A program made the translations under genes and the position numbers. From Clostridia bacterium (GTDB lineage: Bacteria > Bacillota > Clostridia > Christensenellales > CAG-138), in contig JAFPXD010000057.1 of the NCBI GenBank assembly GCA_017394835.1, positions 62,001 to 126,000 of the forward strand: 64,000 nucleotides of DNA. The letters are read 5' to 3'. Of the stretch, positions 1 through 64,000 are shown one piece after another (the stretch's first letter is position 1; every line of letters starts with the position of its first letter). The notes under the pieces are model-generated. The model worked only from the letters and a program-made list of their open reading frames with translations. It was not told where the DNA came from and ran no database searches.

Positions 1-1
1 G

Positions 2-532
2 GGCTCTGCCTACATGCAGGGCGTTATGGGGATCTCCTCCCCCGCCGTCGGCCTTGTGAACAACGGCGCGGAGGAGGCGAAGGGCTCGGAGCTTACCAAG
101 GCGGCGCATGCGCTGCTCAAGCAGACGCCCGTCGATTTCAAGGGCAACTGCGAAGCGCGCGAGATATTCTCCGGCGATTACGACGTTATAGTGACCGACG
201 GTTTCACCGGAAACGTGATACTCAAGGAGGCTGAGGGCCTTGCGGGCACGCTTTTCAAAATGCTCAAGCGCGAGCTGCGCTCCGGCTTCAAAACGAAGCT
301 CGGCGCATTGTTGGCAAAGCCCGCGTTCAAGCGCGTTAAGGCTACCATGGATTACACCGAATACGGCGGAGCGCCTCTGCTCGGCATCAACGGCGGCATA
401 ATAAAGGCGCACGGCTCGAGCGACGCAAAGGCCTTCGTTTCCGCAATACGGCAGGCAAGGCAGTACGTCATGGGCGGCGTCACCGAAAAGATAGCGGCGG
501 GCATTGCGACCCTGCCGGAGGAAAATGATTGA
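2..532 (+). CDS. plsX: Phosphate acyltransferase PlsX (5' end missing)
   Basis: The frame is open from the window edge, so only the last 176 residues are present. PlsX makes acyl-phosphate from acyl-ACP and phosphate at the membrane, for the PlsY step of phospholipid synthesis. The visible part has family features: GSAYM at the edge, the VTDGFTGNVILK segment, and the YGGAPLLGINGG segment that forms part of the active site. It is followed at once by acpP, the source of its substrate, as in the common fap/pls clusters. The fabD and fabG genes often found between the two are absent here. The stop codon overlaps the acpP promoter. Confidence 0.93.
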   Translation, partial: GSAYMQGVMGISSPAVGLVNNGAEEAKGSELTKAAHALLKQTPVDFKGNCEAREIFSGDYDVIVTDGFTGNVILKEAEGLAGTLFKMLKRELRSGFKTKLGALLAKPAFKRVKATMDYTEYGGAPLLGINGGIIKAHGSSDAKAFVSAIRQARQYVMGGVTEKIAAGIATLPEEND

Positions 533-557
533 CAACCGATCGATTATCGGTTACAAT
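529..557 (+). promoter_or_regulatory. Sigma-A promoter of acpP with a palindrome in the spacer
   Basis: TTGACA at 529-534 and TACAAT at 552-557 are separated by exactly 17 bases. The spacer itself is an inverted repeat, ACCGAT (535-540), five bases, ATCGGT (546-551). This suggests an operator placed between the two promoter boxes. The -35 box overlaps the plsX stop codon. Confidence 0.8.
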
Positions 558-592
558 ACGCGATGAATATCCAAGAAAGGCGGTATTTGATA

Positions 593-817
593 ATGTTTGA
601 AGAGATCCGCAGCGCCATCGCTGCTCAGTTGAACGTCCCCGAGGAGAACATCACCCTCGAGACCCGTTTCGTCGAAGACCTCAAGGCCGATTCTCTCGAC
701 CTTGTTGAGCTCGTAATGGACCTTGAAGAGCGCTACGGCGTGGAGATCCCCGACGAGCAGCTCGCCGAGGTAAAGACCGTAGGTCAGATCATAGAGCTCA
801 TCGACAATAACAAATAA
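593..817 (+). CDS. acpP: Acyl carrier protein
   Basis: This is a 74-residue acidic carrier protein that holds growing fatty acids on a phosphopantetheine arm. The attachment site is the serine of the DLKADSLDLVELVM segment (DSL motif). I chose the ATG at 593 because AAAGGCGG ends about nine bases upstream and the protein then begins MFEEIRSAIA, as usual for the family; an in-frame ATG at 563 would add ten atypical residues. It has its own promoter in the plsX stop region and lies ahead of rnc, an arrangement common in Firmicutes. Confidence 0.97.
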   Translation: MFEEIRSAIAAQLNVPEENITLETRFVEDLKADSLDLVELVMDLEERYGVEIPDEQLAEVKTVGQIIELIDNNK

Positions 818-835
818 GCTCAACGCATGCCAATC

Positions 836-862
836 GCCTGCATAGGGGCTCCCCGTGCAGGC
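836..862 (+). other. Hairpin in the acpP-rnc spacer
   Basis: GCCTGCA (836-842) pairs with TGCAGGC (856-862), and inside it GGGG (845-848) pairs with CCCC (851-854). No T-run follows, so it is unlikely to be a simple terminator. It could be an RNA processing or stability element in the acpP-rnc transcript. Confidence 0.55.
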
Positions 863-928
863 CCTTGGCTTGTTTTGGAACAGTGCATCACCGCATTTCG
901 ATTCGGAACCCATCCGCATAAATAAGCT

Positions 929-1654
929 ATGAGATTAAACGACAAAAGGCTTGCGGAGCTTGAAGCACTCGAAAGGGATCTCGGCTACCGCTTTAACGAT
1001 AAGGAGCTTTTGAACACGGCTCTTACCCACACTTCATACGTCAAGGGCGAAAACAGGCATACGGGGCATAACGAGCGTCTCGAGTTTTTGGGGGACGCCG
1101 TTTTGGAGCTTACCGTAAGCGAATACCTTTTCATAAACAACCCCGGCATGAACGAGGGGCTTATGACGAGGGTGCGTTCGCGCGCCGTATATGAAAACGC
1201 GCTTTTCGACGCGGCGACGGGCATAAACCTCGGAAACTACCTGCTTTTGAGCCATGGCGAAGAACACACGGGCGGGCGTGAAAAGCCCTCCATCCTTTCG
1301 GATGCGCTCGAAGCCGTAATAGGCGCCATGTATATCGACGGCGGCATTGAGCCCGCAAAAAGGTTCATACTCAGCTTTGCCGTCAGCTTTATAAACGACG
1401 CGATAAGGACCGTCACCGTTAAGGATAACAAGACTCTGCTGCAGGAGTACATCCAGCAGCAGCACGCGGGGTCTCTCGAATATGAGGTCATATCCGTCAC
1501 GGGGCCCGATCATAAGCGCGAATTCACGATAGAGGTTTCCCTGAACGGGAAGCCCTACGGCCGCGGCAAGGGCAGCTCCAAACAGGAAGCGGGACAGAAC
1601 GCCGCCCACGCGACCCTTATTATGCTCGGAGCGGCGGAAGCAAAGGAGAACTAA
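929..1654 (+). CDS. rnc: Ribonuclease III
   Basis: This 241-residue protein cleaves double-stranded RNA, including rRNA precursors and structured mRNAs. The N-terminal RIII domain carries the signature NERLEFLGDAVLEL and the second acidic cluster SDALEAVIGAMYIDGG. A double-stranded-RNA-binding domain occupies roughly the last 75 residues, ending in a KQEAGQNAAHATL segment. No strong Shine-Dalgarno lies before the ATG, which may mean weak or structure-dependent initiation. The gene abuts smc directly, since the stop is followed at once by the smc ATG; rnc-smc-ftsY is a conserved Firmicute order. Confidence 0.97.
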   Translation: MRLNDKRLAELEALERDLGYRFNDKELLNTALTHTSYVKGENRHTGHNERLEFLGDAVLELTVSEYLFINNPGMNEGLMTRVRSRAVYENALFDAATGINLGNYLLLSHGEEHTGGREKPSILSDALEAVIGAMYIDGGIEPAKRFILSFAVSFINDAIRTVTVKDNKTLLQEYIQQQHAGSLEYEVISVTGPDHKREFTIEVSLNGKPYGRGKGSSKQEAGQNAAHATLIMLGAAEAKEN

Positions 1655-4600
1655 ATGAGATTAACGCAGATAGAGATAAACGGTTTCAAATCCTTTGCGA
1701 AGAAGCAGGAACTCGTCTTTTCGGACGGCATAACCGCCGTCATCGGCCCCAACGGCTGCGGCAAGAGCAACATTGCGGACGCGTTCCGCTTCGTTTTGGG
1801 CGAGCAGAGCGCAAGGGCGCTGCGCGGCAAGAAGGTCGAAGATTTCATATTCGGAGGCACCGAGAAGCGCCGCCCCCTTTCCTATTGCGAAGTATCGCTG
1901 CATTTCGATAATACCGACGGCGAGCTCAAGACCCCCTATCAGGAGGTCTGCATCACGAGGCGCGCCTACCGTTCGGGCGAAAGCGAGTATTACATCAACC
2001 GAGGCGTGTGCAGATTGAAGGATATTCACGAGCTCTTCCGCGATACGGGCGTTGGCAAGGACGGTTATTCGATAATCGGCCAGGGCCGCGTTTCCGAGAT
2101 AATCTCCGAAAAGAGCGCGGACAGGCGCCTGGCCTTCGAAGAAGCCGCCGGCGTTATGAAGTACCGCGCCCGCAAGGAGGAGGCCGAAAGGAAGCTCCTC
2201 AATACACAGAAAAACTTAGTTAGGCTCGATGATATCCTCATAGAGCTCGAAGGGCGGATAGAGCCCCTGCGCGAGCAGAGCGAAAAAGCGCTCGAATTCA
2301 TAAAGCTGCGCGAAGAGCTCAGGGATATAGACGTGAACCTTTACGTCTATCAGTATGAAAAGAACAACGAAAGGATAGCCCAGCTCAGCTCGAACAGCGC
2401 TCAGCTCGAAGGCGAGATACGCGAGGGCGAGGTCGCCTCGGAAGCGCTCGCCTCCACCCTTGCCGAGGGCGAGGAATCCGAAAGGGCTATCTATTCGGTA
2501 ATTACCGAGCTCAACCAAAAGCTGCTTGCCGCCACCTCACGCATGGAATCCCACTCCGGCGAAGAGAAGGTGCTCCGCGAAAAGCTCGCCTCCTTTGAAA
2601 AGGAGCGCGAAAGGCTCACCCGTGAATCCGCCGCCGCGGATGAGGGCATAGCTCAAAGGGAAAGCTCCGCCGTTTCCGCAAAGGAGAGCATTTCCGTTCA
2701 CGGAGCCGAAGCAGAAGCAATTGGCGAAGAGCTTGCGAAGGCCGAAGCTTCGCTTGCGAAGCAGAACGAAGCGATAGAAGCGAAGGAAGAAGAGCTCGAG
2801 GCGCAGAAGCAGTCCATGATGGACAGGTTCAACCGTCTGAGCGAAGCTAAAACGAGCATTACGAGGCTCGACGTCATGAAGAACGCTCTCATCGCCCGTA
2901 TCGACGCGATAGCCGCCGAAAAGGAGCAGGTGAACGCCGAGGGCGAGAAGCTTCGAGGAGAGAACGCGGAATGCGAAGCAGCCGACCGCGAAGTAGCCGC
3001 AGAGCTTGCCGAGCTCGATGCAAAGGGCAGAAAGGCCGCGGAAGAGATCAACGGCATAAACGGCAGGGTACTCGCCGCCCGCAGCAGGGAGCGCAGGCTC
3101 GGGGACGAGCTGCAGTCCGCAAGATCCCGCAGGCACGTGCTTTCCGAAATGAAGCGCGCGCACGAGGGGTATTATTCCAGCGTACGCGATCTCCTGCACG
3201 ACGCGGAGCGCGATACCTCCCTGGCCTCACTTATGGAGGGCGTTGTCGCAGAGCTCATAACCGTCCCCGCGGAATACGAAACAGCCGTGGAAATGGCATT
3301 GGGATCCTCCCTGCAGAACATAGTCGTTCCCACGGAGCAGGACGCCAAAAAGATAATCGAATACCTGCGCCGCAAGCATTACGGCAGGGCGACTCTTCTG
3401 CCCGTAAGCGCAATGCGCCCCCGCGTGCTGACTCCCGAGGAACGCTCATATCTGAGCGTTGAGGGATGCTTCGGAGTGGCTTCGGAGCTCATATCGTTCT
3501 CCCCCCGCTATAAGAGCGTTGCGGAAAACCTTTTGGGGCGCACGGTGATAGTCCGCGATCTTGACGTTGGCATCGCGATAAACAAGCGCGCGCGATCCTC
3601 TTTCAGGATCGCCACCCTGCAGGGCGATATAATGAACCCCGGCGGCTCTATGACGGGCGGCAGCTCGCAGAAACGCGAATTCAGCCTGCTCGGGCGCGAA
3701 AGAGAGCTCGAACAGCTCAAGAGCCGCATAGAGGCGGGCGAAAAGGAGCTTGAAAACGCCAAGCTCGATATAGAGAAGGCGGAAGCGGAGCTTGCTGACG
3801 CGAATGCGGAAATGGCAAAGCTCGCCGAGATTCGCCGCGGGCTCGATATAAAGCGCGCTCAGTCCCGCGAGAAGCACGAAATAGTGCTTCAATACGTTGA
3901 GAAGAACGCCGTTCAGCTTGAAAAGCTCGAAGCGGAGCTGCAGCAGATAAACGACAATATTTCCGATATAGAAGCGCAGTGCGGCGAGGCGGCCGAGACC
4001 GCCAACGATCTGACCTCCGGCAACGAGGCCACCGCCGAGGATATCAAACGCTCTCAGGCGGAGCTTGCCGCCATGCGCGCAAAGCGCGAGGGCGCCGCCG
4101 CCGAGGTGACCGCGCTGAAGGTCAGGCTTATGGCTGCTCAGAAGGAGCTTTCCGCTGCGGAAAACGAGCTTTCGAGGATACTGCGCGAACAGCAGCAGCT
4201 GATCGCCTCCACCGAAAAGAACAAGGCCGAAACGGCTTCCGTCGAGGAAGCGATAAGGGCGGCCGTCAAGGCTCTCGAACAGATGACGAGCGGCCTCACA
4301 GGCGAGCGCTCCGAAGTCGATTCCATAACTGACGAGCTCCACTCCCGCGAGGAGGAGCGGGCGGAAAAGCTGCGCTACGTCGATGAGCTTCGCGAGAGGC
4401 GCGACCGCGAAGGCGCGGAGCTTACCGAAATGCGCGAGCGGCTGCACAAGTACGAGCTGAACCTCAGCAGGCTGCGCATGGAGCTCGACAATATGACTCA
4501 GCGCATCTGGCTTGATTACGAGCTCACATACGAGCAGGCGCTTGAATTCCGTCACCCCATCTCCGTCACCGCTTCACACCAGCGCGCCGACGCTTTGAGG

Positions 4601-5227
4601 GACGAAATAAGGGCTCTGGGCGAGGTGAACACCGCCTCCGTAGAGGATTACAGGAACGTGGTGGAACGTCACGCGGAGCTCAAAAAGCAGTGCGACGATC
4701 TTAAACAGGCGGAAGAGGACCTCAACGAGATCATAAAGCGTCTGACACATACCATGGAGAAGGAATTTGCGGAGCAGTTCAAGCAGATACGCGAAAACTT
4801 CGCCGCCACCTTCACCGAGCTCTTCCACGGCGGAAAGGCGGAGCTGAGGCTTGCCGATCCCAACGACATCCTGAACTGCGATATAGATATAATCGCACAG
4901 CCCCCGGGAAAGAAGCTTCAGATGCTCTCGCTCCTTTCCGGCGGAGAGCAGGCGCTGACTGCCATCGCACTGCTGTTTGCGATACTCAAGCTCAAGCCCA
5001 CCGCTTTCTGCATACTGGACGAGATAGACACCTCGCTCGACGAGGCGAACGTCGATAACTATGCAGAGTATTTGAAGGAATACTCCAAGGGCACCCAGTT
5101 CATAATCATAACCCACCGCAAGGGCGCAATGGCCGTATGCGATTCGCTCTACGGCGTATCAATGGAAGAAAAGGGCGTTTCGACCCTCATCTCCGCAAAA
5201 TTCAACGACAATACCGCTTCCGCGTAA
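1655..5227 (+). CDS. smc: Chromosome partition protein SMC
   Basis: This full-length SMC ATPase of 1190 residues works with ScpA and ScpB in chromosome condensation and segregation. The N-terminal head has the Walker A motif GPNGCGKSNIADA. Long coiled coils flank a hinge at roughly residues 500-670 that contains the glycine-rich GDIMNPGGSMTGG stretch. The C-terminal head has the signature LLSGGEQALTAIALLFAI and the Walker B region FCILDEIDTSLDEANV. It starts immediately after the rnc stop and ends 12 bases before ftsY, so all three are probably one transcript. Confidence 0.98.
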   Translation: MRLTQIEINGFKSFAKKQELVFSDGITAVIGPNGCGKSNIADAFRFVLGEQSARALRGKKVEDFIFGGTEKRRPLSYCEVSLHFDNTDGELKTPYQEVCITRRAYRSGESEYYINRGVCRLKDIHELFRDTGVGKDGYSIIGQGRVSEIISEKSADRRLAFEEAAGVMKYRARKEEAERKLLNTQKNLVRLDDILIELEGRIEPLREQSEKALEFIKLREELRDIDVNLYVYQYEKNNERIAQLSSNSAQLEGEIREGEVASEALASTLAEGEESERAIYSVITELNQKLLAATSRMESHSGEEKVLREKLASFEKERERLTRESAAADEGIAQRESSAVSAKESISVHGAEAEAIGEELAKAEASLAKQNEAIEAKEEELEAQKQSMMDRFNRLSEAKTSITRLDVMKNALIARIDAIAAEKEQVNAEGEKLRGENAECEAADREVAAELAELDAKGRKAAEEINGINGRVLAARSRERRLGDELQSARSRRHVLSEMKRAHEGYYSSVRDLLHDAERDTSLASLMEGVVAELITVPAEYETAVEMALGSSLQNIVVPTEQDAKKIIEYLRRKHYGRATLLPVSAMRPRVLTPEERSYLSVEGCFGVASELISFSPRYKSVAENLLGRTVIVRDLDVGIAINKRARSSFRIATLQGDIMNPGGSMTGGSSQKREFSLLGRERELEQLKSRIEAGEKELENAKLDIEKAEAELADANAEMAKLAEIRRGLDIKRAQSREKHEIVLQYVEKNAVQLEKLEAELQQINDNISDIEAQCGEAAETANDLTSGNEATAEDIKRSQAELAAMRAKREGAAAEVTALKVRLMAAQKELSAAENELSRILREQQQLIASTEKNKAETASVEEAIRAAVKALEQMTSGLTGERSEVDSITDELHSREEERAEKLRYVDELRERRDREGAELTEMRERLHKYELNLSRLRMELDNMTQRIWLDYELTYEQALEFRHPISVTASHQRADALRDEIRALGEVNTASVEDYRNVVERHAELKKQCDDLKQAEEDLNEIIKRLTHTMEKEFAEQFKQIRENFAATFTELFHGGKAELRLADPNDILNCDIDIIAQPPGKKLQMLSLLSGGEQALTAIALLFAILKLKPTAFCILDEIDTSLDEANVDNYAEYLKEYSKGTQFIIITHRKGAMAVCDSLYGVSMEEKGVSTLISAKFNDNTASA

Positions 5228-5239
5228 AGGAGAAGGAAA

Positions 5240-6163
5240 ATGGCAAAAAAAGAAAAGAAACCCGGGCTTTTCGCAAGGCTCAAGGAAGGGCTTTCCAAGA
5301 CCCGCGGCGGGCTTTTGGGAATGATATTCGGAAATTCCGCCGAGAAGATAAACGATGAATTTTACGAGGAGCTGGAGGACGCCCTTATAATGGCGGACTG
5401 CGGCTTTGAGACCACGGAGAGGATACTGGATGAGCTGCGCGCAAAGGTCAAGGCCGAAAAGCTCCCCGACAGGGGCGCCGCGCGTGAGGCGCTTATCTCC
5501 ATCCTTGCCGAACAGATGGACTGCGACGCGCCTTTCCTTGAGGAAGAGGGCGATAACGTAATAATGATAGTGGGCGTTAACGGAGTCGGCAAAACCACTT
5601 CGATAGGCAAGCTCGCCGCCATGTATAAGGCGGAGGGCAAGCGCCCCATGCTCGCCGCCGCCGATACCTTCCGCGCCGCCGCCGCCGAACAGCTCACCGT
5701 TTGGGCGGAGCGCGCTGAAGTGCCCATTATAAAGCACGGCGAGGGAGCCGATCCCGCCGCGGTCGTTTTCGATGCGATAGCCGCCTATAAATCGAGGAAG
5801 CACGATCTTTTGATCTGCGATACCGCGGGCAGGCTCCACAACAAGAAGAACCTTATGAACGAGCTTGCGAAAATGCGCCGCGTGGTGGATCGCGAACTGC
5901 CCGGAGCGCACGTGGAGGTGCTGCTCGTTCTTGACGCTACGACCGGTCAGAACGCGATAGCCCAGGCCAAAGCCTTCGGCGAAAGCTGCGGCTTGACGGG
6001 CATAATCCTCACGAAGCTCGACGGGACCGCAAAGGGCGGCGTCGTTGTGGCGGTAAAGGATGAACTCGATCTGCCCATAAGGTTCGTGGGCGTGGGCGAA
6101 GGGATAGACGATCTCCAGCCCTTCGATCCCGAAAGCTTCGCGGAAGCGCTGCTTGCAAATTGA
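5240..6163 (+). CDS. ftsY: Signal recognition particle receptor FtsY
   Basis: This 307-residue SRP GTPase docks SRP-ribosome complexes at the membrane for insertion of membrane proteins. It has a short basic N-terminus (MAKKEKKPGLFARLKEGL) rather than the long acidic A domain of proteobacteria, as is typical of Firmicutes. The four-helix N domain is followed by the G domain with GVNGVGKTTSIGKLA (G1), DTAGR (G3), TKLDGTAKGG (G4) and the closing FVGVGEGIDDLQPF. The start is supported by the GGAGAAGG stretch just upstream. It is the last gene of its operon and is followed by a terminator. Confidence 0.97.
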   Translation: MAKKEKKPGLFARLKEGLSKTRGGLLGMIFGNSAEKINDEFYEELEDALIMADCGFETTERILDELRAKVKAEKLPDRGAAREALISILAEQMDCDAPFLEEEGDNVIMIVGVNGVGKTTSIGKLAAMYKAEGKRPMLAAADTFRAAAAEQLTVWAERAEVPIIKHGEGADPAAVVFDAIAAYKSRKHDLLICDTAGRLHNKKNLMNELAKMRRVVDRELPGAHVEVLLVLDATTGQNAIAQAKAFGESCGLTGIILTKLDGTAKGGVVVAVKDELDLPIRFVGVGEGIDDLQPFDPESFAEALLAN

Positions 6164-6170
6164 CGTCTGC

Positions 6171-6204
6171 AAAAAAATGACCGCTGACAGAGGTTTGTCA
6201 GCGG
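6171..6204 (-). terminator. Rho-independent terminator for the minus-strand deacetylase
   Basis: CCGCTGACA (6181-6189) and TGTCAGCGG (6196-6204) form a perfect nine-base stem. Reading the minus strand, the stem is followed by TCA and then a run of seven T (the A-run at 6171-6177). Confidence 0.8.
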
Positions 6205-6209
6205 TCTGG

Positions 6210-6238
6210 GGCTTTGGTTTTAACCGAAGCCTTTTTTT
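6210..6238 (+). terminator. Rho-independent terminator after ftsY
   Basis: GGCTTTGGTT and AACCGAAGCC form a ten-base stem with one G-T pair over 6210-6231, followed by seven T. It closes the rnc-smc-ftsY transcript. Confidence 0.85.
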
Positions 6239-6244
6239 ATGCCC

Positions 6245-7117
6245 TTATTTGCTTTTCTGCACGCCGTTTACGTCTATTAGGGTTTCCCCCGGAAGCAGAA
6301 GCTCATCGACCGTAACGAATTCAAAACCGTTGGCAAGAGCCGTTTCCAGAAGGGTCGGCAGGTATTCCTCTATCTTGTAGCCGTTATTGTGGCAGAGGAT
6401 TATGCTCCCCTCGTCAAGCTTCGAAAACACGGTATCGAGTATCTTTTGAGAGCTGCGCTCCGGCTTCCAGTCGATGGTGTCTATATCCCACTGGATGGCC
6501 TCATGCCCCGAATCGCGCACGGCTCTTATCACCTTATCGTCATATTCTCCGAAGGGTGCTCTGAAAAGGACCGTCCTCTCCCCCGTTATCGATTCGATGA
6601 GATCGTCGAGCGAGCCTATCTCGTTCAATATCTGGTCGGGCGAGAGCTTCGTCATGTGAGGATGGCTCATGGAATGGTTGCCTATAGCATGGCCCGCTTC
6701 GCTTATGGCCTTCACCTGCTCCGGATACGCCTTGACCCAGAAGCCGCAGAGGAAGAAGGTCGCCTTCACGTTATAGCGTTTCAGCGTTTCCAGTATGAAA
6801 GGGGTCTTATCGTCATCCCACGCGGCGTCTATCGTGAGGGCTATTTTTTTATCGCTCCTTGCCACCGAATAGACGGGAAGCTCCCTGTGAAGCCCCGCGA
6901 GCACCTCCTTCTCGTAAGCTTCGGACGACGAAAGCAGCCCCTCCGCCGATACAGATACCGGGGATGCGGGCTGCCCGCTTTGAGGCGCGGCGGAGGCGGA
7001 CTTTTCACGCCCTTTCGGGGCGGAGAATACGCCTATCAGCACCGCTGCCAATACAGCCGCCAATATGCAGGCGGCTGCGATATAGAGGGTTTTTCTTGTT
7101 ATCACAAATATCTTCAT
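6245..7117 (-). CDS. Polysaccharide deacetylase, PdaB-like
   Basis: This 290-residue protein has an N-terminal membrane anchor (about residues 8-30) and an external NodB deacetylase domain. The motifs are ALTIDAAWDDD (the variant metal-binding motif of the PdaB/YlxY group, in place of TFDDG), GNHSMSHPHM with the two metal-binding histidines, and FRAPFGEYDD. Members remove acetyl groups from peptidoglycan sugars, and several act in spore cortex formation. The start is backed by GGAGG about eight bases upstream. It lies 58 bases downstream of dnaI and may share its transcript. Family assignment is firm; a sporulation role is inferred from similarity to PdaB. Confidence 0.87.
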   Translation of the reverse strand: MKIFVITRKTLYIAAACILAAVLAAVLIGVFSAPKGREKSASAAPQSGQPASPVSVSAEGLLSSSEAYEKEVLAGLHRELPVYSVARSDKKIALTIDAAWDDDKTPFILETLKRYNVKATFFLCGFWVKAYPEQVKAISEAGHAIGNHSMSHPHMTKLSPDQILNEIGSLDDLIESITGERTVLFRAPFGEYDDKVIRAVRDSGHEAIQWDIDTIDWKPERSSQKILDTVFSKLDEGSIILCHNNGYKIEEYLPTLLETALANGFEFVTVDELLLPGETLIDVNGVQKSK

Positions 7118-7175
7118 CGCTTTTCCTCCAGTTTTGGTTCATTGAACTATATGCGGAGAAAAAGCGCGATAAAAC

Positions 7176-8123
7176 TCAATCCTTCATCATTCTGATGCTG
7201 GGGATGAGCATCGTTATCACCTTGCCCGTGCGGGGGCTCATAAGGCGGGAGACTATGCGCTCGCCGTAATCTTCGGCAAGCTGTTCGGGAGTCTTGTTCG
7301 AGGCGACTATTATGGGCTTTTCGTTTTCCTGCCTTAGGCAGATCGTGCTCAGAAGCGCCTCCACGGTGACGTTGTTTATCATCGGTTCGGTGCCCAGATC
7401 GTCGATGATGAGCAGATCCGGAATGAGCAGATCGGGCGCGGGAACGCCGTTTCTGATGCTTTCCATAACTCCGTTGACAAGCCCGTAAGCCGTCAGGCGG
7501 AGCACCGAAAATCCGCGGTCTATGACCCTGCCGCCTATGCAGTTGAGGAGGAAGGTCTTTCCCCTGCCGGGAGGGCCTATGAGGAGCAGGTCGCGCTGAG
7601 GGTTGTTCGGGAAATTATCGGCGTAGGCAAGGCAGTAATCGTGTATCCTTTCAAGGGCGCGCGCATCCTTCGGCTCCATCGGGAGCTCATGACAGAAGGA
7701 CGAAAAGCTCTGCTTGCGGTCGATGCCAGAGCCGGCGAACCTGCTTTCCACCGCTATGCGGCGCACGCAGGAGCACATCCTTTCCCCGTCTATTCCCGTA
7801 TCGCCGCAGATACCGCAGCGGGGGCGCAGTTCAAGATAATCCTCGGCCAAGCCGCATTCCGAAAGCTTTGCGCGGATCTCGGCCTTTTTTTGATCCAGCA
7901 CCTCCCGCGCGAGCTTTTCGAGCTCGTCGCTCATTTCGGGCGAGGCGATCATCTTTCCGCTGAAATCGACGGCAAGCTCGTTGAGCTCATCGCGCAGCGC
8001 CTGTATCGCGGGATAATTGTTCCTCACGTTCATTATGTGGGCGCGCTGCTCGCGCAGGGCGGCGGATCTCCTTGCGGAAAGCTCGTCCTCTATGGCTTTA
8101 TTGAAACAGATAGGATCACTCAT
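7176..8123 (-). CDS. dnaI: DnaI/DnaC-like helicase loader ATPase
   Basis: This 315-residue AAA+ protein probably loads the replicative helicase at origins and stalled forks. The N-terminal helical part is followed by a zinc cluster (CGICGDTG with further cysteines in RMCSC). The ATPase has Walker A GPPGRGKTFLLN and Walker B LLIIDDLGTE. The distal half resembles the DnaC/IstB family, but the cysteine cluster and the adjacent dnaD gene favour DnaI over an IS21 IstB. It overlaps the dnaD-like gene by eight bases, so the two are translationally coupled. Confidence 0.88.
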   Translation of the reverse strand: MSDPICFNKAIEDELSARRSAALREQRAHIMNVRNNYPAIQALRDELNELAVDFSGKMIASPEMSDELEKLAREVLDQKKAEIRAKLSECGLAEDYLELRPRCGICGDTGIDGERMCSCVRRIAVESRFAGSGIDRKQSFSSFCHELPMEPKDARALERIHDYCLAYADNFPNNPQRDLLLIGPPGRGKTFLLNCIGGRVIDRGFSVLRLTAYGLVNGVMESIRNGVPAPDLLIPDLLIIDDLGTEPMINNVTVEALLSTICLRQENEKPIIVASNKTPEQLAEDYGERIVSRLMSPRTGKVITMLIPSIRMMKD

Positions 8124-9330
8124 CTTCCTTGTAAAACTCCTCTCCGAGGCTTATGCCGAGCTTCTCGAGCTCGGACTTAGAATATCCTTCGCCGCGCATG
8201 TAATTGAGGGCGCGGTTCCTGTTTTTGTTGTTGCGGGCTTTGGGCGCGCCTGCGCAGGCATGCCTTTCCCTTGCCGCGGCGACCGATGAGACGCCGTGAG
8301 CGTACCAATCCTCGAGCGTCGCCTTCATATCGGCATAGGGGCGGGAGGAATCGGCGGAAAGCTCCGCCGCGAGCAGTATGAGCTCCGCGGGGATGCACTT
8401 TTTTGCGTTCCAATCGAGTATCTGCAAGCGCTGTTCAAGGCTCGGTCTCGATTTGAGGCCCGCCCTTTTGAACGCTTCGCGTGCGAGCTCCGCCGCCGCG
8501 TCGTCACGCCGCTGCAGCTCGCGTATGCGTTCGGGATCGACGCTTCCTTCCCTGTGAAGATCGTTAAGCACCGAATCGAGATAACCGAAGCTCGGCTTCT
8601 GAGCGTTTATGGCAAGCACGCAGGCCGCGTCTATGCCGGCTTCGTCAAAGCCCCATTCGTTGATCCATTTTGAATACAGGGCAAGCTCATCCTCCGTCAC
8701 GGGGCGCCTTAAATTCCAGCGCTTCAATATCTTCGCCGCGCCGGATTTATTGACGAGCTCCTCCGCAAAGCGTTCCTCCACGCCTTCCTTTGTGAATACG
8801 CCTTCCGCGGCAAGGGTCTTTGCGAGCTTATCCATATATGCGACGCCCGTTTTCGCGCCCTTCGTATCGAGGCAGTGCTTTACGATGAGGAGCGCGGCTT
8901 CCGGCTCGAAGCCGAAAACATCCAGCCAATCGTAAACGCGGGAAAGCTCCGCACCGGTCAGCACCCTCGTCCCCAACACGGACTGGAGCGATTTCACGAA
9001 TTCGGCGTATTTGCCGCCCGAACGAAGCTCCGGCGAAACGGAAAAAGCGCTGCGCACGCCGAGATACCTGATCTGCAGAGGGGAATCCCCTATTATCTCC
9101 ACAAGTCCGAGAGAAGCCCAGTATTCGAAGGCGTTTTTAAGCGCCCCGGCATCACAGCCGAGGGCGGTTTCTATATCGCCCATGTGAGGCGCGTTAAGCT
9201 GCATGAGGCCGTAAAGATAAGCCTTCAGCGCAAGCTCGGGCGCCGCGGGCATGAACGCGCTTATGAATATGTTTTCTACGGGAGTGACCTCCTGCAGTTT
9301 GGTATCCTTCAAAAATACGACTTCGGACAT
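8116..9330 (-). CDS. DnaD/DnaB-like replication initiation protein
   Basis: This 404-residue protein resembles the DnaD and DnaB primosome proteins that prepare the origin for helicase loading. The N-terminal half looks like a winged-helix region (AYLYGLMQLNAPHM), and the C-terminal part carries DnaD-type helical domains ending in YMRGEGYSKSELEKLG, like the YxxxGL-type tails of the family. I chose the ATG at 9330 because AAAGGAG precedes it; the longer frame to 9414 runs through the promoter. It has its own promoter and precedes dnaI in an overlapping pair. Confidence 0.83.
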   Translation of the reverse strand: MSEVVFLKDTKLQEVTPVENIFISAFMPAAPELALKAYLYGLMQLNAPHMGDIETALGCDAGALKNAFEYWASLGLVEIIGDSPLQIRYLGVRSAFSVSPELRSGGKYAEFVKSLQSVLGTRVLTGAELSRVYDWLDVFGFEPEAALLIVKHCLDTKGAKTGVAYMDKLAKTLAAEGVFTKEGVEERFAEELVNKSGAAKILKRWNLRRPVTEDELALYSKWINEWGFDEAGIDAACVLAINAQKPSFGYLDSVLNDLHREGSVDPERIRELQRRDDAAAELAREAFKRAGLKSRPSLEQRLQILDWNAKKCIPAELILLAAELSADSSRPYADMKATLEDWYAHGVSSVAAARERHACAGAPKARNNKNRNRALNYMRGEGYSKSELEKLGISLGEEFYKEDE

Positions 9331-9354
9331 AACAAGCTCCTTTATTGCTTTTAT

Positions 9355-9383
9355 ATTATACCATAAAGCGGGGGCTCCGTCAA
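9355..9383 (-). promoter_or_regulatory. Sigma-A promoter of the dnaD-dnaI operon
   Basis: On the minus strand TTGACG (9383-9378) and TATAAT (9360-9355) are separated by 17 bases. The start codon lies 25 bases beyond the -10 box. Confidence 0.82.
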
Positions 9384-9422
9384 ACCGATGCCGTTTATTT
9401 GGAATTTTTCTCAATAATATAT

Positions 9423-9451
9423 TTGAAAATATCTCGGGTTTGCTTTATAAT
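9423..9451 (+). promoter_or_regulatory. Sigma-A promoter of the corC-like pair
   Basis: TTGAAA (9423-9428) and TATAAT (9446-9451) are 17 bases apart, about 40 bases ahead of the first CNNM gene. It is divergent from the dnaD promoter, with 39 bases between the two -35 boxes. Confidence 0.83.
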
Positions 9452-9489
9452 AGTCAGGAAATGATTTTTGAGAGGAGTTGGTCTCATCA

Positions 9490-10659
9490 ATGGATGATGG
9501 CAGTATATGGCGATGCATTGCATCTGTTATGCCATCTTCGGTTCCCCTACGAACCGGGTCTTCCCCGTTAGCCGCCGCGGCTGAAAACGCCGCAGGCTCG
9601 CCGGTAATAATTCTATATTCTGTTTTGTTGGTGCTTTTCCTTGTGATAAGCTCCTATTTTGCGTCTTGTGAGATAGCGCTTGCCTCTGTCAACAAGGTCA
9701 GAATGAGGTCCTATGCGGAGGATGGAAACAAGCGCGCAAAGTACGTGATGTATCTTGTCAACAATTTTGACAAGACCCTCACCACCCTTCTTATCGGAAA
9801 CAACGTGATGCATATAGGCTGCTCCGCGCTTGCCGTTCTGATCACGCGTCAGCTCTTCCGCGGCACGCCCTATCTTGCCGCGGCGCTCACCGTTTCGACG
9901 GTCATCATCACCCTGCTTGTGTTCCTGTTTGCGGAAATGCTCCCCAAGGCGCACGCAAAGGCCTGCAACGAAAGCTATTCGCTCAGCATCGGCCGTTCTC
10001 TCTATGCGCTTACCAAGGTGCTCACTCCCCTTTCCGCGGTGTTCTCGTGGATCGGCAGGGGCATCGGCAAGCTCTTTATCAGGGGCGGCGACGCTCCCTC
10101 CGTTACGGAGCATGAGCTCGTCGATATGATCGAGAATTTCAAGGACGAGCGCGAAGAGGACGACACTCAGGAGGATGCGACCGCGGAGCTCATGGTAAAC
10201 GTGCTCGAGTATTCCTCCAAGACGGTGAACGAATGCTACACCCCTTGGGATAAGGTCGAAAAGCTCGACGAATCCCTTTCTACCGAGGAGCAGTATGCGC
10301 AGCTCTGCGGCACCACTCATTCGAGGCTGCCCGTCGTGAATTCCAAGGGCAACGTTATAGGCATAGTGCTGATCCGCTCCTTCTTCCGCGAATACATGAA
10401 GCAAAGGAACGAGCTGGATCTTGTTGATCTGCTCGATACGCCCTATTTCGTCCGCCCCGATATGCCCGTCGATGAACTGCTGCTCGATCTTTCGAAGAGC
10501 CGCACCCATATCGCGATAGTTTCCGAAAGGAGCGACATACTGGGCATTATCACGGTCGAAGATATTCTCGAAGAGCTCGTTGGCGAAATATTCGACGAAT
10601 ACGATCCCGAAGCCAACGATTTCAACGATTCCGTGAAGGAGGGCGCGATAGTAAAATGA
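9490..10659 (+). CDS. CNNM/CBS membrane protein, CorC/HlyC type (short)
   Basis: This 389-residue protein has a DUF21/CNNM transmembrane domain of three or four helices (about residues 28-190) followed by a CBS pair (about 205-345) ending in GIITVEDILEELVGEI. Such proteins are linked to magnesium or other cation transport. Unlike its neighbour it stops right after the CBS pair and lacks the C-terminal CorC/HlyC transporter-associated domain. I chose the ATG at 9490, which follows AGAGGAG by 12 bases; a TTG at 9478 lies within one base of that site. Its stop overlaps the next gene by four bases (ATGA). Confidence 0.87.
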   Translation: MDDGSIWRCIASVMPSSVPLRTGSSPLAAAAENAAGSPVIILYSVLLVLFLVISSYFASCEIALASVNKVRMRSYAEDGNKRAKYVMYLVNNFDKTLTTLLIGNNVMHIGCSALAVLITRQLFRGTPYLAAALTVSTVIITLLVFLFAEMLPKAHAKACNESYSLSIGRSLYALTKVLTPLSAVFSWIGRGIGKLFIRGGDAPSVTEHELVDMIENFKDEREEDDTQEDATAELMVNVLEYSSKTVNECYTPWDKVEKLDESLSTEEQYAQLCGTTHSRLPVVNSKGNVIGIVLIRSFFREYMKQRNELDLVDLLDTPYFVRPDMPVDELLLDLSKSRTHIAIVSERSDILGIITVEDILEELVGEIFDEYDPEANDFNDSVKEGAIVK

Positions 10660-11975
10660 CCTTCCTTTACATAGCTGTACTCATAGTTCTGATCGGCTTT
10701 TCCGCCGTGTTCTCCGGTTCCGAAATAGCCTATTCCTCCATGAACGAGCTGCGCGTCCGCAATCTTGCGGAGGAGGGCGGCAACCGTAAAGCGCAGAGGG
10801 CTCTGTTCAATTACGAGCATTACGACAGCCTTTTGAGCACCATACTCATAGGCAACAATTTCGTGAACCTCGCCTCCTCAACCATTTCGACTCAGCTTTT
10901 CATAACGCTGCTCGTCGAAACGGGCATATTGAGCGAGAACTGGGCGGCGGTCATTTCCACCGCCGTGATGACGGTCATTATCCTCATATTCGGCGAGATC
11001 ACTCCCAAGATGATCGCGAACCACGATCCCGACCGTTATGCGATGAAGCAGGCCGGGTTCCTCGGCGTGCTGCGCATAGTGTTCTACCCCCTCGTCTGGG
11101 TGGTGACCAAGATAGTCAAGCTCGTGTCTAAGACTTGGTCCTCCCGCGTGACGGATGAATCGACCGTTACCGAGGAGGAGCTTTCCGATATAATCGACAC
11201 GGTCGAGGAGGAGGGCGTGATAGACGAGCATACGAGCGATCTTCTGCAGTCCGCGCTCGAATTCCCCGATATTTACGCTTACGAGATAATCACGCCGCGC
11301 GTCGATATGGTGGCCGTCGATATAGACGACGAGCCCGAGGAGATAATCGAAACCATACTCTCCTCCAACTATTCGAGGATCCCCGTTTATGAGGATACGA
11401 TAGACAACATTATAGGCGTGATCCATCTGAACGAGGTCCTGAAGGCCATAACGGACGATAAGCCCCTTAATATAAGGGAACACATGCTGCCCGTCTGCTA
11501 TATCCACAAGACGACCATACTCCCCCAGGCTCTGCGCGAGCTCCGTGAAAAGAAGCTGCACCTTGCCATAGTCACCGACGAATACGGCGGCACCATGGGA
11601 GTGCTCACCATGGAGGATATCCTCGAGCAGCTTGTGGGCGATATTTGGGACGAGACCGACGAGATCGAGGACGAGCTCGTGAAGCTGAGCGACGATACCT
11701 ATGAATGCGACGGCGACATGCGCATTTACGATCTCTTTGACGAGCTCGAGATAGACGATGACGATTTCGACGACGATAACGCCACCGTGGGCGGCTGGGC
11801 GATCGAGCAGCTCGGCGGCTACCCCGCGAAGGGCGAATCCTTCGACTTCGAGAACCTGACGGTCACCGTCAAGCAGATACAGAATCTCAGGGTAACGAGG
11901 CTCACCATTAAGGTGCATGAGAAAGCGCCCGAGGAGGATGAGGACGATATCGACTGGGAGAAGAAGCCCGAATAA
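10656..11975 (+). CDS. CNNM/CBS/CorC_HlyC membrane protein (full length)
   Basis: This 439-residue paralogue of the preceding gene has the CNNM membrane domain (about 1-190), a CBS pair containing GIPGTID-like loops and DEYGGTMGVLTMEDILEQLVG, and the C-terminal CorC_HlyC domain (about 350-420). The last ~15 residues are acidic. Homologues are implicated in magnesium efflux or tolerance. The four-base overlap with the upstream gene suggests coupled translation and perhaps a heteromeric complex of a short and a long subunit; that part is inference. Confidence 0.88.
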   Translation: MTFLYIAVLIVLIGFSAVFSGSEIAYSSMNELRVRNLAEEGGNRKAQRALFNYEHYDSLLSTILIGNNFVNLASSTISTQLFITLLVETGILSENWAAVISTAVMTVIILIFGEITPKMIANHDPDRYAMKQAGFLGVLRIVFYPLVWVVTKIVKLVSKTWSSRVTDESTVTEEELSDIIDTVEEEGVIDEHTSDLLQSALEFPDIYAYEIITPRVDMVAVDIDDEPEEIIETILSSNYSRIPVYEDTIDNIIGVIHLNEVLKAITDDKPLNIREHMLPVCYIHKTTILPQALRELREKKLHLAIVTDEYGGTMGVLTMEDILEQLVGDIWDETDEIEDELVKLSDDTYECDGDMRIYDLFDELEIDDDDFDDDNATVGGWAIEQLGGYPAKGESFDFENLTVTVKQIQNLRVTRLTIKVHEKAPEEDEDDIDWEKKPE

Positions 11976-11988
11976 TACTTCAGCGCTT

Positions 11989-12018
11989 TAAGGCGGAGCC
12001 GGAAAAGGCTCCGCCTTA
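11989..12018 (+). terminator. Terminator after the CNNM pair
   Basis: TAAGGCGGAGCC and GGCTCCGCCTTA form a twelve-base perfect stem with loop GGAAAA, followed by an A/T-rich tract. Confidence 0.82.
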
Positions 12019-12048
12019 TTATATAAATAAATATATATCTTTTTGCTA

Positions 12049-12077
12049 TTGACTTTGACCGCGCTAACTGCCAAAAT
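12049..12077 (+). promoter_or_regulatory. Possible promoter of glnA
   Basis: TTGACT (12049-12054) and CAAAAT (12072-12077) are spaced by 17 bases. The -10 box matches only four of six consensus positions. An AAAGGAG at 12083-12089 is not near any long reading frame. Confidence 0.4.
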
Positions 12078-12123
12078 ACAGTAAAGGAGATATTTTCCCA
12101 CATTATGATTTTTGGAGGCTTTT

Positions 12124-13548
12124 ATGTTCAAGAACATCGAAGAGGCTAAGAAATTCATCGAAGAAAACAACATCGAAATGGTCGATTTCAAAATGACCGA
12201 TATCGACGGTCGCTGGAGGCACATCACCATCCCCGCGGCTCGTTTCACCGAAGACACAATGACCTACGGCATAGGCTTTGACGGCTCCAACTACGGCTAT
12301 GCTCCCGTTGAGAACAGCGACATGGTCTTTATCCCCGATCTTTCCACCGCCGCCGTCGATCCCTTTGCCGAGATCAACACCCTTACCATGAGCGGCGACG
12401 CCATGATAATCGACCGCCCCTCGAACCGTCCTTTCGATCAGTATCCCCGCAACGTCATCCGCGCCGCCGTCAACTACATGCGTGAAAGCGGCATCGCCGA
12501 TGAGATGATCATAGGGCCCGAATTCGAGTTCCACGTATTCGACGAGATCCAGTTCGAATCCCGCCCCAACTGCGTAAGGTGCGAGATAGACACCGACGAA
12601 GCCGATTGGAACACCGGCAACGGCACCGACGGCACCCAGATCCCCCACAAGGGCGGCTACCACATCGGCGCTCCGCAGGATAAGTATTACGACCTGCGCA
12701 GCCATATGTGCAAGCTGATGGACGAATGGGGCGTAAAGGTCAAGTACCATCATCACGAGGTCGGCGGCCCCGGTCAGCTTGAGATAGAGGTCGAGCTTGC
12801 CGATGTCGAGAAGATGGCCGACAACACCATGGTCACCAAGTACATAATCAAGAACGACGCCGTTCAGCACGGCTGCACCGCGACCTTCATGCCCAAGCCC
12901 ATATTCGGCGAAGCGGGCAACGGGATGCACGTTCACATGCTCCTCGTCAAGGACGGCAAGCCCCTCTTCTATGACGAGAACGGCTACGCTCAGCTTTCCG
13001 AGCTCGCGCACAACTTCATGGGCGGCCTTTTGAAGCACGCGAAATCCCTCTGCGCTATCACCAATCCTTCCACCAACTCATTCAAGCGCCTCGTTCCCGG
13101 CTTTGAGGCGCCCGTCACGATAGGCTACGCCACCGCGAACCGCTCCGCCGTAATCAGGATCCCCGCTTACGCGAAGAGCCCCATGGCGAAGCGCTTCGAG
13201 CTGCGCAATCCCGACGGCACCTGCAACCCCTATTACGCTTATGCGGCGATACTCATGGCGGGTATCGACGGCGTTATCAACAAGATAGATCCTTCCGCCT
13301 GCGGATGGGGCCCCTACGATTTCAACCTCTTCGATCTTTCCGATGAGGAGAAGGCCAAGATCGACGCGCTGCCCACCACCCTTGAGGAGGCGCTGGACGA
13401 TCTCGAAAAGGATCACGATTACCTCACACGCGGCGGAGTATTCCCCGAGAGGCTCATCAACATCTGGATCGAGCGCAAGCGCGCCGAAGCAAGGAGGATC
13501 ACCTCCATACCGCATCCCGCGGAATTCGAAAAGTATTTTGATCTTTAA
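12124..13548 (+). CDS. glnA: Glutamine synthetase, type I
   Basis: This 474-residue enzyme joins glutamate and ammonia using ATP. The N-terminal beta-grasp domain (MVDFKMTDIDGRWRHITIP) leads to the catalytic domain with GFDGSNYGY, the glutamate-rich metal sites EFEFHVFDE and HHEVGGPGQLEIE, and GNGMHVHMLL. Late sites include FKRLVPGFEAPV and the arginine-rich RSAVIRIP. No adenylylation-type NLYDLP motif is visible; the corresponding region reads YDFNLFDLSDEE. GGAGG lies six bases before the ATG at 12124, which rules out an upstream TTG. A terminator on each side makes it a single-gene unit. Confidence 0.97.
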   Translation: MFKNIEEAKKFIEENNIEMVDFKMTDIDGRWRHITIPAARFTEDTMTYGIGFDGSNYGYAPVENSDMVFIPDLSTAAVDPFAEINTLTMSGDAMIIDRPSNRPFDQYPRNVIRAAVNYMRESGIADEMIIGPEFEFHVFDEIQFESRPNCVRCEIDTDEADWNTGNGTDGTQIPHKGGYHIGAPQDKYYDLRSHMCKLMDEWGVKVKYHHHEVGGPGQLEIEVELADVEKMADNTMVTKYIIKNDAVQHGCTATFMPKPIFGEAGNGMHVHMLLVKDGKPLFYDENGYAQLSELAHNFMGGLLKHAKSLCAITNPSTNSFKRLVPGFEAPVTIGYATANRSAVIRIPAYAKSPMAKRFELRNPDGTCNPYYAYAAILMAGIDGVINKIDPSACGWGPYDFNLFDLSDEEKAKIDALPTTLEEALDDLEKDHDYLTRGGVFPERLINIWIERKRAEARRITSIPHPAEFEKYFDL

Positions 13549-13559
13549 TTGATCTGATC

Positions 13560-13596
13560 GGCATAAGGGCCTTTGCGGTCCTTATGCCTTTTGTTT
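13560..13596 (+). terminator. Terminator after glnA
   Basis: GGCATAAGG (13560-13568) pairs with CCTTATGCC (13580-13588) and is followed by TTTTGTTT. It separates glnA from the next gene, which has no obvious promoter of its own. Confidence 0.82.
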
Positions 13597-13644
13597 ATTC
13601 CCCCCTCTACCCCCGCATCACCTTTCGGAAAGGAGAATCAACAA

Positions 13645-14931
13645 ATGGTCGATAATACCATATTCACCGTAAACGACAGCAATCTTACCATGCGCATACA
13701 GCAGGCGGAGATGTATCTGAAGGAATTCGAAAACGAAGTAATGCGCGCTCAGGGCGCATCGGGCATGTTCCGCTCAAAGGAGGACGCGCTCTCCCGCATA
13801 AAGATACTGAGTGAGTTCGCGCCCAACGATCCCCGCGTACAGGCGCTTTTCAACAGGGCCAAGGCATGCGTTATGGGCTCCACGGGCAATTTCATCACTA
13901 TAACCGACGATATGACCCAGTACCTCGTCAATGAGGAGAACATAAGGAAGCTCTTCTGCGAAAAGAGCGCTGCCGCGTGGGAGAAGGCCAAGGCGGAGCA
14001 TGCCGGGGAAATGATCGACAGGGTATTCCCCGCGCCCGATTTTACCCAGGTCGATTACGAGGAATACGTCGGCAAACACGTCATACTCGAAGAGGTAAGG
14101 TACCCCATGAACCAGTTCATGGGCGCCACGGGCGAATTCATCCACGTTGGCAAACGCTCGACGGGCATGTACTTTATCAAGATCGATTCGAGGAAATGGC
14201 TCGGGCCTTATGAGGCCGTCAAGCGTTACAGAAGGCTTGTGGACGCCACAATGGCGGAGGTGGACGCATGGACCGTTCTCGGTGTGATAACCGACCTCAC
14301 CATGGAGGTCCCCGAAGCGGGCGAGCAGACCGTTGGCGCTCCCGTAATGGCTCCGGTAGTCGAGCCGGTCGCGCTTTACGTGCCCGGTCACGTGATAGCG
14401 TTCTATTCCGAGGAGCGCGAGTCGAGCGGCTATTTCGTCGATGAGGACGAGGTGCCCGCCATCAAGGAAAGCTGGTACACGGTCAAGTCCGTGCCGCAGG
14501 ACGTCACCCCCGAAAGGCTTGTCGAGATATTCCGCCAGGCCATCAAGGAAAAGAACTACGATCTTTACATGGACTGCATACAGCCCGAAAGATGCCAGAA
14601 TCCCATACAGAAGTCACAGCTGCTCTATCACTGGGATCTTCACCAGGAGCGCCTGCACGGCGAATACGTCCATGCGATAGTCAACCCCGACGCCACCAAG
14701 ATCACCGTGGTGAAGGGCTATGACGATTCGAACGGGCTCGATTCCTTCTTCCTTTCCGAAGAGGATCAGAAGAAGATCGCCGAAAGATACGGCGACAAGA
14801 TCGAATACGCCTCCGTTGAGACCGTATCGTTCGATAAGAACGGCAAGCAGCTCGGAAGCCCCGTCAGAAGGAACTGCATAAGGACCAACGGCGGAAGATG
14901 GTACGTCAGGGACTATGAGATCAGATTCTAA
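13645..14931 (+). CDS. Uncharacterised protein, possible C-terminal NTF2-like domain
   Basis: I do not recognise this 428-residue protein. It has no signal peptide or membrane segment and so is probably cytoplasmic. Residues 1-130 look helical and acidic. A beta-rich middle region (about 135-265) contains VGKHVILEEVRYPMNQF and GMYFIKIDSRKW. A proline/valine-rich linker around 245-265 leads to a C-terminal region (about 300-428) whose pattern AIKEKNYDLYMDCIQ through a final WYVRDYEIRF resembles NTF2-like or DUF4864-type folds; this is a guess. The ATG at 13645 follows AAAGGAGA. The next gene, also unknown, starts 30 bases later, suggesting a functional pair. Confidence 0.75.
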   Translation: MVDNTIFTVNDSNLTMRIQQAEMYLKEFENEVMRAQGASGMFRSKEDALSRIKILSEFAPNDPRVQALFNRAKACVMGSTGNFITITDDMTQYLVNEENIRKLFCEKSAAAWEKAKAEHAGEMIDRVFPAPDFTQVDYEEYVGKHVILEEVRYPMNQFMGATGEFIHVGKRSTGMYFIKIDSRKWLGPYEAVKRYRRLVDATMAEVDAWTVLGVITDLTMEVPEAGEQTVGAPVMAPVVEPVALYVPGHVIAFYSEERESSGYFVDEDEVPAIKESWYTVKSVPQDVTPERLVEIFRQAIKEKNYDLYMDCIQPERCQNPIQKSQLLYHWDLHQERLHGEYVHAIVNPDATKITVVKGYDDSNGLDSFFLSEEDQKKIAERYGDKIEYASVETVSFDKNGKQLGSPVRRNCIRTNGGRWYVRDYEIRF

Positions 14932-14961
14932 CAACCGGACAGATCGAATAAGGAGAAAGAT

Positions 14962-16158
14962 ATGGAGAACAATGTAAACAATACGGCTCCGGCGGCTGAA
15001 GGAAAAGTCAATTCAATGTCTTGGGAAGACATCGACAAGAGCTCGATAAGAAATGGATTCGCAGGCGTTGACAACAAGCTCCGCGAGCTCGGCAGCGCTA
15101 TGCAGACGCTGGCTAAGGAAGCGAAGGGCTTCGATAATACAAAGGGATTGGTCGAGTCTCTTCGCGATAAGGACCTGACCTCGTCCGGATGGTTATCCTC
15201 TTTTATCGCCGAAAACTCGAGCTCTTTTCCCAACGCCGGCGGCGATGAGTCGAAAAGGGCGGCGAGGCCCGATTGGTACTTTTTGAAAACTCCCGAGGTA
15301 AGGAAGCAGTACGATCTTATCTTCGACTATATGGATGACGCGGTAAAGCTCACCGCCTTCTTCAAGCCCTTAGTGGATATCCTGACGCGGATCCCTCTCA
15401 AGGAGGTTTTCAGAGTGCTTCGCGTCGTAAGCAATATGAAAAGCAAGGGTTACGGAGCCGAGTGGTACGATACCATCGATAAGATAATCGCCTCGGTAAA
15501 CGAAGTGCTGGGAATGGGATGGAACGTCTTCGAAAGCAAAGCCGACGCCGCGGAGAGGTACTACAATGAAAACAAGCAGCAGATCGAATCTCCCAAAGTA
15601 AAGGAGCAGTATTTCAAGCTGAGGATGGATGCTTACGCCAAGGTCGTGATGGAAAGGCCCGCCGGCAAATTCTTAAACTATTACGATGGCGTGGGAAGAT
15701 TCAAAGTCCATACGGAATGGGTCGCCAATATGAGGGTCCAGGATAAGTATATGCAGGTGATCATCGGAGTTACACATTGGTCCGACCAGATCAAATCGCT
15801 TTTAACAGCCTGTCAGAACCTTCTGGATTCCCTTATGACCTCTATACTGCTCAGCACAGGCGCAGGCAGAGATCTGCATCAGGCCTTGAAAAACGCGGTG
15901 GTCGTGATCCAGTTCTTCCTGACCTGCTGTGACGAGGAGCTCGGGAAGTTCAAAAGCGGATCCAAGGAGGGCCCGTACTGTTTTATAAACGTACCGCCGG
16001 CAGCCGCCAATGCCACGGGACATTTCGGATTCTCTCCCAGTTGGGGCGACTCCTACAGCCACGGCGGCACGGAGTATGAGGATATACCCCGAAAGATGCT
16101 CTATGCGATCATGACTCAGTGCCGTGAGTTCGCATATGTGCATGGTAAAGTACACTGA
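14962..16158 (+). CDS. Uncharacterised helical protein
   Basis: I do not recognise this 398-residue protein. It appears almost wholly alpha-helical without a signal peptide. A short low-complexity N-terminus (NNVNNTAPAAEGK) precedes several amphipathic helices. The segment KLTAFFKPLVDILTRIPLK and a later stretch ALKNAVVVIQFFLTCC are hydrophobic enough to be buried or membrane-facing. The C-terminus is rich in glycine, serine and tyrosine. AAGGAGAAAG precedes the ATG. It follows the preceding unknown gene closely and ends before a strong terminator, so the two form a self-contained unit between glnA and the envelope operon. Confidence 0.75.
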   Translation: MENNVNNTAPAAEGKVNSMSWEDIDKSSIRNGFAGVDNKLRELGSAMQTLAKEAKGFDNTKGLVESLRDKDLTSSGWLSSFIAENSSSFPNAGGDESKRAARPDWYFLKTPEVRKQYDLIFDYMDDAVKLTAFFKPLVDILTRIPLKEVFRVLRVVSNMKSKGYGAEWYDTIDKIIASVNEVLGMGWNVFESKADAAERYYNENKQQIESPKVKEQYFKLRMDAYAKVVMERPAGKFLNYYDGVGRFKVHTEWVANMRVQDKYMQVIIGVTHWSDQIKSLLTACQNLLDSLMTSILLSTGAGRDLHQALKNAVVVIQFFLTCCDEELGKFKSGSKEGPYCFINVPPAAANATGHFGFSPSWGDSYSHGGTEYEDIPRKMLYAIMTQCREFAYVHGKVH

Positions 16159-16211
16159 TAATAGACCGGTTCGGCAATGATCGGGATACATCCCGGAATA
16201 AGCATCAAAAA

Positions 16212-16240
16212 GCCTGCGCTTCATAAGGCGCAGGCATTTT
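16212..16240. terminator. Bidirectional terminator between the unknown pair and the recombinase-like gene
   Basis: GCCTGCGC (16212-16219) pairs with GCGCAGGC (16228-16235). T-rich tracts lie on the plus side (ATTTTTG) and, reading the minus strand, also beyond the stem (TTTTTGATG), so it can serve both converging units. Confidence 0.85.
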
Positions 16241-16257
16241 TGCGTTTACGGCTCCCT

Positions 16258-17517
16258 TCACAGCTTTACCGTGTGTCTTTTAAGCTTTCCGCTTTCAAGA
16301 TCGCCGTAATAAATATAAGCGTGTTCCCTGCGGATATCGACTCCCCGTATGAATGCGGGAAGCATGAACGCCGTCTCCTCGAAAGAGAGCTTCTTCATGG
16401 CCGCGGCGCGGGAGAAGAATTCCGCCGCCTGTTCTTCGGGAAGGGACAGAAGCTTTATCTCCCTCCGTATCCTGCGAAGACGTCGTGCAAGCATAACGCG
16501 TTCATCCGCGCGAAGTTCGAGCCTTGATTGGAGCTTTTCAGACCGCGAACCTTCGGAAACGGCGGCCATATCCCTCTTGAAACCGCGTTCGGACAGCCTC
16601 AGTTCATGCGCGGCGCGTTCTTCGGCTTGCTTTGCTCTTTCAAGCTCGGGTCGGACGTATTCTTTGAAAAGCCTTTCCGTATCGCAATTCGACGCGCTTT
16701 TGGCGGCGCATAGGATCGCCTCGCCTATGAGCTTGTCCGCTGTGAAAACCGCGATCGCCTCTCCCCCGCTCCCGATCAGCCTTTCGCGCAGAATACACCT
16801 TGCGCGCAGATCGTTATCCTCGATCGGGTCGCGTTCCCTTGCGGCGAACCATTGCGCAAGGTTTATGATGGGAGGCGTCTCGGTCCCCTGCTTGGATCGG
16901 AGCCCGAGATAACGAGAATTTCTGAGCGCCGTATAGACCGTCGTATTGGTAAACGGCTTTCTGCGGCCATCAAGCAGGGCGTTTGCCATCTCGCGCAAGG
17001 AGCTTACGCTCACGCCCTTTGCAAATGCTTCGAAAACCGCGCGTATCACGGGAGCGAGAACGGGATCCTTCGAAATGCCGCTTTCGGAATTCGCATATCC
17101 TATCGGCGTTTTTTGAAGGCTGTTTTCGTGCACTTCGGGATACGGTATTACCGAGCCGTATTCCCGTCTGCCTGCCAGATCGCCCTTGAAATAAAGATCA
17201 GTAACGAGCACGGCGTCATGCCGCGGATCCCTGAACGAGCCGTCCGCAAAAACGAGGCGCGTGCCGTTTCGCCGGAAAAAGAGCTCGTTTTCAAGGCACA
17301 TATACCTATCCGAACCGAGGTGGGAATAGGATGGCATAAGGATCGTTACATCCTCCGCGAGCTTCGCCGCGTTCTGCAGACCTCTGAGAGCCCTGTAATC
17401 ATCCGGCCCGTCACAGGCGATAAGCTCCGGCGCGGCGCCTCTATGCGCGGCGTATTCTTCAATAACGGAGCGGCCCGCATCATGCGGACCGCCCCTGTAA
17501 TAGCCTATCAGCCTCAT
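16258..17517 (-). CDS. Serine recombinase relative lacking catalytic residues
   Basis: This 419-residue protein has the layout of a large serine recombinase. Residues 1-100 resemble the resolvase domain, about 135-205 the Recombinase domain (TPIGYANSESGISKDP, LRNSRYLGL), 285-360 a basic coiled coil, and the end (FIRGVDIRREHAYIYYGD) the usual terminal strands. The nucleophilic serine expected after the first arginine (YxRVS) is replaced: the sequence is YYRGG at 6-10. The second catalytic motif RLxR reads HLGS (66-69). The zinc-ribbon cysteine pairs are missing. The frame is intact, so this looks like a retained, inactive protein that may bind DNA. It starts one base after the DUF885 gene stop and is last in the envelope operon. 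Confidence 0.72.
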   Translation of the reverse strand: MRLIGYYRGGPHDAGRSVIEEYAAHRGAAPELIACDGPDDYRALRGLQNAAKLAEDVTILMPSYSHLGSDRYMCLENELFFRRNGTRLVFADGSFRDPRHDAVLVTDLYFKGDLAGRREYGSVIPYPEVHENSLQKTPIGYANSESGISKDPVLAPVIRAVFEAFAKGVSVSSLREMANALLDGRRKPFTNTTVYTALRNSRYLGLRSKQGTETPPIINLAQWFAARERDPIEDNDLRARCILRERLIGSGGEAIAVFTADKLIGEAILCAAKSASNCDTERLFKEYVRPELERAKQAEERAAHELRLSERGFKRDMAAVSEGSRSEKLQSRLELRADERVMLARRLRRIRREIKLLSLPEEQAAEFFSRAAAMKKLSFEETAFMLPAFIRGVDIRREHAYIYYGDLESGKLKRHTVKL

Positions 17518-17518
17518 T

Positions 17519-19375
17519 TTATTTCATCTTATCCAGAAGGATGTTCATGTAAGTGGGCCCGAAGCTCAAATACTTATCGAAGAACGCCTTATGCTGTTCC
17601 TCATTGCGGGGGTTCGCATTCTCGTAGATCTCGTGGAAATACGAATATCCCACCGCGTAGGGCATCGCGTAATCGGGCATGGTTACAGCATACTCATAAA
17701 ATATGTCCGCCGCTTCCTCAAGGCCGAAATCGGAAAGATAATCGGCGGTATCCTTCTCCGTCCAGCCCTCGCGGTTGACCATGAAGCTGACGTAAGCGGG
17801 GATGAAAATGTTGCAGAACGTGCTGTTGGTATTGGTGAGGATGCAAAGATCCCTTCCGAGATCGCGGCAGTGATCCGCTACGAAATGCTCCGTGAATACC
17901 GTCCAGCCCTCGGCATAACCCGTGGGCTCAGCTATCTGCTGGGAGAGCGGGAAGCCCGCATCCCTCGTATAAAGGTACTGGTACATGTGCCCGGGGATCG
18001 CCTCATGCGCTATCGTGAAAACGTCGTCGGAGCCTTCCGAAGTGGGATTGATAAGCATGAGGTTATCATTGTAATCATCGAAGGAGGCGGTAAGATATGC
18101 CGCGGGGCTGAAATCCTCGGCTATATCCTCCGGCACGTTGATATACTTGAGATCGTATTCGGGCATGGCGGGATAGTAATCCTCCGCCAGCTTCTTCAGC
18201 CAAACGAGGTTATCGTCTATGGAGCCGAAGGTTATGGTATCGCCGAACTTATCGAAAAGATCGTCCGGGCCGTTATAGACGGCGAACGAGAGCTCATAGA
18301 AGGTATCGGCTCCCATTGTCTCGATCTTATCGAGGATGGTGTCGAGATCGTCCAGAGATGCGCCCTCCTCCTTGACCTTGAGCTCAAAATACTTAACGGC
18401 CATTTCGCCGCGCTTCACAGCTCCGACGAAGGGAGTGCAGTCCCCCCTGTGGGATTCGAGGGTATCGGCAAGACGGCTGTATGCGGGCAGGACGTGATTC
18501 ATGACGGCGTCCGTATTGCGGCTGCGGAGCGCCTCACATTCGGCGTCGGTAAAGCCAAGCTCTTTGGCCTTTTCTATAACGTCTTCAAAATAGGTTATGA
18601 GCATGCTCTCGCTGCCCTTTTCCGCTATGCCGCGGCAGGATTCCACCACCTGATCCAAAGCCGTCTCGCACATGAAGAGGCCCTGTTCGGCCTTTTCCGC
18701 CTCAAACACTTCTACCTGACCCAGGAGCCTTTCCATATCCTCAACGAGGCGGAGATAGCTTTCAACGTCATCCGTGCAGCGTATGTTGAAGCACGCGATC
18801 GAAAGCGGCAGCATGGTGTGGAGGCCGTTCAAGGGCTCCAGAGGCTCGTCATAGTAATAGAAGTCCTCATGCTCGACGGCAAGCTCAAGGGAGCATTTGA
18901 GCGCCTCGTAAGCATTGGCGTTCCTTTCGGTAAGCTTGGAAGGATCTATCGCGCCGAGCCTTGCAAGATAATCGCGGGCGCTTTCGATGCTTTCCTTATG
19001 CGCATCATATGTGAGCTCGCCCCAAGTGGGATCGACGTCTGCGCGGTCGATGCCGTATTTGGCGGGATCGGAAACTATGTACTGGTTATAATTGCTGATG
19101 CTTGCCGTGACCTGCTCCCTGAAAAAATCGAGATCGAGCGCAAGGAACGCCTCATCCTCGGCGGAAACGGCGGCCTCAGTGGGCGCGGGAGTCGCTTCAT
19201 CGGTGGGAGCTGCGGTCTCTGCAGCCGCCTCCGTGGGAGCGGCGGTCGCCTCGCCGGAAGGGTCTTCGGTCTTGGCGGGCTCGGTGGGCTTGGGGAACAG
19301 GGGCTCGAGGAACTTGCAGCCCACAAGCGAGAACGCCATGATCAGCGCAAGAATCAGTCCGACAGTCTTTTTCAT
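17519..19375 (-). CDS. DUF885-family lipoprotein, probable metallopeptidase
   Basis: This secreted protein of about 618 residues has a lipobox (FSLVGC) and a linker of Ala/Thr/Pro/Glu repeats (about 25-68). The DUF885 domain follows, with the histidine motif HEAIPGH at about 457-463 and the downstream EPTGYAEGWTVFTEH. The HExxxxH arrangement and the later glutamate suggest a zinc-dependent peptidase; activity has not been shown for most of the family. Of two adjacent ATG codons the second (19375) is better spaced from AAGGAGG. The 62-base spacer upstream holds two GC-rich hairpins (19389-19406 and 19423-19436) without T-runs, which may tune expression within the operon. Confidence 0.85.
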   Translation of the reverse strand: MKKTVGLILALIMAFSLVGCKFLEPLFPKPTEPAKTEDPSGEATAAPTEAAAETAAPTDEATPAPTEAAVSAEDEAFLALDLDFFREQVTASISNYNQYIVSDPAKYGIDRADVDPTWGELTYDAHKESIESARDYLARLGAIDPSKLTERNANAYEALKCSLELAVEHEDFYYYDEPLEPLNGLHTMLPLSIACFNIRCTDDVESYLRLVEDMERLLGQVEVFEAEKAEQGLFMCETALDQVVESCRGIAEKGSESMLITYFEDVIEKAKELGFTDAECEALRSRNTDAVMNHVLPAYSRLADTLESHRGDCTPFVGAVKRGEMAVKYFELKVKEEGASLDDLDTILDKIETMGADTFYELSFAVYNGPDDLFDKFGDTITFGSIDDNLVWLKKLAEDYYPAMPEYDLKYINVPEDIAEDFSPAAYLTASFDDYNDNLMLINPTSEGSDDVFTIAHEAIPGHMYQYLYTRDAGFPLSQQIAEPTGYAEGWTVFTEHFVADHCRDLGRDLCILTNTNSTFCNIFIPAYVSFMVNREGWTEKDTADYLSDFGLEEAADIFYEYAVTMPDYAMPYAVGYSYFHEIYENANPRNEEQHKAFFDKYLSFGPTYMNILLDKMK

Positions 19376-19440
19376 CATATCCTCCTTGAAGCCCGGACGC
19401 GGGCTTTGGTTATCGTTTTACCGGGGCTTCCGCCCCTTTA

Positions 19441-20508
19441 TCAAAATCCCAGGGAAGCGGCGTGCTCATACAGCTTATCGAGATTTCTTTCAACAAGCTC
19501 TATCAACACCGCGTCGGGGGATCTTTCGTCAATGTAAGAGGTATCGTAGGGGAAATAGCTCGTCATAAAGAGGCTGCCCACGCCCTCGCTCAAAATGGGC
19601 TGCAGCGAGCGGCCGAACGAATCGTGATAGAACAAGAGGCTTATTGAGTTCGCGCCTGATTCCGTCTCGACCGTTTTATCCCTGTCGAAATTTATCGGGC
19701 GGGCGGAGGTATAGCTGTGCAGCTTCGGATAGATGATGCGTTCCTCCGGATAATCGGTCGAAGGATAGACGAAGTTGTGAAGATCGCCCATCCTGTCGGT
19801 AACGGTCTCATACAGATCGGGATCGCGCACTTCGAGCCCGAAGCGCTCCGCAATGGCGTTATAAACGAGCATAGCGCCGTAATTGTTCCAATGGGAATCA
19901 TGCCTGTAATACACAGAGCGGCGCTTCTTCGCTTCCAGAAGGATCGCTTTAGCATCAATATAATCGACGCCCCGGGCAATGAGCGCTTCCCGCAGCAGAT
20001 CGATATTGCGCGGAGCATCCGTCGGGCGAAGATACGAAGGCATGAGCTCGGGATAGACGGTGGCCTTGTTGGGAGCCGTCATGAACGCGAATTGCATCCC
20101 GCGCTCTTCGAGCTTATTCCGCATATCCGAAAGATAATCCGCTATTGTGTTTATCTGTTCTTCCGTAAGGCCGTTTATGCCGAGGTAATCTTCGACCGTC
20201 TCGCCGTAAAAAATGTTGTGATCCTTGCCTATTACGGCGTTCGTACCGTTCACGTCCTTCAAAAGGGCTATATCGGCGGCGTTGAACGCGGTCACGACGT
20301 ATTCGCGCAGGGCGTAATTATCATCGACGTATTTATCGAATTGAGCGGCGAAGCGTGTGTTGAAGCCTTCTTCCGTAAAAAGCTTTGGGAGCTTTGCCAG
20401 CACACGGTTTTCGCGGTTCGCGTTCTTATACCCGCAGAACATCAGCACAGAGGGCACGAGCAGCGCGGCGAGAACGATCATTATGAATGCAAGCTTGAGT
20501 TTTTTCAT
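19441..20508 (-). CDS. DHHW/AlgX-like SGNH-fold protein
   Basis: This 355-residue protein has an N-terminal membrane anchor (about 5-25) and an external domain of the AlgX/AlgJ/DltD type. It carries YYRHDSHWNNYGA, with the conserved Asp-x-His pair, and a late FYHDSFGR with the serine and aspartate of such domains. These proteins receive acyl groups from a membrane MBOAT partner and place them on extracellular polymers. Its gene follows the MBOAT gene by 11 bases, which is strong context. The ATG at 20508 is preceded by AAGGAGGAGG, whereas the longer frame from 20577 would start inside the MBOAT gene. Confidence 0.85.
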   Translation of the reverse strand: MKKLKLAFIMIVLAALLVPSVLMFCGYKNANRENRVLAKLPKLFTEEGFNTRFAAQFDKYVDDNYALREYVVTAFNAADIALLKDVNGTNAVIGKDHNIFYGETVEDYLGINGLTEEQINTIADYLSDMRNKLEERGMQFAFMTAPNKATVYPELMPSYLRPTDAPRNIDLLREALIARGVDYIDAKAILLEAKKRRSVYYRHDSHWNNYGAMLVYNAIAERFGLEVRDPDLYETVTDRMGDLHNFVYPSTDYPEERIIYPKLHSYTSARPINFDRDKTVETESGANSISLLFYHDSFGRSLQPILSEGVGSLFMTSYFPYDTSYIDERSPDAVLIELVERNLDKLYEHAASLGF

Positions 20509-20519
20509 CGTCCTCCTCC

Positions 20520-21923
20520 TTAAAACTGCGTATAGATCGAGGGGTTGTAATTGCCCGAAGCTATGAAGAACAGGCACAGCACGAGCAATACGAGCGCCGC
20601 GGAGTATCGAAGCGCGAAGCGGAGCTTGGGCTTATCCTCAAGCTTGCCGTCTATCACGGATGCGATGGGAGTCGCCGCAGCGGCGCCCGCGATAAGCGCC
20701 GCGATAACGGTCGGCTTCAATACCGAGGAGAGCGCAGCGATCGTGCCGCCGCCTATATCGAAACGGGAAAACATACTGCCTATCATGGAGAAGGCGTATG
20801 AGACGTCGGGCGAATTGAATATGACGAAGCCCACCGTAACGGCGATGATCGTATAGACCCACGTGATGATCTTCGGCAGGCGGAGCTTGGTTTTTTTCAG
20901 GTAGTTTTCCGCAAGGAGGAACAAGCCGTTATACGCTCCCCAAAGCACGAAGGTCCAGTTGGCGCCATGCCAAAGGCCCGTCAGAAGGAATACGGCGATC
21001 TTGTTGACGCCCGTGCGGAAGGCGCCCTTTCTGTTGCCGCCAAGTGGGATATAGACGTAATCGCGGAACCACCTTGAAAGGGTGATATGCCACCTGCGCC
21101 AGAAATCGGTCATACTGTATGCGATATAGGGGTGATCGAAATTCTTAGGTATCGGCAGGCCGAACATCATTCCAATGCCTATCGCCATCTGCGAATAGCC
21201 CGCGAAATCGAAATAGATCTGCAGAAGGAAGCATATCGCGCCCGCCCACGCGAAGGCGGCGTTGAGTTCCGAAGGCGCAAGCGACCACACGAACGAAGTC
21301 ACCCTGCCCATCGTGTTTGCGATAATGAGCTTCATCGCAAGGCCGATAATGAAGAGCCGGATGCCCTCGGCTGCGCCGTCAACCGTGATCTTTATTTCAT
21401 CCAGCGCCTTTTCAATGAAGGACCAGCGGATTATAGGCCCCTGAACGAGCTGGCCGAAGAATGAGATATAGAGCAGGAATTTGCCTATATCGCGGGTCGG
21501 CTTCACGTCGCCGCGATAAACGTCTATAACGTATGAGAGCGTCTGGAACGTGAAGAAGCTTATCCCGAGCGGGCTCGGTATCCCGGGGACGGGCAGCGAC
21601 GCACCGAACACGGAATTCACGGAATTCACTGCAAAGGCCGCGTATTTGAATACGGCGAGCAGGCCTATATTGAATACCGCCGCGATCACGAGAGGGAGCT
21701 TGCGGCCCTTCCCTTCCCGCCTGCCTATCCACAGCGCAATAAAAAAGTTTACCGCCGCGGAGGCAAGCATCAAAATGACGTAATAAAGCTCGCCCCATGC
21801 ATAAAACACGAGGCTTGCGGCAATAAGAAGCCAACTGCGCGCCTTTGCCCACGGCAATACGAGGGTCAAAAGAAACGCAGCCGGCAGGAATATGAACAGG
21901 AAGGTTGTTGACGCGAATTCCAA
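20520..21923 (-). CDS. MBOAT O-acyltransferase, AlgI/DltB-like
   Basis: This 467-residue polytopic membrane protein has about ten helices and transfers acyl groups across the membrane to extracellular sugars. The MBOAT signature is clear: a conserved YFDFAGYSQMAIGIG segment, DFWRRWHITLSRWFRDYVYIPLGG, and the catalytic histidine in LTGLWHGANWTF. It probably begins at a TTG, with GGAG eight bases upstream. The AlgX-like partner follows directly. Substrate is unknown; peptidoglycan, a teichoic acid or a capsule sugar are all possible. Confidence 0.93.
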   Translation of the reverse strand: MEFASTTFLFIFLPAAFLLTLVLPWAKARSWLLIAASLVFYAWGELYYVILMLASAAVNFFIALWIGRREGKGRKLPLVIAAVFNIGLLAVFKYAAFAVNSVNSVFGASLPVPGIPSPLGISFFTFQTLSYVIDVYRGDVKPTRDIGKFLLYISFFGQLVQGPIIRWSFIEKALDEIKITVDGAAEGIRLFIIGLAMKLIIANTMGRVTSFVWSLAPSELNAAFAWAGAICFLLQIYFDFAGYSQMAIGIGMMFGLPIPKNFDHPYIAYSMTDFWRRWHITLSRWFRDYVYIPLGGNRKGAFRTGVNKIAVFLLTGLWHGANWTFVLWGAYNGLFLLAENYLKKTKLRLPKIITWVYTIIAVTVGFVIFNSPDVSYAFSMIGSMFSRFDIGGGTIAALSSVLKPTVIAALIAGAAAATPIASVIDGKLEDKPKLRFALRYSAALVLLVLCLFFIASGNYNPSIYTQF

Positions 21924-21937
21924 TTATCAGGCTCCAA

Positions 21938-22495
21938 TCAATCGGAGTAGCTGGGAGAATAGACGTAGAACTCGGTGAGGACGTCGTCCACGAAACGGAA
22001 CTGGATCCTCATTTCGGAGATCTTTTCGGGATCGCCGGATTCGGTATAGGTCACATACCAGCCGTCGTCAAAGAAGTTTTCGCCATAGGCCTTTACGACC
22101 TCCTCACGGGAAGCGCCTATGCCTATGCCGCGGGTGGTCTTGTAATCGCCGCCGGTGACGGAGAACATTTCAATAACGTCCTTATCGTCAACGGGAACAG
22201 TGCTCACGACTATGCCTTCGTAGGTGAAGGTCTTGTCATAGCCTTCGTAAACGCAGCTTATCGTCTCCGCATACTTATAATCGGAGCCGAGCGCTTCGAG
22301 CACTTCCTTGCTGTCAACTCGGACGGGATAGGTCTTGCCGCCGATGACCAGCGCCATGTCGAAATCATTGCTGAAGGGCTTGCCCGTCATATCGACGGGC
22401 TCTTCGGTGGGCTTTTCCTCCGTCTTACAGGCAGCAAGCGCGGCGATGAAGACCAAGGCGAGCAAAAGAGCGGTGAGTTTTACGAAGGTTTTCAT
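21938..22495 (-). CDS. Small lipoprotein of unknown function
   Basis: This 185-residue secreted protein has a signal peptide and lipobox (ALAAC), a short Glu/Pro/Thr linker and a beta-rich domain. The sequence GIGIGASREEVVKAYG resembles the repeated unit of small envelope proteins of the SmpA/BamE-like or DUF type, where a helix follows a GxSxxEV turn; I cannot name the family. AAAGGAG precedes the start. It lies between the VanX-like gene and the MBOAT gene with gaps of 12 to 14 bases. Confidence 0.8.
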   Translation of the reverse strand: MKTFVKLTALLLALVFIAALAACKTEEKPTEEPVDMTGKPFSNDFDMALVIGGKTYPVRVDSKEVLEALGSDYKYAETISCVYEGYDKTFTYEGIVVSTVPVDDKDVIEMFSVTGGDYKTTRGIGIGASREEVVKAYGENFFDDGWYVTYTESGDPEKISEMRIQFRFVDDVLTEFYVYSPSYSD

Positions 22496-22507
22496 GTATA
22501 TTCTCCT

Positions 22508-23677
22508 TTAATTATTCGGTGTAAAGCCGAGCTGCGCGGCGGTAAATCTGGGTATCTCGGTCATGTCGATATCGAGCACCATGAAGGTCTTGTAATCGGT
22601 ATCGGAAAAATGCCACCATTCGGTGTTTATGAGCTTGAACCCGCTTTCGAGCATCACGTTGGTCATATAATCGACGTTCCTGCGCTGCTCCTTCGTCCAC
22701 TGATCCCGGCTCGAACGATAGACGAGCTTCGTGAAGGTATGCATGGGAGTGGGGAAATCAAGCTCCCTGCCGTCCGGCCCTATAAGGGTCATATCGACGG
22801 CGGCGCCCCTGTTGTGATTTGAAGCGCTGTTGTAGGGATTTGCGATATAGGCGGAATTCTGCACTATATCGTAAAGGATGTACTGGACGGATTTGGGGCG
22901 GTAACAATCGTAAAGCTTGATGGTATAGCCGTCTTCTGCAAAGCGTTTTGCCGCCGCCGCGAGCTTATAAGCCGTCGCTATCTGCATTACGGGAACGGGA
23001 GAGTTATACAGCACCTGCCCCGTAAAATTTTCGGGAGTGGCGAATATCTGATAGATCTCGATATTCGGGATAATGAGCCTTATGTCTATGAACTCAGCCG
23101 AAAGGGTTATGGGATCGCCGTTTTCATCCAGCTCGAGATCCCCGTTCTTATCCGTCTTATATTCGAACCTCGGGGAAAGGTAGCCGTAAAGGGTCTCCTC
23201 CGCGGGGACTATGTATGAGCTCTTGCAGTAGCAGGTCTTATTTTTGTAAACTACCTGAGAGAAGCCCCCTTCAAGCTCGCATACGAAGCCGACCGTTTCC
23301 TCATAGCCCAATCTCCCGACTATTTCCGAATCCATATCGGGCGCTTTGCGCAGATTCAGCGTGTTCACCCTGCTCTTGTAGAGCACCGCGGGAGTCGGCT
23401 CGGGAGTTTTGGTGGGCTTTGGCGTGGGCTCCGGAGTGGGCTCGGGAGTGGGGGTCGGCGTGGGAGTCGGAGTAGGAGTGGGAGTCGGAGCAGGAGTGGG
23501 AGCGGGGGTCGGCGCGGGAGTCGGAGTCGGCGTGGGAGTCGGCGTGGGAGTGGGGGCCGGCGTTGGCTCCGCAGTCGACACTACCACGACCGGCGGCTCG
23601 GGCTTATTCGGTTTTGCACAGCCTCCGAACGACGCAAGCACGGCGGCGATCATCAGCCAGGCCAATACCTTTTTCAT
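22508..23677 (-). CDS. Surface lipoprotein: SH3 domain plus VanX-like D-Ala-D-Ala dipeptidase
   Basis: This 389-residue lipoprotein (lipobox ASFGGC, Cys20) has a Pro-Thr linker (about 36-97), a bacterial SH3 domain (about 100-165, [17 protein letters not shown]) and an M15D peptidase domain. Zinc ligands are His288 and Asp295 in [10 protein letters not shown] and His356 in EWWH, with Glu353 as the likely base; [10 protein letters not shown] contains the family arginine. VanX enzymes split D-Ala-D-Ala. This one is exported and tethered, which points to peptide trimming in the wall rather than cytoplasmic resistance. GGAGG before the start lies inside the preceding gene. Confidence 0.88.
23387..23572 (-). 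repeat. Pro-Thr coding repeat tract
   Basis: A six-base-periodic tract on the minus strand encodes about 60 residues of Pro-Thr, Pro-Ala and Pro-Glu repeats between the lipobox and SH3 domain of the dipeptidase. It is a wall-spanning linker and a likely site of length variation by slippage. Confidence 0.85.
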
Positions 23678-23680
23678 TTT

Positions 23681-24400
23681 TTAATTGCCTCCGGCAGCTT
23701 CAAGCGCTTCCTTATCGGTGGGATCGTATCCCTTCTTGGTGATGGGCGGCGGCTCGGGGCTTTGGGTGCCCTTCGGGGAGCCGTTGACTATTTCGAGCTT
23801 CGTTCCGGGCGGGCAGTGCTTGTAAATGAACTTTGCCGCTTCCGTAACCATGCGGAGGCATCCGCCCGTGTTCTCGGTGCCTATGCCCATCTCGCCGTTA
23901 TAATAGCGCGGCCAGATCTTCGAAGGGTTCTGCGAGCCGTACATGGGCGAATGGATGAACAGGTTGCCCCAATACGGAGTGGCGTACTGCGCGCTGCCGC
24001 CCAAGGGGAAATCATGCCAGCGCTCACGGTCCTCCTCCCCGGCGAGGGTGAAGATACCCGTGGGAGTCCTCGTCCCGCCATGAGCGATGCGGTAACGGTT
24101 CACAACTACGGTATAGTTGAAGTTCTCATCCTTGCCGAATATTGTGAGCGTGAAAGAGCCCTTCTCCACGTAAAGGTAGTAGGGATGCTCCGGATCGGGA
24201 TCTACGGGAGGAGTGGGCTCGGGCGTATCGGTCGGCTCCGGCACCTCGGTGGGAACGGCGGTCGGCCCGGCGGTCAATTCGGGCAAGGGAGTGCCTATAT
24301 CGACCTCCTGTGCGGGGCCTTCCTCCTTTTCGGCGCAGCCGGCGGGGATAATCGCCGCAAGCACCAGCAATATTATTAAAAAGCTTTTGATAATTCTCAT
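23681..24400 (-). CDS. L,D-transpeptidase (YkuD) lipoprotein
   Basis: This 239-residue exported lipoprotein (IIPAGC lipobox) has a Pro/Thr/Glu linker and a YkuD domain from about residue 75. Active-site features are [11 protein letters not shown], the histidine in LFIHSPMY and the catalytic cysteine in ENTGGCLRM. Such enzymes make 3-3 peptidoglycan cross-links or attach proteins to the wall and resist most beta-lactams. The ATG at 24400 is preferred to an adjacent TTG. It is the first gene of the seven-gene envelope operon and has a clear promoter. Confidence 0.92.
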
Positions 24401-24430
24401 CAAATGCCCCCAGTATAGCTATTATATCTC

Positions 24431-24459
24431 ATTATAACACCAAATCGTCTTCAATTCAA
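24431..24459 (-). promoter_or_regulatory. Sigma-A promoter of the envelope operon
   Basis: On the minus strand TTGAAT (24459-24454) and TATAAT (24436-24431) are spaced by 17 bases, 30 bases before the L,D-transpeptidase start. It is back to back with the DUF512 promoter. Confidence 0.8.
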
Positions 24460-24491
24460 TATTAACATGCTCATTTTGCTCATTTATATAA

Positions 24492-24520
24492 TTGAACGCG
24501 GCCTGATTTTATGTTATAAT
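24492..24520 (+). promoter_or_regulatory. Sigma-A promoter of the DUF512-der operon
   Basis: TTGAAC (24492-24497) and TATAAT (24515-24520) are 17 bases apart, 18 bases before the DUF512 ATG. Confidence 0.83.
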
Positions 24521-24538
24521 AGAATTTACGGAGGCAGT

Positions 24539-25852
24539 ATGAAGCATCTTGTGACCCGCGTGGACGAAGGCTCCATAGCGGAGGAATTGGGAATACAGGC
24601 GGGCTGGAAGCTCGTTTCCGTTGGCGGGAAGCAAATTCGCGACGTTATCGATTACGAGCTTTTCACCAACGAGGAAAGGATCGGGCTCGAATTCGAGGAT
24701 ACGGAAGGCGATCCCCGTCTTTTCGACGTGGAAAAGGAAGCTTGGGAGCCTTTGGGCCTGAATTTCGAAACGGGGCTCATGAGCCCCATCCGCCGCTGCG
24801 CAAATCACTGCGTTTTCTGCTTCATAGACCAGATGCCGAGGGGCAACCGCGATACGCTCTATTTCAAGGACGACGATTGGCGGCTTTCCCTCATAATGGG
24901 CAATTACGTTACGCTGACCAACGTTTCGGACGCGGAATTCCGCCGTATGATAGAAAGGCGGGTCTCCCCCCTGTACATATCCGTGCAGGCGACCGACGGC
25001 GCCGTGCGCAAGGAAATGATGCGCGCGAAGAACGCCGATAAGATAATGAGCCAGCTTGAGGCGCTGCATGAGAACGGCTTGAAATTCCATTCGCAGATAG
25101 TGCTCTGCCCCGGCCTTAACGACGGAGAGATATTAAAAAAGAGCCTGCGCGATCTGTGGGCTATGGCTCCGGAGGCGCAGACCGTCGCGATAGTGCCCGT
25201 TGGACTTACAAAGCACCGCGAGGGGCTTTACCCCCTCCGCCCCCTGACCCGGGAAGACGCGCGCGAGGCGATACGCACCGTCGATGAATTCACCCGCGAA
25301 TGCGGCGCCGAAGGCTTTGCCTTCTGCTCGGACGAGATGTATCTGCGCGCGGAGCTGGAGCTTCCTCCCTATGAATTCTACGGCGCGTTCGATCAGATAG
25401 AGAACGGAGTAGGTATGTTCCGTCTTTTTGAGGATGGGTTCCTGACCGCGCTTGAGGAGCGCCGGCCGCTCCCCCGCCCCGTCCGTTTCGATTCGGTATG
25501 CGGAAGGGCCATAGCCGGCAATATGCAGCGGCTTTTCGACCGGCTCCTCCCCTATGGGATCACGATAACCGTTCACCCCATAATAAACGAATACTTCGGC
25601 GAGAGCGTGACCGTTTCGGGGCTCGTGACCGCGGGCGATATAATAAAGCAGGCTGCGGGCAGCATAACGGGGAGCGCGATACTGTTGACCTCCACCATGA
25701 TGCGGGAGATGGACGACATTTTCCTTGATGGGATGCGTCTTCCCCTCCTTGCCGAAAAAATGGGCGTTGAGATATGCCCCATGCCCCCGGACGACGGCGA
25801 GGCGTTCATAGATAAACTGTTTGAAATATGCGAGAGGATATCGGATAAATGA
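24539..25852 (+). CDS. DUF512 protein: PDZ domain plus radical-SAM-like domain
   Basis: This 437-residue protein has an N-terminal PDZ-like region (about 1-60) and then the DUF512 region with a radical SAM cysteine motif, Cys87-x3-Cys91-x2-Cys94, in [11 protein letters not shown]. That motif binds an iron-sulfur cluster that splits S-adenosylmethionine. The substrate is unknown for this family, although the protein is widespread in Clostridia. The ATG at 24539 follows GGAGG. Its stop overlaps the der start by four bases, a linkage suggesting a role near ribosome assembly; that role is inference. Confidence 0.85.
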
Positions 25853-27174
25853 AACCCTTAGTTGCAATAGTAGGCCGCCCCAACGTGGGCAAATCGACCC
25901 TCTTCAACCGTTTGGTCGGCAAGAGGATCGCCATAATAGAGGATACCCCCGGCGTCACGCGCGACCGCATTTACGGCGACGCGGAATGGCTGACGCACAG
26001 CTTTACCGTTATCGACACGGGCGGCATTGAGCCCGACAGCGAGGACGTTATTTTGGCGCAGATGCGCCGTCAGGCGGAGCTTGCGATAGAGACCTCGCAC
26101 GTTATCGTGTTCGTCGTCGATGGGCGCGAGGGGCTGACCTCTGCCGATATGGAGGTCGCGGAGATGCTTCGCCGCAGCAAGAAGCCCATAGTGCTCGCAG
26201 TAAACAAGGTCGATCACGTCAAGTATGAGGATACTGCTTACGACTTCTATTCCCTCGGCATAGGCGATCCCATCACTGTTTCCGCCGGGCAGGGGCTCGG
26301 CATAGGCGATCTTTTGGACGAGGTATGCAAATACTTCCCCGCCATAGAGGAGGAAGAGGGCAAGGAAGCCGTCTCGATAGCCGTCGTGGGCAAGCCCAAC
26401 GTGGGCAAATCGAGCCTTGTAAACGCCCTTTTGGGGCAGGAACGCACGATCGTTTCCAATATCCCCGGCACCACGCGCGACGCAATCGACACCCCCTTCC
26501 GCTATAACGGGAAGGATTACGTGCTCATCGACACCGCCGGCATAAGGCGCAAGAGGGCCGTCGGCGATGAAAACGTGGAAAGGTATTCCGTGATACGCTC
26601 CCTCGCCGCTATTCGCCGCTGCGATATTGCGCTCATAGTGGTCGATGCGGAGCAGGGGCTTTCCGAGCAGGACGTGAGGATAGCGGGCTACGTTCACGAG
26701 GAAGGCAAGGCGAGCGTGCTCATCGTCAACAAATGGGATCTTATCGAAAAGGATACCCACACCGTCGAAAAGTTCAAGAAGGATATGCTGAACGATCTGG
26801 CCTTCATGAGCTACGTGCCCATGCTTTTCATTTCGGCAAAGACGGGTCAGAGAGTAACGCGGGTCATGGAACAGGCCGCAGCGACGCTCGCACAGGCGGA
26901 AACGCGTATTTCCACGGGCATACTGAACGACGTCATAGGCGAAGCCGTTACGATGAGCGAGCCGCCCTTCGTAAAGGGCAGAAGGCTGCGCATATTCTAC
27001 TGCACGCAGGCTTCCGTCAAGCCGCCGACCTTCATAGTATTCGTGAACGACGCGGAGCTCATGCACTTCTCTTACAGGAGATACCTCGAAAACTACATCA
27101 GAAAGTCCTTCAAGCTCGATTCCGTTCCCATAAGGCTCATAATAAGGAACAGGACCGAAAACGACGAGAAATGA
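25849..27174 (+). CDS. der: Ribosome-assembly GTPase Der (EngA)
   Basis: This 441-residue protein has two tandem GTPase domains and a C-terminal KH-like domain, the unique layout of Der, which matures the 50S subunit. The first domain has [12 protein letters not shown] and NKVD, the second [20 protein letters not shown] and NKWD. The KH-like tail contains [26 protein letters not shown]. It overlaps the DUF512 gene by ATGA and ends before a terminator. Confidence 0.98.
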
Positions 27175-27181
27175 TACATTT

Positions 27182-27211
27182 GCCCCGGGCGGTAAGCTTC
27201 GGGGCTTTTTT
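27182..27211 (+). terminator. Terminator after der
   Basis: GCCCCG (27182-27187) pairs with CGGGGC (27200-27205), followed by six T. Confidence 0.8.
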
Positions 27212-27224
27212 ATGCCCTCCCCTG

Positions 27225-27253
27225 TCATTTTGATAAGTCAAGCCTCATATTGA
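27225..27253 (+). promoter_or_regulatory. Possible sigma-E-type sporulation promoter of spoIVA
   Basis: TCATTTT (27225-27231) matches six of seven positions of a KMATATT-type -35 box. After 14 bases comes CATATTGA (27246-27253), which keeps the CATA core of a sigma-E -10 box but not the rest. No good sigma-A boxes are seen. The same -35 sequence and spacing occur ahead of sipL. Confidence 0.45.
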
Positions 27254-27284
27254 TTAAGCAATGAACACCGAAAGGGGAATTGAT

Positions 27285-28769
27285 ATGGAAAGAGCGGAGC
27301 TTTACCGCGATATAGCAAAGAGAACGCAGGGGGATATTTACATAGGTGTAGTCGGCCCCGTGAGGACGGGCAAATCGACCTTCATAACGCGGTTCATGGA
27401 TACTCTTGTACTGCCCGCGATAGGCAACGAATACGTGAAGGCCCGCGTAGTTGACGAGCTGCCGCAGAGCGGATCGGGCAGGACGGTGATGACCACTCAG
27501 CCCAAGTTCGTGCCGAACGACGCGGTGAGGATAAGCATAGGCGACGAAGACCCCGCAGAGTTTTCAGTCCGCATGATAGACTGCGTGGGCTTTATGGCGG
27601 AAGGCGCTTTGGGAGCCGCCGAGGAGGATATCCCCCGCATGGTGCGGACTCCCTGGTTCGACCGCGATATTCCGTTTGAGGAAGCGGCCGAGATAGGCAC
27701 TCGAAAGGTCATTACCGAGCATTCGACGGTCGGCGTCGCGGTGCTGACGGACGGGAGCATAGTGGGACTTGCACGCGAGGCATACGCCTCCGCGGAAGAA
27801 AAGCTCTTTGCCGAGCTCAAAAAAACAGGCAAGCCATTCGCCGTCATAATGAACAGCACCGATCCCGGCTCCGAAAGAGCGCAGTCCGCCGCGGCGGATA
27901 TAGAAAAGCGCTTCGGCGTGAAGCCGCTCACTATGAACGTGCTTGAGATGACCGCTTCGGATGCAAACGCGCTGCTTGAAAACCTGCTCCTCGACTTCCC
28001 CATGAGGGAGCTCTTCATAGAGCTGCCGCGCTGGGTCACGGCGCTCGGGCCGGAGCACCCGCTTATGGCCGAAGCAGCGGGCTCCCTGCGAGAGGAGCTT
28101 TCCCGCATCGGAAAGATGCGCGATTTCAGGGCGGCTCTCGAAGCGCTTACGGGACTTCCCGATTTTGAAGAGCCCGTATTGAAGCGCATGACGCTTGGCG
28201 ACGGATGCGTGAGATACCGTCTTGAGCCGCACGAGGAGGTTTTCTATTCGGTGATCAGCCGTGAATGCGGGTGCGATATAGCGGATCAATCGGATCTTAT
28301 GAGCAGTCTTAAGGAATTCTCGCGCGCGAAGGTCGAATACGACAGGGTCGCGGCGGCTTTGGAAGCCGCAAACGAATTCGGTTACGGGCTCGTCCCGCCC
28401 AAAATAGACGAAATGGTGCTCGACAAGCCCGAGATAGTGCGGCAGGGCTCGCGCTTCGGGGTAAGGCTGAGGGCGCATGCTTCGGGGCTGCACATAATAA
28501 GGGTCGATATAGAGAGCGAGGTCAATCCCCTCGTCGGCACGGCGGAACAGGGCGAGGAGCTTGCGGGCTGCCTCATGAACACCTTTGAGAAAAATCCCGA
28601 CGAGCTCTGGCAGACCAACATATTCGGCAAGCCCATTTACGATCTCGTGCGGGACGGCATGACGGGCAAGGTAAACGCCCTCCCGCCCGACGTACAGATG
28701 AAGCTGCGCGATACCATAAACCGGATGGTGAACGAGGGCTGCAGAGGGCTCGTTTGCATAATGCTGTGA
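27285..28769 (+). CDS. spoIVA: Stage IV sporulation protein A
   Basis: This 494-residue morphogenetic ATPase polymerises on the outer forespore membrane and is the base for spore coat assembly. It has Walker A GPVRTGKSTF near the N-terminus, followed by the family segment ARVVDELPQSGSGRTVMTTQ. Its length is close to that of Bacillus SpoIVA. The ATG at 27285 is preceded by AAGGGGA. It is monocistronic, between the der terminator and its own. A SipL-like gene, the known clostridial partner of SpoIVA, is also in this window at 47833. Confidence 0.97.
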   Translation: MERAELYRDIAKRTQGDIYIGVVGPVRTGKSTFITRFMDTLVLPAIGNEYVKARVVDELPQSGSGRTVMTTQPKFVPNDAVRISIGDEDPAEFSVRMIDCVGFMAEGALGAAEEDIPRMVRTPWFDRDIPFEEAAEIGTRKVITEHSTVGVAVLTDGSIVGLAREAYASAEEKLFAELKKTGKPFAVIMNSTDPGSERAQSAAADIEKRFGVKPLTMNVLEMTASDANALLENLLLDFPMRELFIELPRWVTALGPEHPLMAEAAGSLREELSRIGKMRDFRAALEALTGLPDFEEPVLKRMTLGDGCVRYRLEPHEEVFYSVISRECGCDIADQSDLMSSLKEFSRAKVEYDRVAAALEAANEFGYGLVPPKIDEMVLDKPEIVRQGSRFGVRLRAHASGLHIIRVDIESEVNPLVGTAEQGEELAGCLMNTFEKNPDELWQTNIFGKPIYDLVRDGMTGKVNALPPDVQMKLRDTINRMVNEGCRGLVCIML

Positions 28770-28805
28770 GGGGCGGTTTGGAGAAAATACCGAAAGCAAT
28801 GAACG

Positions 28806-28836
28806 AAACCACCGGTTCGGCCGGTGGTTTTGATTT
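28806..28836. terminator. Terminator after spoIVA
   Basis: AAACCACCGG (28806-28815) and CCGGTGGTTT (28821-28830) form a ten-base perfect stem with loop TTCGG, then TTGATTT. It could also stop the converging minus-strand operon. Confidence 0.82.
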
Positions 28837-28863
28837 ACAGTCATTCACTTTCAGAAGCTTTTA

Positions 28864-29403
28864 TCAGCCCCACATGCAGAATTCCGTGAAATCGCGAACG
28901 AGCTCTTCGCCATTCGCCTTCACGTTCTGTTCGGCGATCTCGTCGTAATACTCGAGCTCGTGGATGAGTATGGGCAGCTCTTTGCCGAATTTCGCCGTTA
29001 GCACCTTTTCCTCATGCAGCTCGCGGACAACGTCCACGAGAAGAGCTGTGAACGCTTCGGTGATCTCCGAGTCCTCGCCGAACTCGGCTTCGGAATCGTC
29101 CTCTTCGTATTCGAAGCCGTTATCGATCACCCACTGCTTCACGTTTTCTACGGTATCTCCCCTGCCGAACTCGAAAAAGCTGTTCTGGAGCCAGAAAGCA
29201 TAGTTCCACCTTGCCTCGTTTTCCTCGGCAAAGCCCTCCTCCAAAGCCTCCGCGACCTGCCTTTCGGTGTTGTAACCCAGGGTGACGGTGGGCTTTGAGG
29301 GGTTATCGTTTTCGTCGTAGACGAACAGGGAGACCGCGTAGATATCCTCATCCGTCCACTTCTCTATGCTTTCGGCGATCATCTTCTTGATGAGCTCTTT
29401 CAT
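28864..29403 (-). CDS. Small acidic protein, possibly DUF4303-like
   Basis: This 179-residue protein is strongly acidic and lacks a signal peptide. The start MKELIKKMIAESIEKW and the segment EDIYAVSLFVYDEND followed by TLGYNTE resemble DUF4303-type proteins, a family of unknown function whose members often sit near toxin-immunity loci; I am not certain. No toxin is seen nearby. The ATG at 29403 is preceded by AAAGGAG; the upstream frame would overlap the previous gene. It is the last gene of the murB-to-pfkA run, 16 bases after the E2-like gene. Confidence 0.75.
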   Translation of the reverse strand: MKELIKKMIAESIEKWTDEDIYAVSLFVYDENDNPSKPTVTLGYNTERQVAEALEEGFAEENEARWNYAFWLQNSFFEFGRGDTVENVKQWVIDNGFEYEEDDSEAEFGEDSEITEAFTALLVDVVRELHEEKVLTAKFGKELPILIHELEYYDEIAEQNVKANGEELVRDFTEFCMWG

Positions 29404-29419
29404 GCTAAAATCTCCTTTA

Positions 29420-30328
29420 TCAATACTCGAACCCGCTGTTTTCGCCAAGAGGCTTGTCCAAAAGCTCCGGATTTGCGAAAATATGGCGGATCAGGCGGAA
29501 GCTCCTCGAGAAATAGAAGCCGTCCGCAATGCGCTCGTCAAGGGTGGCGCCGAAATCGAGAACGTCCCTTATCTCCTTATGCCCGTCCTCCATGAGCATC
29601 TCCTCTTTATGGACGGTGCCGAAGGTTATCATCATGCTGTTGGTGCCGTAATTATTGAGGTGATGATACACGGAGGGCGCCTTTATGGAGCCCAGATTGG
29701 AGCAGAACAGGGTCGAGTAATTGGGATCGCCGTCCGTCAGCGCCTTGGGATTTATGCCCCAGAAATCGAGCCAGCGGATTATGCGGATCGCAGCCATCAG
29801 TATTATCCTCGGGATCTTCGCGAAGCCGTCTATCAAAGCATCCACTCCGCCCGTCGAGGTCTCGGATTTGCGGGTCTCGCGCACGTCGCCCACTATCTTG
29901 CGGCTTATGGGATCCAAGGTATCCTCATCCTTCGGGACAAAGAACATGAGCGATTCGTCCGCCCCGTCCGCAAAGCGGCGCTTGACCACGAAAGCGACGG
30001 AGATCTCATTGCGCTCGTACATCCTGCGGCCCTGAATGAAGCGGTTCATGAGCGGGCGCTCCTTGACCATCCTTGCCAACGCCATGACCGCGCAGTGAAA
30101 CACGGTGGTCTTGTATTCGGGATGCTCCGCGTTCTTCTTTTCGATGAATTTCAAAAGCTCCGTAACGTCGAGCTTATCGTTCAGATACACCTCGCAGTCG
30201 GTCCTGTTGGGCATAAGGTGGCACATGACGGTTTGAAGACCCGGCGCCTTTACCCGGCGGCCGTCGCGCCTGTCGCCCCATTTTCTTTTGCGCTTTGCAG
30301 GTTTCTGTTCCATTGTTGTTTCCCCCAT
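29420..30328 (-). CDS. E2-type acyltransferase-fold protein with altered active site
   Basis: This 302-residue protein matches the catalytic domain of 2-oxoacid dehydrogenase E2 subunits and chloramphenicol acetyltransferase, without any lipoyl or peripheral-binding domain. The C-terminal pattern DERIADG (264-270) followed by FRLIRHIFANPELL corresponds to the E2 active-site motif DHRxxDG, but the catalytic histidine is a glutamate (Glu265). The N-terminus is basic (KPAKRKRKWGDRRDGRR). Normal transferase chemistry is therefore doubtful. Its start overlaps the pfkA stop as TGATG, indicating coupled translation. No other dehydrogenase complex genes are nearby. Confidence 0.75.
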   Translation of the reverse strand: MGETTMEQKPAKRKRKWGDRRDGRRVKAPGLQTVMCHLMPNRTDCEVYLNDKLDVTELLKFIEKKNAEHPEYKTTVFHCAVMALARMVKERPLMNRFIQGRRMYERNEISVAFVVKRRFADGADESLMFFVPKDEDTLDPISRKIVGDVRETRKSETSTGGVDALIDGFAKIPRIILMAAIRIIRWLDFWGINPKALTDGDPNYSTLFCSNLGSIKAPSVYHHLNNYGTNSMMITFGTVHKEEMLMEDGHKEIRDVLDFGATLDERIADGFYFSRSFRLIRHIFANPELLDKPLGENSGFEY

Positions 30329-31290
30329 CAGAATTTGGCCATCATTTCATTGAGCTCATAGAGCTTGTTATCGAACTCATCCTTTACGTTTATAGCCTCC
30401 TCAAGGGAGACGTCAACGATGGAATTGCGGCGGATGCCCACCGCTCTGCCGCCCTTGCCTTCCGCAAGCAGCTCAACTGCGCGCTCGCCCATCTTGGCGG
30501 CAAGGACTCTGTCGAACGCGGAAGGATTGCCGCCCCTCTGGATATAGCCCAGCACGGTCGCCTTTATTTCGACGTCGGTATGCTCCCTTACGTAGGCGAC
30601 GAAATCCTCCGCCTTGCCGGCGCCTTCGGCTATCATGACTATGCTCGTGAGCTTGCCGCGGAGCTTGTTCTGCGCAAGACGGTTGGCCGCATCCTCCCAT
30701 GAAACGGGCACTTCGGGAACGAGAATGAGATCCGCCGCGCCTCCTATGCCGGCCCAAAGGGCTATATCGCCGCAGTTGCGGCCCATGACCTCTATAACGC
30801 CGACCCTGTCATGCGCGCGCATGGTGTCCCTTATCTTGTAGATCTCGTTCGTTACGTTGTTGACCGCGGTATCGAAGCCGATGGTGAAATCGGTGTAGCC
30901 CATATCGTTGTCTATCGTGCCGGGGATGCCTATGGTGGGAACGCCCTGCCTCACAAGCTCCATGCAGCCGCGGAACGAGCCGTCGCCGCCTATCACTACG
31001 AGGCCTTCGATCCCGTATGCCTTTATTACGGAGAGCGCCTTCTTAACGCCCTCTTCCGTCATGAATTCGGGACTTCTCGCCGTGCGCAGCACTGTGCCGC
31101 CCTTATGCATCTTGTTTTCAACGTCCTCATGGTGAAGATAATCCACTCTGCCCTCGATGAGGCCCTTATACCCGTGATAGATGCCCATCACCTGAAGGCC
31201 CATCGCAACGCCCGTCTTGAATACGGAACGAATAGCGCAGTTCATGCCCGGCGTATCGCCGCCGCTTGTTAAAACACCGATCCTTTTCAT
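30328..31290 (-). CDS. pfkA: ATP-dependent 6-phosphofructokinase
   Basis: This 320-residue glycolytic enzyme phosphorylates fructose 6-phosphate. Motifs are LTSGGDTPGMNCAIR, GGDGSFRG and PGTIDNDM, with the catalytic aspartate in TIDND. The glycines in GGDGS and PGTIDND, where pyrophosphate-using enzymes carry Asp and Lys, indicate ATP as phosphate donor. AAAGGA precedes the ATG. It lies 24 bases after dnaE; dnaE-pfkA linkage is common in Firmicutes. Confidence 0.97.
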   Translation of the reverse strand: MKRIGVLTSGGDTPGMNCAIRSVFKTGVAMGLQVMGIYHGYKGLIEGRVDYLHHEDVENKMHKGGTVLRTARSPEFMTEEGVKKALSVIKAYGIEGLVVIGGDGSFRGCMELVRQGVPTIGIPGTIDNDMGYTDFTIGFDTAVNNVTNEIYKIRDTMRAHDRVGVIEVMGRNCGDIALWAGIGGAADLILVPEVPVSWEDAANRLAQNKLRGKLTSIVMIAEGAGKAEDFVAYVREHTDVEIKATVLGYIQRGGNPSAFDRVLAAKMGERAVELLAEGKGGRAVGIRRNSIVDVSLEEAINVKDEFDNKLYELNEMMAKF

Positions 31291-31314
31291 TGCTTTATTC
31301 CTTTCAGCGTCAGC

Positions 31315-34300
31315 TTATTTGAGCTTGACGAATTTTACATTGTCCTTACCTATAAGGTTCTGCGCGACCTCCAACAGCGCCGCGGAGCCGCTTACGCAGA
31401 GCTCCCTCGGCGCAAGCTCCTGTTTGCCCGTCGTAACGTCGAAGAACACGACCTCATGGCTGCCGGGATAACGGCGGAGCACTTCCGTCATACGGGCGCG
31501 CTTTGCGGAGTTTTCCGGAGTGAACCTTAAATAGAGCCTGAACCGCTCCGCCTTTTCAAGGGGCGCGATCTCATCCGCTACGACCGTATTCGCCTTATCC
31601 TCGCGCATGGAAAGGCGGCCCGTGACCTTAACGGGAGTCTCGCTCAAAAACAGGTCGTGGTACTTTGAGAACACGGTGGGGAACGCGACGAATTCGACCT
31701 GCCCCGTCATATCCTCTATGAAGCCGGAAAGCATCATGCCGCCCGTTTTGGTCTGCCTCTGGCGGGCGCCCGTGAGTATCCCCGCGACGGTCACGCGCTC
31801 GTTATCCATGTGGCCTGTGCTGCCGTCGGCTTCGGCAAGGCGTTTGCAGTCGGTCTGCATCAAGCGTATCGCGCCTTCATATTCCATGAGGGGATGCCCG
31901 CTCAGATAGATGCCCAAGGTATCCTTCTCCATCGCAAGCAGATCGTTCACGGAGTATTCCTCCGCTTTTTCGGGCGCCGGCGGAAGTATCACCGCGGGCG
32001 TCGAATCGGAGAACAGATCGAAAAGCGACATCTGCCCCGATTCACGGCGTTTGCGCTCCGCGGAGGCGGCGTTCATCGCATCCTCATAATTCTGCATAAG
32101 CCAAAGGCGGGTCACGCCCATGCTGTCAAAGCAGCCGGCCTTTATGAGCCCTTCCACCATGCGCTTATTGACGGCGTCGGTACGGACGAGCAGATCGCCG
32201 AGATCCGCAAAGGGGCCGTTCTGCTTTCGCTCGTCGAGCATGCGGCGCATGGCGTCCTCGCCCACGTTTTTGATCCCGACGAGACCGAAGCGAATGGCGC
32301 CGTTTTCAACCGTGAAATGCGGCTCGGAGCGGTTTATATCGGGGGGCAGTATCCTTATGCCGCGCTTGCGGCAGTAATAGACGTAATCCGCTATCTTATC
32401 CGAGGAGCCTATGAAGGAATTTATGAGCGCGGTCATCATCTCCACGGGATAGTAGTATTTGAGCCAGGCCGTCCTGTATGCCACCACGGCATAGCAGGCG
32501 GCGTGCGCCTTGTTGAATGCGTAGGAGGCGAAATCGGTCATCTCATCGAATATCCTGTTCGCAACGGATTCGGGTATCCCCCGCCTTATGGCGCCGGGAA
32601 CGGAAACCGTGCCGTCCTCCTCCACTATGCCGTTTATGAAGCTTTCACGCTCGCGCTCCATAACGTCATGCTTTTTCTTGCTCATGGCGCGGCGGATAAG
32701 ATCGCTTCGCCCGTACGAATAGCCGGCAAGATCGCGCACGATCTGCATTACCTGCTCCTGATACACCATACAGCCGTACGTTGTACCGAGTATGGGTCGG
32801 AGCGAAGGATGCTCGTAGGTAACGCGGGAAGGATCCTGCTTGCCTTCGAGATAGCGCGGTATCTGCTCCATGGGGCCGGGACGGAAGAGCGCGATACCCG
32901 CGATTATATCCTCAAAGCAGCCGGGCTTCATCTGCATCATGAAGTTTGTCATGCCCGCGGATTCCAACTGGAATATGCCGACGGTATCGCCGGAGCTTAT
33001 GAGATCGTAAACGTTCTTATCGTCAAAACCGAGCTTGGGGAAATCGGGCGCCTCATCCCCCCTCTGCTTTATGAATTCGCAGCAGTCGTGTATGACGGTC
33101 AGGGTGCGCAGCCCCAGGAAATCCATCTTGAGCATACCGAGCGCTTCAAGGGTGCCCATCGGGTACTGCGTGGTGATGGAATCCTCGTTTCGCTGAAGCG
33201 GAACGAGCTGCATTGTGGGAACGCTTGAAATAACTACTCCCGCCGCGTGCGTGGATGCGTGCCTGGGAAGGCCCTCGAGCCTCATTGAAAGGTCTATGAG
33301 CTTCTTATAGACCTCGCTGCTTTCGTAAAGCTCCTTGAGCTCCGGCACCATATCGAGCGCCTGCTTCAGGGTTATCTTCAATACCTGCGGTATGAGCTTT
33401 GCGATCTTATCGACCTCGTTATACGGGATGCGGAGCACGCGGCCCACGTCCCTCACGACAGCGCGGGCGGCCATCGTGCCGAATGTGATTATCTGGGCGA
33501 CTCGATCCGAGCCGTATTTGCGTACTACGTAATCAATGACCTCCTGACGGCGCTCATAGCAGAAATCGACGTCTATATCGGGCATTGTGATGCGCTCGGG
33601 ATTCAAAAAACGCTCGAAAAGCAGGTTGTATTTTATGGGATCGAGATCGGTGATCTCAAGCGTATATGCAACTATGGAAGCCGCGCCCGAGCCGCGCCCG
33701 GGGCCGACGGGTATGCCGTGGGTCTTTGCGTAATGGATGAAATCCCACACGATGAGGAAGTAATCCACGAAGCCCATCTTCGAGATGACGCCTATTTCGT
33801 ATTCGAGACGTTCGGAATACTCCTTGCCGGGGTTTTCGCCGAAGCGTTTTTTCATGCCTTCGGCGCAGAGCGAGCGAAGATACTGCTCGTGATCCATATT
33901 GCCGGGGGTCTCGAATTCGGGAAGATGCCTGCCGCCGAGCTCTATTTCGAGATCGCATTTGGCGGCGACTTCGGCGGTGTTTTCTATCGCTTCCGGATAG
34001 CTTGCGAAGCGGCGGCGCATCTCCTCCTCGGATTTGAGGTAGAATTCATCCGCCTCCATCTTCATGCGATCGACCTCGTCCACGAAATGCCCGGTCTGGA
34101 TGCAGAGGAGCGCATCCTGCGCTTCGGCGTCATCCTTGGTGATGTAGTGTATATCGTTCGTCGCAACGGTCTTTATGCCAAGCTCCCGCGCAAGCTCATT
34201 AAGGCGGGGCAGCACTGTGAGCTGTTCCGGAATGCCGTGGTTCTGGAGCTCTATGTAGAGATCCTCCCCGAACATTTTTTTAAGGCGCAGAGCGAGCTTT

Positions 34301-34758
34301 TTCGCCTCATCGAACTGTTCGTTCAAAAGGAGCCTCGGAATATCGCCCGCAAGGCAGGCGGTCAGGCAGACGAGCCCTTCGCAGTTCTGTTCCAAAAGGT
34401 CGTAATCGATCCTCGGCTTATAATAGAAGCCATCCACGAACGCAATGGAAGAAAGCTTCATAAGGTTGCGGTAACCCGTTTCGTTTTTGCAGAGGAGTAT
34501 CAGATGCGCGTGATCGCGCTTGGGATCCGGCTCGTAAATGCTGCGGGAGGAAACGTATGCCTCCATGCCTATTATGGGCTTTATGCCCTCCTTGCGGCAG
34601 GCGTTGTAAAAGTCGATAACTCCGTACATCACGCCGTGATCGGTAAGGGCAATGGAGGTAAAGCCGAGCTCCTTCGCCTTTGAGGCGAGCTCGCCTATCC
34701 TTGCGGCTCCGTCAAGAAGGGAATATTCGCTGTGTACGTGTAAATGTGTGAATGCCAT
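31315..34758 (-). CDS. dnaE: DNA polymerase III alpha subunit DnaE
   Basis: This 1147-residue protein is the DnaE-type replicative polymerase. It starts with the PHP domain ([20 protein letters not shown]). The palm carries [12 protein letters not shown] with the catalytic aspartates and [15 protein letters not shown] tandem helix-hairpin-helix region follows, and an OB-fold near the C-terminus ([19 protein letters not shown]). Most Firmicutes also use PolC, not in this window. It is downstream of whiA with a 23-base gap. Confidence 0.98.
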
Positions 34759-34781
34759 ATCAGTGTTCCGATCCGATCGAC

Positions 34782-35729
34782 TTATTGTTCCTGTTCAGCG
34801 CGCAGATCGTCCGCTATCGCGGCGATCTTCTTCAAGCGATAATTGACTGCGGATTTGCCCAGCCCGAGCTTATCCGCAAGCTGGGAAAGGGAAAGCTCCG
34901 GCTCGTCAAAGCGGGCTTTGGCGACCTCGTAAAGCTCTTCCGAAAGCGCGTCGAAGCCGAGGCGGGAAACTATGAGGCTTATATCCTCCACCTGCTTTGC
35001 GGAAGCCTTTGCGGATTTATCGGTATTGGCGAGGAAGCAGTTTATCTCACGCGTGGAATTGTTCCTCATTTCGCGCAGGAGCCTCTGCTCGCTCATGGCC
35101 ATCATGGATTCCCCCGCCCCCATGAAGGCAAGCAGATCCTCCGCAGTATCGCCGTTTTTTATATAGACCACCCAAAGGCTCTTCCTCTGGGCGAGCTTGG
35201 GCGGAATGCCCCTTTCGGCAAGCAGCCGGGTAATGCTCCTTGCTATATGCTCGTTTTTCAGTACAAACTCAATGTGGCACCTTTTGGCGGGATCGGCGAC
35301 CGTGCCGCAGGCCAAAAACATGCCGCGAATGAATGCGCGGAAGGCGTGATCGCTCTCCAACCCTTCGGGAACGCGGGCGTCGTAGCTCTTTTCGCCGTTT
35401 TCATCGTATGAAAGCAGCCCCGCCCCCTCCATCAGGGACTCGAGCCCCCTGCCGTAAAGGAACAGCTCCGTATTGCTTGCGCGGAGCCTTTCATGACGGT
35501 TTATGACGGTCTCCTGCTCGAGCTCATAATTCTTCAGCGCGAGCTTCGTTATGAACGAGATCACCTCGCCGCTTTCGCTGACTATCTTGAGGCCCCATTT
35601 GCGGAGCTTTTGGGAATAGGAAAGGCTCGCCGTGGCAAGCGCCGCGCCGCATACGAGCTTTGCGCCGTCATCCTCCCTGCGGAGCCTGACTTCGATCAAT
35701 TCCGATTTGACTTCCCTTGAAAAAGACAT
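34782..35729 (-). CDS. whiA: WhiA-family regulator
   Basis: This 315-residue DNA-binding protein of the YvcL/WhiA family has a homing-endonuclease-like N-terminal domain (including RAFIRGMFLACGTVADP) and a C-terminal helix-turn-helix (LSQLADKLGLGKSAVNYRLKK). In Bacillus it affects division and nucleoid occlusion. The correct ATG is at 35729, overlapping the rapZ stop as TGATG. The usual partner gene yvcK (glmR), normally between rapZ and whiA, is missing here. Confidence 0.96.
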   Translation of the reverse strand: MSFSREVKSELIEVRLRREDDGAKLVCGAALATASLSYSQKLRKWGLKIVSESGEVISFITKLALKNYELEQETVINRHERLRASNTELFLYGRGLESLMEGAGLLSYDENGEKSYDARVPEGLESDHAFRAFIRGMFLACGTVADPAKRCHIEFVLKNEHIARSITRLLAERGIPPKLAQRKSLWVVYIKNGDTAEDLLAFMGAGESMMAMSEQRLLREMRNNSTREINCFLANTDKSAKASAKQVEDISLIVSRLGFDALSEELYEVAKARFDEPELSLSQLADKLGLGKSAVNYRLKKIAAIADDLRAEQEQ

Positions 35730-36607
35730 CAGCCCTTGAACCTTTCGGAGATCGTTTCCGCCTCTATCGCAAGATCGCGGTGCTCGACAGTAGTGCTGCA
35801 AAGCCCGCGCATGCGCTCATACACGGCCTCAGCAATGGCGACGGAGCGGTGCCTTCCGCCCGTACAGCCGAACGAGACCATGAGCCTGCGCTTGCCCTCG
35901 CTGCGGTAGGCGGGGATGAGCTCGGACAGCATTTCAACTATCCTGTCGAGCTCCTTTACGACGAGCGCATCGTTCATAACGTAATCCCTCACCGGCTTGT
36001 CCCTGCCGGAAAGGCATCGCAGACTGTCCTCATAATAAGGGTTCGCGGTGAAGCGCACATCTATCACTATATCGGCGTTGAGGGGGATCCCCCTCTTGTA
36101 GCCGAAGCTGGTTATTATAAGGCGGAACGGATTGCTGTCCGAAGCCGAGATAACGCCTTCGAGCCTGCGCTGAAATTCGCGCGGGGTCATATCGGTGGTA
36201 TCTATTATGAAATCCGCCCTCTCCTTAACGGGCTCCAAAAGCTCCCGCTCTATAAGGATGCCCGCCGCAATATCGTCATGCATGGGGTGGCGGCGGCGCG
36301 TTTCGTTATAGCGGCGCTGAAGCACCTCGTTAGCGCAGTCGAGGAACAGGATGCGGTGCGCGTCGTTCAGCCCGTCGAGCGTTTTGAACAGGCTTTCAGT
36401 GCTGTAACGGAATACGGAGGCGCGGCTGTCTATAACGAGCGCGACCCTTTCGATGGGCGGATCGTTCGTATGGCAGAGCTCTATGAAAATACCCATGAGA
36501 TCCCCGGGGAGGTTATCCACGCAGAGATAGCCGAGATCCTCGAGCACGCGCAGGGCGCTCGATTTGCCGGCTCCGCTCATTCCCGTGACTATAAGCACCT
36601 CAGTCAT
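35729..36607 (-). CDS. rapZ: RapZ/YvcJ nucleotide-binding protein
   Basis: This 292-residue protein of the RapZ family has an N-terminal P-loop GMSGAGKSSALR and the family segment FGCTGGRHRSVAIAE near the C-terminus. In proteobacteria RapZ guides the decay of the GlmZ RNA; in Firmicutes YvcJ has nucleotide hydrolysing activity with a less clear role. The ATG at 36607 lies ten bases after AAGGAG; a GTG at 36616 is too close to that site. The start overlaps the murB stop by eight bases. Confidence 0.95.
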   Translation of the reverse strand: MTEVLIVTGMSGAGKSSALRVLEDLGYLCVDNLPGDLMGIFIELCHTNDPPIERVALVIDSRASVFRYSTESLFKTLDGLNDAHRILFLDCANEVLQRRYNETRRRHPMHDDIAAGILIERELLEPVKERADFIIDTTDMTPREFQRRLEGVISASDSNPFRLIITSFGYKRGIPLNADIVIDVRFTANPYYEDSLRCLSGRDKPVRDYVMNDALVVKELDRIVEMLSELIPAYRSEGKRRLMVSFGCTGGRHRSVAIAEAVYERMRGLCSTTVEHRDLAIEAETISERFKG

Positions 36608-37517
36608 CGGTACCACTCTCCTTCAATATTTTGACTTCCGGCTCAAGCATGACGCCGTATTTTTCGAAAACGGTGCGGCGGACGTGATCTATAAGAGCGA
36701 GGATATCCGAGCTCGTCGCTCCGCCGCGGTTTATAATGAAGCCCGCGTGCTTTTCCGAAACGCAGGCGCCGCCCACGCAGAAGCCTTTGAGCCCCGCATC
36801 CTCTATCAGCTTGCCGGCGAAGAACCCTTCCGGGCGTTTGAAGGTGGAGCCCGCGGAAGGATAGTTCAGAGGCTGTTTATCGCGGCGGCGCGCGGAATAA
36901 TCTTCCATGCGCTCCTTTGCGCCGCCATCGTCGGGAAGAAGCTCAAAACGCGCTTCGAGAAGCGTCATATCGGGATAAGAATAGGCTGACTTCCTGTAGC
37001 TTAACAGGCCGGGATCGACCTTGCAATGCACGAGCCCGCATTCGTTGATCGCGACGACCTCCTTCAGTACCTGCTTGATCTCCCCGCCGTAAGCGCCCGC
37101 GTTCATGGCGACGGCTCCTCCTACCGTGCCGGGGATCCCCGCCGCCCATTCAAGGCCCATAAAACCCTTGGCAACGGAGTATTTCGCCGCAGCCGCCATG
37201 GAAGCTCCCGCTCCGCAGATAAGGGTGGAGCCTTCCATAAAGAACTCGTTGAATTCTCCCCCGAGCTTAATGAACAGGCAGTCGAGCCCCCTATCCGGTA
37301 TCAGCAGATTGCTGCCGTTGCCTATTACGAAGCTTTTTGCGCCAAGCTCCTTCGCGGCGTTATGGAGCGCGAGCGCCTGGCCCCAATAGAGGGGCTTTGC
37401 GACGAGCGCAACGGGGCCTCCCGTCCTGAAAGTGGTAAGCTCCGCGCCGGGAACGTTTCTTTCATAAGCGATCCCGTTCTCATCCATATAAGCGGCTATT
37501 TTTTCAAGCTCGGTCAT
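36600..37517 (-). CDS. murB: UDP-N-acetylenolpyruvoylglucosamine reductase
   Basis: This FAD enzyme of about 305 residues completes UDP-MurNAc for peptidoglycan. It has GNGSNLLIPD, the FAD-binding GAGASMAAAAKY and WAAGIPGTVGGAVAMNAGAYGG, the catalytic serine in NYPSAGSTFKRP, and a final glutamate in LEPEVK. The short YSARRRDKQPLNYPSAGS region is of type II. Two adjacent ATGs (37520 and 37517) follow AAAGGA; the second is better spaced. First gene of the operon running to 28864. Confidence 0.97.
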   Translation of the reverse strand: MTELEKIAAYMDENGIAYERNVPGAELTTFRTGGPVALVAKPLYWGQALALHNAAKELGAKSFVIGNGSNLLIPDRGLDCLFIKLGGEFNEFFMEGSTLICGAGASMAAAAKYSVAKGFMGLEWAAGIPGTVGGAVAMNAGAYGGEIKQVLKEVVAINECGLVHCKVDPGLLSYRKSAYSYPDMTLLEARFELLPDDGGAKERMEDYSARRRDKQPLNYPSAGSTFKRPEGFFAGKLIEDAGLKGFCVGGACVSEKHAGFIINRGGATSSDILALIDHVRRTVFEKYGVMLEPEVKILKESGTDD

Positions 37518-37549
37518 CATGCCTTCCTTTCTGCACATTTAATCATTTT

Positions 37550-37578
37550 ATTATACTGTTTTTTCGCGCCGAATACAA
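37550..37578 (-). promoter_or_regulatory. Sigma-A promoter of the murB operon
   Basis: On the minus strand TTGTAT (37578-37573) and TATAAT (37555-37550) are 17 bases apart, about 33 bases before the murB start. Confidence 0.78.
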
Positions 37579-37608
37579 GTGCGGGGGAACAAAAAATCGC
37601 TCCCGCGG

Positions 37609-37642
37609 CAAAACAAAAGCGCCTTTGTCAAAACAAAGGCGC
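37609..37642 (-). terminator. Terminator after the Thr/Ala/Pro-rich lipoprotein
   Basis: Reading the minus strand, GCGCCTTTG and CAAAGGCGC (37642-37619) form a nine-base stem followed by TTTTGTTTT. It insulates the murB promoter. Confidence 0.82.
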
Positions 37643-37656
37643 ATGTGCTTGAGATC

Positions 37657-38958
37657 TCATTTCAAAAAATACAGATCCGTAAAATAATCGTCAAGATGCG
37701 TGCCGCTGTACATAAATCTGCCGTCCTCCCCGACCGTGACCGTAATGAAGCCGTGAGCGCCGGATTCGAGCACTATGTCGATACGGCTCGTCAGATCGGA
37801 TGCGATGGGATAGATCCTTGTACCGGCTTCAACGAAAGTGGTCAGATTATCGCTGCCGCTCGAATAGATGCCCGCAAGTATGTCCTCTGCAAGAGTGCAC
37901 ACCCTGCCGTGATCGCGCAGGACTTCCCAATCCGCACCGTTTTGTATGAGCCCGAAATTCTCGCTGTCGAACGAGAAGGAAGCTATGCAGTCCCAAGTGC
38001 CCATAAGATCGACGTACCTGTGGATGCGCACCGAATTGCCGTCTATCTGATAGAGGGAGCCTTCGAGTTTGCAGCTTCGGAGCCCGTCCGAGCGCTCGTT
38101 CAGCCTGTAAGCCTTGAGCTGTTCGTCTCGCTCGCCCATCCTGCCGGAAACGATTATCTCCACCCTGTTATCGCCCGAATTGAAATTGTTGACGAGGGCG
38201 TTTATGAAGGTCTCCGCCGGGAAGGAATCCTCAAGAGTCTTGTTGTTTTTGCCGACTATTATCCTCAGCGTGACGAGTGACACGCCGGAGGGGGTATCGG
38301 CGATATTGAGTTCTATCTGCTCCGGCTTGGAATCGAAATCGAGATCGCAGTAAACCTTGCTGCCAAGCTCCAGCCAGGTCGTGGTGACAACGGGATCGGG
38401 AACGGGAGTGGGCGTGGGCGGCGGAGTGGGAGTCGCCGGAGCCGAAGGCGTGCCGGTGGGCTCCGCGGAAGGCGCGGAGGCTGTGGGAACCGCCGTCGGC
38501 ACAGGATCCGCAGAAGCCGCCGCGGTGGGCGCGGCGGGAGTGGGAGTCGCGCCGGAGACCTGAGTCGCTGCCGGAGTGGGATCCGAATGGGGCTCCGTTG
38601 CGGAAGCGCTCGCCGTGGGAGCTCCGGAGGTGGGCGCCGCCTCGGTCGCCGCGCCGGAGGTGGGCTGCGCGATCGCGTCCGTGCCGCCGGAGGTGGGCTC
38701 GGGCGTGGCTTCGTTTGCGGAAGAGGTCGGATCCGCAGTCGCCGCGGGAACGGTCGGCGCGACGGGAGCGGGAGTGGCGTTGGGATCCTCGGTCAAATCG
38801 GGGGCGCCGCTTACTGCGGGCGCGGCGGTCGCATTGGGGGCGGCCGTCACCAAAGCGTCCTCCCCTTCCTTGGGCTTCTTTCGGCAAGCTGCGGTCAATA
38901 CCATTGCGGCGGCGAGCATCAAAATTGCCGCAAGCCCTGCAAGCTTCTTTATATTCAT
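37657..38958 (-). CDS. Lipoprotein with long Thr/Ala/Pro linker
   Basis: This exported protein of 433 residues has a lipobox (LTAAC) and then about 175 residues of low-complexity Ala, Thr, Pro and Ser. The C-terminal ~230 residues are beta-rich, with the aspartate-rich VYCDLDFDSKPEQIEL and VGEDGRFMYSG. I do not recognise the domain; FG-GAP-like or integrin-type repeats are possible. The ATG at 38958 is preceded by AAGGAG. It is a single-gene unit with its own promoter and terminator, divergent from an acyltransferase gene. Confidence 0.82.
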   Translation of the reverse strand: MNIKKLAGLAAILMLAAAMVLTAACRKKPKEGEDALVTAAPNATAAPAVSGAPDLTEDPNATPAPVAPTVPAATADPTSSANEATPEPTSGGTDAIAQPTSGAATEAAPTSGAPTASASATEPHSDPTPAATQVSGATPTPAAPTAAASADPVPTAVPTASAPSAEPTGTPSAPATPTPPPTPTPVPDPVVTTTWLELGSKVYCDLDFDSKPEQIELNIADTPSGVSLVTLRIIVGKNNKTLEDSFPAETFINALVNNFNSGDNRVEIIVSGRMGERDEQLKAYRLNERSDGLRSCKLEGSLYQIDGNSVRIHRYVDLMGTWDCIASFSFDSENFGLIQNGADWEVLRDHGRVCTLAEDILAGIYSSGSDNLTTFVEAGTRIYPIASDLTSRIDIVLESGAHGFITVTVGEDGRFMYSGTHLDDYFTDLYFLK

Positions 38959-38992
38959 AGATTTCTCCTTATCGCATAACGATTGTTTTGAT

Positions 38993-39021
38993 ATTATAAG
39001 ACAGTACGGCGGCCCCGTCAA
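38993..39021 (-). promoter_or_regulatory. Sigma-A promoter of the lipoprotein gene
   Basis: On the minus strand TTGACG (39021-39016) and TATAAT (38998-38993) are 17 bases apart, 35 bases before the start codon. Confidence 0.8.
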
Positions 39022-39085
39022 GAAATTTATCTTTTTTTTACGCCTTTGCCTTTCATTTTCGGGGACTGTATGCTAAAATAGAGGC

Positions 39086-40420
39086 ATGAAACAGACTCGC
39101 GATATTTCAACCAAATACATTGACGTGCTTGACGGCATAAGGGCTTTGAGCGTCTTCATAGTCCTTATATTCCATTTTTGGCAGCAGACATGGATATTCC
39201 CGACCGTGAGGACTCCGTTTTTGAGCTTCATGGGGATCAGCCAGATCGACTTCACCCCCTTGGCGAGGGTCGGTTATCTTTTCGTGGATATGATGATCCT
39301 CATAAGCGGATTTCTGCTCTTCCTGCCCGTCGCAAGGAACGTCCTTTCCGGCGAGCCCATGGAAAAATGGGGCGTCTATTTCAGAAAGCGCGCCGCAAGG
39401 ATACTCCCCTCCTATCTGCTCTGCATAATACTGCTCTTCATCTACGCGCTTGCAAAGGGCGATTACGCAAACGGCTATCCCACCCCATCCGCCGCTGCAG
39501 CGAAGGATCTCATATTTCACCTCTTCTTCATCCACAACTGGACTACCGAGACCTACCTCAGCTCTCACCTGAACGTGGTGCTGTGGACGCTCGGAGTGGA
39601 GGTCTGGTTCTATATCCTGTTCCCCGCGATCGCTTCCTTCATCAGGAGGAGAGCCGATGAAAAGGCTCCGGGAAAGGGGATCCTGAGGGCCTGCATCGCC
39701 GCCGCGGTCATGTTCGGGATCGCCGCGTTCTATATCTACGCCTATGTGCTGAGGCCGGAAAGCGGCTTGGCGAATTGGCTGGACGGCGTGCTTCAGAAGC
39801 TTCATTCCTCGATACGCTCCACATATCTTTCAATGGCGATAAACCAGCTTCCCGCGTTCATGGGCAGCTACGCGATAGGAATGGCGGGCGCGTTCATCTA
39901 TATCGCGCTGGCGAAAAAGCTCAAGCGCGGATGGGTATTGGGGATCATAGGCACGCTCCTTTCTGTTGGATTCATTGTGATAATAATGAAGCTCGTAAAG
40001 GAATGCGCCTCGCTCCAGCTTGCGGATCAGCAGCTATGGCAGCTTACGCACAGGTTCTCGCTTGCGTTCGTGTTCTTGGGGTTCATACTCTCAACGGCAT
40101 TCTCTTTGGGGTTCTGGAGGTTCCTGTTCTCCAACAAGCTGATGGTGTTCCTTGCCGCGATCTCATACAATCTTTACATCTGGCATCAGTGGCTCGCGGT
40201 GTTCATTAAGTACGATCTGCGTCTGCCCGTTTGGACGGGCGATGAGCCGCCCAATCAATGGGGCACGCCCGAGGGCAGAATATGGAGCTGGAAGTATGCG
40301 CTCATTATAACGGTCGCCTCGATAGCTGTTGCGGCGCTCATAACCTATCTTTATGAGAAGCCTATGGCCGACCTCATCAACGGGAAGGAAAAGAAGGCGG
40401 CAAAGCAGCTGGGCAAATGA
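39086..40420 (+). CDS. Acyltransferase 3 family membrane protein
   Basis: This 444-residue protein of the OafA/acyltransferase 3 type has about ten to eleven membrane helices. It begins with the family motif IDVLDGIRALSVFIVLIFHFW, which holds the proposed catalytic histidine, and carries a PTVRTPF loop and RKRAARILPSYLL. Such enzymes add acetyl or other acyl groups to surface carbohydrates. A weak -10 box (TAAAAT, 39074-39079) lies seven bases before the start; no clear Shine-Dalgarno is seen, so it may be leaderless or weakly translated. Substrate unknown. Confidence 0.9.
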   Translation: MKQTRDISTKYIDVLDGIRALSVFIVLIFHFWQQTWIFPTVRTPFLSFMGISQIDFTPLARVGYLFVDMMILISGFLLFLPVARNVLSGEPMEKWGVYFRKRAARILPSYLLCIILLFIYALAKGDYANGYPTPSAAAAKDLIFHLFFIHNWTTETYLSSHLNVVLWTLGVEVWFYILFPAIASFIRRRADEKAPGKGILRACIAAAVMFGIAAFYIYAYVLRPESGLANWLDGVLQKLHSSIRSTYLSMAINQLPAFMGSYAIGMAGAFIYIALAKKLKRGWVLGIIGTLLSVGFIVIIMKLVKECASLQLADQQLWQLTHRFSLAFVFLGFILSTAFSLGFWRFLFSNKLMVFLAAISYNLYIWHQWLAVFIKYDLRLPVWTGDEPPNQWGTPEGRIWSWKYALIITVASIAVAALITYLYEKPMADLINGKEKKAAKQLGK

Positions 40421-40435
40421 CATAAAAAGCAAATC

Positions 40436-40471
40436 AAAACCGTGAGTGTTTTGCAGCTCTCACGGTTTTTT
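40436..40471. terminator. Bidirectional terminator between acyltransferase and glycerate kinase
   Basis: AAAACCGTGAG and CTCACGGTTTT form an eleven-base stem with a T-run on the plus side and an A-run on the other, serving two converging transcripts. Confidence 0.85.
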
Positions 40472-40509
40472 TATTTGGATCGTATCGAGTTTATGCGAAA
40501 CGGGCAAGT

Positions 40510-42054
40510 TCAAGGGCGCCCCGGACGGATCAGATCCTCAACAGAGTCCATGAGCCTTCTCGCAGCCTCATCGAAATGCTTTTCGGGCTCGATCTCGGAG
40601 CCGGTGAAGCTTACTGCGGCGGCGCCGTCCATTATCTCTTGGGCGCCTTCGCCTGCTTTGCCCGCGATCACCGCATAGGGGACTTGGGCCCTGCGCGCAT
40701 GTTCGATCACCGCGCCGACGGCCTTCCCGCGGAGGCTCGTCGCATCTATCGCGCCCTCGCCCGTTATTACGAGCGAAGCGCCCTTCAGCTTTCTGTCCAT
40801 CTCCGCAGCGGAGAGCACCGCTTCCGCGCCGAAACCAAAGCGGGCACCGAACACCGCCATGAGCATTGCACCCATGCCGCCCGCCGCGCCTGCGCCGGGG
40901 TTGGAGCAGACCTCCGCACCCGCATGGGCGTTGAGCAGTTTTTCCATGTTCTTCATGCCCTTTTCGAGCTTTTCGAGAGCTTCGTCATCCGCGCCCTTCT
41001 GCGGGCCGAAGGTATAGGTCGCGCCGTGCTCGCCGGTGAGCGGGGCGTCAACGTCGCAAACGACTGTCACAGCGGCGTCCTTCACGAGCTTCGAAATATT
41101 CGAAACATCTATGCTCCTTATGAGTTCCATATCGGCGGCGGACTCTATTTCCGAGCCATCCTCCGAAAGGAAACGGCAGCCCAGCGCCCTCGCCAGGCCG
41201 ATACCGCAATCATTGGTCGCAGAACCGCCGAGGCACACGACTATCTCCTTCACGCCCTCCTTGGCGGCGCGGAGCATGAGCTCGCCCGTGCCGAAGCTCG
41301 TGGTGCGCAGCGGGTCGCGTTCCTCATTTCCGATGAGGGCGATCCCGCTTGCAAGCGCGGATTCGATGACCGCTTTTGTGCCGTCTATCACAAGATAATC
41401 CGCCTGAACGGGCTTTCCGACGGGGTCGGTCACCTTTACCGACCTTCTCATACATGAGCATGCGCATTCAATCGCGTCAAGGGTGCCATCGCCGCCGTCG
41501 GCCGTGGGAACGGGAACGGTAATGACTTCGGGAAAACGATCCCTTATGGCGATCTGCAGACGCCTTACCGCCTCGCCCGCGGTAAAGGTGCCCTTAAATG
41601 CGTTGGGCGCAAGCACTATGCGGCAGGCTTCGGAATGCAGGGGGCGATCCTTATCTCGGCCCGCTATCCTTTCAAGCCTTCCGCTGCCCCCCGTGAGAGC
41701 GCCGCCCTTCACTATCCTGCCTATGAATTCCATGCCCTCATAGTTCCTTATCACGTTGTTCTGAGTGTAAGGGCATCGGCTGTCAAGCAGAGCGGCGATG
41801 CGCGCATCGGAATCGAGCTCGGCATACAGCCGACGCATAGTGCGGATACCCCCGTTCATAAACACGAGGGTATAGATCCCGCGGCTGTCCCTTTTGTCCA
41901 TGGGGCAGACGCCGCCGTAAAGCTCCGCCTCTTCAAGCAGATCGGGATCAACGGCATGAGAGACCTCCGAAAGGAAAAGCCGGATATCCTCTTCGGAGAC
42001 CTGATTCTTCAAGGTATCGAACCTTATCCCGAGCGCGAATTTAAGGATTTCCAT
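40510..42054 (-). CDS. Glycerate kinase with N-terminal extension
   Basis: This 514-residue protein ends in a full glycerate kinase of the GlxK/GarK type (about 144-514), with IVLAPNAFKGTFTAGEA, PTADGGDGTLDA, CLGGSATNDCGIGLARALG and VITGEGAIDATSLRGKAVG. It phosphorylates glycerate for entry into glycolysis. The first ~143 residues are not part of the kinase and I do not recognise them; they include YGGVCPMDKRDSRGIYTLVF and CPYTQNNVIRNYEGMEF. There is no frameshift, so this is a real fusion. It starts four bases after the clpC-like stop and is the last gene of that operon. Confidence 0.87.
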   Translation of the reverse strand: MEILKFALGIRFDTLKNQVSEEDIRLFLSEVSHAVDPDLLEEAELYGGVCPMDKRDSRGIYTLVFMNGGIRTMRRLYAELDSDARIAALLDSRCPYTQNNVIRNYEGMEFIGRIVKGGALTGGSGRLERIAGRDKDRPLHSEACRIVLAPNAFKGTFTAGEAVRRLQIAIRDRFPEVITVPVPTADGGDGTLDAIECACSCMRRSVKVTDPVGKPVQADYLVIDGTKAVIESALASGIALIGNEERDPLRTTSFGTGELMLRAAKEGVKEIVVCLGGSATNDCGIGLARALGCRFLSEDGSEIESAADMELIRSIDVSNISKLVKDAAVTVVCDVDAPLTGEHGATYTFGPQKGADDEALEKLEKGMKNMEKLLNAHAGAEVCSNPGAGAAGGMGAMLMAVFGARFGFGAEAVLSAAEMDRKLKGASLVITGEGAIDATSLRGKAVGAVIEHARRAQVPYAVIAGKAGEGAQEIMDGAAAVSFTGSEIEPEKHFDEAARRLMDSVEDLIRPGRP

Positions 42055-42058
42055 AGTT

Positions 42059-44386
42059 TCAGACCTTTCTCACGAAATATTTGCCGCCTGCGTGATCGCA
42101 CACGGCGCGGTCGCCCGCGCGAAGCTCACCGTTTATCAGGGCAAGGCTCACGGCGTCCTCAACGTGCATCGAAACGAGCCTTGATATGCTCCCGGCGGAG
42201 CCGCCGGAAGCGTCCGCAATGGCCCTTATAATGTTATCTGTAAAGGACAGGATTATCTTTCTTCTTGCGGCGCGCGAGGCAAGACGCTCCAGGCAAACGC
42301 TCGCTATGCGGCAGATGGAATCATCGTCGAGCCTTTCAAAGGGAACGGCTCTGTCCGCAAGCGAGATCACGGATGCGGGCAGCCGCCTTGCAAGCTCCGC
42401 GGGGATCTCGGAGCCCTCGGCCGAACGGCCGAAGCCCATGCTGCGCGACCCCATATCGACGGTAAGCATCAAAACGCTGTTTCTGAAGCTCACAGTCCTG
42501 CCCCGACCGTCGGTGATCCTGCCGTTCAACAGTATCTCGGTCAATATCGAAAACACTTTTTCGGAACAAAGATCGACGTTCGCTATCTGCACTACCGAAA
42601 CGGGATGAAGCCTTAAAAACTCAGTAAGTACGCCGCCTTTTTCGGCATCCTTATAACCTATGGGAGCGCCCGTCAGCCGGATGGCCGAAGCTTCATCGGC
42701 AAATTCGGCGCCGTTCAGCCGAATGACCGAATTATTGAAGAACTTTTCAGCCAATCGTCCGATAAGCGTTTTTTTGCCGGTATCCGCGGGGCCTGCCAAT
42801 ATGAACGACGCAAAGGGCTTTGAGGGATCGCCGAGACCTGCCGCCGAACGGCGAAGCACTGCGGCTATCTGCTTTACGGCTTCTTCTTGACCGAACACGG
42901 CTTCATTCAATACGCTTTCCACCGCGGAAAACCTTTCGGCGCTTTCTCCGAATACGGGATCTATACCCGTCCTTTCGGATATGACCTCCGCTACCTGCTT
43001 TTCAGTCACGGGGACGGCCGCCCTTTCGCCGCTCATGCTCTTCAGCTCTTCGCGAAGCTTCCCGGCAAGCTCATATTCTCCCCTGCCTGCGGCGGCTTCC
43101 ATCTTCCTGCGGACAGCCGCGGAGCCGTTCGCGGAAGCTTCTATGACGGCCTTTGCGCAGGCCTCGTCCATAAGATCTATCGCCTTATCCGGGAGCTGCC
43201 TGTCCGCAATGTAGCGCACGGAAAGCTCCACCGCGGCGTTTATCGCGGAGGGCTCTATCGTGACGCCGTGATGCGCCTCATACCTCGATCGCAAGCCTTC
43301 AAGAATTGCGGAGGTCTGCTCCGCAGTGGGCTCGCTCACGAGCACGGGCGAAAAGCGCCTTTCGAGCGCCGGATCTTTTTCTATGTATTTGCGGTATTCT
43401 TCAACTGTGGTGGCGCCTATTACGCGAAGCTCGCCCCTTGCAAGCGCGGGCTTCATTATGTTCGCGGCGTCAACGCTGCCTTCGCCCGCGCCCGCGCCGA
43501 CTATCGTATGGATCTCATCTATGAAGAGTATTATCCTGCCGTCTTCCCTAAGCTCATCCATGAGCGCCTTCAAGCGCTCCTCGAATTCGCCGCGGTATTT
43601 CGTTCCGGCTATCATGGCTCCGAGATCGAGCGAAAGGATCCTCATTCCGGATACGGGCTCAGGCACGTTTCCTTCCGCAATGCGCTGCGCGATGCCCTCC
43701 GCTATTGCGGACTTGCCCACTCCCGGCTCGCCTATAAGGACGGGATCGTTCTTCGTCCTGCGGCAGAGCACTGTTATCACGCGGTTTATCTCATTCTCGC
43801 GTCCGATCACGGGATCGAGCCCGCCGCATTCCGCAAGGGCGGTGAGATCGCGTGAGAAGCCGTCCGCAACGGGGGTGGATGAAGCCGCGTTTTTCCTTAT
43901 GGAACGAGGCTCTTCGGGGCAGCGAGGATGCTCCGCGGGCTCTTCCGGCTCTTCTTCCCGGGGATCGGAAAGAAGCAGGCCGCGAAGCTCTTCCGTATCG
44001 CGGCAGAGGGTGCCTATTATCCTTGCGCCGAGCGAATCCCTTTCGCGCATTATCGAAAGAAGGATGTGCTCCGTGCCGATAAGGCTCTGCCCCATCGATT
44101 TAGCCTCATAAAGGGCGAGCTCAAGTATGCGCTTAACGGCGGGAGTATTGCCGAAGCTGTCCGTGAAGATATTGCGCCCGCCGCCGATCACCGTATCGAC
44201 GTAGGGAGCAGCGTCTTCCGCCGTCACCCCGCACGAAATAAGCGCCTGCGAAGTCCTGTCGCCGCACTTAATGAGTCCCATGAGCAGATGCTCGCTGCCC
44301 ACGAAGCTGTGACCGAACGATCTTGCCGCCTCCTGCGCGCAGGAGAGGGCGTTTATCGCCTGTTCGGTGTATCTTTCGAATTCCAT
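42059..44386 (-). CDS. ClpC-like AAA+ ATPase with degenerate second ATPase domain
   Basis: This 775-residue protein has two Clp N repeats (about 1-140), a first AAA domain, a short UVR-like linker (about 428-449) and a second AAA domain. D1 is intact: Walker A GEPGVGKS (219-226), Walker B ILFIDE ending at Glu291. D2 is not: the P-loop reads GPADTGKKT (532-540), where Ser/Thr after Lys538 is replaced by Lys, and the Walker B acid pair is Ala602-Asn603. The sensor/arginine-finger region is also altered, but a GFG loop (651-653) like the ClpP contact remains. It may be a regulator or an unfoldase driven by D1 only. Confidence 0.85.
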   Translation of the reverse strand: MEFERYTEQAINALSCAQEAARSFGHSFVGSEHLLMGLIKCGDRTSQALISCGVTAEDAAPYVDTVIGGGRNIFTDSFGNTPAVKRILELALYEAKSMGQSLIGTEHILLSIMRERDSLGARIIGTLCRDTEELRGLLLSDPREEEPEEPAEHPRCPEEPRSIRKNAASSTPVADGFSRDLTALAECGGLDPVIGRENEINRVITVLCRRTKNDPVLIGEPGVGKSAIAEGIAQRIAEGNVPEPVSGMRILSLDLGAMIAGTKYRGEFEERLKALMDELREDGRIILFIDEIHTIVGAGAGEGSVDAANIMKPALARGELRVIGATTVEEYRKYIEKDPALERRFSPVLVSEPTAEQTSAILEGLRSRYEAHHGVTIEPSAINAAVELSVRYIADRQLPDKAIDLMDEACAKAVIEASANGSAAVRRKMEAAAGRGEYELAGKLREELKSMSGERAAVPVTEKQVAEVISERTGIDPVFGESAERFSAVESVLNEAVFGQEEAVKQIAAVLRRSAAGLGDPSKPFASFILAGPADTGKKTLIGRLAEKFFNNSVIRLNGAEFADEASAIRLTGAPIGYKDAEKGGVLTEFLRLHPVSVVQIANVDLCSEKVFSILTEILLNGRITDGRGRTVSFRNSVLMLTVDMGSRSMGFGRSAEGSEIPAELARRLPASVISLADRAVPFERLDDDSICRIASVCLERLASRAARRKIILSFTDNIIRAIADASGGSAGSISRLVSMHVEDAVSLALINGELRAGDRAVCDHAGGKYFVRKV

Positions 44387-44401
44387 ATCCCTCTGCTTCG
44401 A

Positions 44402-44734
44402 CTAACCCGGAGGCCACTGCATGCTCCTGCCGCCGAGCAGGTGCATGTGAAGATGCTTGACGCTCTGACCGCCCTCTTCGCCCGTATTGATGACGAGACG
44501 GAAGCCCTTTTCGGCAAGCCCCTCGTCGGAAGCGATCTTCTTGGCCGCTTCCGTCATGCGGACGAGCATTTCCGGCTCCGCATCGAGTACGGAATCGGCA
44601 TGCTTCTTGGGGATCACGAGAACGTGTACGGGCGCCTGGGGGTCAATATCCCTGAAGGCCAGAACGTACTCGTCCTCATAGACCTTGGCCGAGGGGATCT
44701 CACCGGCAATTATCCGACAAAAGAGACAGTTCAC
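44402..44734 (-). CDS. HIT-family nucleotide hydrolase
   Basis: This 110-residue HinT-type protein hydrolyses purine nucleoside phosphoramidates. It has MNCLFCRIIAGEIPSAK at the start and the catalytic histidine triad HLHMHLLGG at the end. It starts at a GTG (44734), nine bases after AAAGGAGG. The first 35 bases overlap the end of mtaB. It lies 15 bases ahead of the clpC-like gene. Confidence 0.95.
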   Translation of the reverse strand: MNCLFCRIIAGEIPSAKVYEDEYVLAFRDIDPQAPVHVLVIPKKHADSVLDAEPEMLVRMTEAAKKIASDEGLAEKGFRLVINTGEEGGQSVKHLHMHLLGGRSMQWPPG

Positions 44735-46010
44735 CGTTTTTATCCTCCTTTATGGACTTTATAACAACGTTTACGAGCGTATCGGGCTCCGCTTCGGGTA
44801 CGAGCACCCTGACGTAGCTTTCCGTAAAACCGCCCATAAGACCGTTATCATGCTTGGATTCGACGAGCACGCTTTCCGTGCGGCCGATAAATCTTTCGAG
44901 GAATGCGCGCTCCTCCGCCCTTCCTTCCGCTATGAGCTCCTGCGCCCTTGCGGATTTTTCCGCATTGGTGAGCTGGCCGGGCATTCTGTCTGCAATGGTG
45001 CCGCTCCGCCTCGAATAGGGGAAGATATGCACTCTTGCAAAGCCTATCCTGCGCATGAAGTCAAGCGTTTCGTTATGCTCCTCCTGCGTTTCGCCGGCAA
45101 AGCCCGCGATAATATCCGTAGTTATCGCAACGCGATCGCGGCCTTCGCCGTATGCGGAGCGGAGCTTTTCGACTATTTCGGCATACTCTTCCGCGGTGTA
45201 GCCGCGCTTCATGCGGGCGAGCACCGTATCGGAGCCGCTTTGCAGAGAAAGATGGAACTGGCGGCAGACCTTCTTTTCCGCGGTTATGCGCTCAATGAGC
45301 TCATCCGTCATACCGTGAGGTTCGAGGGAACCCAGCCTGATCCTTTTTATGCCGTCAAGGCCCTTCGCGCAGTCTATCGCGTCGGCAAGGGTCTTACCAC
45401 CTATATCGCGCCCGTAATCGGTCAAATGGATGCCCGTCAGAACGACCTCCGCAAAGCCCGCTTCGTTGAGCCTTACAAGCTCGCGCCTTATTGAATCGAG
45501 GCTCCGGCTTCGGCTCCTGCCCCTTGCGAAGGGTATCGCGCAGTAGGTACAGAAGCGGTCGCAGCCATCCTGTATTTTGAGGCAGGCGCGGGTGCGCCCC
45601 TCCGCCTCCGCGGGGAGCTCTTCAAACACGCGCTCATGCGAAATATCGCGCACGAGATTGGCTTTTCTGCCCGCAAGCGCTTCCTCGCAGACCTCCGCTA
45701 TCCTGTTCTTTTCGGCGGAGCCTATGACCGCGGTGACACCGGGCAGCGCCATTGCCTTTTCCGGCTCGCGCTGGGACCAGCATCCCGTTACGATTATCAC
45801 GGCGCCGGGATCGAGCTTCACGCATTTGGAGATCATCTGGCGGGATTTCCGATCCGCAATATTTGTGACGGTGCAGGTGTTTATGATGTGTATATCGGCA
45901 TGCTCGCCCTCGCGCACGACCTCATAGCCGCGGCTCCTGAGCAGCCCGGCCATGGCGTCCGATTCATAGCTGTTGACCCTGCATCCGAGGGTGATTATGG
46001 AAACCTTCAT
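44700..46010 (-). CDS. mtaB: tRNA t6A37 methylthiotransferase MtaB
   Basis: This 436-residue radical SAM enzyme adds a methylthio group to t6A37 of certain tRNAs. The N-terminal domain has LGCRVNSYESDAM and NTCTVTNIADRKSR with its own cluster cysteines, the radical SAM motif is in DGCDRFCTYCAIPFARG, and a C-terminal TRAM-like segment ends the protein. The MtaB type is indicated by LGCRVNSYE. Its start overlaps the rsmE stop as TGATG. Confidence 0.95.
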   Translation of the reverse strand: MKVSIITLGCRVNSYESDAMAGLLRSRGYEVVREGEHADIHIINTCTVTNIADRKSRQMISKCVKLDPGAVIIVTGCWSQREPEKAMALPGVTAVIGSAEKNRIAEVCEEALAGRKANLVRDISHERVFEELPAEAEGRTRACLKIQDGCDRFCTYCAIPFARGRSRSRSLDSIRRELVRLNEAGFAEVVLTGIHLTDYGRDIGGKTLADAIDCAKGLDGIKRIRLGSLEPHGMTDELIERITAEKKVCRQFHLSLQSGSDTVLARMKRGYTAEEYAEIVEKLRSAYGEGRDRVAITTDIIAGFAGETQEEHNETLDFMRRIGFARVHIFPYSRRSGTIADRMPGQLTNAEKSARAQELIAEGRAEERAFLERFIGRTESVLVESKHDNGLMGGFTESYVRVLVPEAEPDTLVNVVIKSIKEDKNGELSLLSDNCR

Positions 46011-46732
46011 CAGCTCTCCGTTTCGTACATTATCTGCGCGAGCATAGCCATCCCCGCTGTTTCGGTGCGGAGTATCCGCTTGCCCAATGAGACGGTCACG
46101 CCGCCCTTTTTTACTATATCCTCGGCCTCGGCGGGCTCAAAACCGCCCTCCGGCCCGATTATTATCGCTATATCGGATACGCCGGGGCGCTCGCGAAGCG
46201 CCTGTTTAAGGCTCCGTTCCGATTCGTTTTCATACGCCAAAAGCACGAGCCCGTATCCTGAAAGATCTATCTTATCGAGCGAAACGGGGCGCATGACTTC
46301 CGGGACGAACGCTCTGCCGCACTGCTTCGCGGCCTCCTGCGATACCTTGTTCCATCTTGTGAGCTTATTGTCGTTCCCCGAAGGCTTTACCACACAGCGG
46401 CGGGAAACGGCGGGCACAACGGCATGGACCCCGAGCTCGACGCATTTTTGGATCACCACTTCCATCTTGCCCTGCTTTGGGAGGCATTGGAAGAGCGTCA
46501 CCTTGGTTTCGGGCTCCGCCTGCCCCTCGCGCCTTGCGGTGACGCGAAGCTCCACCCTATCCTCCTTTGAGGAAACTATCTCCGCTTCGCACTCCGTGCC
46601 GGCGCCGTCGATAAGCAGCACCCTATCCCCCGCCTGCATGCGGAGCACGGCCGAAACGTGGCGGGCTTCGTCGCCCGTCAAAACAACGGTATCGCCCGCA
46701 AGCTCCATGTTTTCGGCAAAGAAGCGCCTCAT
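46010..46732 (-). CDS. rsmE: 16S rRNA m3U1498 methyltransferase RsmE
   Basis: This 240-residue SPOUT enzyme methylates U1498 of 16S rRNA. It has an N-terminal PUA-like region (TGDEARHVSAVLRMQAGD) and a C-terminal knot with IIGPEGGFEPAEAE and LGKRILRTETAGMAML. It overlaps prmA by four bases (ATGA) and mtaB by one. Confidence 0.96.
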   Translation of the reverse strand: MRRFFAENMELAGDTVVLTGDEARHVSAVLRMQAGDRVLLIDGAGTECEAEIVSSKEDRVELRVTARREGQAEPETKVTLFQCLPKQGKMEVVIQKCVELGVHAVVPAVSRRCVVKPSGNDNKLTRWNKVSQEAAKQCGRAFVPEVMRPVSLDKIDLSGYGLVLLAYENESERSLKQALRERPGVSDIAIIIGPEGGFEPAEAEDIVKKGGVTVSLGKRILRTETAGMAMLAQIMYETES

Positions 46733-47700
46733 GCTTTAGTCGCCTCCAGCGCGCGCCAATCCTCGCCCTCGCGTATCTCGTTGACCTTCAATCCGTTTGC
46801 CTCGAGCGCGGCTACGACCTCATCCAGCCTGTCGTCAATTATTCCGGAGGCGATGAAATGCGAACCCTCGTGCATCATGTAAGGGACCATAGGCGCGAGC
46901 GCGATGATGACGTTCGCGACTATGTTTGCAAGGACTATATCGTAGGTGCGGCGCAGCACGGCCGTCCTGATCTGCTTATCGGAAAGTATATCGCCCGTAT
47001 AGACGGTATAGCGCGTCAGGTCTATGCCGTTGAGCTCGGCCGTTTCGGCGGCGATCTTGGCTGCAACGGGATCTATATCGAGGGCCACGGCCTCTTTTGC
47101 GCCCATGAGGAGCGCGGAGGCGGAAAGTATGCCGCTCCCGCAGCCTATATCGGCTATGAGCTCGCCGCCCTTCAGATGCTTTTCCATGAGCTCCAGGCAC
47201 ATCCTCGTTGTATGATGAGCGCCGGTGCCGAACGCCATGCCCGGATCTATGCGGAGCACCGCTCGGGCGCCTTCATCCTCCGTCTCCTCCCAAGTGGGGC
47301 AGACGAGAAGCTTATCGCCTATCTTTATGGGCTTGAAATACGCCTTCCAGTTGTTTGCCCAATCCTCTTCATCGACCTCGCGCGAGGTGACCTTCAGCGT
47401 GCCGAGATCCATCCCCAGCTCCGGCTGCATTTCGCGCAGCTCGTTCATGGACTGCTCTATGCGCTCCGCCATCCCCTCGTTTTCGGGGAGCATGGCGATA
47501 TACGCCTTCACCGCGGGCTGCATATTTACGGCGGCGTCATCCGCATAATCCCAGAATTTGACGGCGCTTTGCATAATGCGCTCGACCTCCTCATGCCCCT
47601 GAACGATGCTTACCTCATTCACTCCGAGCATTGAAAGACGGGCGGAGACTATATCCGCACCTTCATCGGTGGTATCAACGGTGATCTCAAGCCATTTCAT
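46729..47700 (-). CDS. prmA: Ribosomal protein L11 methyltransferase
   Basis: This 323-residue enzyme trimethylates L11. The class I methyltransferase domain has IADIGCGSGILSASA and the family NPP-type site is represented by VLANIVANVI. The ATG at 47700 is preceded by AAAAGGAG. It begins an operon of translation-modifying genes (prmA, rsmE, mtaB) that continues through hinT, the clpC-like gene and glycerate kinase. Confidence 0.95.
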   Translation of the reverse strand: MKWLEITVDTTDEGADIVSARLSMLGVNEVSIVQGHEEVERIMQSAVKFWDYADDAAVNMQPAVKAYIAMLPENEGMAERIEQSMNELREMQPELGMDLGTLKVTSREVDEEDWANNWKAYFKPIKIGDKLLVCPTWEETEDEGARAVLRIDPGMAFGTGAHHTTRMCLELMEKHLKGGELIADIGCGSGILSASALLMGAKEAVALDIDPVAAKIAAETAELNGIDLTRYTVYTGDILSDKQIRTAVLRRTYDIVLANIVANVIIALAPMVPYMMHEGSHFIASGIIDDRLDEVVAALEANGLKVNEIREGEDWRALEATKA

Positions 47701-47737
47701 GACGCTTCTCCTTTTACGTGCATATTCATTCAAGATA

Positions 47738-47765
47738 ATTATACCACATCGGAAGCGGTTTGCAA
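47738..47765 (-). promoter_or_regulatory. Sigma-A promoter of the prmA operon
   Basis: On the minus strand TTGCAA (47765-47760) and TATAAT (47743-47738) are 16 bases apart, 37 bases before the prmA start. It is divergent from the sipL promoter. Confidence 0.72.
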
Positions 47766-47772
47766 AGAAGAA

Positions 47773-47801
47773 TCATTTTTCCGCAGGAAGCCTAATACAA
47801 T
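47773..47801 (+). promoter_or_regulatory. Probable sigma-E-type sporulation promoter of sipL
   Basis: TCATTTT (47773-47779), 14 bases, then AATACAAT (47794-47801), which matches six of seven positions of the sigma-E -10 consensus CATACAnT. No sigma-A boxes are visible. The -35 box and spacing are the same as upstream of spoIVA. Confidence 0.6.
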
Positions 47802-47832
47802 CCAATGAGCATACACGAAAAGGAGTGGTCAA

Positions 47833-49308
47833 ATGGATATGATAAAGAGGGAGCCGCAGCTCGAGCGGCTTATATGCGAAAAGACTGTCCAGTTCGAAAC
47901 GGAGGGCGCTCTGCCCTCGCCGGACGGGCGCGGGGTCAGGAGCGTGCTCACAAGCGATGCGCGCGTGGTGATAGCCGAATCCGCTTCGGAGGAGGGGCAG
48001 GTGCGCATAGCGGGTCGCATAGAGGTGAGCGTGCTTGCGCAGGATGATGAAGGAACGGCTTTTTCATTCGAATCCTACGCGGGGTTTACCCAGATTATCC
48101 CCGTTGAGGAAGCGGCGCCGCAGATGAACGCAAGGGTAATGGCGTCAGTGCAGGAGCTTGAAGTTTCCCCCAAGGAGGACGGCGCTTATATGAAGGCGAG
48201 CATAGACATTGCGCTCATGCTCTCTTCCTGCGTGCCGATCGCAGTATTCGGAGGGGTGAACGGGGCAAGCGACGTTGAAACGAGGGAATTTCGCGGGGTG
48301 CACGCCTCGTCGAAGCTCGTCGGGCGGACCTCGCTGCGCCTGCGCGAGGAGCTTCCCTCCGAGGGCGCGGCAAGGGTGGTCTCCTCCTGCGGGACGGTTT
48401 TCGTAAGGGACTTTTCCCAAAGCTCGGAAGGGGCTTTCGTTTCCGGCGCCGTGACCGTTTCCGCCGCAGTTACGGACGCGGACGGGCGGCTCTTTCAGCT
48501 TGTAAAGCAGATCCCGTTCCGCGAAATGCTCGATATGGAAGCGGATACGGAAGGCGCATACTGCGAAGCAAGGCTGAAAAGGCTGTATCTGCGCACCGTT
48601 GGGGAAGGCTTCGATCTGATCTCCATGGAAGCGGAGCTTGAAATGACGCTCCGCCGCATGGAAAGAAACGAGCTTATACTGCCGCTCGACGCGTTCTCCC
48701 CCTCCTGCCCGTTCGAATGTGTAAGGGAAAAGGTCGCAGTATTGAACGCCGCGGGGCAGGGCTCGTCCCAGACCGTAATAAAGGAGAACCTCGCTCTGCC
48801 CGATACCGCTCCCGATATGGCTCAGCCGCTTTACGCTTCCGCAAGGCCCATCGTGACCGATACGGTGATCGACGGGGGCACTCTTCGCGCAAGCGGCGTG
48901 CTTATGACGGACGTGGTGTATGAGAGCACGGGCGGCAATATCAATATAGTCGGGTTCGAGACGCCCTTCGGGATCTCCGTCGAGGCCGAAGGCGCCGACC
49001 GCGCGCGGGTCTTTGCCTCATGCACGGCCTTCGCGCCCGCCTGCTCCGAAAGGAACGTCCAGCTCCAGTATTCCCTTGCCGTTGAGTGCGAGCTTTGGAG
49101 CGTAAACGAGGTCGAAGCAGCGGTCGGTATCGAGGAGACTGAGCCCCCCGAAAGGAGGAGCGGTATCGCCGTCTGCTTCACCTCCGACGGCGAAACGGTA
49201 TTCGATATAGCAAAGCGGTATTCACTCCCCTGCTCCCTTGTACGGGAAATGTGCCCCGATACGGAGGAGCCCTTCGGAGAAGGAGATAAGCTCATGCTCA
49301 TTCTCTGA
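47833..49308 (+). CDS. sipL: SipL-like DUF3794/LysM spore morphogenesis protein
   Basis: This 491-residue cytoplasmic protein contains DUF3794-type repeats through most of its length (for example QTVIKENLALPDTAPDM and the KQIPFREMLDM segment) and a C-terminal LysM-like domain (about 440-491, DGETVFDIAKRYSLP). That layout is of clostridial SipL, which binds SpoIVA and tethers the coat to the forespore; the Bacillus counterpart is SpoVID. SpoIVA lies 20 kb away in the same window. AAAGGAG is eight bases before the start. The sporulation-type promoter supports the call. Confidence 0.88.
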   Translation: MDMIKREPQLERLICEKTVQFETEGALPSPDGRGVRSVLTSDARVVIAESASEEGQVRIAGRIEVSVLAQDDEGTAFSFESYAGFTQIIPVEEAAPQMNARVMASVQELEVSPKEDGAYMKASIDIALMLSSCVPIAVFGGVNGASDVETREFRGVHASSKLVGRTSLRLREELPSEGAARVVSSCGTVFVRDFSQSSEGAFVSGAVTVSAAVTDADGRLFQLVKQIPFREMLDMEADTEGAYCEARLKRLYLRTVGEGFDLISMEAELEMTLRRMERNELILPLDAFSPSCPFECVREKVAVLNAAGQGSSQTVIKENLALPDTAPDMAQPLYASARPIVTDTVIDGGTLRASGVLMTDVVYESTGGNINIVGFETPFGISVEAEGADRARVFASCTAFAPACSERNVQLQYSLAVECELWSVNEVEAAVGIEETEPPERRSGIAVCFTSDGETVFDIAKRYSLPCSLVREMCPDTEEPFGEGDKLMLIL

Positions 49309-49316
49309 TGCGTGGA

Positions 49317-49345
49317 TTGACAGCCGGCCGTGCGTTCGTTATAAT
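49317..49345 (+). promoter_or_regulatory. Perfect-consensus sigma-A promoter of the GNAT-hydrolase pair
   Basis: TTGACA (49317-49322), 17 bases, TATAAT (49340-49345): every position matches consensus. It starts eight bases after the sipL stop, and its spacer is also the left arm of the sipL terminator. Confidence 0.88.
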
Positions 49346-49369
49346 CTCAGCGAACGAACGGCCGTTTTT
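49326..49369 (+). terminator. Terminator after sipL, overlapping the next promoter
   Basis: GGCCGTGCGTTCG (49326-49338) pairs with CGAACGAACGGCC (49351-49363), one mismatch, followed by GTTTTT. RNA starting from the overlapping promoter begins near 49352 and so lacks the left arm, which leaves that transcript free of the terminator. Confidence 0.78.
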
Positions 49370-49400
49370 CCGCTTAAGAAGGCCGATGAAAGGCAATGAA

Positions 49401-49895
49401 ATGGAAACCGAAAGGCTGATACTCGACAGGCTCCGCGAGGAGGACAAGCGCGATTATTTCGAGAACATCTCCCATGACAGGAAGGTGCTGGAGACCTTCA
49501 TCTGCCGCTATGCGGAAACGATGGAGGAATTCGATTTTTCATCCTACCCCCAAAGGGAGGATATCTTTGCCGTCCGTTTGAAGGAAACGGGCAGGCTCAT
49601 TGGGATCATACTCTATTTTGACGAGAAGGACGGCGCTTGTGAGATCGGCTACGGAATAGGCTCGCGCTATTGGAACAGGGGCTACGTCACCGAGGCGGCG
49701 CGGCGTTTCATTCGTTATTGCTTTGAAGAGCGCGGCCTGAAGCGCGTTTACGCCTCCTTTTTCACGGGGAACGAGGCTTCGAGGCGCGTAATGGAAAAAT
49801 GCGGGATGAAGTTCAGCCGCTTTTCCGAACGGGAGCTGGAATATTCGGGGCAGATGCGGGATCTCACTTATTACTGCATAGAAAGGGATAATTGA
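49401..49895 (+). CDS. GNAT acetyltransferase, RimJ/RimL type
   Basis: This 164-residue enzyme starts with METERLILDRLREED, typical of the RimJ/RimL branch. The acetyl-CoA-binding region is YGIGSRYWNRGYVTEAARRF and the C-terminal motif GNEASRRVMEKCGMKF is conserved. Substrate unknown; protein N-termini or small amines are possible. The ATG at 49401 is seven bases from AAAGG; longer frames would extend through the promoter. It is 13 bases before the Ntn-hydrolase gene. Confidence 0.88.
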   Translation: METERLILDRLREEDKRDYFENISHDRKVLETFICRYAETMEEFDFSSYPQREDIFAVRLKETGRLIGIILYFDEKDGACEIGYGIGSRYWNRGYVTEAARRFIRYCFEERGLKRVYASFFTGNEASRRVMEKCGMKFSRFSERELEYSGQMRDLTYYCIERDN

Positions 49896-49908
49896 TCGGG
49901 AAAGCCGT

Positions 49909-50595
49909 ATGTGCACGAGCATAGTCGTAAACAAAAAGAAGACCCTTGCAGGGTGGAATCTCGACCTTAAGGATATGGAATACAGGGTGACGGCCCGCCC
50001 GGAAGGAGTCTATATAGAAATAAACGACCCCACGGAAGGCTGGATGCCCCTTTTCGGAGCGAATTCCCGCGGGGATTTCGTTGGCATGCCCACATGCTGG
50101 CCGTATGACGCCGCAAGCGATCCCAAGGAAGGCGCAGAAAACGTAATACTGCTCGATATGGACCTTCTTCTGCAAAGAAAGACTTTTGACGAGATATGTC
50201 AGATCGTGAGCCGCCGCCCCGTTGCGAGCGTGCCGGGGCTCACGTTCATGGGCGCGCTTTCGGATGCGGAAGGAAACGTGCTACATATCGTTCCCGGGCA
50301 TGGGTTTCTCAAATACGAGAAGCCCGATCACTGCGTGTTGACCAACTTTTCGCCCTTCGGGGGAACCGAAGCGGCGCACCCGCTTATGGGGCGGGACAGG
50401 TTCGAAAAGGCCGAGGCAATGCTCAAGAACGCGAAAAGCGATTTCGGAACGGAGGACTGCTTCGACGTGCTCGAAGCCGTCTCCCAGGAAGTCTGCCCCA
50501 CCGTCGTTTCAATGGTATTCGACGTAAGCGAAAGGACGGTTTATTGGTTCGAGGACCGTCTCAGGCAGAACATGAGATCTTATAAGCTCGGCTGA
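49909..50595 (+). CDS. Ntn-hydrolase, choloylglycine hydrolase/penicillin acylase-like
   Basis: This 228-residue protein begins Met-Cys (MCTSIVVNKK), so removal of Met would expose the nucleophilic cysteine of an N-terminal nucleophile amidase. GWNLDL takes the place of the family's RxxD segment, and NFSPFGG supplies the later conserved asparagine. At 228 residues it is shorter than bile salt hydrolases (about 320), so it may belong to a related linear-amide hydrolase group. The substrate is unknown. Confidence 0.75.
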   Translation: MCTSIVVNKKKTLAGWNLDLKDMEYRVTARPEGVYIEINDPTEGWMPLFGANSRGDFVGMPTCWPYDAASDPKEGAENVILLDMDLLLQRKTFDEICQIVSRRPVASVPGLTFMGALSDAEGNVLHIVPGHGFLKYEKPDHCVLTNFSPFGGTEAAHPLMGRDRFEKAEAMLKNAKSDFGTEDCFDVLEAVSQEVCPTVVSMVFDVSERTVYWFEDRLRQNMRSYKLG

Positions 50596-50604
50596 TACAA
50601 AAAA

Positions 50605-50645
50605 AGCGGCGATCCGGGGCTCAACACCCTTCGCCGCTCTTTTTT
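50605..50645. terminator. Bidirectional terminator between the Ntn-hydrolase and tspO
   Basis: AGCGGCGA (50605-50612) pairs with TCGCCGCT (50631-50638), with an A-run before and a T-run after, so it stops both converging transcripts. Confidence 0.8.
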
Positions 50646-51124
50646 CATCGGTTGAGCAGATACACTCCCATATTGAGATATGCCGCGAACAGCAGCCAAA
50701 CAAGATACGGCAGCAGCAGATTTCCCGCGGGAACGTCTATTCGCTTGAAGCGGCCTATCGTCATCACAACGAGCACAATGAGGAGCATCAGCACCACAAA
50801 AGCGGTGAGCCTCCATTCAAGGCCGAAGAATATGGGCGTCCAAAGCCCGTTCACTATGAGCTGCGCCGCCCATACCCTGAGAGCGGGCTTCGATTCGGGC
50901 GTATCGGCAATGCTTATCCTTGCGGCAGCGACGCCCATGAGCGCGTAAAGCGCCGTCCATGCTATGGGGAACACCGCGGCAGGCGGCGAAAGCGGCGGTT
51001 TTTTGAGCATTGGGAACTCTTTGAAGCCCTTCATAGATATGAGCGCGGAGACGGCTCCCACCGCGAGCGCCCCGCCTATGAACCCAACGTAGGTCCATAT
51101 CCTCTTATTGGTTTTGGTTTTCAA
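50645..51124 (-). CDS. tspO: TspO/MBR family protein
   Basis: This 159-residue five-helix membrane protein belongs to the tryptophan-rich sensory protein family, which binds porphyrins and other ligands. Visible features are KKPPLSPPAAVFPIAWTALY, with the family proline-rich loop, and LIVNGLWTPIFFGLEW. It starts at a TTG (51124), ten bases after AAGGAGG. An inverted repeat over the presumed start site suggests a repressor. Confidence 0.93.
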   Translation of the reverse strand: MKTKTNKRIWTYVGFIGGALAVGAVSALISMKGFKEFPMLKKPPLSPPAAVFPIAWTALYALMGVAAARISIADTPESKPALRVWAAQLIVNGLWTPIFFGLEWRLTAFVVLMLLIVLVVMTIGRFKRIDVPAGNLLLPYLVWLLFAAYLNMGVYLLNR

Positions 51125-51139
51125 ATCCTTTTTACCTCC

Positions 51140-51162
51140 TTAAACGTGCGTTTAATATTATA
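51140..51162 (-). promoter_or_regulatory. tspO -10 box and palindromic operator
   Basis: On the minus strand TATAAT (51162-51157) is followed at once by TTAAACG-TG-CGTTTAA (inverted repeat 51155-51140, palindromic arms of seven). The repeat covers the expected transcription start and touches the Shine-Dalgarno. No good -35 box was found. Confidence 0.6.
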
Positions 51163-51188
51163 TATGCTGAAAAAATCAAAAAATATGC

Positions 51189-51217
51189 TTGCAATCCGCA
51201 AATGGGAGTGGTATAAT
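51189..51217 (+). promoter_or_regulatory. Sigma-A promoter of rpmB-glyS
   Basis: TTGCAA (51189-51194) and TATAAT (51212-51217) are 17 bases apart. It is followed by a leader of about 60 bases. Confidence 0.82.
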
Positions 51218-51234
51218 ACTCCTGTTTGATTAAA

Positions 51235-51264
51235 GCCCATATCCCTCGGGATGGGCACTATCCC
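51235..51264 (+). other. Structured leader of rpmB with alternative hairpins
   Basis: GCCCAT (51235-51240) can pair with ATGGGC (51251-51256), or GGGAT (51248-51252) with ATCCC (51260-51264). The two share bases and exclude each other. The Shine-Dalgarno follows within ten bases. Confidence 0.4.
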
Positions 51265-51282
51265 GGCAAGGAGGTGTAAGAT

Positions 51283-51480
51283 ATGAGTAAGTTCTGTGAG
51301 GTTTGCGGTAAGGGTACCATGAGCGGCAATCTTGTAAGCCATTCCAACAGGAAGACGAGGACGAGCTGGGCTCCCAACATCCAGCGCAAGACCTTCGTTG
51401 TCAACGGTACTGTTAAGAAGGTCAATATTTGCACTCGCTGCTATCGCAGCATCCGCAGCGGCAAGATGGAGATCTGCTGA
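51283..51480 (+). CDS. rpmB: 50S ribosomal protein L28, zinc-type
   Basis: This 65-residue protein carries two cysteine pairs, CEVC near the start and CTRC later, marking the zinc-binding (C+) form of L28. The core HSNRKTRTSWAPNIQRKTF is conserved. AAGGAGGTG precedes the ATG. glyS follows 35 bases later. Confidence 0.97.
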   Translation: MSKFCEVCGKGTMSGNLVSHSNRKTRTSWAPNIQRKTFVVNGTVKKVNICTRCYRSIRSGKMEIC

Positions 51481-51515
51481 TCGCGTCAGGTACTTTTATG
51501 AGAAGTGAATTAACA

Positions 51516-52892
51516 ATGGATAAAATCGTAGCTCTGTGTAAAAACCGGGGCTACATTTTCGCTGGTTCGGAAATCTACGGCGGCCTTGCCAATACCTGGG
51601 ATTACGGCCCCTTAGGCGCAAGGCTCAAGAACAACGTCAAGGAAAGCTGGCGCAGGCGCTTCATTCAGGAGCGTCACAACAGCTTTGAAGTTGACGCCGA
51701 TATCCTCATGCATCCCCGCGTTTGGGAAGCGAGCGGCCATATCGCCAGCTTTTCCGATCCCTTGCTCGACTGCCGCGAATGCAAAATGCGTTTCCGCGCG
51801 GATAATCTTATCGAGGAGTTCGATCCCGAAGCTCATGCGGACGGCATGACTCACGAGCAGATGTTCGATTACATCAAGGCTCACCATATCGCCTGCCCCA
51901 ACTGCGGCAAGCATAATTTCACCGATATTCGTGAGTTCAATCTGATGTTCCAGACCTTCCGAGGCGTTACCAAGGATGCGAAGGCGACCATCTATCTGCG
52001 TCCCGAAAACGCGCAGGGCGAGTACGTCAACTATATGAACGTCCAGCGCACCATGCGCGCGAAGCTCCCGTTCAGCATCGGCCAGATCGGCAAGGCGTTC
52101 CGCAATGAGATCACGCCCGGCAACTTCACCTTCCGTACTATCGAGTTCGAGCAGATGGAGTTCCAGACCTTCTGCAAGGAAGGCACCGACGCGGAGCTTT
52201 ACGAATACTTCAAGGAATACGGCATGCAGTATTACCGCGATCTCGGCATCGCTCCCGAGCATTTGAGGTTCCACGATCACGAGAAGCTTGCCCATTACGC
52301 AAAGGCGGCCTGCGATATAGAGTTCCTCTTCCCCTTCGGCTGGGGCGAGATAAACGGCACTCACAACCGCACGGATTTCGACCTGAAGCGCCATCAGGAA
52401 TACAGCGGGCAGAACCTCGCTTATCTCGATCCCGTGACGAACGAGCGTTATATCCCCTACATCATAGAATCCACCTACGGTCTCGACCGCACGGTGCTCG
52501 CGGTGCTCTGCGAGGCGTATGATGAGGAGCTGCTCGACGAAGCGACCAACGATACCCGCGTCGTCCTGCACATAAAGCCCTACCTCGCGCCCTATAAGGC
52601 GGCCGTGCTGCCCCTTTCCAAGAAGCTCTCCCCCAAGGCGATGGAGCTTCGCGATATGCTCTCGAAGCATTTCATGGTTGATTTCGACGAAACGGGTTCC
52701 ATCGGCAAGCGTTACCGCAGGCAGGATGAGATCGGCACCCCCCTCTGCATCACCGTCGATTTCGAAACGGTCGAGGGCGGCGAAGGCATTGAGCCCGATA
52801 CCGTCACCATCCGCGACCGCGATACGATGGAGCAGATCAGGCTCCCCATTTCGGAGCTTGTGAGCTATATCGAAAAGGTCTGCGAATTCTGA
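51516..52892 (+). CDS. glyS: Glycine-tRNA ligase, single-chain type
   Basis: This 458-residue class II synthetase charges tRNA-Gly. It has the start MDKIVALCKNRGYIFAGSE, motif 2 near FRNEITPGNFTFRTIEFEQME, and a C-terminal anticodon-binding domain. A zinc site is suggested by CRECKMRF and CPNCGKH. I chose ATG 51516; another ATG at 51498 is possible, and neither has a strong Shine-Dalgarno. No T-box leader is visible; expression is probably from the rpmB promoter. Confidence 0.96.
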   Translation: MDKIVALCKNRGYIFAGSEIYGGLANTWDYGPLGARLKNNVKESWRRRFIQERHNSFEVDADILMHPRVWEASGHIASFSDPLLDCRECKMRFRADNLIEEFDPEAHADGMTHEQMFDYIKAHHIACPNCGKHNFTDIREFNLMFQTFRGVTKDAKATIYLRPENAQGEYVNYMNVQRTMRAKLPFSIGQIGKAFRNEITPGNFTFRTIEFEQMEFQTFCKEGTDAELYEYFKEYGMQYYRDLGIAPEHLRFHDHEKLAHYAKAACDIEFLFPFGWGEINGTHNRTDFDLKRHQEYSGQNLAYLDPVTNERYIPYIIESTYGLDRTVLAVLCEAYDEELLDEATNDTRVVLHIKPYLAPYKAAVLPLSKKLSPKAMELRDMLSKHFMVDFDETGSIGKRYRRQDEIGTPLCITVDFETVEGGEGIEPDTVTIRDRDTMEQIRLPISELVSYIEKVCEF

Positions 52893-52918
52893 GGATAAGA
52901 GAATACAGGCAAACGAAA

Positions 52919-52946
52919 AGTCAGTCCGTCTGGGCTGACTTTTTTG
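52919..52946. terminator. Terminator after glyS
   Basis: AGTCAGTCC (52919-52927) pairs with GGGCTGACT (52932-52940) with one G-T pair, followed by T-run. A shorter T-run in the other direction may serve the converging gene. Confidence 0.78.
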
Positions 52947-52973
52947 TTGTGCTTATATAGGTTTTTCGCAACA

Positions 52974-53498
52974 TCATGAACGGTTCCCGAAATACTCTTC
53001 CCTTGTGAGCAGCAGATGAACGAGCCCGTCATCCGAAGGGGTCTCGGTAAAGCCGCATTCGAGATGCATCCTCAGCGCGGCCTTTCGCTCCGGCTCGAAG
53101 AAGTTCACAAGGCGGGCCGCGCCATCCGTTTCAAAAGCCCGTTTTACAAGAAGTTCCAAGGCTTTTTTGCCATACCCCCTGCCGCGCTCGGAGGCGGTTA
53201 TGAGCACGCCTATCTCCCATGCATCGGCTTCCTTATCATATCGGTAGTTCACGCCGCCGACGAATGCGCCGTCTGAGATCCTTTCGACATAAGCGTAGAA
53301 CCTTTGGGGCGCGTTTCCGATCCAATCGCCATGCCATTCCTCCCACTTCTCTTTCGGGAACGGTATGCAACCGTCGGGCGGGAACCATTTGGCGTTATAG
53401 CTCATTGTCGCGGGATCGGAAAGCATGCTTTGATAGAACCAAAGCTCTTCGACAGTCGGGATATGCAGCTTGAGTTCACAGACGCGGCTTTCGTTCAT
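52974..53498 (-). CDS. GNAT acetyltransferase
   Basis: This 174-residue N-acetyltransferase has the CoA loop ASERGRGYGKKALELL and the C-terminal FFEPERKAALRMHLECGF. The N-terminus reads ELKLHIPTVEELWFYQSMLS. Substrate unknown. The ATG at 53498 is one base after the yitT stop region, so it ends the SDR-yitT-GNAT run. Confidence 0.87.
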   Translation of the reverse strand: MNESRVCELKLHIPTVEELWFYQSMLSDPATMSYNAKWFPPDGCIPFPKEKWEEWHGDWIGNAPQRFYAYVERISDGAFVGGVNYRYDKEADAWEIGVLITASERGRGYGKKALELLVKRAFETDGAARLVNFFEPERKAALRMHLECGFTETPSDDGLVHLLLTREEYFGNRS

Positions 53499-53499
53499 T

Positions 53500-54411
53500 T
53501 TACTTTTCGATGAGCGGATTGAAGCCCAGACCGTATGCTTCGTCAACGGTGCTCATCATGACCATCGCATCCGCATCGGTCTCCTTGACGAGCTCACGCA
53601 CGGGGAACACCTCTGTCTTTGAGCAGATGCAGAGGATAACGTGCTTGTCCTTCCCCGTGTACGCGCCGACGGCCTTCAGGAAGGTCAAGCCGCGCTCTGT
53701 CTCCGCGAATATCTTTTCCTTTATCTCGTCCGTCTTTTCGCTGAATATTAGGAGCATCTTCTGCGTGCCGGAGCCGTACATTATCTTATCGATAACGAGG
53801 GAAGAGAGTATGGTCATCACGATACCGTAGAGAACGGCGTTTATGTTCCCGAATACGAGACCGCCTATCAGGATTATGGTCCCGTCGATAAAGAGCGTTA
53901 TGGAGCCTACCGACATGTGGGGCTTCTTTTTGCGGATGCTCATTATAACGAAATCACTGCCGCCGGTGGAGGAGCCGCGCATGTATATGAGGGCGAGGCC
54001 CGCGCCGGTGAGTATGCCCGCGAAAATGGCCGCCATGAGACGGTGCGCTTCGGTAACGGCAACGCCCGTGCCGGGATACTGCGGGAAGAGGGGCGCTATG
54101 AAGTCGCCGATTATCCACATGAAGAGCATAGTCTTCAGGGATTTGATGAAGAACTTTTTGCCGAGCAGCTTATAGCAGAGTATCGCGATGGGGATGTTGA
54201 TCACGTTCTGACAGAGGAACAGCGGCATCCACGGGAGATAGTGGTTTATGATTATCGCGATACCGCCAACGCCGCCGGGAGCGAAATTCGCATTGGAGGC
54301 GAAGGTATAGTAACCCACCGCGTAAAGGATCGCGCCTATAAGGTCATAGACGGTATCTATCGCTATAACGCGCCAATTCGCGTTTTTGAACCATTCCTTT
54401 ATCTTCTTCAT
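53500..54411 (-). CDS. YitT family membrane protein
   Basis: This 303-residue protein has five to six helices of the DUF161 type (for example YTFASNANFAPGGVGGIAII) and a C-terminal soluble DUF2179 domain (about 220-295, ending VDEAYGLGFNPL). Function is unknown, with transport suspected. Its gene follows the SDR gene by 24 bases. Confidence 0.92.
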   Translation of the reverse strand: MKKIKEWFKNANWRVIAIDTVYDLIGAILYAVGYYTFASNANFAPGGVGGIAIIINHYLPWMPLFLCQNVINIPIAILCYKLLGKKFFIKSLKTMLFMWIIGDFIAPLFPQYPGTGVAVTEAHRLMAAIFAGILTGAGLALIYMRGSSTGGSDFVIMSIRKKKPHMSVGSITLFIDGTIILIGGLVFGNINAVLYGIVMTILSSLVIDKIMYGSGTQKMLLIFSEKTDEIKEKIFAETERGLTFLKAVGAYTGKDKHVILCICSKTEVFPVRELVKETDADAMVMMSTVDEAYGLGFNPLIEK

Positions 54412-54435
54412 AGCTTTAATTCCTTTTTATTGGTA

Positions 54436-55200
54436 TCAATACGGTTTTTTCTGCTGGGCGCACCACACGCGCATAACGAATTTGTGCGGAAGCAGCTTCG
54501 TCAAAAAAGCGTTCAGCTTCGCCGTCCCCCCGAGTATGGAAACGTCCTTCCCCTTATTCATATCGCGGATGGCCTTCGCAACAACGTCCTTCGATTCGGT
54601 GAAGCACTGATAATAGGTGATCGTATCGTCCGTTTTTGCGGTATCGAAGAATTCCGTCTTTGTCCAGTAGGGGCATACGGCGATGGCCCTTATCCCCCGC
54701 TGCTTCACTTCTACGTTCAAAGCGCGGGTGAAGCTTAAAGCGAACGCCTTGGTCGCTCCGTAAATGTTGATGTAAGGCAGGGGCTGGAACGCCGCGACGG
54801 AGCAGATGTTATAGATCTTCGCGCCTTCGCTCATATAGGGGAGCGTGCGGTAGGTCATGCCCACGACCGCGGAATCGTTAAGAGCTATCATATCATAGTA
54901 GCCTTCAAGAGGGGCCTTATCGAACGCCTTGAAATAGCCGAAGCCCGCCGCATTGACAAGATACCCGACCTCCGGCTTTTCCTCTTCGAGCATGGCGGCA
55001 TAGCGCTCGATGCTTTCCCTTTCGGTAAGATCCAGTACCACGGGGCGTACGGGCACGGGAAGCTCTTCCTTGAGCTCTAAGAGCCTTTCCTCACGCCTTG
55101 CTATCGCCCAAAGCTCGTCAAAGCCGCCAATGCAGGCGAGCTGCCTTGCAAAATCCCTTCCCATACCGGAGGAAGCGCCGGTAACAACAGCAATTTTCAT
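54436..55200 (-). CDS. Short-chain dehydrogenase
   Basis: This 254-residue SDR has the nucleotide motif TGASSGMGRDFA, the NAAGFGY segment (NAG-type) and the active-site YINIYGATKAF with Tyr and Lys. The C-terminus is basic and hydrophobic (ending RVWCAQQKKPY), suggesting membrane association. Substrate unknown. GGAG precedes the ATG. Confidence 0.93.
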   Translation of the reverse strand: MKIAVVTGASSGMGRDFARQLACIGGFDELWAIARREERLLELKEELPVPVRPVVLDLTERESIERYAAMLEEEKPEVGYLVNAAGFGYFKAFDKAPLEGYYDMIALNDSAVVGMTYRTLPYMSEGAKIYNICSVAAFQPLPYINIYGATKAFALSFTRALNVEVKQRGIRAIAVCPYWTKTEFFDTAKTDDTITYYQCFTESKDVVAKAIRDMNKGKDVSILGGTAKLNAFLTKLLPHKFVMRVWCAQQKKPY

Positions 55201-55227
55201 ATGATAACTCCGAATTCACAAAATACA

Positions 55228-55257
55228 GCGGCCGCAGAGTGTTTGCCCCGCGGCCGC
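55228..55257 (-). terminator. Possible terminator between ppdK and the SDR gene
   Basis: GCGGCCGC (55257-55250) and GCGGCCGC (55235-55228), read on the minus strand, form an eight-base GC stem followed by TGTATTTTG. The T-run is weak, so some readthrough into the SDR gene is likely. Confidence 0.5.
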
Positions 55258-55288
55258 GTTGAATGCGTCAGACTCGGATCAGAAGATC

Positions 55289-57919
<2,631 letters not shown>

Positions 57920-57987
57920 AGTTTTCCTCCAGTATATATTTCGTTTTTTTGTACGCAAAATACAGACCCCGAAGCGGGGAACGCTTC

Positions 57988-58016
57988 ATTATATTACAAC
58001 GGGAGCTTGATTTCAA
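57988..58016 (-). promoter_or_regulatory. Sigma-A promoter of ppdK
   Basis: On the minus strand TTGAAA (58016-58011) and TATAAT (57993-57988) are 17 bases apart, about 70 bases before the start codon. Confidence 0.82.
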
Positions 58017-58160
58017 GTGGTTTTGCCGTAAAAGTTTTGACTATTCGCGGTTTTATTCGCAATTATCGCCCTGTTTTTCGAAAATATATTTTAGCTTTTG
58101 ATAGGAAATTGCATTATTGTGTGGAATAAGAACAACAATAAGCTAAGGAGCGTTTTGAGG

Positions 58161-59951
58161 ATGGCATTTCCCGAAGCATGGATGAGAGAGCTGATGAGCA
58201 AGAACGATATAGTCTCCGTCATATCGGAGTCCGTTCAGCTTACGCCCAAGGGCTCAAGGCTCTGGGGGCATTGCCCCTTCCATGCGGACAGGTCACCTTC
58301 CTTTTCCGTCTCCCCCGATAAACAGCTTTTCCACTGCTTTTCATGCAAAGCGGGCGGCAGCGTGATCCAGTTTGTAATGCAGTCCGAAAACCTCTCCTTT
58401 GCGGACGCCGTAAGGCGATTGGCGCAGCGTGCCGGGATGGACATGCCGGAGGAGATAGACGACAGCCGCCTGCTTGCTCAAAAGCACCGCCGCGAGCGCA
58501 TTTACGAAGCCAACCGCGAAGCCGCGCTCTATTATAATTCACTCCTCTTTTCAAAGGAAGGCGGCGCGGCGCAGAGGTATCTCGATGCGCGCGGCGTGAC
58601 CGCAGAAACCGCCAAACGGTTTGGGTTGGGTTTTTCTCCCGATGGGTTCGACAAGCTTTCTCGGCATCTTATCGAAAAGGGCTTTTCCGAAAGAACCCTG
58701 ATCGACGCGGGGCTTGCTGTCAAGGGCAGGAAGGATCCTTCCAAGATCTATGATTTTTTCAGGGGCAGGCTCATGTTCCCCGTCATAAACGCGATGGGAA
58801 AGGTCATCGCCTTCGGCGGGAGGACAATGGGGCACGACGAGCCCAAATACATAAACACGGGCGACACCCCCGTTTACAACAAGCGCGAAAACATTTACGC
58901 CATCAATCTTTTGAAGGGCAAAAAGCTCGACGACATAATCATGGTCGAAGGCTATATGGACGTTATCAGCCTGCATCAGCGCGGGATAGACAACGCCGTC
59001 GCCTCTTTGGGAACAGCGCTTACCAACCAGCAGGCGCGGCTGATAAAGCGCTACGTTTCCAAGGTCTATTACGCCTACGATGGGGACGAGGCGGGCCAGA
59101 AGGCGATGCTCCGCGGCATCGACATACTCCGCTCCTCCGAAATAGAGCCGAGGGTCATTGTGATCCCCGGCGGGCGCGATCCCGATGAATTCATCAAGGA
59201 ATTCGGCCCGGATGAGTTCCTGACCCTGAAGGACGCTTCCATAACGGGCGTCCGCTTCAAGATAGAACGCCTTGCGGCGGAGCACGGGCTCGATACTCCC
59301 GACGGCAGGGAGCGTTTCGCAAGGGAGGCGTGCAGGCTCCTTTCCGGGTTCGATCCCGTTGAAAGGGACAGATACATACCCCTCGTTGCGGAAAAGAGCG
59401 GGCTCTCCCCCGCCACCGTGCGCGAGCAATGCGGCTCAGCTTCCGCTTCGGCTTCGGTTTCTTCAAAGCCGCACACGGGTTACGCTTCATACAGGCCGCC
59501 CAAGCAGGATACCGAAAGGCTCGGCTTTGAAAAAAAGCTGCTCGCCTGCATGATGACTTCCCCCGAAGCGGGGCTTAACACCGCCAAGCTGAACGGCTTT
59601 TCCCCCATGCTCTTCTCATCCGAGCAGCTTCGCACTTTTGCGCTCAAGCTGCTTGCCGCTTACAGGACGGGCGGCTCGCCGGATATTTCGCTCATGATAG
59701 CGGAGCTTGAACCGGCTGAGGCCGAGGAGGCCGCCGCCGCGTATCAGGAATCCGGGGATATAGCTTCCCCCATGAGAGCCGCGGCGGATATTATAAAATG
59801 CATACGCATTGCGGAGCTCAAAACGAAGCTTACCGAGCTTTCCCAAGGGCTTTCCGAGTGCCGTGATGAAGCACAAAAGAAGGAGCTGACCCGGGAATAC
59901 CGCGAATGCTTCTCAGAGCTCCAAGCCCTTATAAAGGGCCGGAAACAGTAA
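58161..59951 (+). CDS. dnaG: DNA primase
   Basis: This 596-residue primase makes RNA primers at the fork. It has an N-terminal zinc site (WGHCPFHADRSPSF and FHCFSCKAGG), the RNA polymerase core, the TOPRIM acids in MVEGYMDVISLHQRG, and a helical helicase-binding C-terminus. ATG 58161 lies ten bases after AAGGAG. The next gene is the primary sigma factor, 22 bases away, as in the conserved dnaG-rpoD order. The 150 bases upstream hold no convincing promoter. Confidence 0.97.
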   Translation: MAFPEAWMRELMSKNDIVSVISESVQLTPKGSRLWGHCPFHADRSPSFSVSPDKQLFHCFSCKAGGSVIQFVMQSENLSFADAVRRLAQRAGMDMPEEIDDSRLLAQKHRRERIYEANREAALYYNSLLFSKEGGAAQRYLDARGVTAETAKRFGLGFSPDGFDKLSRHLIEKGFSERTLIDAGLAVKGRKDPSKIYDFFRGRLMFPVINAMGKVIAFGGRTMGHDEPKYINTGDTPVYNKRENIYAINLLKGKKLDDIIMVEGYMDVISLHQRGIDNAVASLGTALTNQQARLIKRYVSKVYYAYDGDEAGQKAMLRGIDILRSSEIEPRVIVIPGGRDPDEFIKEFGPDEFLTLKDASITGVRFKIERLAAEHGLDTPDGRERFAREACRLLSGFDPVERDRYIPLVAEKSGLSPATVREQCGSASASASVSSKPHTGYASYRPPKQDTERLGFEKKLLACMMTSPEAGLNTAKLNGFSPMLFSSEQLRTFALKLLAAYRTGGSPDISLMIAELEPAEAEEAAAAYQESGDIASPMRAAADIIKCIRIAELKTKLTELSQGLSECRDEAQKKELTREYRECFSELQALIKGRKQ

Positions 59952-59973
59952 AAGACCAAGGAGGTTTTTATAA

Positions 59974-61269
59974 ATGGAAGAAGAAAAGAAGGACCATCTC
60001 AAACTGGTCGATGAGCTTATCGAGCGCAACAAGGACAAGGGCGTTATGACCTACAAGGAGGTCATGGATACCTTTGAAAGCTCCGATCTTTCCTCCGAAA
60101 AGATAGACGCCATCTACGACAGGTTCGAGGCGGCGAATATCGACGTCGTTGAGGATATCGACATCGACGAAGGCCTCGATATAGAGGTCCCCGACGCCGA
60201 GGCGGACGCCGCGCATCCCGTTCAGGACGTTTCAACGGACGCCATCAATATCGACGATCCCGTCAGGATGTACCTCAAGGAGATCGGAAGAGTCCCCCTC
60301 CTCACCGGCAGCGAGGAGATCGAGATAGCGACCCGCATGGCGGACGGCAAGCCCGCGGAGCAGGCGATAATCAATTTCGTCAAGGCGCAGACGGGCGAGG
60401 ATTATGAGGATTTCAAAGCCGCGATACTCGATCTTGCGAGGAAAAAGCTCAACAAAAACTTCTTCGATTATATGCTTGCGGTGGATGCTCTCGCGGATAC
60501 GGACGCCGCGATAGACCCCGCGACGCTCGAGCTTGCCGAAGACGGTCAGGCCGCCAAGAGCCAGCTTGCGGAAGCCAACCTCCGCCTTGTCGTTTCGGTC
60601 GCGAAGCGCTACGTGGGCCGCGGCATGCTGTTTTTGGATCTTATTCAGGAAGGCAACCTCGGTCTTATAAAGGCTGTTGAAAAGTTCGATTACCGCAAGG
60701 GTTACAAGTTCTCCACCTACGCGACGTGGTGGATAAGGCAGGCCATCACAAGGGCCATCGCCGATCAGGCGCGCACCATCCGCATCCCCGTACACATGGT
60801 CGAGACGATAAACAAGCTCGTCCGCGTGAACCGTCAGCTCCTGCAGGAGCTCGGCCGCGAGCCCCGTCCCGAAGAGATCGCGAAGGAGATGGGCATTACC
60901 GAGGATAAGGTCCGCGAGATAATAAAGATCGCGCAGGAGCCGGTTTCACTCGAAACGCCCATCGGTGAGGAGGAGGATTCCCACCTCGGCGATTTCATTG
61001 CCGATGACGATGCACCCGCGCCCGAGTCCATCGCCTCCACCTCCATGCTGCAGAGCCACCTTGAGGAGGTGCTCCGCACGCTGACTCCCCGTGAGGAGAA
61101 GGTGCTCCGTCTCCGCTTCGGTCTTGACGACGGCAAGACGAGGACCCTGGAGGACGTCGGCAAGGAGTTCAACGTCACCCGTGAGCGCATCCGCCAGATA
61201 GAGGCGAAGGCGCTTCGCAAGCTCCGCCACCCCTCGAGGAGCAAGAGGCTCAAGGATTTCCTTGACTGA
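59974..61269 (+). CDS. rpoD: Primary RNA polymerase sigma factor (SigA/RpoD)
   Basis: This 431-residue sigma-70 factor has region 1.1 (about 1-70), region 1.2 ([19 protein letters not shown]), region 2 (RFVGRGMLF-like [17 protein letters not shown] and [15 protein letters not shown]), region 3 and region 4 with [20 protein letters not shown]. It recognises the TTGACA/TATAAT promoters seen throughout the window. AAGGAGG precedes the start. Confidence 0.98.
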
Positions 61270-61283
61270 TAAGCAGTTCCCGG

Positions 61284-61311
61284 CCCCCGTGAAAGATCGC
61301 GGGGGTTTTTT
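61284..61311 (+). terminator. Terminator after rpoD
   Basis: CCCCCG (61284-61289) pairs with CGGGGG (61300-61305), followed by six T. Confidence 0.83.
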
Positions 61312-61338
61312 GTAACCTCCCCCTCCGTTTTTCTGTTA
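61311..61338 (+). promoter_or_regulatory. Possible ECF-type autoregulated promoter
   Basis: TGTAAC (61311-61316) resembles the AAC-type -35 box used by ECF sigma factors. About 16 bases later comes CTGTTA, a poor match to known -10 boxes. The position, directly ahead of an ECF gene, favours autoregulation. Confidence 0.3.
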
Positions 61339-61372
61339 TTTAGGGTGAAGGCAAAGAAAGGAGTTTCAGCCC

Positions 61373-61933
61373 TTGGATGATTTCGAAATTACAGAGCTCT
61401 ATTTGAAAAGGGACGGAACAGCGATACTCGAGACGCAAAAGAAGTACGGCGCGAAGCTCATGAAGCTTTCGCTCGCCATTCTGGGCGACAGGCAGTATGC
61501 CGAGGAGTGCGTGAACGACTCGCTCATGAAGGCTTGGGAAAGCATCCCGCCGAACGAACCGCGAAGCTATCTGCTCCCCTATCTTTTGAGGATAGCGAGG
61601 CAGACGGCCATCAATCGCGCGAAGCAGCTCGGTGCGGCGAAGCGCACGGGCTCCGTGACCGAGCTCACTCGCGAAATGGAGGAGTGCCTGCCTTCGGACG
61701 CGGATCCCGCGGGCGAGGTCGAAGCCAAGGAGCTGACGAGCTGCATCAACGCTTTCCTTGCAAAGCAGAGCAAGCAGAAGCGGGATATGTTCGTAAGGCG
61801 CTACTGGTTCTGCGAAAGCGTTTCGGAAGTCGCATCGAGGTTCGGCTTTGGAGAGAGCAAGGTCAAGACCGCTCTTCATCGCATGCGCCGCGAGCTCAAG
61901 ACCTTTCTTGAAGAAAAAGGCTACACTATCTGA
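61373..61933 (+). CDS. ECF sigma factor
   Basis: This 186-residue alternative sigma factor has region 2 (about 20-90, with YAEECVNDSLMKAWESIPPN) and region 4 (about 120-180, with SEVASRFGFGESKVKTALHR), the two-domain pattern of ECF sigma factors. It starts at TTG, nine bases after AAAGGAG. A membrane protein gene follows after 15 bases and is probably its anti-sigma partner. Such pairs respond to envelope stress in Firmicutes. Confidence 0.93.
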   Translation: MDDFEITELYLKRDGTAILETQKKYGAKLMKLSLAILGDRQYAEECVNDSLMKAWESIPPNEPRSYLLPYLLRIARQTAINRAKQLGAAKRTGSVTELTREMEECLPSDADPAGEVEAKELTSCINAFLAKQSKQKRDMFVRRYWFCESVSEVASRFGFGESKVKTALHRMRRELKTFLEEKGYTI

Positions 61934-61948
61934 CGGAAGGAGATCATT

Positions 61949-63490
61949 ATGAAAGAATTTGACAGTCTTGAACTGCTTGACGGAGTGGATGAGAAGTTCA
62001 TCGCCTCCGCCGAAAACACGAGGAAAAGGACGCCGTTCCTGAAGGCGGCTCTGCCCGTTGCCGCGGCGCTGTGCTTAGCCGCGGGAGCGCTGTTTGCCGT
62101 AAAGGCGGCTGTCGGCGGTAAGGAAAAGCCCGATGTTTCGGCGATGGCTTCGGATAAGCCCGCCGGTATCGAGACCGCCGCGCCTGTCCAAACGGAAGGT
62201 CATACCGACGCTCCCGTTCTCACCGAGGAGCCGAAAAAGGTCATTACGATAGGCGATCTTTTCGATATGGGCTATATCCGCAGCGCGGGCTTCAAGAACG
62301 AAGCGATCGAATCCCCCGAGACCGTTACGCTGATCCGTCCCCTGCTCGTTTATCAGGGAAGGGTCTATTATCAGTGCAGCTCTGTCACGCCGCTTTGCGA
62401 CCTTGTCGGAAATGAGCTTGCGGTGATAGATCGTTTAGACCTTTACGTTAATTCGGACTTTATCACCGAAGACGCCATTCAAGAGGAAGGATCCCCCGTC
62501 CCCACCGAAGAGCTTTACACCGTAGAATGTGAGCTCAAGGGAAGCATGGAGGGAAAGCTCTACAGCGTGAAGGGCTTCGATCCCGAAAGGACGGTCTGCA
62601 TGCGTGGTTCTGACGGCGAGACGGTCGTATTCATCTGCGAGGATGGCCTTGAAGGCTCCGGCAGCGCATTGTTTGAGAACGTGCTCGGCCTTTCTCAAAG
62701 GCTCGCCGGCATCACCTACGACGCCGGCTCCTCGGATAAGGTCGGCGCATATCGCCGTCTGCTGGAACGCTACGGCGCCTCCGCCCCGATGCAGGGTCTT
62801 ATCGACGCCTTTGCCGAGGGTGAGTGGCACACGGAGACCCGAACCGAGCCTGATGGAAAATACCGTATCACGCTTACGCTCGATAACGGGTTCTCGTTCG
62901 TCTGCCGCATTTCGGAGGACGGCAAGGTCTCCATCGGAGAAAACTCGAACATGCTCATGAGCGGCAGGTATCTGCAGGTCGATAACGTAAAGCTTCGCCC
63001 CCTGCTCGATCTGATCGACGCGGGCGCGGGATATGAATACGCAGTGAGCTTCAACCGTTTCTACACGCTCGAAGACTGCCGCGCCGACTCCCGCTTCGGG
63101 TATCTCGTTCCGAAGACCGTACCCGAGGGCTATTGGGCACGCAATACCAGTATCCGGCCCATACTGAACGACGACCGCGAGGTTACAGGCACGGGCGAGA
63201 TGTGGATCGGATACAAAAACCCCGCGACCGATGCGGTAATAAGCATCGAGTACTTCCCCATCGACAGGCTTGAAAAAGAGACCTCGTACTTAATAAGCCT
63301 CGGCGGAGAGGTCGTCGAGCTTGAAAAGCTGACCGTCGGAGACATAATCGTTTCGGGCCACGTCGGCGACTACGAAAGGGGCTTCGCCTCACATTGCGCG
63401 GTGACGCACGGCGATACGGTGATAGTCGTGGAAGCCATAGATGCGACTGCCGAGGAAGTGTTCGAGCTGCTTCAGACGATACTCAACTGA
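61949..63490 (+). CDS. Membrane protein, probable anti-sigma partner
   Basis: This 513-residue protein has a short cytoplasmic N-terminus (about 1-28), one membrane helix (about 29-52) and a large extracellular part with a Thr/Ala linker. The C-terminal portion (about 370-510) resembles DUF4367-type domains, with LVPKTVPEGYWARN and AVISIEYFPIDR. The N-terminal LELLDGVDEKFI may be the sigma-binding piece. Anti-sigma function is inferred from position and layout; no zinc motif (HxxxCxxC) is present. Confidence 0.8.
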   Translation: MKEFDSLELLDGVDEKFIASAENTRKRTPFLKAALPVAAALCLAAGALFAVKAAVGGKEKPDVSAMASDKPAGIETAAPVQTEGHTDAPVLTEEPKKVITIGDLFDMGYIRSAGFKNEAIESPETVTLIRPLLVYQGRVYYQCSSVTPLCDLVGNELAVIDRLDLYVNSDFITEDAIQEEGSPVPTEELYTVECELKGSMEGKLYSVKGFDPERTVCMRGSDGETVVFICEDGLEGSGSALFENVLGLSQRLAGITYDAGSSDKVGAYRRLLERYGASAPMQGLIDAFAEGEWHTETRTEPDGKYRITLTLDNGFSFVCRISEDGKVSIGENSNMLMSGRYLQVDNVKLRPLLDLIDAGAGYEYAVSFNRFYTLEDCRADSRFGYLVPKTVPEGYWARNTSIRPILNDDREVTGTGEMWIGYKNPATDAVISIEYFPIDRLEKETSYLISLGGEVVELEKLTVGDIIVSGHVGDYERGFASHCAVTHGDTVIVVEAIDATAEEVFELLQTILN

Positions 63491-63510
63491 CGCGGGAGCG
63501 CAAATGAAAA

Positions 63511-63536
63511 GGGCGGTTTTCGGGACCGCCCTTTTT
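63511..63536. terminator. Bidirectional terminator
   Basis: GGGCGGT (63511-63517) pairs with ACCGCCC (63525-63531), with T-run on the plus side and A-run before it. Confidence 0.8.
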
Positions 63537-63553
63537 ATCGTCACAACTCTGTT

Positions 63554-64000
63554 TTAAATGCGCTTTGCAATCTCTATCGCGATCAGGAGCTTCTTCGTAT
63601 CGTGGTTCGCGCCGTGCAGCCCGCTCTTGTCGTACTCTTCGCCGTCCAATACGTCGCCCGCCTCCAGGAAGGAATAGAGCTTCCAGCCGTGGAAGGCGCA
63701 GGCGGCGGCGAGCCCCGCCATCTCCATATCGACGGTGATGCAGCCTTCCGAAACGAGCCTTTCCATTTTGGAGCGCGTTTCGCGGTAGAAGGCGTCGGTG
63801 GTCCAGGTGCGGCCCGAAGCATAGGGCACGCCGAGCTCGCGGAATACTTTCTCGGTCGTTTCATTGTCGGGCAGGTCGATGTAATCGGAGGGCGGCGCGT
63901 AATGGTATGAAAAGCCCTCGTCACGGTAGGCGGCGGCGGGTATCACGTATCTGCCCGCGATCGCCTTCTTGTCAAGCGCGCCCGCCGAGCCGAATACTAT
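63554..64000 (-). CDS. Nucleoside phosphorylase (N-terminus beyond window)
   Basis: The frame is open to the window edge, giving the last 148 residues. It resembles uridine/purine nucleoside phosphorylases of the PNP_UDP_1 family: GSAGALD at the edge and CITVDMEMAGLAAACAF, with the ribose-binding glutamate and methionine (DMEM). It splits nucleosides with phosphate for salvage. The closing helix KKLLIAIEIAKRI is typical. Substrate preference cannot be told from this part. Confidence 0.88.
   Translation of the reverse strand: MVFGSAGALDKKAIAGRYVIPAAAYRDEGFSYHYAPPSDYIDLPDNETTEKVFRELGVPYASGRTWTTDAFYRETRSKMERLVSEGCITVDMEMAGLAAACAFHGWKLYSFLEAGDVLDGEEYDKSGLHGANHDTKKLLIAIEIAKRI

Follow-up and report, generated by a model that had tools for sequence, protein, structure and literature searches.

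What can a ClpC still do once its second ATPase module has lost its catalytic residues? The question is raised by a 775-aa open reading frame on the minus strand of the 64,000-nucleotide stretch of Clostridia DNA analysed here (the window; contig JAFPXD010000057.1, positions 62,001 to 126,000), which a first-pass annotation had described as a ClpC relative with an intact D1 and an inactivated D2. A non-exhaustive search of the open-access literature yielded no account of a naturally occurring ClpC whose D2 is dead.

Domain layout and motifs of the 775-aa protein

Both the reading frame and its assignment to ClpC were borne out. Pfam analysis identified Clp_N, AAA, AAA_lid_9, AAA_2 and ClpB_D2-small domains, with two Clp_N repeats (PF02861) at the N terminus. 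The top PDB sequence matches were the ClpC proteins of B. subtilis (E=1.9e-174) and S. aureus, and the top Foldseek matches of the predicted structure were likewise ClpC chains, many of them from ClpCP complexes. The positions of all D1 and D2 motifs were verified by translation, and the features are as follows.

42059–44386, minus strand: ClpC-derived AAA+ protein, 775 aa, with N domain, D1, shortened M/UVR segment and degenerate D2 (ORF)
43970–44386, minus strand: N domain with two Clp_N repeats; both pArg-site residues, Glu32 and Glu106, are present (Pfam, alignment, translation)
43148–43873, minus strand: D1 AAA+ module, every catalytic motif intact (Pfam, alignment, translation)
43709–43732, minus strand: D1 Walker A GEPGVGKS, residues 219–226 (translation)
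43514–43528, minus strand: D1 Walker B LFIDE, residues 287–291 (translation)
43010–43150, minus strand: shortened M/UVR segment, 47 aa long where 21/21 canonical relatives have 69 aa
42062–43006, minus strand: degenerate D2 module (alignments; AF2 pLDDT ~90 across most of residues 461–774)
42770–42793, minus strand: D2 Walker A remnant GPADTGKK, residues 532–539, Thr replaced by Lys (alignment, translation)
42632–42658, minus strand: D2 pore loop GYKDAEKGG, a clade-specific change from GYVG(Y/F)(D/E)(D/E)GG with the Tyr retained
42578–42595, minus strand: D2 Walker B remnant VVQIAN, residues 598–603, DE replaced by A602-N603 (alignment, translation)
42455–42457, minus strand: D2 sensor-1 position, Asn replaced by Asp (D644; alignment, translation)
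42431–42439, minus strand: ClpP-docking tripeptide MGF, residues 650–652, in a loop predicted to be disordered; GF retained in 19/19 degenerate orthologues
42359–42361, minus strand: D2 arginine-finger position, Arg replaced by Leu (L676; alignment, translation)
42191–42193, minus strand: D2 sensor-2 GAR position, Arg replaced by Gly (G732; alignment, translation)

As annotated, the D1 motifs are intact, and this extends to the KYRG pore loop and the ALERRF arginine finger; the D2 P-loop Ser/Thr (now GKK) and the Walker B acids (now Ala-Asn) have indeed been lost, these being two of the five D2 losses that the protein carries. Across the 19 degenerate orthologues compared, the D1 K/S/D/E/T/R positions are intact in every protein and the D1 pore aromatic is Tyr in 17 and Phe in two. 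In D2, nearly all catalytic positions have been lost, with the P-loop Lys retained in 16 of the 19. Given that the D2 positions K, T, D, E, N, R and R are retained in 21/21 canonical relatives, the loss of D2 motifs is, on these alignments, far beyond chance.

On this evidence the protein is filed as a ClpC-derived variant with a putative pseudo-ATPase D2. It is a ClpC by descent and has the intact D1 expected of one, aromatic pore loop included (as in 19/19 orthologues), but it lacks the intact D2 (Walker A and B, sensors, arginine finger) by which a ClpC is recognised in function. ClpB, which is present in the same genomes, shares the N-D1-M-D2 Hsp100 architecture but differs in its long M domain, its active D2 and its lack of a ClpP loop; the window protein clusters with ClpC, carries the MGF loop, and has a 47-aa segment where the family ClpB compared has one of 131 aa. 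Nor does it belong to the classical AAA proteins (NSF/CDC48), as it has Hsp100 domains and ClpC as its best matches, with only a weak match to CDC48.

Distribution and origin of the degenerate D2

The searches covered 60 relatives and then 103 genomes of the family, nearly all of the sequences compared being metagenome assemblies. The decayed D2 was found in 12 of the 13 sampled genomes of the window's genus (g1), the thirteenth being 53% complete, and the same decayed D2 was present in one genome of the sister genus g12. A third genus, g10, contributed six genomes with an intermediate D2, in which Walker A is intact (GKT or GKS), Walker B reads DN, DD or EN, sensor 1 is mostly lost and the finger Arg is lost; the EN form is less certain, with Asn and Arg aligned at the last two positions. 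Orthologues with canonical D2 motifs, which the first-pass annotation had said would indicate a recent lesion in this strain, were not what the comparison returned: the 12 g1 members and the g12 protein are degenerate and those of g10 intermediate. The recurrence of the same decayed D2 in independent genomes rules out a strain lesion or an assembly error. The carriers are uncultured Clostridia MAGs, mostly from the rumen (of sheep or buffalo, where a source is stated).

In an N-domain-plus-D1 tree, built without the decayed D2 module, the 19 degenerate proteins formed a single clade (bootstrap 100, SH-aLRT 99) nested within the canonical ClpCs of the family, and the degenerate-D2 trait required one change. 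A profile of the degenerate D2 scored 412–480 bits against the g1 and g12 proteins versus at most 265 bits against all other D2s of the family. When 396 genomes of the order were scanned with the degenerate-D2 model, the clade scored at least 377 bits and no other genome exceeded 328 bits, the three next-best genomes being canonical. In a class-wide scan of 391 genomes only the window's own passed 1e-100, the model being blind to independent D2 losses. Within the sequences sampled, the phylogeny demonstrates a single origin of D2 decay, and by the same comparisons the 775-aa protein is a vertically inherited descendant of ClpC. The g10 proteins suggest an order of decay in which the hydrolytic Glu, sensor 1 and the arginine finger would have gone first, with Walker A retained, and nucleotide binding later, in g1 and g12.

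ClpC, ClpP and ClpX in the carrier genomes and the family

The first-pass annotation had allowed that a normal clpC might exist elsewhere in the genome. This expectation did not hold: a search of the window's genome (assembly 93% complete) for a canonical ClpC returned only ClpB, ClpX, HslU, a Lon-type protease and a 401-aa stand-alone AAA protein as AAA_2 proteins. The same search of the other degenerate-clade genomes found no canonical ClpC, yielding only ClpB and the degenerate protein. Because the absence recurs across many genomes, it is credible despite the 93% completeness. The 401-aa AAA_2 protein (L004 940–2145; near 217162 on G000:C2) has intact Walker motifs and a ClpB-like GYVG pore loop, and is without a Clp N domain.

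ClpP is a single conserved gene in the degenerate-clade genomes, alongside ClpX, which has its own MGF in every genome examined for it. A specialised ClpP was considered and rejected, as nothing unusual was seen in its active-site region or ClpX loop beyond lineage-specific changes. One such difference lies in the handle region of g1 ClpP (L147–L156), which reads GGAYGQASDVKIHA versus mostly GGARGQATD or GGARGQASD in relatives; these handle changes might be a co-adaptation to the altered ClpC.

Elsewhere in the family, ClpC is seemingly absent from g2, g6, g11 and g16 and from five g10 genomes, whereas ClpB remains, as do ClpX and ClpP where checked. From this survey ClpC appears to have been lost repeatedly within the family, and since no ClpC was seen in 5 of the 11 sampled g10 genomes, clpC is dispensable there. 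In genus g14 (L078–L087), ClpC/ClpE-like proteins of ~775–785 aa match the query only from D1 onward and possibly carry a different N-terminal module; their D2 motifs are intact and the x-Gly-Phe loop is present.

Changes in repression elements and in the response to ClpP

M-domain contacts keep ClpC at rest and inactive, and taking them away fully activates it (PMC5699869). The D1–D2 linker, which holds the M domain, is 69 aa long in 21/21 canonical proteins; in the degenerate set it measures 39–58 aa in 14 proteins and 9–20 aa in five, near-complete loss of the M segment corresponding to four independent events on the tree. A UVR-like aromatic is kept in the 47-aa segment of the window protein, and because 14/19 degenerate proteins retain a shortened segment together with its aromatic, the loss of repression is, judged from sequence, incomplete. 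The N domain tells a similar story at the pArg-site residue E106, which is retained in 3/19 degenerate proteins (the window protein being one) versus 20/21 canonical ones; ClpC is partly activated by E106A (PMC12583610).

Among the regulators, MecA was not found in any of 61 relatives in a search that detected its controls, and searches for McsB came up empty in g1, in g12 and in the only g10 genome checked, as they did in several canonical genera. The idea that D2 decayed because McsB, CtsR or MecA had been lost was rejected, since the losses are not specific to the degenerate clade: CtsR and McsB are missing from several genera with canonical ClpC too. The losses are nevertheless consistent with a ClpC driven by a single motor.

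ClpP signals to the D2 site of ClpC via the sensor-1 Asn, an allo-W pair and an allo-R segment (PMC12521514). In the degenerate D2 all three are altered or shortened, the allo-R segment in part, and the segment from GF to the finger helix is mostly 16–22 residues (13 in one protein) versus 21–28 in canonical ClpC. With these ClpP-sensing elements near the D2 site changed, coupling to ClpP must differ. The comparisons thus suggest that the brake and the ClpP-to-motor signal decayed together with the D2 motor, while the ClpP anchor was retained.

Genomic surroundings

The degenerate clpC lies in a same-strand run of genes comprising prmA, rsmE, mtaB, a HIT protein, clpC and glycerate kinase (names assigned partly by resemblance), which is largely conserved in g1 and partly in g12 and g10. 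Its immediate neighbours were identified by Pfam and neighbourhood comparison.

44402–44734, minus strand: HIT-domain (HinT-like) protein, upstream neighbour
40510–42054, minus strand: glycerate kinase with N-terminal extension, downstream neighbour

The extension of the kinase (41635–42054, minus strand) is ~135 aa long, has no Pfam match and shows a conserved FALGxRFD...PxxQxN pattern. Its profile matches 58/103 family genomes, where it is usually fused to the kinase and in some occurs as short separate ORFs. The kinase gene adjoins the degenerate clpC and, in genus g5, a canonical clpC as well, an arrangement that supports positional orthology rather than a dedicated partnership. As the extension also occurs without a degenerate ClpC, the kinase was rejected as a dedicated partner or adaptor, and it is probably not a functional partner of the degenerate ClpC.

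A proposed mechanism

The best explanation of these observations, and one that we consider reasonably probable, is a largely de-repressed ClpC powered by D1, with D2 serving as a passive dock for ClpP. D1 would bind and hydrolyse ATP and thread substrates, whereas D2 would act as a passive collar, completing the hexamer and letting the polypeptide through its pore, and would dock on ClpP by the x-Gly-Phe loops that it has kept. Since the loss of the D2 motor, the devices of repression (coiled-coil M domain, pArg1 site of the N-terminal domain, McsB and MecA) have been reduced or are absent. The resulting machine would lack a resting state; it is probably constitutively assembled, and probably weaker than a normal ClpC. 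The conservation pattern indicates that one ring, D1, probably does all the work, and a single-motor ClpC is the most economical reading. To the fuller history we give an even chance: the ClpP-facing ring would have become a dead dock with D1 alone working, arising once via hydrolysis-dead intermediates, and repeated loss of the M-domain and N-terminal-domain brakes would then have produced an unregulated single-motor ClpCP. Of the two roles floated by the first-pass annotation, a D1-only machine fits better than a regulator of ClpC, because no normal ClpC remains to be regulated.

Laboratory equivalents with a non-hydrolysing D2 bear on whether such a machine could work. Chlamydia ClpC with a mutated D2 Walker B (E644A) retains ~70% of ATPase activity with unaltered chaperone activity (PMC10128030), whereas the corresponding mutant of ClpE (E551A) loses most degradation (PMC13125188). 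Since the ClpE mutant is so impaired and most ATPase activity of B. subtilis ClpC comes from D2 (quoted in PMC10128030), a dead D2 could be crippling. By analogy with the two mutants, a single-motor ClpC is possible, not guaranteed, and both results would be compatible with a machine specialised for weakly folded substrates. The engineered proteins carry a single substitution in an intact D2, whereas in the window protein the whole D2 active site has been replaced naturally, under selection.

Docking-loop retention, selection and alternative explanations

AF2 modelled the 775-aa protein with a mean pLDDT of 84.7 (~90 in D2), and the degenerate D2 is accordingly predicted to retain the AAA+ fold. 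The docking loop (residues 648–656) is predicted to be disordered (pLDDT <50), in contrast to the confident remainder of D2. Of 98 D2 columns invariant in canonical proteins, 17 are still invariant in the degenerate set, compared with 67/98 in D1; the survivors are mostly Gly and Pro, and include Gly651 and Phe652, the latter being the sole invariant aromatic among them. As its loop is predicted to be disordered and the rest of D2 is confident, Phe652 is probably not retained for folding.

These data bear on the possibility that the protein is a chaperone independent of ClpP, in which D1 serves as an unfoldase or holdase, the D2 ring only keeps the hexamer assembled, ClpXP takes care of proteolysis and the GF loop is a relic. 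The loss or shortening of ClpP-sensing elements (allo-W, the sensor Asn, a portion of the allo-R segment) would agree with this, as would a ClpX equipped with its own MGF. A relic should drift, however, yet GF is invariant in 19/19 proteins within a fast-evolving, predicted disordered loop, in a module from which most canonical-invariant residues have gone. We therefore regard this explanation as unlikely.

A GF loop retained on a dead D2, with ClpX and ClpP intact, could also belong to a regulator or decoy, that is, a weak or non-translocating ring that occupies the ends of ClpP and tunes the access of ClpXP; it has been suggested that Chlamydia ClpC, when overexpressed, outcompetes ClpX for ClpP2 (PMC10128030). 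Such a decoy would need no perfect D1 motor, whereas the D1 catalytic and arginine-finger residues are kept in all 19 proteins, along with the pore aromatic, and ω for D1 is ~0.05–0.10, which makes this role improbable.

We also considered a decaying gene, in which D2 was lost since ClpC no longer matters in these bacteria. The absence of any ClpC from several genera and from the five g10 genomes speaks for it, as does a D2 that evolves several times faster than D1: within g1, pairwise ω is 0.17–0.28 for D2 versus 0.05–0.10 for D1, whereas canonical pairs give ~0.02–0.05 for D1 and 0.07–0.13 for D2, all being pairwise estimates with dS above 1 and hence rough. By these ratios the degenerate D2 is clearly relaxed yet under purifying selection, not neutral. 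The reading frame is open in 19/19 orthologues, with neither frameshift nor internal stop, D1 is strongly conserved, the D2 fold is predicted to persist and the gene keeps its place in the run across g1. Simple decay is thus a still more improbable account.

Least probable of all is a hydrolysis-dead D2 that still binds ATP as a structural ligand and, as in NSF, holds the ring together: the P-loop Lys persists in 16/19 proteins, and most g10 proteins combine GKT/GKS with a DN-type Walker B, which with an intact P-loop is a classic bind-without-hydrolysis change, but nearly all g1 members have lost the Mg-binding Asp as well as the P-loop Thr/Ser, making Mg-ATP binding by their D2 doubtful.

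Comparison with known machines and significance

Read as a D1-powered ClpC docked through its D2, the window protein has in common with the ClpC proteins of B. subtilis and S. aureus and with Mycobacterium ClpC1 the N-D1-M-D2 order, the D1 motifs, the (predicted) D2 fold and the x-Gly-Phe loop. It differs from them in that the D2 catalytic motifs are all lost and the M segment is shortened (absent in some orthologues); across the degenerate clade, moreover, the pArg1 Glu is mostly lost and McsB and MecA are absent. A parallel in the division of labour is offered by NSF, whose D2 is inactive and mainly structural, yet binds ATP. NSF/Sec18 is likewise a two-ring AAA+ machine with a D1 motor and a mainly structural D2, a ring that in NSF is symmetric (PMC6160233), an arrangement proposed for the window protein from its sequence; unlike the window protein, it belongs to another AAA+ clade, has kept ATP binding in D2 and has no protease partner.

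How the two rings of ClpC-type machines share the work is disputed: most ATPase activity comes from D2 in the B. subtilis protein and from D1 in its Chlamydia counterpart, and ClpE needs both rings. In this lineage the D2-dead experiment appears to have been run by evolution, its result kept across many species with intermediates surviving. By its pattern of retention and loss, the lineage separates the docking of ClpP, for which the loop is retained, from D2 hydrolysis, which would be lost, and it ties the disappearance of the motor to that of the M-domain brake.
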